Source: Candidatus Woesearchaeota archaeon (GTDB taxonomy: Archaea > Nanobdellota > Nanobdellia > Woesearchaeales > GW2011-AR9). Taken from it: 34,258 bases of DNA. Position 1 is the stretch's first letter, and the number at the start of each line of letters is the position of its first letter. The stretch spans positions 1 to 34,258 of the forward strand of contig JABHWJ010000006.1 in assembly GCA_018657845.1 (NCBI GenBank). The letters are read 5' to 3'. Under the pieces are notes generated by a model. It was not told the DNA's origin, did not search any database, and was given only the letters and a program-made list of their open reading frames with translations. Positions 1 through 34,258 of the stretch are shown here, in pieces. Both the position numbers and the translations under genes were made by a program.

Positions 1-522
1 ACATTTTCCATAACTAAAGCATTAACTAAAGTCCCCACCGTGTCATCACCAATGTCAATAGCTAATGCATCATTATTCCCATCTCCACTAAACAAACTAA
101 CATTATTCCCATAAATAATTCCATTAGCACTAGTTCCTCCTGCCCCTTCCGAAAAAGAAATCCCTATGGGGCCACCACCAGCATCGGCAGTGATGTTGTA
201 AACAGTATTCGAAGAAATATTCGCATTAGTTCCGTTTGAAAAAGAAATTATTGTTGCTCCCGCACCACCAATATTTACATGTTGGATAGTATTATTAAAA
301 ATAGTTGAATTATCACTATCATCAAATATTATTCCAATTCCAAAGTTTTCAATTACACAATTCTTCACAGTAACATTGTTGTCTCCAGCATTACTAGCTA
401 CCCCTGCATCTGTCGCTCCCCCATCTCCTCTAATCGTAAATCCTGCACAATCCAAAATAATATTACTTGCCCCAATAACAATCCCATCTCCCGGACAGCC
501 ATTTAAGTCAGAAGTCAATGTA
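1..522 (-). repeat. Internal repeat copy B (truncated by the window edge)
   Basis: Same sequence as 2179-2700 with scattered, largely synonymous substitutions. A shorter, more diverged related segment is visible at about 1300-1390 (cctgcacaatccaaagtaatatcatttgctccaatgattaatccatctgc). Confidence 0.93.
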
Positions 523-3500
523 GCATCCAATGTAATTGTAGTTCCACAGAAATAACCAGTTGTAGTAGTATAATTACTAAATGAACTTATATTGGCAGAC
601 AATATGCCACCGCCATAGGTAGTATTACAATCATCACCATTATCACATCTTAACCCATCTTTAAGCAAATAAGGTTCGGACACATAAGGCAACCCTCTTA
701 ATTCAATTACTGCCGTACCATTAAGTTCAAGCGCTAAATTATTATCAGTTAATCCAGTCAAATTATCTTCTAAGAATATGGTATCTCCAATCGCTAAACT
801 TATGTTAGTACTCAAATCAGTTTTTGTCCAGTTAATTTGTCCAAAACTATTATTATAAATTAATATATTCGTACTCGTCGTCCCAGTTGTATCAATGATT
901 GTCGCATTATCAGTATCAGAAATATTATTGTTCCAGATCAAATTATTATCTGTTGTTGATTGCATCTGTATTCCATAAGTTCCTTGGGAAACTATGCTAT
1001 TCTCATAAATAGTATTATTCGAAGAAGCCGCAGCCAAGATCCCTCCACCAGTACTTCCAGTAACAGTGATATTGTTATTCCTTACAGTTGTATCATTAGA
1101 GAAACTCAATAAGACTCCCCTTGCCGCTCCACCTGCAGTATTAATTGTATTATTCTCAACAATATTATTAATTGCATTCCCTAAATTCACTCCATCATTT
1201 GCAGTAGAAGATCCAGAAATTATCAAACAATTCTTGATTGTAACTCCACTGTATCCTCCAGAGTTATCTACTCCATCTCCAGAAGCACTAGCAGAATAAT
1301 TTATCATATATCCTGCACAATCCAAAGTAATATCATTTGCTCCAATGATTAATCCATCTGCAGAACAACCACTTAAGTTAGCAGTGATTGTAGTACTTGA
1401 AGTAATAGTATCTCCACAAGCCAAAACACTATTAGCACTAAAACTACTAAAATTAGTTGTATTAAACAACAACACCCCACCAGCATAACTTAAATTATTA
1501 CAACTTCCTCCAGCAATACAATCACTTCCATTAGAAATGATTTCAGTACTGTTCGTACTGAACTCCCCCCACTTTCTAATTTCAGATATACTCGTCAAAG
1601 CCAAAGTTCTCAAAGTAACATTAGCCGAACCATTAAAGTTAGTGGCCACAGAAGAATTAAATGCCGCAGTATTATTTCCAATAAACAAATTCACTCCATG
1701 ACTTAAATCAGCAGTCAAGTTCATATTCAACAGTCCATCCCAACTAATCTCTCCCAAACTATTATTATAAATCAAATAATTCACTTCAGTACCTATATCT
1801 AAAATACTTTGAGTATCTCCACTAAAATTATTATTCAAAAACGTATTGTTAAAAGTATCACCCAAAATATAAATCCCTTTCACATTCCCAACAAAAGTAT
1901 TATTCTCCCACACGGTATGATTATATCCATTCCATAATCCCGGCCCCATTCCAGGAGATCCAGTATGTGCACTATAATTATTCCCATTAATCAGATTCTT
2001 ATTAATAAACAAACTATGGTTATTCGCCACAATAGCAGTTCCAGTATTACTAATATTGTTCTCAGTAACATTAATGCCATCACCGGAACGAACTCTTATT
2101 CCAATTCCGCCTTCAAAAGTTCCACAATCATTTGGTGGCATCCCATAATCAGGATTAGTACAATTCATACTATCAACAACATTTTCCATAACTAAAGCAT
2201 TAACTAAAGTCCCCACCGTGTCATCACCAATGTCAATAGCTAAAGCATTGTTATTCCCATCTCCACTAAACAAACTAATATTATTCCCATAAATAATTCC
2301 ATTAGCACTAGTTCCACTAGCACCTTCTGAAAAAGAAATCCCTATAGGGCCACCACCAGCATCTGCAGTGATATTGTAAATAGTATTCGAAGAAATATTC
2401 GCATTAGTTCCGTTTGAAAAAGAAATTATTGTTGCTCCCGCACCACCAATATTTACATGTTGGATAGTATTGTTAAACATAGTTGAATTATCACTATTAT
2501 CAAATATTATCCCAATTCCAAAATTCTCAATAATACAATTCTTCACAGTAACATTGCTATCTCCTGCATTACTACCCACCCCTGCATCTGTTGCTCCTCC
2601 ATCTCCAGTTATGGTATATCCTGCACAATCCAGAACAATATTACTTGCCCCAACAACAATTCCATCTCCAGTACAACCAGTCAAATTAATACCTAAGGTG
2701 GTATCTACAGTGATTGTATCTCCACAAGAAGGAGTTGCTAGAATTGTCAAATCAGAACTACAAACTTCAGTACCATCACTAATCCCATCATTAGGAGTTA
2801 CACAAACAGACCAAACGTCATCTACAGAAGTTTCTTGAGAAACAATTAATCCCGTTTTATTTTGATATAAGGCTGAAGCCTGTTCAGCGGATAAAGAATA
2901 ATTATAAATTTTCAATTCATCAACAGTTCCATTAAAATTAAGATTAGTATACTTTCTTTTTCCAATTGAAAGTGTAGTTTTCAACGGAACTGAAACCTCT
3001 GCAGTGGTGCCTTCGTTTTGGCCATTAATGTAAATTACTTTATGGGTATCGTTCTGTACAGCAATAATATGATACCAATCCCCAACATTTGGAAGTGTCG
3101 TAGAACTAACTTCTTGCCAAGTACTATTATATACACCAAAAGTAATATTTCCAGTATCAAAATCATTATTATCTATTCCAATCAACAACTCATCTGATGT
3201 AAAAGGAGTATTTAATGCCAAGATGGGTTGTTGTCCGGTATTGTCATTAAATTTGGCCCAAACTTCAATAGAATAACCAACATGGCTCAAATCAACATCA
3301 CTAAAGTTAATTTGGTCTGCTGCTTCCGAACCACCATCAAATTCAAATGCTCCCCAACCATCATAACCCCCTCCAGGATTATAGATTCCACCCTGAACAG
3401 TCCCAGAACTACCATCTACATAATTTGTAACATTATCTAACCCATCAGTTTCAAAAGGAACAGTTAGTAATGTAAAAGATTTTCCACTTAAATTCCAAGT

Positions 3501-3863
3501 AGTAATATTCTTCACTGGATTTGAATCTCCATCAGAAACTGTCCACGTCGCAGTCAAGTTTTCAGAAGCATAATTATTTCCTCCCGAAGTAGTCAACACC
3601 AAGCTACTAACTACTGGCAGAGCAGAAATTCCCAATCCACTAGTACCTAAAACATTGGCCCCAGTTAACACATTTCCTTCAAAACCAGAAATAACCGCCC
3701 CACCAAAAGAAGAAAAATCAGTAGCAATGGAACCGAATTCAACATCTCCAATAGAAGGTCCAATCAATACAACCATAGAAATAATTAACATTAATCCTAA
3801 AATCAATCTCTCGCTAGCTAAACAATTCTTTCTTCCCCGACCTCTATTCTGTTTAGCCCTCAT
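1..3863 (-). CDS. Giant secreted surface protein: N-terminal signal/TM segment, LamG-like domain (about 2860-3440), then right-handed beta-helix (NosD-like) repeats; C-terminus runs off the left edge
   Basis: Reading frame with plus-strand triplets starting at multiples of 3, ATG at 3863-3861 (MRAKQNRGRGRKNCLASERLILGLMLIISMVVLIGPSIG...). I translated it by eye as continuous. LamG-like stretch: YSIEVWAKFNDNTGQQPILALNT...WYHIIAVQNDTHKVIYINGQ...GTVDELKIYNYSLS. Beta-helix repeats of type CGDTITVDTTL...GIVVGASNIVLDCAGYTITGDGG...NVTVKNCIIENFGIGI. Missing from the ORF track, probably because it has no stop inside the window. Confidence 0.9.
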   Translation of the reverse strand, partial: MRAKQNRGRGRKNCLASERLILGLMLIISMVVLIGPSIGDVEFGSIATDFSSFGGAVISGFEGNVLTGANVLGTSGLGISALPVVSSLVLTTSGGNNYASENLTATWTVSDGDSNPVKNITTWNLSGKSFTLLTVPFETDGLDNVTNYVDGSSGTVQGGIYNPGGGYDGWGAFEFDGGSEAADQINFSDVDLSHVGYSIEVWAKFNDNTGQQPILALNTPFTSDELLIGIDNNDFDTGNITFGVYNSTWQEVSSTTLPNVGDWYHIIAVQNDTHKVIYINGQNEGTTAEVSVPLKTTLSIGKRKYTNLNFNGTVDELKIYNYSLSAEQASALYQNKTGLIVSQETSVDDVWSVCVTPNDGISDGTEVCSSDLTILATPSCGDTITVDTTLGINLTGCTGDGIVVGASNIVLDCAGYTITGDGGATDAGVGSNAGDSNVTVKNCIIENFGIGIIFDNSDNSTMFNNTIQHVNIGGAGATIISFSNGTNANISSNTIYNITADAGGGPIGISFSEGASGTSANGIIYGNNISLFSGDGNNNALAIDIGDDTVGTLVNALVMENVVDSMNCTNPDYGMPPNDCGTFEGGIGIRVRSGDGINVTENNISNTGTAIVANNHSLFINKNLINGNNYSAHTGSPGMGPGLWNGYNHTVWENNTFVGNVKGIYILGDTFNNTFLNNNFSGDTQSILDIGTEVNYLIYNNSLGEISWDGLLNMNLTADLSHGVNLFIGNNTAAFNSSVATNFNGSANVTLRTLALTSISEIRKWGEFSTNSTEIISNGSDCIAGGSCNNLSYAGGVLLFNTTNFSSFSANSVLACGDTITSSTTITANLSGCSADGLIIGANDITLDCAGYMINYSASASGDGVDNSGGYSGVTIKNCLIISGSSTANDGVNLGNAINNIVENNTINTAGGAARGVLLSFSNDTTVRNNNITVTGSTGGGILAAASSNNTIYENSIVSQGTYGIQMQSTTDNNLIWNNNISDTDNATIIDTTGTTSTNILIYNNSFGQINWTKTDLSTNISLAIGDTIFLEDNLTGLTDNNLALELNGTAVIELRGLPYVSEPYLLKDGLRCDNGDDCNTTYGGGILSANISSFSNYTTTTGYFCGTTITLDATLTSDLNGCPGDGIVIGASNIILDCAGFTIRGDGGATDAGVASNAGDNNVTVKNCVIENFGIGIIFDDSDNSTIFNNTIQHVNIGGAGATIISFSNGTNANISSNTVYNITADAGGGPIGISFSEGAGGTSANGIIYGNNVSLFSGDGNNDALAIDIGDDTVGTLVNALVMEN
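2179..2700 (-). repeat. Internal repeat copy A of the beta-helix gene
   Basis: High ungapped similarity to 1-~522 at an offset of exactly 2178 bp (726 codons); begins acattttccataactaaagcattaactaaagtccccaccgtgtcatcaccaatgtcaatagcta. Confidence 0.93.
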
Positions 3864-4132
3864 ATTTTACTAATCACCTTATCATAAATATCCAATAATC
3901 CTTTTAACTCCTTAATCTTCAATGAATAGAATTTGTTTGGGAATTCCTTACGCACGTTTAAAAAACCAAGATCATATAACAATTTTAAATGACGAGAAGC
4001 AAGTGAAACCGATTGCCCAGTCTTCTCAGCAACCTCTTTAACAGTCATCTCCTTATCTACAAGTAATCTTAGAATCTGTCTTCTAGAAAAAGCACTAATT
4101 GCTCTAGATAATCTCTCTTCCTTTAGTTCCAT
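3860..4132 (-). CDS. ArsR-like winged-helix transcriptional regulator
   Basis: 90 aa; FSRRQILRLLVDKEMTVKEVAEKTGQSVSLASRHLKLLYDLGFLNVRKEFPNKFYSL fits the ArsR HTH pattern. Stop overlaps the next ATG as ATGA (3860-3863). Confidence 0.82.
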   Translation of the reverse strand: MELKEERLSRAISAFSRRQILRLLVDKEMTVKEVAEKTGQSVSLASRHLKLLYDLGFLNVRKEFPNKFYSLKIKELKGLLDIYDKVISKI

Positions 4133-4158
4133 TGCTTACTCTTAGAAAACACTTCCCC

Positions 4159-4201
4159 TTTATAAAGTTTACCAGTTGTGAAGTTTCAAAGTTTCACAAC
4201 T
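4159..4201 (-). promoter_or_regulatory. TATA box plus upstream perfect inverted repeat: putative operator/promoter of the ArsR-like gene and adhesin
   Basis: CTTTATAAA (minus strand, 4167-4159) about 27 nt from the ATG, consistent with a leaderless archaeal promoter. Inverted repeat AGTTGTGAA (4174-4182) / TTCACAACT (4193-4201), with GTTTCA direct repeats in the spacer. Confidence 0.6.
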
Positions 4202-4227
4202 ATGAAACTCTACCAACAAAAAAAAGA

Positions 4228-5196
4228 TTAATTCACTAAAGAAGCCAGTTTCTCCTTAATCTCTTCCAAAGAATTATATTTATGTTTAAACTCTTCCAAA
4301 TCTTCACCTTCAAATAAATCAGTCTTACTCAAATATATCATCGTCTTCTTTCTTTTTCCCAATTTCTTAAATAACTGTTCTTGTTTCTCCAAAGAGTAAC
4401 CACAATATTCACTTACATCAAAAACATAAATAACTAAGTCTGCCAATTTATCCACAACTAACTCTGCTTGCAATTCCACATCATTCATTTTCTCTGGCCT
4501 TGCCAACGTTCCTGGAACATCAAGAATTTGTATCTCAGTTCCCCCTACAACCAGATGTCCAGAATTTATTCTCTTAGTTGTAAAGGCATATTTTGCTACT
4601 TGCGCCTTGGTCCCAGTTAATTTATTCAACAAAGTAGTTTTCCCAACATTTGGAAATCCATAGATACATACTGTGAACATATCTTTTATATCTGGGTAAT
4701 CTTTCATAATCCTCCGAAAATGTTCTAAAACCAAAAGATCTTTTTCTATTCTGTTCACGACTGAAGAAAGCCGACCATAAGCTTGTCTAGAAAGTTCTTT
4801 TATTTTTTCTCTATCTTTACACTTGATAAGTTTAGAAACATAACTTTTGTGAAGCATCCTCATTCTTTTAATCGCCCCATTGATTGTTGCTAGAGATTTT
4901 TTATACTTATCACGATCTAAAGTTAACATCATCAATTCCTGGTAAAAAGGAGATAACTCTTCAATTCTTGGAAAATCATCTAAAACTTTCTCTAACCGAG
5001 GATTAATAACATCTTTAATGACATCTAATTTTAACCCCTCTTTCTGCCTAATCACTTGCAACCAATTTCCTTTCAGATTCTTCTCCTTACCTTTAACCCG
5101 AGCTTTCCTGAAAGCTAAATCTAATAGGGTCTGACTTTTTTCTACAGGAGCTATTTTTTGGAAGTTCATTTTTGGTTTATCAAAAAAGGAACTCAA
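4228..5196 (-). CDS. NOG1-family GTPase
   Basis: 322 aa; G1 GFPNVGKTTLLNKLTG, G3 DVPGTLARP, G4 LSKTD; N-terminal helical region typical of NOG1/Obg-like GTPases. Confidence 0.88.
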   Translation of the reverse strand: MSSFFDKPKMNFQKIAPVEKSQTLLDLAFRKARVKGKEKNLKGNWLQVIRQKEGLKLDVIKDVINPRLEKVLDDFPRIEELSPFYQELMMLTLDRDKYKKSLATINGAIKRMRMLHKSYVSKLIKCKDREKIKELSRQAYGRLSSVVNRIEKDLLVLEHFRRIMKDYPDIKDMFTVCIYGFPNVGKTTLLNKLTGTKAQVAKYAFTTKRINSGHLVVGGTEIQILDVPGTLARPEKMNDVELQAELVVDKLADLVIYVFDVSEYCGYSLEKQEQLFKKLGKRKKTMIYLSKTDLFEGEDLEEFKHKYNSLEEIKEKLASLVN

Positions 5197-5261
5197 GGGT
5201 CTTCAATCTCCTTAAGTTCATTATTAATCAAGAAAAAACCCCTATTTGTTTTAAATCTTCC

Positions 5262-6971
5262 TTAATCTTTTGGATGTTCATGCCCTAAATCCTTTCTATC
5301 CTTCAAATGGGCAATATGCTTATCTTTCTCTTCTTGCAACCTTACTCTTCTTTTCCTCAAGTCTGTAATCATATTAGCTACATGTTCTCCACCCAAGAAA
5401 TGAGGCATAATAACATAATCTGCTCCCTTTTCATACAACTTAAGGGCGTCTTCAATTTCCGAAGCCGTAACTATAATCCTTGCCTTTTTATTGACTGCCT
5501 TAACTTTATTAATTAAGAATAAACTATCATCTAATCCGGGAATCGTCGAAACCAACATAGAAATTCCTGGCAGATTCATTTTATTCATAATCTCTCCATC
5601 AGTAATATCTCCATAAATACAATGATATCCATTCTTAACCATCTTAGTAATAATCTCTGGATTATAATCAACAATCAAAACCTTTTTTTTAACATTAGTA
5701 AATTCTCTCAAAATACTATATCCAATCCGATTGTGACCACACAAAATAAACTTAGGCTTAACTTCGCTAGGCAAATACTCTAATCCTTCTGTGGTAAATA
5801 TATCAAATATTTTTAACGGCTTCTCTAAAAAGTTATAAATCCAAGAATCATATTTGATAAAGTAGGAAGTAAGAGTTATAGATACTATTGCCACCATCAC
5901 TACTACTGAGAATAATTCCTGAGAAATGTGACCCAAAAGCAATCCTTGTGATGCCAAGATCAAAGAAAATTCCCCAATCTGCGCTAAAGACAAAGAAGTC
6001 AAAAAAGCTGGCTTTTTAGTATACCTGAACAAAGAAGTAATGATCATTATAATTAATGGTTTTAAAAATATCGCAGCAAAAACAAAAACTAACAAGGGAA
6101 TCCACATTTTTCCTATCACTCCTAAAGAAAGTTCCATTCCCAAAGAAACAAAAAATAACAAAGAAAAAAAATCTCTTAAACTTCTAACCTTGCCCACAAT
6201 TTCAAAACTATATTCTAAATTACCTAACGTTAACCCTGCAATAAATGCTCCAATTGCCACTGAGAACCCAAGATAATGAAACAGCAAAGAAAAAATAAAA
6301 CAAACTGCCAATGAAGTAATTAATAACAATTCTTGGTTCTTTGCTGCAAACCTAAACACTATGGGAAAGAAATATTTACTTGCCAAAAAAGCCATTAGAA
6401 AAATTGCTAAGAAATTCAAAAAAGCCATCCCAAATAAAGCAAAAGTAAAACCATTCAACGTAGCCAATACAGATAATGCAAAAATAGCCACCACATCTTG
6501 CAATAACAAAATACCTACTGCTAATCTCCCGTGCAAGGTATTTAACTCTTGTTTATCAGACAATAATTTCATTACCACCATCGTCGAAGAGAACGCTAAC
6601 ATCAAACCAATATAAGCGGCTTCTAAACTCAAAAAACCCATTAACAAAGCACCCAAATAACTAAGAACAAAAATAATCACAATCTGGATTGCTCCACCCA
6701 AACTAGAAACCAAAGCAACATTTTTCAGTTTCTTTAGATCCATTTCTAAACCAACAATAAATAATAAGAACGCTATCCCAATTATAGACATAGATTCTAT
6801 TACACTGGTATTTGTTACTAAACCAAAAACAGGAGTAACTAAAATTCCCACCAAAACATAAGAAAGAATCTGAGGCTGCTTAATTAACCTTAATAGATAC
6901 GCTGCTACTGCGGCCGCTATAATAATCAATCCAATTTGGAAGAACATTCCTCCATCAACACCTATCATCAA
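5262..6971 (-). CDS. CPA2-type cation:proton antiporter (KefB/KefC-like) with C-terminal TrkA-N domain
   Basis: 569 aa, many TM helices (LLFIVGLEMDLKKLK, AFSSTMVVMKLL, LLLQDVVAIFAL, SLAQIGEFSLILA), then a Rossmann-like region (KFILCGHNRIGYSILREFTNVKKKVLIVDYNPE). Confidence 0.9.
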   Translation of the reverse strand: MMIGVDGGMFFQIGLIIIAAAVAAYLLRLIKQPQILSYVLVGILVTPVFGLVTNTSVIESMSIIGIAFLLFIVGLEMDLKKLKNVALVSSLGGAIQIVIIFVLSYLGALLMGFLSLEAAYIGLMLAFSSTMVVMKLLSDKQELNTLHGRLAVGILLLQDVVAIFALSVLATLNGFTFALFGMAFLNFLAIFLMAFLASKYFFPIVFRFAAKNQELLLITSLAVCFIFSLLFHYLGFSVAIGAFIAGLTLGNLEYSFEIVGKVRSLRDFFSLLFFVSLGMELSLGVIGKMWIPLLVFVFAAIFLKPLIIMIITSLFRYTKKPAFLTSLSLAQIGEFSLILASQGLLLGHISQELFSVVVMVAIVSITLTSYFIKYDSWIYNFLEKPLKIFDIFTTEGLEYLPSEVKPKFILCGHNRIGYSILREFTNVKKKVLIVDYNPEIITKMVKNGYHCIYGDITDGEIMNKMNLPGISMLVSTIPGLDDSLFLINKVKAVNKKARIIVTASEIEDALKLYEKGADYVIMPHFLGGEHVANMITDLRKRRVRLQEEKDKHIAHLKDRKDLGHEHPKD

Positions 6972-7017
6972 GATAAAAGAAAAGAAAATTGTTTTATAAA
7001 AGTTTTTATTTATTTAC

Positions 7018-7788
7018 TTACTTAACTAAGCTCTTATAGAGATCTGTAGCTTTTCTTCCCACAAACCCTTTAGTGCTCCTCACTATGGTGGAAGCTTTCT
7101 TAACTAAGTCATCTACAATTCCAGCTCTATAAAAAGTATCTTTCAAAGAAAATAATGGGTCTTCTTCTCCGCAATAAGTTCTGTTTCTCCCTTCGGTCTT
7201 TGCCACTTGCATATATTTATCTGCTCTTGCTTGAGCGTTAGAATAATGTTCTGCTCGATCTAACCATTGAGTAACTCCAACAGAAACTGTAACTGTATGT
7301 CCAGTCAACTCCTTACTTCTAATCTCTACTTGTTTCCTAAGTCTTTCTGCAACATTCATTGCATCTTCTTGGCTTCTACAAGTATACAAAGCTAACATCT
7401 CTTCTCCATGTAAATGATATTCATTAGATAAGTTTAACACCAAGTCATTGTCTCTTAATGTTTCCCCTAATGCTTCAACAACAGCCATCAAAACTTTATC
7501 TCCTGTATCTGTACCATAAACTTTATTGAAATGTCCAAATTCATCAATGTCTACCATTGCCACATAAACTTGTTCAAAATCTTTATCTCCAATACCTAAT
7601 CGATTTTCTAGGCTCTTTAAATCTTCATCTCTCTGTCTCATGTTCGGAGCATCAGTAACATCATTCATCATAATTTGTTGATGAATTGATCCTAATCCTG
7701 CTAGAATGGCTTCCTTTCTATCTCCGCCACCTATTGCTTCTCCAATCAAGTCAACTAATTTATCATAAGTTTCTGAATCGTATGCCAT
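7018..7788 (-). CDS. GGDEF-like domain protein with degenerate signature (HGEEM)
   Basis: 256 aa; NDVTDAPNMRQRDEDL, AMVDIDEFGHFNKVYGTDTGDKVLMAVVEALGETLRDNDLVL, HGEEMLALYTC, VTVSVGVTQW, ARADKYMQVAKTEGRNRTY follow the diguanylate-cyclase fold pattern. Confidence 0.8.
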   Translation of the reverse strand: MAYDSETYDKLVDLIGEAIGGGDRKEAILAGLGSIHQQIMMNDVTDAPNMRQRDEDLKSLENRLGIGDKDFEQVYVAMVDIDEFGHFNKVYGTDTGDKVLMAVVEALGETLRDNDLVLNLSNEYHLHGEEMLALYTCRSQEDAMNVAERLRKQVEIRSKELTGHTVTVSVGVTQWLDRAEHYSNAQARADKYMQVAKTEGRNRTYCGEEDPLFSLKDTFYRAGIVDDLVKKASTIVRSTKGFVGRKATDLYKSLVK

Positions 7789-7855
7789 AATGCCTTTTAA
7801 GTTTAATACTTTATAAACCTTTCGGTTAGTTACTACTATAAAGTGAAGAAAAAAA

Positions 7856-7942
7856 TGGTGTGGGCGGCAGGGTTCGAACCTGCGTAGGCACTAAGCCAAT
7901 AGGTCCTAAGCCTATCCCGTTTGACCACTCCGGCACGCCCAC
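7856..7942 (-). tRNA. tRNA-Leu (anticodon TAG), type II, with encoded CCA
   Basis: Reverse complement GTGGGCG...ATAGG-CTTAGGA-CCTAT...long variable arm...GCAGG-TTCGAAC-CCTGC-CGCCCAC-A-CCA, followed by a T-run. Acceptor and anticodon stems pair. Confidence 0.93.
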
Positions 7943-8064
7943 ATGAACTTACTAAAACTTACTTATTCTTTTTCATTAATTCATTTTTATATCTTTCTAT
8001 TTTTAATACAAAAAGAAGATTTTTTATACCTCTCTAGTTTTCTTATTATATATCTCTAACCACA

Positions 8065-8313
8065 ATGGAAAAAGAAATCAAAGAAATCCAACAAAGAAAC
8101 AAAAAAGTTGAAGCCGACAAAGCTTGGGAAACCAGCAACTTCAGAAAAACAACAATCTCTATCATAACTTACTTCTTAGTTGTTCTTTTTCTTTACACCA
8201 TCAAAGCACCAAAACCTTGGCTCAATGCTTTAATCCCCACAGCAGGATTTATCCTTTCAACCCTAACCCTTCCATTTATTAAAAAATGGTGGATCAAAAA
8301 CCAACAATTCTAA
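8065..8313 (+). CDS. Small two-TM membrane protein, unknown function
   Basis: 82 aa with a charged N-terminal helix and two hydrophobic segments; AT-rich promoter (ttttatacc) about 40 nt upstream. Confidence 0.65.
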   Translation: MEKEIKEIQQRNKKVEADKAWETSNFRKTTISIITYFLVVLFLYTIKAPKPWLNALIPTAGFILSTLTLPFIKKWWIKNQQF

Positions 8314-8373
8314 ATCTTCCCCGACTATCTTAATTCATAAAGTTTAAAAACAGTTTTTTCTCTCAACTAATTT

Positions 8374-9060
8374 ATGAAATCGAAAAAACTATTTATGGCA
8401 ATATTACCTTTAATTTTAATCTTTTTAGCTTCCTGTAATCTTGAAATCACGGAAGGCCCAGTAACCTCACCGGATGCCTGTTTAGAACTAACCGGGTTAA
8501 CAAAAGATGATTGTTATTCAGAAGATCTTAAATGTAGTAAAATAGATTCTTCTGTCGTACGTGACTCTTGTGTGGCAGAATTAGCTAAAAGCGGAAACAA
8601 ATTAAGCGCATGTAATTTAATCGTTTCAGAAAAAACTAAAGGCTACTGTCAGTCTCAGATAGCTGAGCTAAACAACAACCCTACTATCTGTGCAGAAATT
8701 GAAGATTCTTATTGGAAGAATAATTGTAACTTCCAATTGGCCATTAAGAATAATGCCGACTCTCAATGTTCATTAATAACTAAAGCTGAACAGAAATCAA
8801 CCTGTTTCCAAAAGATTGCTGTAGCTAAAAATGATCCAGAATTATGTTATTTCTTAGATCAACCAGACCAAGACAAATGTTTGTTAACCATAGCTAAGAG
8901 TACTCAAGACTACTTAATCTGTCAGGAACTTAGCACAGCCTTAAATAGGGATGTTTGTAGAGCTAAAGTTGCTGAATTAGCCGAAGACCCCAAGATCTGC
9001 GATAAAATTGGTTATGATATGATCAAACAAAGTTGTAAAGAGAAAGTTCTTTCTTCTTAA
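8374..9060 (+). CDS. Secreted lipoprotein-like protein made of about seven disulfide-type 26-aa repeats
   Basis: Signal MKSKKLFMAILPLILIFLASC with lipobox-like LASC; then repeating C-x(11)-C-x(13)-C spacing with an [IL]A core. Confidence 0.85.
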   Translation: MKSKKLFMAILPLILIFLASCNLEITEGPVTSPDACLELTGLTKDDCYSEDLKCSKIDSSVVRDSCVAELAKSGNKLSACNLIVSEKTKGYCQSQIAELNNNPTICAEIEDSYWKNNCNFQLAIKNNADSQCSLITKAEQKSTCFQKIAVAKNDPELCYFLDQPDQDKCLLTIAKSTQDYLICQELSTALNRDVCRAKVAELAEDPKICDKIGYDMIKQSCKEKVLSS

Positions 9061-9130
9061 TTTTTTTTATTTAATTAAATTTTAATCTAATAGAAAAATA
9101 AAACAATAAAAATAAATAAAATTAAAGAAA

Positions 9131-9298
9131 TTAAGCTTTCTTATTCCAAGTGTATTTCCTAAGTTTAGCAGTATCTCCATAACCACAAGAAGCACATCTC
9201 TTCTTTCTGAGATGAAAGGTATGACTACCGCACCTTCTACAAATGATGTGGCTTTTCTTACCACTCTTCTTACCCATACTTGGAGTTCCTTTAGTCAT
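9131..9298 (-). CDS. rpl37e: Ribosomal protein eL37 (L37e)
   Basis: 55 aa: MTKGTPSMGKKSGKKSHIICRRCGSHTFHLRKKRCASCGYGDTAKLRKYTWNKKA; CxxC...CxxC zinc ribbon; next to LSm. Below the ORF-track length cutoff, so not listed there. Confidence 0.95.
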   Translation of the reverse strand: MTKGTPSMGKKSGKKSHIICRRCGSHTFHLRKKRCASCGYGDTAKLRKYTWNKKA

Positions 9299-9312
9299 CT
9301 TTCTAAATTAAT

Positions 9313-9540
9313 TTAAGCTGGTGAAATTGTTAAGATGGTATCTCCCCTGATGAACACGGTTCCTAACTTCCTTTTAACTTCTCCATTCTTATGTTCTTCA
9401 GCTTCTTCTAATACCATGTTGATATGAATATCAAAAGCTTTTAATTTTCCAATATATGCAGATCCATTTTTCAAATCTACAATAACATTTTTGTTTCTTG
9501 CTGCGTTTAAAGCATCTAACGGTCTTGCTACATCTTCCAT
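9313..9540 (-). CDS. LSm / Sm-like archaeal RNA-binding protein
   Basis: 75 aa; RPLDALNAARNKNVIVDLKNGSAYIGKLKAFDIHINMVLEEA...VFIRGDTILTISP matches the Sm1/Sm2 pattern. Confidence 0.93.
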   Translation of the reverse strand: MEDVARPLDALNAARNKNVIVDLKNGSAYIGKLKAFDIHINMVLEEAEEHKNGEVKRKLGTVFIRGDTILTISPA

Positions 9541-9600
9541 TTTGTTAAACCCCCAAAATTAATTAAAAAAAACTATCACCCTTATTTAAATGTTTCTGAT

Positions 9601-9658
9601 TTTTTAAGTAATTAACTTAAAAATTCTAAACTTCGAACACTTTTGTGTTCTGCAGTTT
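9601..9658. promoter_or_regulatory. Two consecutive palindromes in the divergent intergenic region
   Basis: TTTTTAAGT-AATTA-ACTTAAAAA (9601-9623, 9-bp perfect arms) and AAACT-tc-GAACAC-TTTT-GTGTTC-tgc-AGTTT (9628-9658). Confidence 0.5.
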
Positions 9659-9770
9659 CCAAAATTTCTCAAAAATTTCAAAACTACCTAAATAAAATTA
9701 TTAGATTATCCTTCTGAATCGAAGACTTTAAATAGAAGTGCGTTTTTATTTACAGTTGAGGTGGGACCAA

Positions 9771-11189
9771 ATGAGGTGTAAATTACTTGTCTTTGTACTA
9801 GCATTATTGCTTCTTGTATCTTCAGCTCTTGCTGCAACTGTAAGCACCATTGAGCCAATTAATAACAACATTAATACTAATCAACAAGCTTCTTTTGAAT
9901 TAACAGTTACTAATACTGGAGAAGTTACTCAATCTTACAAGGTTTATTCTTTAGAACTCGGTTGGATAATCGATCCTCTTCCTAAAGATCGAACCTTTGA
10001 CTTAAATCCTGGAAGTTCTAAAACAACAACAATTAAAGTTGACCCCTTAGAATCTTTTAAACCTGGTGCTTACGCTCCTACTTTATACATAGACGAAATT
10101 ATTGGAGGGTCTTATTCCACCCAAACTAAAAGTCTTAAACTTTACATTAGCCCAGAAGGTCCTTTAGATTATCTCCCTTCCATTAAATCTACCATAGATA
10201 TGAATGAGAAAATTAATCCTCAAGATCCACTTTCTATTAAGTTGTTTTTAGAAAACAAAAATCCCCTTAATCTCAAAGATCTTAAAATAAAACTTCAAAG
10301 TGATATGATTGAATTCAACAAGGAAGTAGTCATAAATATTCCTCCTTTAGAAAAGAAAACTATTGAATTTTCTATCACTCCAAATTTTTATCAACAACCT
10401 AAAGATTATTACCTTTTCTTCATCTTTGAAAGAAATGGTGAAACTGTAAAAGTCATTGATAAAAAAATTGAAATCATAACTACCACTCCTGACTTTACTA
10501 CTGAAGTTGTTGAAGAAAAATCTTTTCTTAAAACTAGTCTTTTAGTCAACACACATAACACTGGGAATGTTAAAAACACTCAAGAAGTTAAAGTCCCCAC
10601 ATCTTTCTTCGTGGCTCTTCTTACTAGTTCAGAAGCAAAATCTATGAAAGAAGATGGGCAAAGATATTTGGTTTGGACCACAACTCTTGGCCCGGACGAA
10701 TATGTTGTTTTAAAGGGAGTAAGAAATTACCGTATTCCTTTGGGAGTTATCATTGTAATCTTAATCCTCTTGGGAGTTTATGCTTACATTCGTTCCCCAG
10801 TATCATTGTCTAAACAAGCTACTAGTAAGAAGAAAGGATCATCTCTTTCAGAATTAAAAATAACATTATTAGTAAAGAATTTATCTAAAAAACCTCTCAA
10901 GAATGTAGAGGTCATTGATCAAATTCCTGGAATTACTAATCTTGAGAAAGGTCTTTCCTTGGGGACTCTTCGCCCACAAGAAGTCAAACACACTTCTCGA
11001 GGAACTCTAGTCAAGTGGAAACTAGCCGAACTAGAACCCCACGAACATAGAGTGATTACTTATGAAATAAAATCATCTCTTAATATTTTGGGATCGCTTC
11101 AGTTACCTAGAGGTAAAGTTCTCTATGGGAAAGGAAAGAAGAAAAAAACTGCTTATTCCAACTCTTTTAAGATAAGCAGCCAAACATAG
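9771..11189 (+). CDS. Membrane-anchored protein: signal peptide, extracellular Ig-like (NEW3/CARDB-type) region, one TM, then a DUF11-like C-terminal domain
   Basis: Start revised to ATG 9771 (MRCKLLVFVLALLLLVSSALAA), preceded by GAGGTGG. TM RIPLGVIIVILILLGVYAYI; C-terminal VKNLSKKPLKNVEVIDQIPG...GTLVKWKLAELEPHEHRVITYEIKSS. Confidence 0.8.
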   Translation: MRCKLLVFVLALLLLVSSALAATVSTIEPINNNINTNQQASFELTVTNTGEVTQSYKVYSLELGWIIDPLPKDRTFDLNPGSSKTTTIKVDPLESFKPGAYAPTLYIDEIIGGSYSTQTKSLKLYISPEGPLDYLPSIKSTIDMNEKINPQDPLSIKLFLENKNPLNLKDLKIKLQSDMIEFNKEVVINIPPLEKKTIEFSITPNFYQQPKDYYLFFIFERNGETVKVIDKKIEIITTTPDFTTEVVEEKSFLKTSLLVNTHNTGNVKNTQEVKVPTSFFVALLTSSEAKSMKEDGQRYLVWTTTLGPDEYVVLKGVRNYRIPLGVIIVILILLGVYAYIRSPVSLSKQATSKKKGSSLSELKITLLVKNLSKKPLKNVEVIDQIPGITNLEKGLSLGTLRPQEVKHTSRGTLVKWKLAELEPHEHRVITYEIKSSLNILGSLQLPRGKVLYGKGKKKKTAYSNSFKISSQT

Positions 11190-11267
11190 TCACTACTATA
11201 CAAAGATTTATATAGAAGTGTTCAATATTATTTAACATCATAATCAAACTGGTGAGGGGTATTTAAA

Positions 11268-11651
11268 ATGAAAAACTTTTTATTACAATTGAGGGAAAAA
11301 ATGGTTCAACCACGAGAGGAAGAACCATTAACAGAGGAATTTGAAGAGTACGTAGAGTTAGAAAAAAAGTCTGAAGAAAAATCTAAAATTATAGTTAGAC
11401 CATTTGTCATGGAAGATTTTGAGGATATCAAAGAAGTTCTTGATGCGCTAAGAGAAGGCTCAACTATTGCTCTGGTAAACATTAAGCCTCTTAAAGATAG
11501 AGACATTGTAGAATTAAAAAGAGCAATCAACAAGCTCAGAAAGACCTGCGATGCTATCGAAGGAGACATTGCTGGATTTGGTGAAGATTACATCGTAGCA
11601 GTACCTTACTTTGCTCAGATTCATCGAACTAAACCTGAAGTTCTTGAGTAA
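11268..11651 (+). CDS. sepF: Archaeal SepF-like cell division protein
   Basis: 127 aa; N-terminal amphipathic MKNFLLQLREKM, then IIVRPFVMEDFEDIKEVLDALREGSTIALVNIKPLKDRDIVELKRAINKLRKTCDAIEGDIAGFGEDYIVAVP. Confidence 0.87.
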   Translation: MKNFLLQLREKMVQPREEEPLTEEFEEYVELEKKSEEKSKIIVRPFVMEDFEDIKEVLDALREGSTIALVNIKPLKDRDIVELKRAINKLRKTCDAIEGDIAGFGEDYIVAVPYFAQIHRTKPEVLE

Positions 11652-11750
11652 ATTTTTTCTTCTTATTTTACTTTTATTCATCCAATTTTTGACATAACTT
11701 TTCCTCTTCCGATAAATTTAAATAAAAACGATCTACCTTAACTGCAATCT

Positions 11751-11833
11751 GCTCGGATCGCATAACTCGGTATTGCGCTGGATTGCTAATCCAGTTTCCT
11801 CTGGATATCTGGGTTCAAATCCCAGTCCGAGCG
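11751..11833 (+). tRNA. tRNA-Ser (anticodon GCT), CCA not encoded
   Basis: GCTCGGA...CTGGA-TTGCTAA-TCCAG...variable arm...CTGGG-TTCAAAT-CCCAG-TCCGAGC-G followed by TTTTT. Confidence 0.93.
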
Positions 11834-11902
11834 TTTTTCCTTTACAAAGATACCACTAAACAGTAACAAAACATTTATAAACTAACTTATATTTTTGTTC
11901 TT

Positions 11903-13186
11903 ATGAGCTTGACATCATTAATTTTCGCCAGTTTTTTGGCTGCAAGTTCACCAAATAAAAGTTTGGTGGTTAAAACAAACGAGATAGTTAATTCTCCAAA
12001 AGAATCAGCCCATTTACAGGTAGCAACAACTACTCAAGAATCATTTTATTCTTCAGAAAAATCTTCTGAATTAGCAACTGAACTAGAGTCAAACCCCTCA
12101 CACGAAGAAGACCAGATAATTATCACTATCCCAAAACCAAAAACTACCAATCCTCATAATTCAAAAGTAGATCCTATAATGCCTTTAGAACTATTAATAG
12201 TCTCACAAACTGAAGGAGAAGACTTTGCTGATGACCGACCTGAATTTGCCAAAGAAGGAGAAAAAGTTATCCTTTATGCGGTTGTTAAAGCTAAAGACAA
12301 GGATGGAAAAACTGTTTTTTATACAGAAGCTCCAAAATTAAAAATTAACAACAAGAAAATATCTCCTGCCCAAATAATCTCCCCAAAAGATATTGGGAGG
12401 AGTTTAGAATGGTTCAAATTAGAGCCAGCCGGAGAAAATTATAACAATAAAAGAAATGACAAATTTAAATTAGAAAAAATAGATTATGCTCAAACCCTAT
12501 TTACTGAAGGGTGGTCAGCCCAAGCCAATTCACACCCAACAATTCTTTATGATGCTTTCAAACATCTCAAAACCGGCTTAGGAGTAATGCGTTATCAACT
12601 CACTTTTACAGATTCTCAAGGAAAAGAATTTTCCACACCAGGAATAGAATGTCGATCTAAAGGCGGACTTTGCGACAAAGTACACAAAGTTGCTTTTCGA
12701 GAAGACAATGGCAACTGGACAGATTATGCTTTTGAATTATTTAATTCCCCTTATATCTGGGGAAGTATTGGGAAACAAGTAGATCGTCAAATTGGAGTAG
12801 ATTGTGCAGATTTGGTAGTCTATGCTAAAAGACGTCATCAAGAAGAAACCTCTGGAAAAAAGAGACAACCGTACACTTGGTCTTATGGTTTAGAAAAATA
12901 TACTAATACCATTGTAGAATTTGATGGTGCAGATATCTGGGGCAACCCCTTAGCTGATGGAAAACTAGTCAAATTCAATGAAACAGTTCAAGAAGGTGAC
13001 ATTTTACTTTTCCCCCGTCACGCTGCTATCCTTTACAAAGACTCATCCATCAAAGGAGTTGAAGGAACTCTTGATGCCTATGATCTGGCTATTCACACTC
13101 TTTTTAATGAACCAGAAATAATTTCTATTGGAGACATCTCCAGTCAAGTAGGTCCACCATTAAAGATATTACGTTGGAAGAAATAA
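11903..13186 (+). CDS. Secreted protein with C-terminal NlpC/P60-like cysteine peptidase/amidase domain
   Basis: 427 aa; N-terminal hydrophobic segment; YIWGSIGKQVDRQIGVDCADLVVYAKRR ... VQEGDILLFP-RHAAILYKD gives the Cys / GD[IL]xxF / His pattern. Confidence 0.65.
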   Translation: MSLTSLIFASFLAASSPNKSLVVKTNEIVNSPKESAHLQVATTTQESFYSSEKSSELATELESNPSHEEDQIIITIPKPKTTNPHNSKVDPIMPLELLIVSQTEGEDFADDRPEFAKEGEKVILYAVVKAKDKDGKTVFYTEAPKLKINNKKISPAQIISPKDIGRSLEWFKLEPAGENYNNKRNDKFKLEKIDYAQTLFTEGWSAQANSHPTILYDAFKHLKTGLGVMRYQLTFTDSQGKEFSTPGIECRSKGGLCDKVHKVAFREDNGNWTDYAFELFNSPYIWGSIGKQVDRQIGVDCADLVVYAKRRHQEETSGKKRQPYTWSYGLEKYTNTIVEFDGADIWGNPLADGKLVKFNETVQEGDILLFPRHAAILYKDSSIKGVEGTLDAYDLAIHTLFNEPEIISIGDISSQVGPPLKILRWKK

Positions 13187-13187
13187 T

Positions 13188-15614
13188 TCACTCGTTAAAA
13201 ACGTAATCAGATTCTCCTTTATTTTGCAGTTCTTCTGCAATACTGTCATAATTAGGTCTAAAGTAGCCGATTGGATTCCAAGAATAGTAACCATTATTTG
13301 GAGAATCTCGTAAGATCCCAGGTAAGAAATCATCTGCCAAAGTGCCTCCACAAACAGTAGTAGTTCCACCAACCGCCCCCGCTGGGCATTCTCCTGAAGC
13401 CTGTACTATTGTTGTACTTCCTGCAGCACCACTCATGGCCACTAAGTGATCAGTAAAATGGTCGTGTTCTTCTAAGTAATTTTCAGTTTTAGAATCCTCT
13501 TTCTTTACTCCAACCTCAACATAAATAAAATCTCCTGGCTGAGCCCCTGCAGCTTCTAATTTTTGATCCGTTCCTAAGAATGGGTGGGGACTTAGAGAAC
13601 GAGAATTTGGTTCTTCTAAACTATTACCTATTAAATCAGTAGGTTTTTCACTAAATGGATGTTTTCCCCAAGTGCCATCTGGAAAATCTACCCATTTGAA
13701 ATACTTCTTGCCTTTACCTGCCTTTAAATTGTCTCGCATTTCGTGATTCCTTCTTTGTTCTCCAGTCGCCAACATTTGATGCATATCTACTTCCCCGTTA
13801 GTAGCTAAAAATAAGGCCGCTGCCGGAACATCATTACAAATTAGTTCATCTCCAGCTAGATTATTTTTCCCATGTAGCTCTCCCCAATCCACTGGGGCTC
13901 CAACCATTTTTTCTCCAGGAAGCACATCAGAAACCTCTTGTCCATCTTGGAGTGCTGTACCAGAAAGTAAATCTAAATAAAATCCTACGCTAGCTTTCAC
14001 CTCGTCTCCATTCTCTGGCAATCCTCCTCGCGTGGTTCCTTGATAAGCATGGGGAACTTTTAATAAATCCATTTTTCCTTCCCGATCATGGAACTCATAA
14101 CCCTCTCTTTTTCCATCGGGTTGGTCCAATTCTACAGTCATAGACACAGCATCGAATCCCCTAGCCACCCCCGTAGTTTCTATTCCTTCTCCCAATCCTT
14201 GAGTATAGGTCCCAGTTCTTACTCCTTTTTCATCATTGTACATAGCCCAATAACCATTAAACAATCCCGCATTTCCAGTAACCTGTGCCTTCAAAAAATT
14301 ATCTTGTGGAGAGACCTCTATCCCTCCACCATCTAAAACTAACCCAAACCTATCATATCTATCAGAACTACTTTTTCCTTTTCCTAATTCTCCAATAAAA
14401 AACTTATTAGCATAAAAATCTCCCAAAGTTATATCCTTTCGGGTGGCTCTTTCTTCCATCTCTCTACGGTCAAAAACAACTCTAAAACCATCTCCCTTGG
14501 CAGAGAAAGAATCTCCAAAATTAATCTGGTTATCTCCCTTGCCCGGCACCCCATAATGGACCTCAACAGTTTGTTCCTTGCCAAACACCACTCGCGCTCC
14601 ATTCAAACCCACTTCAGAATAACCTTGTCCAGTATTTCCTTTAACTTGAGTAACTTCACCATTAGAAATAGTTACCTCGGAATTAAAAATCAAATCTAAT
14701 TTAGGATCATTTGACCAAATCCCATTCCCAAATTCAAGAAATTCAGGATCGGGAATATGTTTAATAATTATGTCTGTATTTTCACTTATGGAAACCATAT
14801 TTGAAGCCAATCCAGAAACTTCCATTTTTTTTTCCGCAGGAATATAAGTAAAAGTTTGATCTACATCAAAACAAATTCCTCCAAAACATTCAGCGTCTCC
14901 AAAAACTTTGTCTTCTTGAAACTTTAATAATCCAAATTTTATTTCTTTTCCATCAACACTCCCCTGGGGGATAAAAACAAGTATATCACTTGGGGTTGTT
15001 GCTTCTCCAGATTCTTCAGATTCTCCTTCCAATGATACTGATATTTCTGGAGATTTTGCAACTTTAACATCTCCAGTAAATGTATGTTCTTTCCCCTTAG
15101 AAATAATTATAATCTCTCCCTCAGAAGTAACCTTAAATGTGTATAATTCCTTGAAGTCAACAACATTGACTTTTTGTACTTTTCCTCCTCGTTTTCCTTC
15201 AATATTTCCTTCTGGTTCTACACCTATTAAAGAGCCCCCTACCTCAATATCTACTCCCTTGGAGGCCATATACTCTCCATAAGCAGCCCCATCTACAGAA
15301 TTTAACGGCCCCTGGAAATATTGGGTAGCAATAATTGAGTTATCATCTCCTTGGTCCCCAGAATAATCATCAGAACCTAAACTCCCTATGTATTTCTGTG
15401 CATACAAATCCCATTCTGGAGTTCCTACATTTTCAGTTAAGAAAGTTCTTTGATCACCTGGAACCATCAATGAAAAGTCTACAAAATTTGGATTTTCACT
15501 AAAATCTTCTAAGGATATTGTTTCTTCAGGACAATCCGGAGGACATTCTGCAATTACTAAATTAATCATTAATAAAAACAAAAGTACCACAATTCCCAAT
15601 TTACTTCGGCTCAT
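13188..15614 (-). CDS. Large secreted protein with a second, divergent NlpC/P60-like C-terminal domain
   Basis: 808 aa; signal MSRSKLGIVVLLFLLMINLVIAE; long beta-rich region; C-terminal ELICNDVPAAALFLAT...AQPGDFIYVEVG...HFTDHLVAMSG. Confidence 0.6.
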   Translation of the reverse strand: MSRSKLGIVVLLFLLMINLVIAECPPDCPEETISLEDFSENPNFVDFSLMVPGDQRTFLTENVGTPEWDLYAQKYIGSLGSDDYSGDQGDDNSIIATQYFQGPLNSVDGAAYGEYMASKGVDIEVGGSLIGVEPEGNIEGKRGGKVQKVNVVDFKELYTFKVTSEGEIIIISKGKEHTFTGDVKVAKSPEISVSLEGESEESGEATTPSDILVFIPQGSVDGKEIKFGLLKFQEDKVFGDAECFGGICFDVDQTFTYIPAEKKMEVSGLASNMVSISENTDIIIKHIPDPEFLEFGNGIWSNDPKLDLIFNSEVTISNGEVTQVKGNTGQGYSEVGLNGARVVFGKEQTVEVHYGVPGKGDNQINFGDSFSAKGDGFRVVFDRREMEERATRKDITLGDFYANKFFIGELGKGKSSSDRYDRFGLVLDGGGIEVSPQDNFLKAQVTGNAGLFNGYWAMYNDEKGVRTGTYTQGLGEGIETTGVARGFDAVSMTVELDQPDGKREGYEFHDREGKMDLLKVPHAYQGTTRGGLPENGDEVKASVGFYLDLLSGTALQDGQEVSDVLPGEKMVGAPVDWGELHGKNNLAGDELICNDVPAAALFLATNGEVDMHQMLATGEQRRNHEMRDNLKAGKGKKYFKWVDFPDGTWGKHPFSEKPTDLIGNSLEEPNSRSLSPHPFLGTDQKLEAAGAQPGDFIYVEVGVKKEDSKTENYLEEHDHFTDHLVAMSGAAGSTTIVQASGECPAGAVGGTTTVCGGTLADDFLPGILRDSPNNGYYSWNPIGYFRPNYDSIAEELQNKGESDYVFNE

Positions 15615-16396
15615 TCTATCCCAAAAAAGTTAAAATCTCCTTCCTCCATTGCAATAATAAACTTATAACCTTTCTCCTTATCTTTGTCTTGTTCATCATA
15701 CACCACTAAAAAAGAATCTCCATTCAAAGTATTATAAAAACTCTCAAATTCAAGCCCATATTCTTCAGAATAATCTTCCATACAACTTAAACATATTCCT
15801 TCCTTATCGACACGATCTTCCATCAACATTTTTACTGCTAAAATAATATCTTTAAATTTTGAGGCAACTTCAATAGAGAACTTATCTAATTCTGTTGTTT
15901 CTTCGCCTTGTTTAATCCTAAGTGGATATTCCATTTCAACAAAGAAACTATTGAATAGAAGTTTAGAATTTATTTTTAATTCCCCTATTATTTCTATTTC
16001 ATAACCTTCTTCAGAAAAAAAATCCAAGTCGCAATTCTCTTCAAAATTATCTAAAATATATTTATTTAATTGTTCTTCAAAAACAAAATCATCTGGAATT
16101 CTCGCCAATCCATGATAAAAATAGTAAGGCACTAAGATAACATTAGAAAAATAAAATGCGCTTGGATCGGGAGTTAAATAATATCCTCCTTGTTGCCCAT
16201 TCCACGCTATTCCTTTTTCTGTTGTTGATTTCAAGCAATTTTCAAAATAAGCTTTAATTTTTCCAGTTTCAGAATCAACCTCTCCAACTTTGTCTTCGGT
16301 ACCCTTCTGCACAACAAAAAAAACTGTGGCTATAGCAGTCACTATCAAAATCCCAACAATAATAAAAATAGTCAACTGCCCTTTTTTGGAAATCAT
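15611..16396 (-). CDS. Membrane protein with a prepilin-like (class III signal peptide) N-terminus
   Basis: 261 aa; MISKKGQLTIFIIVGILIVTAIATVFFVV resembles archaeal KKGQ-type pilin leaders. ATGA overlap with 13188-15614. Confidence 0.65.
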   Translation of the reverse strand: MISKKGQLTIFIIVGILIVTAIATVFFVVQKGTEDKVGEVDSETGKIKAYFENCLKSTTEKGIAWNGQQGGYYLTPDPSAFYFSNVILVPYYFYHGLARIPDDFVFEEQLNKYILDNFEENCDLDFFSEEGYEIEIIGELKINSKLLFNSFFVEMEYPLRIKQGEETTELDKFSIEVASKFKDIILAVKMLMEDRVDKEGICLSCMEDYSEEYGLEFESFYNTLNGDSFLVVYDEQDKDKEKGYKFIIAMEEGDFNFFGIE

Positions 16397-16434
16397 CTAA
16401 TAAAAATAAAACAAATAGAATATAAAAAGCTTAC

Positions 16435-18006
16435 CTAAATTTTACTCAATAAATCAGCAACCCGATCTTTTCCAATCTCCAAAATAAATGAAGCCAACCG
16501 CGGACCTTTCTCTTTGTTTACCAACACTTGGTAAACTAACTTAAAAAAATCTTTAGGAGGAAATTCTTCATTCGTACATAATATATACATCTCTTCATGA
16601 AGTTCCACATCAGTCCATTCTTTCTCCATCAATTTTGAAGCCAATAATCCCAAAATTTTCTTTTGTTCCTTTACTAAAGTTACTTGACAATTTTCCTGAA
16701 CCTTAAACTTAAATTCTTCTGGAGCATATTTCTCAATCCAGTTTCTTGCACATTCTGCCCTAACTCTTAATCTATCTTTATCAAATTTATCCTTTAATTC
16801 TTTTTCATAATAACCAATCGTCTTCTCTACATCCAATTCATTTACTTGTAAAACATTAGTTAGATGCCTAAATGATGGTTGATAAGGAATTTTCTTAGGC
16901 ACTTTGTCAATACAACTTAATTCATAGATTCTTGATTGTTTGGCCTTATTTTTTTCAGAAAATTCTCCAACATCAAAATAAATTCTTTCACACTTATCAA
17001 AGTCTTCATATAGCTTAATTATATCTACTTCAAAAGTTATTGAAAATTCTGCATTGGGTCTAGATGAAGCAAATAACCATCTAATCATTTCTGGTTCATA
17101 AACTTCTAACATCTCCTTCAACGTTACTACAACTCCTGCCGAAGATGCAAACTGGCCTCTTCCTCTAATCCCAATCCATTCATAAGCAAAACCAAATGGG
17201 GGTTCAGTTCCATAAACTTCTTTCTGAATCATTCTACTTGTAGTTACACTTCCTCCAGAAGCAAAATGATCCTTTCCTGCACTTTCAAAATCTTCATTAT
17301 AATAATGCCATCGGGCTGGCCAATCTATTCTCCACTTTAATTTAACAACTCCTTTAACTTTATTGAAATCAATCTTCTCTTCACTACCACATTCACATTT
17401 ATATTCAATTTCATAACCGCCCACATACCCCAAACTATCCACAGTATCCTTTCCACACTTCGGACAGAAGATTGCAATTGGTAGCCATTCTTTAGGCAAA
17501 TCTTCTTTTCTAAATTTATTCAAGATTTCTTTTATCTTTTCAGTATTTTCTAAAGCAATTTTAATCACATCATTATAAACTCCTTTCTTATACAATTCAT
17601 GTTGGTAAAGAAATTCTGGATTAATCCCCACTTTAGGCACTTCTTCCTCCATCTCTTTTTCATTATGAAGCGCATAACTATCATGGCAACCAAAAGGATC
17701 GGGAACATCACTAATCGCTTTTCTTAAATTCTCTTTTAACATCTCTTGTTTTGGCATGTTCTTAGGAACTTTTCTTAACACATCAAAATCATCCCATGAA
17801 TAAAAGAAACGGACTTTCTTACCTTTACTTTCTAAAGCTCTTTTAATTATCTCTTGAGTTATTACTTCTCTAAAATTTCCCATGTGAATAGTTCCGCTTG
17901 GAGTTATTCCTGCAGCTATTACATATTCCTTTTTATCTCCTTTAGACCTAATTATCTGTTCAGCATATTTATCTGCCCAATGATAAATTTCTTTTTCTTT
18001 TGCCAT
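16435..18006 (-). CDS. lysS: Class I lysyl-tRNA synthetase
   Basis: 523 aa; HIGH-like HMGN (AAGITPSGTIHMGNFREV), GGSVTTSRMIQKEVYG, RGRGQFASSAGVVVTLKEML. Confidence 0.95.
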   Translation of the reverse strand: MAKEKEIYHWADKYAEQIIRSKGDKKEYVIAAGITPSGTIHMGNFREVITQEIIKRALESKGKKVRFFYSWDDFDVLRKVPKNMPKQEMLKENLRKAISDVPDPFGCHDSYALHNEKEMEEEVPKVGINPEFLYQHELYKKGVYNDVIKIALENTEKIKEILNKFRKEDLPKEWLPIAIFCPKCGKDTVDSLGYVGGYEIEYKCECGSEEKIDFNKVKGVVKLKWRIDWPARWHYYNEDFESAGKDHFASGGSVTTSRMIQKEVYGTEPPFGFAYEWIGIRGRGQFASSAGVVVTLKEMLEVYEPEMIRWLFASSRPNAEFSITFEVDIIKLYEDFDKCERIYFDVGEFSEKNKAKQSRIYELSCIDKVPKKIPYQPSFRHLTNVLQVNELDVEKTIGYYEKELKDKFDKDRLRVRAECARNWIEKYAPEEFKFKVQENCQVTLVKEQKKILGLLASKLMEKEWTDVELHEEMYILCTNEEFPPKDFFKLVYQVLVNKEKGPRLASFILEIGKDRVADLLSKI

Positions 18007-18095
18007 AACTTTTCTTCAAACTCACCAATTATATAAATATTTCTTTAAAGGATATTAAAAACATTTATAAAACAAAAAACAATTACACTTAAAGT

Positions 18096-21000
18096 ATGAA
18101 AAAAAAGGTGTTAGATAAGAGTTCGTTAATTTTTATTATAGCAGTGGTTCTCTTAGCAGTTTTATCTTTTACCTTTTACGAACCACCAATTGGAGAAGCC
18201 GGCCGAATACCAATCTCTCGTCAAACAATTAATCACACTCAAAATATTTTTCTTCTTAAAGCTCCTGCCAGAAATTACATGGAACAAATATATCAACAAA
18301 ATGAAGCTACTAAATCTTATCAAAAAGCCAAAGAAGAAGAGGGGTATTGTGCCGAAGCAAAAGCACAAGCACAAAGTAGAACTTCTGGAAAAGGAAGAAA
18401 TCCCACAACAGAGATTTATTCTTATTGCCTAGATTTAGATGGAGTATTCAGTGGAGGAGAAGATTTTAAAATAGCTTCCAGTGCATATGCATATACAATC
18501 TTTCAAACCGGGTCTAGAAATCCCATTGAAGAATGTGTTGTCGAATATGATACCTGTAAAGAAGAGGGTCTTCCTTTTATGTATGAAGCCATTTGTTCAG
18601 GAAATAATTCTATTCAGTCTTCATTATTAAATTGCCAAGAGGTTTTTGGCCTAGATTATACTTGTGTTTCTGGAGCTTGTGTCCCCTCAGTATGTGGAGA
18701 TTCTAAATTTAATCCCACTAATGAAGAGTGTGACGACGGTAACAATGAGGAAGGAGATGGTTGTTCAGCAACTTGTCAATTAGAATATTGTGGAGATAAC
18801 AATGTTAACAACAACATTCCAGACTATCCAGAAGAACAGTGTGATAATGGCGAGAACAATGGGGTAATTCCCGAACAACAATATGGTGCAGATCAAGAAT
18901 ATTGCACAACAGAATGTATTCTAGAAGAAGTATCTGGTCCTCTTTGTGGAGATGGAATCATCCAAGAAGAAGAACAATGTGACGATGGCAGCCACTGTTC
19001 AGATGGAACCTCCTGCACTTCTTCAGAAGAATGTATGAATATTGGCGACTGGAATTGTTTGCCTAGAGATTTTGATGGTTGTTCATTTAATTGTAAATTA
19101 GAAGGTTGTGGCGACGGTTTACTTCAAATTGGAGAAGAATGTGACGATCTAAATCAAGAAGACTTTGATGGCTGTTCTTCAGGATGTAAGGTAGAATTCT
19201 GCGGAAATAATATCATTGACAGCATTGCTGAAGAATGTGATGATGGCAACAACGTTCCTTTAGATGGCTGTTCTTCAGAATGTTTACTTGAACTTCCCCC
19301 ACCAGATCTTTATGTTGGAGAAATATTTTCTCCAGTTCATAGCGCTTATTGTATTAACTCTTACCATTTTGAAATTTGTAACGCCGGAGAAGGATTTGTT
19401 GAAGAAGAATTCCAAATCAAAGTAGAAGTTAATGGTCAAGAATCCATCTTTGATTATGGGATGCAAGAAGGAATGGAAATTCAACCAGGAGGATGTTTGC
19501 ATTACTATAATCCCATCAAACTTCACATTCTAAAATTTGGTTTAGACTTAGAATCTACTGATGAAATCCATATAACTCTGGATGTAAATGATGACATCAA
19601 AGAACCCAACGAAGCAGACAATGAAAAATTGGGAGAATCCTATTCTGGAGACCAATATATTTATGAAGGGGATATTGAATGTACCACTTGGTGTTATGAT
19701 TCTGACGATGGAAAATCTTATTTTGATTCTGGAAAATTAACCTATCTCTATGAAGAGGTTGACCACCAAGTAGATGAATGTGATAGTGGAATGTATCCCA
19801 ATCAGGCCATTCTTACAGAATATTATTGTCTTAATCCTATTTATCAACTAGATAATGGCCTCTTTCCTTATCCTGCACTCTCCAAAAAAGTTGACTGCAC
19901 TATTCTAGATGCCAAATGCGTAGATGGAGAATGCGTTCCCATTGATGAAAACCACCTCAGTTGCAAAGATCTAGAAGGAAAGCTGGATATTTGGACCTAT
20001 GGAGAAGTAGATTACACTACTATTGATGGAGAAAATATTATTCTAAAAGACACTTGCCAAGATGAAGAACACATAAAAGAAGTTTATTGTGATTCTGATG
20101 AGCTTGCTGATGATTATACTCAAAATTGCGTTTACCAAAATGCTCTTTGTCAGGATGGAAAATGTGTTGAAGTAAACGAAACCAACTGGTGCGAAGATTT
20201 AGAGACAGGAGGAGAGTTTTCTCTTGGGGACCCCTACGTTTATGGAATTACCGAGTTTCACAAATTCACTGGAACTGTAGATATCAAAAAAGATAAGTGT
20301 TCTTTTGATCGGACCGAAGTTCGCCAATATTATTGCGAATTAGATTTTCCCGAATCTCAATGGTATGATTGCACCAACGATGAGAATGAACATGGGGCCG
20401 CATTATGTCACGATGGCATATGTGTCTTACCAGATCCAGATTATTTAAGTTGCGATGAATGGGGAGATGACGGTTTGGATTATTACAATCAAGGAACCGT
20501 AGAATCAAATAGTATCCATAATGTAGATGATTGGAATTCAGACGAATGTATTCCTATGACCAATCTTTTAATAGAGTATTACTGTGCAGGAAATGAATTT
20601 AAAATGACCCCTCCTTATAATTGTGGTTTAGAAGGAATGGCTTGCAATGAAGGAAAATGTGTTGCTGAAAATCCCAATCTAGTTTCTTGTGAAGAAACAG
20701 AATGGGACGAAATAGAATATGTTAATAAATTTGGAGAAGAAAACTGGGAAGGGGATGAGTGTGTAGCAGACGATGACTATGATGATTGGGAAACAGAAAG
20801 CAATACATTAAAACATTGGTTCTGCAATGAAAACACTCCAGATTACGAAACCATTGATTGTTCTGCAGAAGGAAAAGTATGTCATTATGGAGAATGCATC
20901 ACCAACGACCCCGCTCTAATCTCTTGTACAGAAGATTCAGAAAATAATAAAGTAAAATATACTAATGGATATGGCAATAAATACAGTGAAACTGACCAAT

Positions 21001-22127
21001 GCGTAGCAGACGACGATTTTGATGATTGGGAAAAAGAAAGCAACACCCTTCAACATTGGTTCTGCGATGAAAAGGTTCCAGATTATAAAATTACTACTTG
21101 CTCAGAAGGAAAATGTGTCTGGGGGGAATGTTTAATTGCTGATCTCGAATTAATTTTCTGCGAATTGGGAGACTTTGGCCAAATTCATTCTGCCGACGAG
21201 TATGGCTTAGAAAGTTGGAATTCTCCTCATTGTGTAGAAGATGATGATTATGATGATTGGGAAGAAGAAAGCAACACCCTCAAAAACTACATCTGTGATG
21301 GAAATAAACCAGTTAGTTCCATTGTTGATTGTTCTTTAGAAGGAAAGAAATGTTATGATGGAGAATGTTTATTGGAAGATTTTTCTCAAATTGCTTGTGT
21401 GGATTCAGAAGAAGATCCTCTCGATCCTTTTGTAAATGGTAATATCTTATACACAAATGAATTTGGCGTCAATTTTTTCTTTGATGATAATTGTGATTAT
21501 GGGACTATCTTAGAAGAAAGCTACTGTGACGGAAACGAACTCGAGGAAATAGACATTGATTGTGCAGATTTCGGAATGGGATGCAATACTAAAAAAGATA
21601 TCTGTCAAGAAGCTGATTATGATCTTTATGGTTGCCAAGAAACAGATAATGGAGATTTCCCAGAGATTCCTTCTTTTACCTCCCTAAATGATGAGTATGG
21701 CAACGGCGAATGGGCATATGAGTTTTGTGAAACAACAACAAAAGTGATGGAATTTTACTGCGAAGGAATTGATGATGTTGAAGAAGAATTTAATATTTGT
21801 GAAGAAGAAAAAGTTTGTAAAGGTCTTTGTAATCAAGAAGGAGAATATCTTGGTGCTGCTTGCGTAGATCCAGAAAATACAGAATATGTTGTTTGTGGAG
21901 ATTCGGATGAGACTGGATTAAAAGGTTTAGGTATTGAAGAGATAGAAGAAGAAGAACCAGAACCTGTCGAGGAAGAAGAAGCATGCGAATTAAATGAATG
22001 CCTCAACCAACAATATGCTGGTGGAGTTATCAGTTGTGGAATTATAAATGATAACTGTGGTGGAACTATTGATTGTGGTAGTTGCCCAGGAACCTCAACT
22101 TGTTCAGAGATGGGCATCTGTACATAA
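18096..22127 (+). CDS. 1343-aa secreted acidic cysteine-rich protein: N-terminal anchor, Myxo-disulf-type repeats, CARDB-like domain, about nine six-Cys modules, Cys-rich C-terminus
   Basis: SLIFIIAVVLLAVLSFTFY; CGDSKFNPTNEECDDGNNEEGDGCSATCQLEYCGD... repeats; PPDLYVGEIFSPVH...CARDB-like; repeated ECVADDDYDDWETESNTLKHWFCNENTPDYETIDCSAEGKVCHYGEC modules. Confidence 0.88.
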   Translation: MKKKVLDKSSLIFIIAVVLLAVLSFTFYEPPIGEAGRIPISRQTINHTQNIFLLKAPARNYMEQIYQQNEATKSYQKAKEEEGYCAEAKAQAQSRTSGKGRNPTTEIYSYCLDLDGVFSGGEDFKIASSAYAYTIFQTGSRNPIEECVVEYDTCKEEGLPFMYEAICSGNNSIQSSLLNCQEVFGLDYTCVSGACVPSVCGDSKFNPTNEECDDGNNEEGDGCSATCQLEYCGDNNVNNNIPDYPEEQCDNGENNGVIPEQQYGADQEYCTTECILEEVSGPLCGDGIIQEEEQCDDGSHCSDGTSCTSSEECMNIGDWNCLPRDFDGCSFNCKLEGCGDGLLQIGEECDDLNQEDFDGCSSGCKVEFCGNNIIDSIAEECDDGNNVPLDGCSSECLLELPPPDLYVGEIFSPVHSAYCINSYHFEICNAGEGFVEEEFQIKVEVNGQESIFDYGMQEGMEIQPGGCLHYYNPIKLHILKFGLDLESTDEIHITLDVNDDIKEPNEADNEKLGESYSGDQYIYEGDIECTTWCYDSDDGKSYFDSGKLTYLYEEVDHQVDECDSGMYPNQAILTEYYCLNPIYQLDNGLFPYPALSKKVDCTILDAKCVDGECVPIDENHLSCKDLEGKLDIWTYGEVDYTTIDGENIILKDTCQDEEHIKEVYCDSDELADDYTQNCVYQNALCQDGKCVEVNETNWCEDLETGGEFSLGDPYVYGITEFHKFTGTVDIKKDKCSFDRTEVRQYYCELDFPESQWYDCTNDENEHGAALCHDGICVLPDPDYLSCDEWGDDGLDYYNQGTVESNSIHNVDDWNSDECIPMTNLLIEYYCAGNEFKMTPPYNCGLEGMACNEGKCVAENPNLVSCEETEWDEIEYVNKFGEENWEGDECVADDDYDDWETESNTLKHWFCNENTPDYETIDCSAEGKVCHYGECITNDPALISCTEDSENNKVKYTNGYGNKYSETDQCVADDDFDDWEKESNTLQHWFCDEKVPDYKITTCSEGKCVWGECLIADLELIFCELGDFGQIHSADEYGLESWNSPHCVEDDDYDDWEEESNTLKNYICDGNKPVSSIVDCSLEGKKCYDGECLLEDFSQIACVDSEEDPLDPFVNGNILYTNEFGVNFFFDDNCDYGTILEESYCDGNELEEIDIDCADFGMGCNTKKDICQEADYDLYGCQETDNGDFPEIPSFTSLNDEYGNGEWAYEFCETTTKVMEFYCEGIDDVEEEFNICEEEKVCKGLCNQEGEYLGAACVDPENTEYVVCGDSDETGLKGLGIEEIEEEEPEPVEEEEACELNECLNQQYAGGVISCGIINDNCGGTIDCGSCPGTSTCSEMGICT
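20760..21315 (+). repeat. Three least-diverged tandem copies of the six-Cys acidic module
   Basis: Module landmark tgtgtagcagacgatgactatgatgattggga at 20760, 21000 and 21231 (periods 240 and 231 bp). Confidence 0.88.
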
Positions 22128-22137
22128 AAAAATTAAA

Positions 22138-23022
22138 ATGAAAAACACAGTTATAACTAATCTTTCCAATTCAGAAAAGCTAGCTAAAAAACTTTCTAAA
22201 AAACTTTCCATTCCTTATTTCCAAACTAAACTCAATAACTTTCCTGACGGAGAAATCTACTTACAATTCACTAAATCTGTTAAAAATAAACACTTAATCA
22301 TCTGTCAAACTTTTCAACCCAATCCCAACCAGTCCCTACAACAAATTATTTTCGCCGCTAAAAATGCCAAAGAACTCGGAGTAAAAAAAATAACTCTCGT
22401 CGCACCATATCTAGGATTCATGCGCCAAGACAAACGCTTTCACGCTGGAGAAAATATCTCTGCCAATATCATGGCCGAACTTCTATCAAAATATACAGAT
22501 AAATTAATCACCATTGACCCCCATTTGCACAGAATCAGAAAGATGAATTGGGTTTTCAAAAACAAAGCTGTTGCTTTAACTTCTAATCCAGTAATCGCAG
22601 ATTACATTCAGAAGAATTTCAAAAACGAAGTAATCATTGGGCCAGATTGGGAATCTTATCAATGGGCACAACGAATCGCTAAAAGAATCTCTGTTATGTC
22701 TACAGTTCTAAGAAAAGTTAGATTATCTTCAAGGAAAGTAGAATCAAAAATGGTAAATCCCATCGAAATAAAAAATAAAAATGTTATTATTGTGGATGAC
22801 ATCATTTCCACCGGACACACCATCATGGAAGCTGCCAAGAAAGCAAAAAAACTAAAAGCAAAATCAATAACAGCCATTTGCATCCATGGACTCTTTGTAG
22901 AAGGAGCCATCAAAAAGATGAAAGCAAAAGGAGTAAAACAAATTATTTGTACCAACACTATCGAAAAACCACAAAGTAAAATAGATATTACTTCTCTTCT
23001 TGCTGAAGAACTCAAGAAATAG
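22138..23022 (+). CDS. prs: Ribose-phosphate pyrophosphokinase (PRPP synthetase)
   Basis: Start revised to ATG 22138 (MKNTVITNLSNSEKLAKKLSKKLSIPYFQTKLNNFPDGEIYLQF); GENISANIMAELLSKYTDKLITIDPHLHR; PRPP signature NVIIVDDIISTGHTI. Confidence 0.93.
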   Translation: MKNTVITNLSNSEKLAKKLSKKLSIPYFQTKLNNFPDGEIYLQFTKSVKNKHLIICQTFQPNPNQSLQQIIFAAKNAKELGVKKITLVAPYLGFMRQDKRFHAGENISANIMAELLSKYTDKLITIDPHLHRIRKMNWVFKNKAVALTSNPVIADYIQKNFKNEVIIGPDWESYQWAQRIAKRISVMSTVLRKVRLSSRKVESKMVNPIEIKNKNVIIVDDIISTGHTIMEAAKKAKKLKAKSITAICIHGLFVEGAIKKMKAKGVKQIICTNTIEKPQSKIDITSLLAEELKK

Positions 23023-23075
23023 CTTCCCATTCTAAGAAAATTATATAAATACTTAAAATTTAATTCTTATATAAT

Positions 23076-24224
23076 ATGTACCATATTAAAAAGAGGGTGA
23101 ACTTAGCCTTAGTTATACTTGTATTCATTACTCTAATTAATTCTGCAACTTCTCTTCCTGAAAATATTCCCCAAGGAGATTTTAATAATTTTGGGGCTGA
23201 CGGGAAACAGAACCTCGAAAAAATAAAGGACTTTGGTCCCTTAGTGCAGGAACAGGTTCAAGAACAACAATATCCTCAATGTCTTCTTGGATACATGTGC
23301 ACCGACGCAGATAACGATGGATACTGCAAAGAGAAAACTTGTCTTCCCAGTAAAACCATAAAATTTCCAGAAGAGGAATATTCAACAGGAAACACACTTT
23401 GTGTTGATTATGGCGGGTGTGCCTCTGCGAAAAAAACAACCACAATACCAATGAGGAATGAGGATGTTGAAACAGACATAATAGTTTCGTGTGGCTCAAC
23501 ACTTAAACCAACAACATCTTATCCTGCCATAATTTCATACACTGCCATTTGCAAAGATTCTCTGCCAGGAGGAGATTGTGATGACGTCAACGTCCAGATA
23601 AACTCCGAAGCAACAGAATCCTGTGACCAGATAGACAATAATTGTAATGGCTTTGTTGACGAAAGTCCTTCTTGTCTTCCAGCTGATTGCTCTACGAATG
23701 CAGAATTTACTTATTGTTCCTCAGAGGGAGGAGATAAGTACTGTATCTGGAGCTATAATCCCAAGTACCCAGGTAATCCTAGAAAAGGATGCTGCGCCGA
23801 AACTTCATGTGTTGATAGTGAAGGGAATTGTTACAGCCAATATGAAACTTTTGGCACTCAATGGATCTGCGAAAATGGAAACGACTGGGTTGAATGTAAA
23901 TCAGAAACAACAAATGGCCAACTAGGAGATTACACTTGCGACGGCACCTCCTGGACAGAAACTGGAGAACAATCAGCCAATGGGGAAGGGACCTTGGGAG
24001 ATGTAACTGGAGATACTTGCGTCACAATTGAAGACATCGCCATTCTTGCAGAAAGTATAGAAAAAAATTATGTTGAGGTATGTACTGCCGAGAATTCAGA
24101 TGAAAATTTAACCGCTTCTGATGGAGATGTAAATGAAGATGGTTGCGTCACAATTGAAGACATCGCCATTCTTGCAGAAAGTATAGAAAAAAATTATGTT
24201 GAAACATGCAACAAACAAAATTAA
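23076..24224 (+). CDS. Secreted protein with MopE-like metal-binding motifs and a C-terminal type I dockerin-like module
   Basis: Signal NLALVILVFITLINSATS; GGDCDDVNVQINSEATESCDQIDNNCNGFVDE; C-terminal GDVTGDTCVTIEDIAILAESIEKNYVEVC...DGDVNEDGCVTIEDIAILAESIEKNYVETC. Confidence 0.85.
   Translation: MYHIKKRVNLALVILVFITLINSATSLPENIPQGDFNNFGADGKQNLEKIKDFGPLVQEQVQEQQYPQCLLGYMCTDADNDGYCKEKTCLPSKTIKFPEEEYSTGNTLCVDYGGCASAKKTTTIPMRNEDVETDIIVSCGSTLKPTTSYPAIISYTAICKDSLPGGDCDDVNVQINSEATESCDQIDNNCNGFVDESPSCLPADCSTNAEFTYCSSEGGDKYCIWSYNPKYPGNPRKGCCAETSCVDSEGNCYSQYETFGTQWICENGNDWVECKSETTNGQLGDYTCDGTSWTETGEQSANGEGTLGDVTGDTCVTIEDIAILAESIEKNYVEVCTAENSDENLTASDGDVNEDGCVTIEDIAILAESIEKNYVETCNKQN
24017..24076 (+). 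repeat. 60-bp perfect direct repeat, copy 1 (first dockerin half)
   Basis: ttgcgtcacaattgaagacatcgccattcttgcagaaagtatagaaaaaaattatgttga; identical to 24143-24202, offset 126 bp (42 codons). Confidence 0.95.
24143..24202 (+). repeat. 60-bp perfect direct repeat, copy 2 (second dockerin half)
   Basis: Identical to 24017-24076. Confidence 0.95.
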
Positions 24225-24239
24225 AAATGAGGTATATAA

Positions 24240-25001
24240 ATGAAAACTCCAAAATCAACAATCTTTTATTTGATTGCTTTCATCCTAATGCTTAGTTTTT
24301 CTTCCTTGGCATTAACTGATGAAGTTTCTACGGTCTGGGTAGATGGCCAAATAGGTATAGACCCTTTTACCGCTAATGAAGCTAGCGATTCTTTTACCCT
24401 TACTGTAAAAGCACAAATTGCAGACAATGCTAATGCAAAAGCTGTAAAAGCAAAAATAATTTATGACCCGACCAAATTGAATGTAGCAGGTACAAATAGT
24501 CTGACGGATGCTACTTGGACGATTGGCACAGGATTTGATGCAAATACGCCAGGAGAAATAATATTTCAAAAAAGTTGTCTATTTGGATGCATATCTGCCA
24601 ATGGTTTATTTAACATAGCCTCAATAAATTTTAATATTTTGGGAGGAGTAAATGTTGGAGAAACTTTAAGTATAGACTTATCAAATGATTTTGTAAGCGA
24701 TACGAAGGTTTTAACCGGAGAAATAAACCACATAACCTCTGTTACTGGAACACAAATTACTCGGACGGAATGCATCCCACAATGCGCAGGAAAACAATGC
24801 GGACCAGACGGCTGCGGAGGTTCTTGTGGAACTTGCCTTCAAGGACAAAATTGCCAAAACAACCAATGCATTCTTATTCAACAAGGATACACCAAATCCA
24901 ATCTTAAAACAGATGTCAGCATCTGCATAGATCAAAACAACAAACTTTTTCCAATGATCTCTTGTATCGCCGGAAAATTAAAACTGTTCTTCAATAAATA
25001 A
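24240..25001 (+). CDS. Secreted cohesin-like domain protein with a Cys-rich C-terminal motif
   Basis: Signal FYLIAFILMLSFSSLALT; VDGQIGIDPFTANEASDSFTLTVKAQIADNANAKAVKAKIIYDPTKLNV...GLFNIASINFNILGGVNVGETLSIDLSNDFV resembles cohesin/CBM-like sandwiches; then CAGKQCGPDGCGGSCGTCLQGQNC. Confidence 0.72.
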   Translation: MKTPKSTIFYLIAFILMLSFSSLALTDEVSTVWVDGQIGIDPFTANEASDSFTLTVKAQIADNANAKAVKAKIIYDPTKLNVAGTNSLTDATWTIGTGFDANTPGEIIFQKSCLFGCISANGLFNIASINFNILGGVNVGETLSIDLSNDFVSDTKVLTGEINHITSVTGTQITRTECIPQCAGKQCGPDGCGGSCGTCLQGQNCQNNQCILIQQGYTKSNLKTDVSICIDQNNKLFPMISCIAGKLKLFFNK

Positions 25002-25988
25002 ATGAACTATTATCAACCTAATAAAAAACCAGTACCAGTAAAACAACATTACTATACTCATCAACCCAAAAGTAAACCCCCTCAAGATAAAAAACCATTA
25101 ATCATTGGAGTTATTACTGTTGGAGCAATTCTTCTAATTTCTTTATTCTTCATTTTTCAAACAGGCCCCACAGCAGGACAAGCTTTTTACACTTTAGAAA
25201 CAGCACAAACTGGATTCGCAGGCTTAGTCCTCGACAACTCGGACCAAGTGCAATTAGGAAAACCTTTCACTCTTCCTGTAAAAGCCAATCTTGGTGGAGA
25301 ATCCACTGCCATAAACTTCCAAATGAATTACCCACCTACTTGGACCTGCTCCATAACTAGTAAACTCGACTGGGGAAATGACTTTTATATTCATGAGTGC
25401 AATAATGGTCAAATCACTTTTGAACATGCTACCTTGGATTACACCAAAGCTGCTTCTGGCCATACAGACATCGCCGAAATAACATTCACCCCAGATAGTG
25501 AAGGGGAATTCAACATCCAATTCACAGAATTTCAAGCCCTTAAACTGGGATTGGGAGATACAGTCTTAATCTCCCTAGAAGATGAAACCCTTTCTCCCCC
25601 CCCCATAACCGTAAATCCGTCCCAACCATTAGTTCAAGGAATCTCAATCGAAGGAGGAGGATTCAAAGCTACTGACTTAACTCCTCAAGTAACTAACTTA
25701 GGCACCAAAGATTTCACTACTGAAGTTGAAGCTCTTGTCGATATCCAAACAGATGTTTTCATCATTACTCAAATCTTTGAGAAAGATGGACAAAACGGAG
25801 ATAAAATTCTTACTTTCAAAAGAGAAATTATTGAAGGAGGAATGCAAGTAGGACAAACTTATATTTCTACAGTAACTTATGATCTCCCGGTCTTACCAGT
25901 CACCAAAAAAGTTTTCGTTTATGATTTTGATAAACAATATATCCTTAATCAAAACGGAGAAACCCTTACTACAATTCACAGCCAATAA
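25002..25988 (+). CDS. Signal-anchored cohesin-like protein
   Basis: About 35-aa cytoplasmic N-terminus, TM PLIIGVITVGAILLISLFFIF; LVLDNSDQVQLGKPFTLPVKANLGGESTAINFQMNYPPTWTC...TDIAEITFTPDSEGEFNIQFTEFQAL. Start codon immediately follows the previous stop. Confidence 0.68.
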   Translation: MNYYQPNKKPVPVKQHYYTHQPKSKPPQDKKPLIIGVITVGAILLISLFFIFQTGPTAGQAFYTLETAQTGFAGLVLDNSDQVQLGKPFTLPVKANLGGESTAINFQMNYPPTWTCSITSKLDWGNDFYIHECNNGQITFEHATLDYTKAASGHTDIAEITFTPDSEGEFNIQFTEFQALKLGLGDTVLISLEDETLSPPPITVNPSQPLVQGISIEGGGFKATDLTPQVTNLGTKDFTTEVEALVDIQTDVFIITQIFEKDGQNGDKILTFKREIIEGGMQVGQTYISTVTYDLPVLPVTKKVFVYDFDKQYILNQNGETLTTIHSQ

Positions 25989-27106
25989 TGAAAAAAACAA
26001 TTTTTATCCTCATTACTTTGCTCCTAGTTCCGTTAGCATTTGCTCTTGAAGCTACAACTAATGAAGAAACTTATTCTCTTGGAGATAAAGTAGAAATCAC
26101 TGTAACTGGATGTAATTCCTTGTCTTTCTTAGAACTCTACAACAACGAAGGAAAATTAATCTTCGTTGATCTTGGTTTAGGAGATTACATTTCCATTTAC
26201 AACAGCGAATCAACTAATAGTCTTGGCCAACACACCCTCAAATTAACTTGCAACAACCTCATTCAAGAATCTAATTTTAATATCAACTTCCCTCTTCAAA
26301 TCTTAGCCAGTAAAAACAGAATCAATCCCGGAAATAAAATTGACCTCCTCGTTTCTGGTTGTCCTGGATTCTCAGCATTAGAAATAACTAATCATCTTAG
26401 CGAACCAGTTCTCTTCTCTCAAGGAATCTCTCTTTGGGGAACAACTTATAATTCTGAGTCCGCAGCGGAAAAAGGAAACTACATTTCTAAAGTTACCTGT
26501 GGATCAAACTTCGCTCTTCAAGAATTTTGTGTTGGAGATAAAACTCTTTGTCCAGAAGAAGAATCTCAACCAATTACTCCTACTGGCGCCGCAACATTTG
26601 AAGTTCCTCCAGGACAAACCCCTTCGTGCGGAAACAACGATTGTGAATATTATGAAACCATCCTTACCTGTCCTAATGATTGTCAATGCCCACCAGAAGT
26701 CCTTGATTCTTGCATTATCCAGTACAACGCTGAAGGAAAACCAATTAATGATCAGGACAGTGACGGCTTAACTAATGATTATGAAACTTATTTAGAACAA
26801 AAAGCAATTGAAAAAGAAGCAACAAATTTGTTCTCCCCAGAAAACCCAGATACTGATGGAGACGAAGTCCCAGATGGAAATGATTTCTGTCCCGGAACTG
26901 ATACTCAAGATGGAACCTTCACCTTATCCACTGGCTACATTTCCTTAAACGGTTGTTACTCTGGAGACATCTCTCATTTAGAAGGATCCCAAAGTATTAC
27001 TGGACCAGATGGTTGCTTTGATAATACAGATTACACTAAACTTGTAACTTCCTACAAATATTGGGAAAGTATCGGCCTATCAGCATGTCAAACAAAGTTA
27101 AAATAG
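25988..27106 (+). CDS. Secreted protein with Ig-like repeats, TSP3-type Ca-binding repeats and a C-terminal half-dockerin-like module
   Basis: Signal IFILITLLLVPLAFA; two YSLGDKVEITVTGC / INPGNKIDLLVSGC domains; DQDSDGLTNDYE...NPDTDGDEVPDGNDFCPGTDTQDGT; C-terminal GPDGCFDNTDYTKLVTSYKYW. Overlaps upstream stop (TAATG). Confidence 0.75.
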   Translation: MKKTIFILITLLLVPLAFALEATTNEETYSLGDKVEITVTGCNSLSFLELYNNEGKLIFVDLGLGDYISIYNSESTNSLGQHTLKLTCNNLIQESNFNINFPLQILASKNRINPGNKIDLLVSGCPGFSALEITNHLSEPVLFSQGISLWGTTYNSESAAEKGNYISKVTCGSNFALQEFCVGDKTLCPEEESQPITPTGAATFEVPPGQTPSCGNNDCEYYETILTCPNDCQCPPEVLDSCIIQYNAEGKPINDQDSDGLTNDYETYLEQKAIEKEATNLFSPENPDTDGDEVPDGNDFCPGTDTQDGTFTLSTGYISLNGCYSGDISHLEGSQSITGPDGCFDNTDYTKLVTSYKYWESIGLSACQTKLK

Positions 27107-27186
27107 ATAACCAAAACAGATAAAAAAAGACAACTTTAATAAATCCAGATTTATTTATTAATAAATTAACTAATTAAAAAGAGAAG

Positions 27187-29049
27187 ATGGAAAAAAGAGG
27201 AGATCAAAAGAATAATCAACAACCGCTTAAAGTAATAGATCATTCTCCTAAAAATTATCACAAACCTTTAATCATTTCTTTAGTTACTGTAATTATAATT
27301 ATTATTCTTGCTTTCCTCGCTCTTCTTTCTTCACAACAATTTGTTGGAGAAGCGTTTAAAGTAGTAATTCCCTTAGAAACTGCAGCATCCAAACAAATAG
27401 CCCTTGATCCAATAACTGCAGAAGCGGATGCTGGAGATCCTTTTACGGTAACAGTTAAAGCCCATCTTGAAGGAGATGGACCAACTAAAAAGAATCTCCA
27501 AAAATTCCTTAATTATGAAGTAACTTTATCTTACAACACCTTTTTAACTTATAATTCTGGACAAAATCTTCTTCCTGGATTTTCTGGGTCATGCATAGAT
27601 GATAATGGAGTAATCACTTGCAGCTTCCTTACCGACGACCCCAATAAAGCTTACAAATCTCAATCAACCCCTTTACTCAAATTATCATTTACAACTAAAG
27701 ATGCTGGCGCAGTAGATTCCAGCGATGCAACCATTTCCATAAATTCTTTTAATGTCCAATATGATGGCTCCTATGGTCTCAGTGTATTTGACCCAGCCCT
27801 CTTTGGTTCCTCTACAATAACTATTGCTTGTACCAAACAAAATTTCTATCAAGACAAGGATGGCGACACTTTTTTTGGAACTCCCACAAACATTTGCGTA
27901 CATAAGGCTCAACCAGGAATCGATTCCGCTGTAAAAGATGATTGTAATGACCAAGATCCATTCCATTGGGTAACTAAAGATTATTACAAAGATGATGATC
28001 AAGATACTTTCTATACTATCGCACAAAGTAACGTTTGTGCACCTTCAGACCCCGCATACTTGGAAGGAAAAGAAGATCAGGATTGTAATGACAACAATCT
28101 TTTAATCAATCCCACTGCAGAAGAGGTTTGTGATGGCGTAGATAATAATTGTAACCAACAAACTGATGAAAATCCCAACAATGACATTTGTGATCAAGGT
28201 TGGAAATGTGGAACCTGTAACCCTCAAGCAGGACACACTTGTTCTGATGAAGATAACCTAGGAACAAAACAATGTTATGCCGAATGTGCAGAACAATGTA
28301 CCAAAGGAGGAGACCAAGAATGTGGTTTCCATTATGTTTGTGATAATCATGTCCTTCTAGAATGTAATAAAGAAGGAAACGAAATTCTTGACGGAGAAGG
28401 AAGATGCGATTCTCTTTACAAAGATGAAGGAAAAGTTTGCAATTACGAAACCGGAAAATGTGTTCTTCCAGATGAAGTCTGTGGCCCAGGTTCTAATGAA
28501 TGTACAGAATTACTCCAAGAATCCTCTCCAAGTTGTGGAGATGGTATCTCCCAAGATTATGAAAACTGTATGACTTGTGAAACTGACGTCGGCGCTTGTG
28601 AAGGAGGAGATGTAGCAGATCCTGCTGATGATTCAGATCCTAATTTAGATACTGATAACGACGGCATCCCAGATACAATCGATCCAGATAATGATAACGA
28701 CGGCATCCCAGATTCAGAAGAAATTTGTTTAGATGGTCAAGGAAACAATATTTGTGATCAAGACGGCGACGGCATCCCTGATTATAGTGAATTAGACTCT
28801 GACGGCGACGGCATCAATGATAATATGGATTACTGTCCCGGAACTGATACTCAAGATGGAACTTTTGTCTTCCCCACTTACATTAACTTAAATGGTTGTT
28901 ACATCGGTGATTTCGCTCACTTAGTCGGACAATTAAGCACTCCTGGACCAGATGGTTGTTTTGACAACATAGATTATATGCTCTTAGTAACTCCATACAA
29001 ATTCTGGGATGATGTAGGACTTCCAAGTTGTCCATCTAAACTAGAATAA
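27187..29049 (+). CDS. Signal-anchored protein combining cohesin-like, MopE-like, TSP3 and C-terminal half-dockerin-like modules
   Basis: TM PLIISLVTVIIIIILAFLALL; QIALDPITAEADAGDPFTVTVKAHLEG...LNYEVTLSYNTFLTY; DCNDNNLLINPTAEEVCDGVDNNCNQQTDE; DTDNDGIPDTIDPDNDNDGIPDSEE; C-terminal GPDGCFDNIDYMLLVTPYKFW. Confidence 0.75.
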   Translation: MEKRGDQKNNQQPLKVIDHSPKNYHKPLIISLVTVIIIIILAFLALLSSQQFVGEAFKVVIPLETAASKQIALDPITAEADAGDPFTVTVKAHLEGDGPTKKNLQKFLNYEVTLSYNTFLTYNSGQNLLPGFSGSCIDDNGVITCSFLTDDPNKAYKSQSTPLLKLSFTTKDAGAVDSSDATISINSFNVQYDGSYGLSVFDPALFGSSTITIACTKQNFYQDKDGDTFFGTPTNICVHKAQPGIDSAVKDDCNDQDPFHWVTKDYYKDDDQDTFYTIAQSNVCAPSDPAYLEGKEDQDCNDNNLLINPTAEEVCDGVDNNCNQQTDENPNNDICDQGWKCGTCNPQAGHTCSDEDNLGTKQCYAECAEQCTKGGDQECGFHYVCDNHVLLECNKEGNEILDGEGRCDSLYKDEGKVCNYETGKCVLPDEVCGPGSNECTELLQESSPSCGDGISQDYENCMTCETDVGACEGGDVADPADDSDPNLDTDNDGIPDTIDPDNDNDGIPDSEEICLDGQGNNICDQDGDGIPDYSELDSDGDGINDNMDYCPGTDTQDGTFVFPTYINLNGCYIGDFAHLVGQLSTPGPDGCFDNIDYMLLVTPYKFWDDVGLPSCPSKLE

Positions 29050-29062
29050 ACTCTTAAATAAA

Positions 29063-30298
29063 ATGCCTACTAAAAAAATATTATTCTTTTTTTTCCTAAT
29101 TCTTCTCATCCCCCTAGTTTCAGCAGAATTAACTCCCTTAAACAAAGACAATCTCCAAGAAAAAAACGCTGGAATTAATCCTCTTCTTGGAGATGTAGGT
29201 CTCGGTAAACAATTCTCCATTGAAGTTATTGCTTACCCCGAACTAGATAATCTCAAAAAGGAACTACAAAAATTTACTAATTACCGTCTCCAAATTTCTT
29301 TTAATCCAGAACATCTCCAACATATCGATTCTCAGAACCTTGTCCCCGGAAATTGGGTTCCCCAAGATAACATCAACAACAATGATCTTAACAATCCTTC
29401 TAAAAGTGGAGATATAACTTTTGCCATGGAAGGTTCTTCTTTAGAAGATATTTTTAAATCAAAACCAACCTCTTTAGCTAAGTTCACTTTCTTAACCAAA
29501 GATGATCTCATCCCCCCACAACAAACAGTAATCTCTATTCAAGATCTCACCATTATCACCACAGAAGTCCCAATAGTAAATACCCTTTTCACTTCTACTA
29601 CTCTAACCGTCACTGAAGATGATCCTGGATTTGATTACGGAGACATTCCTCCTTACACTCCCCCTCCAGAATACTTTCCAGTCGGTGGACAATCTTGCAC
29701 TCCAGAATGGGATTGCTCTTCTTGGGATTTCTGTAATAAAGACAAGATTCAAGCTAGAACTTGTTTAGACAAGAATAAATGTCAACCTCAAAAAACAGAA
29801 ACTCAATCTTGTACAGAATGTCAAGAATCATGGATTTGCTCCCTTTGGAGCGATTGCACAGACGATAAACAATATCGTAATTGTTTTGATGAACATCATT
29901 GTACCTCAGAAAAAGTAAAACCAGATTTAGATAAGAAATGTTTAACCCTCGACCCTAAACCAGATCCAACTAAAATAGATCCTAACCTTCCTATCCCCAC
30001 TCAACCAGTAAAACAACAACCAGCCATCTTCATTTTCTTTAAAGATTTCTGGGTTTACATCCTAGCAATATTAATTATCATTGCAGTAATTATCATCGCA
30101 ACGTACTTCTTCAAAAAACCCCATCCTACTAGCGACTCTCCTCAATTAAAGAATTATATTAAAACAGAATTACAAAATAAACACACAGAAACGGCAATCG
30201 TCGAGAGATTAAGAGAAACCTCTTGGAAGGAACAAGAAATCCAGCAGGCTCTTCAACAAGCCAAACAAGAATCTCAACAACCTCCCCGTAAACAATAG
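29063..30298 (+). CDS. Membrane-anchored cohesin-like protein with TSP1-like Cys modules, C-terminal TM and cytoplasmic helical tail
   Basis: Signal IPLVSA; INPLLGDVGLGKQFSIEVIAYPE...LQISFNPEHLQHI...; WDCSSWDFCNKDKIQARTC, WICSLWSDCTDDKQYRNC; TM DFWVYILAILIIIAVIIIATYFF; tail LKNYIKTELQNKHTETAIVERLRETSWKEQEIQQALQQA. Confidence 0.72.
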   Translation: MPTKKILFFFFLILLIPLVSAELTPLNKDNLQEKNAGINPLLGDVGLGKQFSIEVIAYPELDNLKKELQKFTNYRLQISFNPEHLQHIDSQNLVPGNWVPQDNINNNDLNNPSKSGDITFAMEGSSLEDIFKSKPTSLAKFTFLTKDDLIPPQQTVISIQDLTIITTEVPIVNTLFTSTTLTVTEDDPGFDYGDIPPYTPPPEYFPVGGQSCTPEWDCSSWDFCNKDKIQARTCLDKNKCQPQKTETQSCTECQESWICSLWSDCTDDKQYRNCFDEHHCTSEKVKPDLDKKCLTLDPKPDPTKIDPNLPIPTQPVKQQPAIFIFFKDFWVYILAILIIIAVIIIATYFFKKPHPTSDSPQLKNYIKTELQNKHTETAIVERLRETSWKEQEIQQALQQAKQESQQPPRKQ

Positions 30299-30345
30299 TT
30301 TCTTCCATCTATAAATTTATAAATTTCTACTAATACTTAGAAACA

Positions 30346-30996
30346 ATGGAACCACAACCACACTCAAAGATTCTAACTATTATGTTTATTGACCTAGTAG
30401 GATACACTTCTAAGATTCAACAGTCTACCCGACAACAATTAAACGATCTCCAAGATAACTTTGACAATCTCACCCATCCTATTTTCAAAAAACATTCCGG
30501 AAATATCATAAAAAAAATTGGTGATGCATTTCTTATCACTTTTCATTCTCCCACCGACGCCCTTCTCTGCGCAATCGACCTCCAAAAAGAATTCCAAGAA
30601 CACAACAAAAATAATCAAAATCCTCTTCACATTCGTGTCGCTCTTCACGCGGGAGAAGTTCTCCTAAAAGATAAGGATGTTTATGGAGATTCAGTCAACA
30701 TCACTTCCCGAGTAGAATCCATTACTCCTCCAGATCAAATTTACTTCACCGAATCCGTTCAACAACACATGAACAAAAACGAAATCCCCCATTTAGATTT
30801 AGGCCATACTTATCTAAAAGGAATCGAACAACCAGTCAGAATCTTCAAAGTAAAATCAAAACACGACCAAAATAAAAAAATAATCTCCAAGATCATGGAA
30901 TACATTCTTTTAACCATCGCCGTCGCAGTAATTATTTTAGTATTCTATTTCATCCTCAACAAATATAATTTATTAGAAAAATTATTTCTAAACTAA
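30346..30996 (+). CDS. Class III adenylate/guanylate cyclase with C-terminal TM anchor
   Basis: 216 aa; MFIDLVGYTSKIQ, GNIIKKIGDAFLITF, VYGDSVNITSRVE; C-terminal TM YILLTIAVAVIILVFYFIL. TATA-like tttataaatt about 30 nt upstream. Confidence 0.9.
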   Translation: MEPQPHSKILTIMFIDLVGYTSKIQQSTRQQLNDLQDNFDNLTHPIFKKHSGNIIKKIGDAFLITFHSPTDALLCAIDLQKEFQEHNKNNQNPLHIRVALHAGEVLLKDKDVYGDSVNITSRVESITPPDQIYFTESVQQHMNKNEIPHLDLGHTYLKGIEQPVRIFKVKSKHDQNKKIISKIMEYILLTIAVAVIILVFYFILNKYNLLEKLFLN

Positions 30997-31004
30997 AATA
31001 ATTC

Positions 31005-31271
31005 TCAAAACACCAAATCAGAATGTTTCATAAAAAAAGTAATTTTATCATTCCTCTCTAATTGTTTAATTTGATATTCAATCTTAGCAGCCTCACTTTT
31101 ATCAGCAACCGAGATCGCATGCAAGATCTGTTTAAATCTTTTCGCCCGAACATATTTACTTCCCTTACCTTCTTTATGGGCCAACATCCGTTTCTCCAAA
31201 TCATTAGTGATCCCAGTATACAAAGAATCGTCACGACATTCTAAAATATAAACAAACCAGGAATCAACCAT
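31005..31271 (-). CDS. Standalone GIY-YIG endonuclease-like protein
   Basis: Start revised to ATG 31271 (MVDSWFVYILECRDDSLYTGITNDLEKRMLAHKEGKGSKYVRAKR...); tataaact-type TATA about 25 nt upstream supports it over the 138-aa ORF-track version. Confidence 0.88.
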   Translation of the reverse strand: MVDSWFVYILECRDDSLYTGITNDLEKRMLAHKEGKGSKYVRAKRFKQILHAISVADKSEAAKIEYQIKQLERNDKITFFMKHSDLVF

Positions 31272-31319
31272 AAAGAAAATAAAAATCGAAAGTTTATATT
31301 TCTTTCTTAATTGGGGTCT

Positions 31320-31440
31320 TGTCCAGAATAATATCTTTTGTATACTGGCGCCCTGACGAAGTCGAGGCGCATTTTTGTGATATTTTGAACAAAAATCTAC
31401 GCGCCGTGCCCTAGTATACAAATATTTTCCATTTTGGACA
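31320..31440. repeat. Nested palindromic element, possibly MITE/REP-like
   Basis: Outer TGTCCA (31320-31325) / TGGACA (31435-31440); TTTGTATACT (31337-31346) / AGTATACAAA (31413-31422); inner hairpin GCGCCCTGAC-GAA-GTCGAGGCGC (31348-31370); ATTTTTGT (31371-31378) / ACAAAAAT (31389-31396). Confidence 0.7.
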
Positions 31441-31449
31441 GATTACTTC

Positions 31450-32655
31450 TCAAAGTACAAAATACAAAATAACTGGCAGTATTAAACAACCCATCAAATG
31501 ATTCTTCCCTATCTTCCACGAAGAAGCCACCAATCCCACTGCAGTTGCCGTAATCAAAACCAGCAATCCAATAAACCCATCAAAATAAAACGTCAACAAA
31601 GTAATAAATCCCAAAATTCCAAAAATAAGGTAATTATAATTAACTTTTACAATTAATCTAGAAAAAACTTTTGATAGTTCAATTGCCAACAACGCCGCTC
31701 CCCCTCCGACAATTAAAGCCACTCCTAAAAACAAAATCATTTCTTTAAAACCAACCCCACCTAATAATTTATTTACTGTCAATATCGCTCCATTCCGAGC
31801 TTTATTCAATACAAAAGCAGTAGCAATTGAAATTAACATATTCGCAGTGTTAATTCCCCCAACTAAAGATAAAAATCCTTCATCACCCACATCACCAACA
31901 ATATTCGTCGCTACAATCGCCGCCTGCGACGAACCAAAGCCCGGCAAAAACGCCGCAATAAATCCAACCCCCGTCGCCGCAGATACTGATTTCATAATAT
32001 TCTTCTTAGAAATTGTCAACGGCTTACTCAAATCTTGTTTTGGAATTTTAGACTTTTGCATCAAACTAACTAATAAAATAGAAAACCCAAACAACCCACT
32101 AAGTAAAGGAAACAACGGCTGCTTCAATCCATGAATATTAAATACAATCAATCCTAAACATCCCGCCACCATAAACAACACTAAACTCTTCAACCTTTTT
32201 CCTTTATCTTTCCCAATCATAAATATCATGATTACTGCCAAGATATATCCAATCACCCCTTTAACAAGAGGATAAATCCATTCCATTCCTATAATAAACA
32301 AAGGAAACAATAACATTGCTAATATTAAACAACCTAAAGAACCAATCACAGTATAAACAACTGCATTGTGTCCTTCTCCTTTATGCAACAACCTATGTCC
32401 AGGAAGAACATTCAGTTCCTGTCCCGCATCTGGCGCCCCCAAATAAATACTTGGCAGAGAATCTAAAAAAGTATGCGTCAAAGCCAAACTAATAATAAAA
32501 ACACCTAATGCAATCGGAGAAACCCATCCTAACAAAACCCCAGATAAACTCAATACTAATAAAGAAATTAAATTCACATGAATCCCGGGGATTAAGCCGG
32601 TTACAATTCCAGCCCCCATCCCAAACACCAATGCCAAAATAATTTCTAAGAACAT
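31450..32655 (-). CDS. TctA-like / DUF112 family membrane transporter
   Basis: 401 aa polytopic; GMGAGIVTGLIPGIHVNLISLL, LDSLPSIYLGAPDAGQELNVLPGHRLLHKGEGHNAV, GFIAAFLPGFGSSQAAIVA. Confidence 0.8.
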   Translation of the reverse strand: MFLEIILALVFGMGAGIVTGLIPGIHVNLISLLVLSLSGVLLGWVSPIALGVFIISLALTHTFLDSLPSIYLGAPDAGQELNVLPGHRLLHKGEGHNAVVYTVIGSLGCLILAMLLFPLFIIGMEWIYPLVKGVIGYILAVIMIFMIGKDKGKRLKSLVLFMVAGCLGLIVFNIHGLKQPLFPLLSGLFGFSILLVSLMQKSKIPKQDLSKPLTISKKNIMKSVSAATGVGFIAAFLPGFGSSQAAIVATNIVGDVGDEGFLSLVGGINTANMLISIATAFVLNKARNGAILTVNKLLGGVGFKEMILFLGVALIVGGGAALLAIELSKVFSRLIVKVNYNYLIFGILGFITLLTFYFDGFIGLLVLITATAVGLVASSWKIGKNHLMGCLILPVILYFVL

Positions 32656-32747
32656 CTTCTTTTCAAGAAAAAACTCCTTAATAAGAATTCATTTACTCCA
32701 ATAATACTACCACAACCTTTATATTTCTCAAACTTCTACCAAAAAAC

Positions 32748-34124
32748 ATGTCTAAATTCAAGTGTGGGTTAGAAATTCATGTTTACATAGATGTTTCCAA
32801 AACTAACCAGAAGCTTTTCTGTTGTTGCGAAGTAAATTCAAAAGCTAAACCCAATACTAATATCTGTCCAGTTTGCACGGCCCAACCAGGTTCCAAACCA
32901 GCACTTCCCAATAAAGAAGCAGTTGAAAAAGTTATCAAAACTGCCTTAATGTTTGGTTGCAAAATTAATAAAGAACTTGTCTGGCAAAGAAAACATTATT
33001 CCTGGCCAGACCTTCCCACTGGTTATCAAAAAACCATGTCTGGAAGTTATGCTGTTCCCGTCGGAGAAAAAGGATCTTTCTTAGGAATTGGCATCACCGA
33101 AGTTCACTTAGAAGAAGACCCTGCCAGATGGGACCCAGTCTCAGGTTCCGTGGACTACAACCGAAGCGGATATTCTTTAATTGAAATCGTAACTGATCCT
33201 GATTTCCGTGACGTAGAAAAAGTTAGAGAATGGCTCAAAGCCCTAATTAAAACCCTCACTTATGTAAAAGCAGTCAATAAAAATATGGGTGTAAAATGCG
33301 ACGTTAATGTTAGCATTCCTCCAAAATATGGAAGAACAGAAATAAAAAATGTCAATTCTTTCAAAAGTATCGTTCGGGCAATTGAATATGAAATTTCTCG
33401 TCAACAAAAAGAAGTTTCTAAAGGAAAAAGAATCGAACAACAAACTAGGGCCTGGGATGATAAAGAAGGAACTACCAAATTCATGCGTAGTAAAGAACAA
33501 GCTCTTGATTATCGTTTCATTCCCGATCCCGATCTTCCAATAGTAGAAATTAAAACTTCTTTCCTTTCCGAAATAAAAAAGTCTCTTCCCGAATCTCCAG
33601 ATATCAAAGCAAAAAAAATAACCAAACAAGGAGTTTCTAAAGATACTGCCGAAATCTTGGCTGGAGATCTTCATGTAATTAATTTCCTCGACAAACATAA
33701 ATCTCTAGATGTAGTCTGGCTCTCCAACTGGCTCAGGAAAGAACTTCTCCGCGTCCTTAACCTAGAAGGAAAAGACTTTGAAGAAATTAACTTTAAAGAA
33801 AAAAATCTTTTAGAACTTATTACTTTATGGAAAAACAAAGACATCTCTCCAGAGATTGGTCGCTCTTTATTAGAAGAACTAGCTAAGAAAGATTTCTCTC
33901 CAAAACAAAAAGTAGAAAAAGAAAATCTTCAATCAATTAAAGGAGAATCCGAATTAGAAACATTTGCTCAACAAGCAATCAAAGAAGGAAAGAAAGCGGT
34001 CGAAGATTACAAAAAAGGTTCAGAAAAAGCTCTCAATTCATTAGTTGGCTTAGTTATGAAAAAAACTAAAGGAAAAGCTAGCCCGTCTAAAGTCAAAGAA
34101 ATCCTCAAAATCCTCCTTAAATAA
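32748..34124 (+). CDS. gatB: Asp/Glu-tRNA(Asn/Gln) amidotransferase subunit B
   Basis: 458 aa; KCGLEIHVYIDVSKTNQKLFCCCEVNSKAKPNTNICPVCTAQPGSKPALPN, YNRSGYSLIEIVTDPDF, EIKNVNSFKSIVRAIEYEI. Confidence 0.95.
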   Translation: MSKFKCGLEIHVYIDVSKTNQKLFCCCEVNSKAKPNTNICPVCTAQPGSKPALPNKEAVEKVIKTALMFGCKINKELVWQRKHYSWPDLPTGYQKTMSGSYAVPVGEKGSFLGIGITEVHLEEDPARWDPVSGSVDYNRSGYSLIEIVTDPDFRDVEKVREWLKALIKTLTYVKAVNKNMGVKCDVNVSIPPKYGRTEIKNVNSFKSIVRAIEYEISRQQKEVSKGKRIEQQTRAWDDKEGTTKFMRSKEQALDYRFIPDPDLPIVEIKTSFLSEIKKSLPESPDIKAKKITKQGVSKDTAEILAGDLHVINFLDKHKSLDVVWLSNWLRKELLRVLNLEGKDFEEINFKEKNLLELITLWKNKDISPEIGRSLLEELAKKDFSPKQKVEKENLQSIKGESELETFAQQAIKEGKKAVEDYKKGSEKALNSLVGLVMKKTKGKASPSKVKEILKILLK

Positions 34125-34166
34125 CAGTTACATTTATATATTAAAATTAATTCTTTTATATCTATT

Positions 34167-34258
34167 ATGATGTTTAAAAAGAGGATTGGATTATTTTTAA
34201 TTATCTCTATATTTACTTTGTCATTATTCGCCGTTTTTGGAATAGCTAAAGACTGTGG
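34167..34258 (+). CDS. N-terminus of a secreted protein truncated by the window edge
   Basis: ATG 34167 opens MMFKKRIGLFLIISIFTLSLFAVFGIAKDCG, a signal-peptide-like sequence; AT-rich tttatata element upstream. Confidence 0.6.
   Translation, partial: MMFKKRIGLFLIISIFTLSLFAVFGIAKDC

Follow-up and report, generated by a model that had tools for sequence, protein, structure and literature searches.

A palindrome beside a GIY-YIG gene in a woesearchaeal genome as the probable fossil of an IS5-type MITE with a conserved folded core

Short palindromes that are dispersed between prokaryotic genes fall into a few described classes. REPs are single hairpins of 20-40 bp linked to TnpA-REP (HUH) transposases and, to our knowledge, they do not come with target duplications of 8-9 bp. 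Prokaryotic MITEs derive from insertion sequences, lie between genes and form stable stem-loops, with archaeal examples in Sulfolobus, Halobacterium, Haloquadratum and others (2024 review, PMC10969869). IStrons combine a group I intron with an insertion sequence (PMC4227781). The term DPANN does not occur in the 2024 review, and in the literature that we searched, which covered few subscription journals, we found nothing on MITEs of these ultra-small archaea and no description of the element reported here. This element is a palindrome next to a GIY-YIG gene in a stretch of 34,258 nucleotides from a Candidatus Woesearchaeota archaeon, called the window below. We read it as a fossil non-autonomous DNA transposon whose core has been kept for its fold, with the GIY-YIG gene as a bystander, and we give this explanation as a whole a probability of roughly 0.92.

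The nested inverted repeats that the original prediction described upstream of the gene are all present in the sequence: TGTCCA at 31320 pairs with TGGACA ending at 31440, a span of 121 bp, and the inner pair TTTGTATACT/AGTATACAAA joins 31337-31346 with 31413-31422. Its limits of 31320-31440 for a 121-bp element had to be revised, as aligning the arms with each other, with copies in two related genomes (G120 and G041) and with the ends of insertion sequences places the likely ends at 31315 and 31444, about 130 bp apart. Folded as single-stranded DNA, the element reaches -25.7 kcal/mol, against -10.0 +/- 2.5 for dinucleotide shuffles (z -6.3; 0/200). The core runs in the order P1, GCGCC, small hairpin, GAGG, P3, P4, a 4-nt bulge, CCGTGCCC and P1'. 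The features of the locus are as follows.

31008-31271, minus strand: UPF0213-like standalone GIY-YIG gene of 88 aa, a neighbour outside the element.
31292-31301, minus strand: TATA-like AAATATAAAC, between the GIY-YIG ATG and the element.
31315-31444, plus strand: the whole element, read as a degenerate MITE; left end GGTCTTGTCCAGAATAA..., right end read inward AATCTGTCCAAAATGG...
31315-31348, plus strand: left arm, an IS5-type terminal repeat and the TTTGTATACTGG stem arm, from the alignment of arms and insertion sequence ends.
31336-31422, plus strand: conserved folded core, 80.1 bits with covariance model R1.
31352-31367, plus strand: small hairpin CCTGACGAAGTCGAGG, between P1 and P3.
31371-31398, plus strand: hairpin P4 (ATTTTTGT...ACAAAAAT), whose apex differs between copies.
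31410-31444, minus strand: right arm, an IS5-type terminal repeat and stem arm (CCTAGTATACAAA...TGGACAGATT), from the alignment of the arms.

No transposase gene lies inside the element of about 130 bp, and the sole listed open reading frame that reaches into it is the TTG-start extension of its neighbour. We discarded this TTG start, at 31421, as an open reading frame artefact inside the palindrome; the GIY-YIG gene likely starts at the ATG at 31271 (MVDSWFVYILEC...), 43 bp from the element. Its product carries a GIY-YIG domain (PF01541, 60 bits, E 2.7e-16), and its closest solved relatives are UPF0213 structures (PDB 1zg2, 3e-14; 1ywl, 1e-10). The spacing typical of archaeal promoters is the basis for reading AAATATAAAC as the promoter of this gene. 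Since it lies between gene and element, the GIY-YIG transcript would be leaderless and free of the palindrome. Twelve nucleotides of the catalytic-motif codons (31213-31224) recur exactly, in inverted orientation, in the stem arm (31337-31348). Elsewhere, the window encodes NOG1, a class I LysRS and SepF, which, together with an assembly size of 863 kb, give the host the look of a DPANN archaeon. It also encodes a GGDEF domain protein (7018-7788, minus strand) and a protein with a class III adenylate/guanylate cyclase domain (30346-30996, plus strand); cyclic nucleotide signalling in a DPANN archaeon would be unusual. Three plus-strand genes (18096-22127, 23076-24224 and 27187-29049) encode proteins that may be secreted to the surface, including one of 1343 aa with DUF4215 and others with MopE-type metal-binding and dockerin-like motifs.

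About 200 copies of a folded element, spread over Woesearchaeota-type archaea, were detected, and the palindrome is one of them. Covariance model R1, built from sixteen cores aligned with MAFFT, matches 204 times in 18 of the 49 genomes of the archaeal family, with a maximum of 32 per genome; several copies lie at contig ends, so that these counts are probably low. A search for further copies in the genome itself had been proposed from the outset, and its outcome depends on the method: by nucleotide search there is no other full copy, a misleading result because the copies have diverged, and the covariance model recovers six more, diverged ones, seven in all. Those designated C8, C42, C24 and C31 are without clear IS5-type ends. 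Across 371 genomes of the phylum, a nucleotide search returned partial matches, the strongest mostly from the same family, which on inspection share the architecture and differ in their outer stems; among the candidates listed from this sample, nearly every carrier belongs to the family, and four further genomes are from its order. Most copies lie between genes, with a tendency to be on the upstream side of the flanking genes (101:59). An apparent bias in orientation toward the downstream gene, 26:9 in the first 43 copies, was given up when 100 held-out copies gave 46:33 (p=0.18). Pattern-scan matches in public genomes were, among those listed, mostly chance hits in GC-rich genomes, with L076, L081 and L122 as the true ones. 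Viral scans yielded no true core: the first scan gave GC-rich sequences with poor pairing, matches to the arms came without the core, and a scan with the IS66-type core gave no matches.

The identification of the palindrome as a degenerate IS5-type MITE is well supported. Perfect target duplications of 8-9 bp are found immediately outside the inverted ends of 57 of 154 copies read with their flanks, against 0-1 when left and right flanks from different genomes are paired. Near-identical copies within one genome have differing duplications, as seen in G041, G120, G011 and G039; four such copies in G041 are flanked by AAGAAAGAG, ACGACAACC, CCTTGTTTC and GGGTCTCTT. Across copies, the element measures 120-180 bp, and its ends, GGCTCTGTCCAGAATAAC.../...GTATACTGG, match those of complete IS5-family insertion sequences in related genomes, which we reached through a search for DDE_Tnp_1. 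Three of these, L264 (934 bp, G041), L260 (990 bp, G003) and L259 (994 bp, G039), each have a target duplication of their own and the same ends as the MITEs; the end of L260, GGCTCCGTAGAATTGC, equals that of the MITE copies C11, C15 and C21 of its genome. Their transposases all match the NCBIfam IS5 model NF033579, those of L259 and L260 above the cut-off. A further one, L289, measures 954 bp and lies in an 8-bp duplication; its ends, GGCTCTGTCCAGAATAACA... and GGCTTTGTCCAGAAAAGAATAAAAAGGTATACTGG..., are similar to the left and the right MITE arm, the GTATACTGG stem arm included. Two loci with an L264-like transposase, L285 and L286, had no recoverable ends. A separate observation concerns L264 (G041:C8): inward from its end at 2309, a perfect 14-bp hairpin, AGTGTATACTGAAT...ATTCAGTATACACT, encloses the start codon of the transposase in its loop. 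The arm of this hairpin is similar to the stem arm of the MITEs, and the hairpin may provide a self-limiting control of translation.

The copy in the window has aged. Its left arm is identical at 35 of 40 positions to a G120 copy that bears a clean 8-bp target duplication; the window copy itself has no recognisable duplication, and its right end deviates from GG. PF01609 (DDE_Tnp_1) has no match in its own genome, an assembly of 863 kb that is 89% complete, so the copy is best read as a fossil whose past mobility we infer from the relatives. The location of the palindrome between two minus-strand genes, just after the end of TctA at 31450, would also suit an ordinary terminator or regulatory hairpin of TctA or of the GIY-YIG gene, but the dispersed copies, the target duplications and the transposon ends make such a role very improbable.

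The original prediction raised the hypothesis that the GIY-YIG protein acts on the palindrome or mobilises it; the two would then form a homing-type or REP-type pair. Gene and element are adjacent, with 43 bp between them, and they have the 12-nt exact TTTGTATACTGG in common, in the element arm and in the SLYTG codons of the nuclease. However, an intergenic copy is bound to have some gene next to it, so that adjacency calls for no special cause; the 12-mer in common coincides with conserved codons and is taken as chance, and the arm sequence is explained by the IS5 ends, being present also in genomes without the gene. Close GIY-YIG homologues occur in nine of the 49 family genomes and the element in 18, with both in five (Fisher p=0.26), and 13 element-bearing genomes have no close homologue. 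No other GIY-YIG homologue adjoins the element, the nearest copy on the same contig being 40 kb off (G014), and wherever else a genome has both, other genes flank the GIY-YIG gene. Copies of the element therefore occur independently of GIY-YIG genes, which the prediction itself had named as its refutation, and it is a DDE transposase that has matching ends in the relatives. That the nuclease recognises or moves the palindrome thus seems to us hardly credible.

In other copies, the same core lies between ends of a second kind. Some core copies (G001, G002, G038 and G044) have ends GTACGTATTWAG with 8-bp duplications. A pattern search located an element with ends of this form in G039 (C12:1478-2876), without a visible target duplication; its 437-aa transposase scores above the cut-off of the IS66 model NF033517. 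The window element matches an IS66-type copy in G038 by plain BLAST (E 1.5e-6), so the resemblance of their cores reflects homology and is not produced by the covariance model. What is new here is that a single conserved folded core occurs within the ends of either of two unrelated transposon families. On a related matter, G044 has several inverted GTACGTATTTAGTT end pairs, 100-340 bp apart (C1, C2, C3, C4 and C5), so that IS66-type MITEs are abundant in this one genome, with the core recognised in only part of the pairs.

Within the core, GCC, GAGG, the A that follows it and CCGTGC are nearly invariant in 107 aligned copies, and the bulge between P4 and P3 is kept, mostly at 4-5 nt. The stems hold 527 double-changed cells against 184 +/- 12 in shuffles, a figure to be read knowing that template switching can homogenise the arms of a DNA palindrome and mimic covariation. 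Stem P3 is paired in 100% of the cells, with one position split between GC (55) and AU (46). The position of the small hairpin reads AAnnGAGG in most copies of the core alignment, and the variants of its stem are compensatory (GAC/GTC, GTC/GAC and GGC/GCC). The alignment of 107 copies was fitted to the structure, and the MAFFT alignment of 16 shows the same picture. That the bulge, mismatch and junction bases are conserved would point to selection acting on the fold too. We considered a K-turn-like tandem GA motif at the apex of P4 and dropped it, as only 25 of 72 distinct hairpins have it. Cores also nest: in G011 and G014, one core lies inverted inside the P4 loop of another, and nested cores are retained in dispersed copies with differing target duplications (L051, L052, L057 and other copies of these two genomes).

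What the fold might be for can be approached in several ways. The core could be maintained as folded single-stranded DNA that the element needs for transposition or replication. Its occurrence between two types of transposon end is consistent with this, and the nested copies, which meet at hairpin tips, point to template switching while the DNA was folded; however, the core is absent from the complete IS5-type elements L259, L260 and L264 and is thus not needed for IS5 transposition itself, which leaves this reading rather doubtful. Alternatively, MITEs could carry the core as a functional RNA, for instance processed or spliced out of transcripts so that insertions are less harmful, in a role comparable to that of the group I intron of IStrons. 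Unpaired bases that hardly vary are framed by covarying stems, copies with different transposon ends retain the fold, and P3 lies between opposite-strand bulges, loosely like the archaeal bulge-helix-bulge. Yet the mostly intergenic placement of the copies, tending upstream of genes, the orientation bias that vanished in the hold-out sample and the results from Rfam, with only tRNAs in the window and only weak matches, far below gathering scores, at nine loci with copies, make us consider an RNA role unlikely. More broadly, and still tentatively, the core may be an undescribed functional RNA or single-stranded DNA module of Woesearchaeota-type archaea, captured by IS5 and IS66 MITEs, able to nest within itself, and aiding the mobility of its carrier or its tolerance by the host.

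The history that we propose for the fossil transposon is then the following. An IS5-family DDE transposase would have bound the ends in trans and moved an element of 120-180 bp, leaving a target duplication. The window copy would now be immobile, as no DDE_Tnp_1 transposase is detectable in its genome. The conserved core travels between IS5-type ends and also between IS66-type ends, and it may have persisted because the folded form, be it single-stranded DNA or RNA, is of importance to the element or to the host. The GIY-YIG gene, with a likely promoter of its own, would be there by chance. In place of the proposed pair of nuclease and palindrome there is thus a bystander and, next to it, the relic of a transposon; what remains is a conserved folded module shared by MITEs whose ends belong to two unrelated transposase families. 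A functional fold would show how non-autonomous elements swap ends while keeping a structured passenger. Model R1 can be used directly to follow the element family through these genomes.

Set against known systems, the locus differs from a homing-type GIY-YIG nuclease and its target in that nuclease and site do not occur jointly. With the REP/TnpA-REP (RAYT) system it shares a palindromic, dispersed and intergenic nature, but the family is longer, bears terminal inverted repeats and target duplications, and has ends that match DDE and not HUH transposases; with 120-180 bp and duplications of 8-9 bp, the label of REP-like does not hold. IStrons likewise have a structured module riding in an insertion sequence, whereas here there is no group I intron and no Rfam family was matched. 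Derivatives of the IS66 family are similar in that some core copies have GTACGTATTWAG ends and 8-bp duplications, while the ends of the window copy are of IS5 type. The closest systems are the IS5-derived MITEs, which are also short, non-coding, intergenic and multicopy, with inverted ends matching IS5 and duplications of 8-9 bp, and the description as a miniature mobile element was in this respect correct. What sets the present family apart from them is a strongly conserved, covarying folded core that is also found between IS66-type ends.
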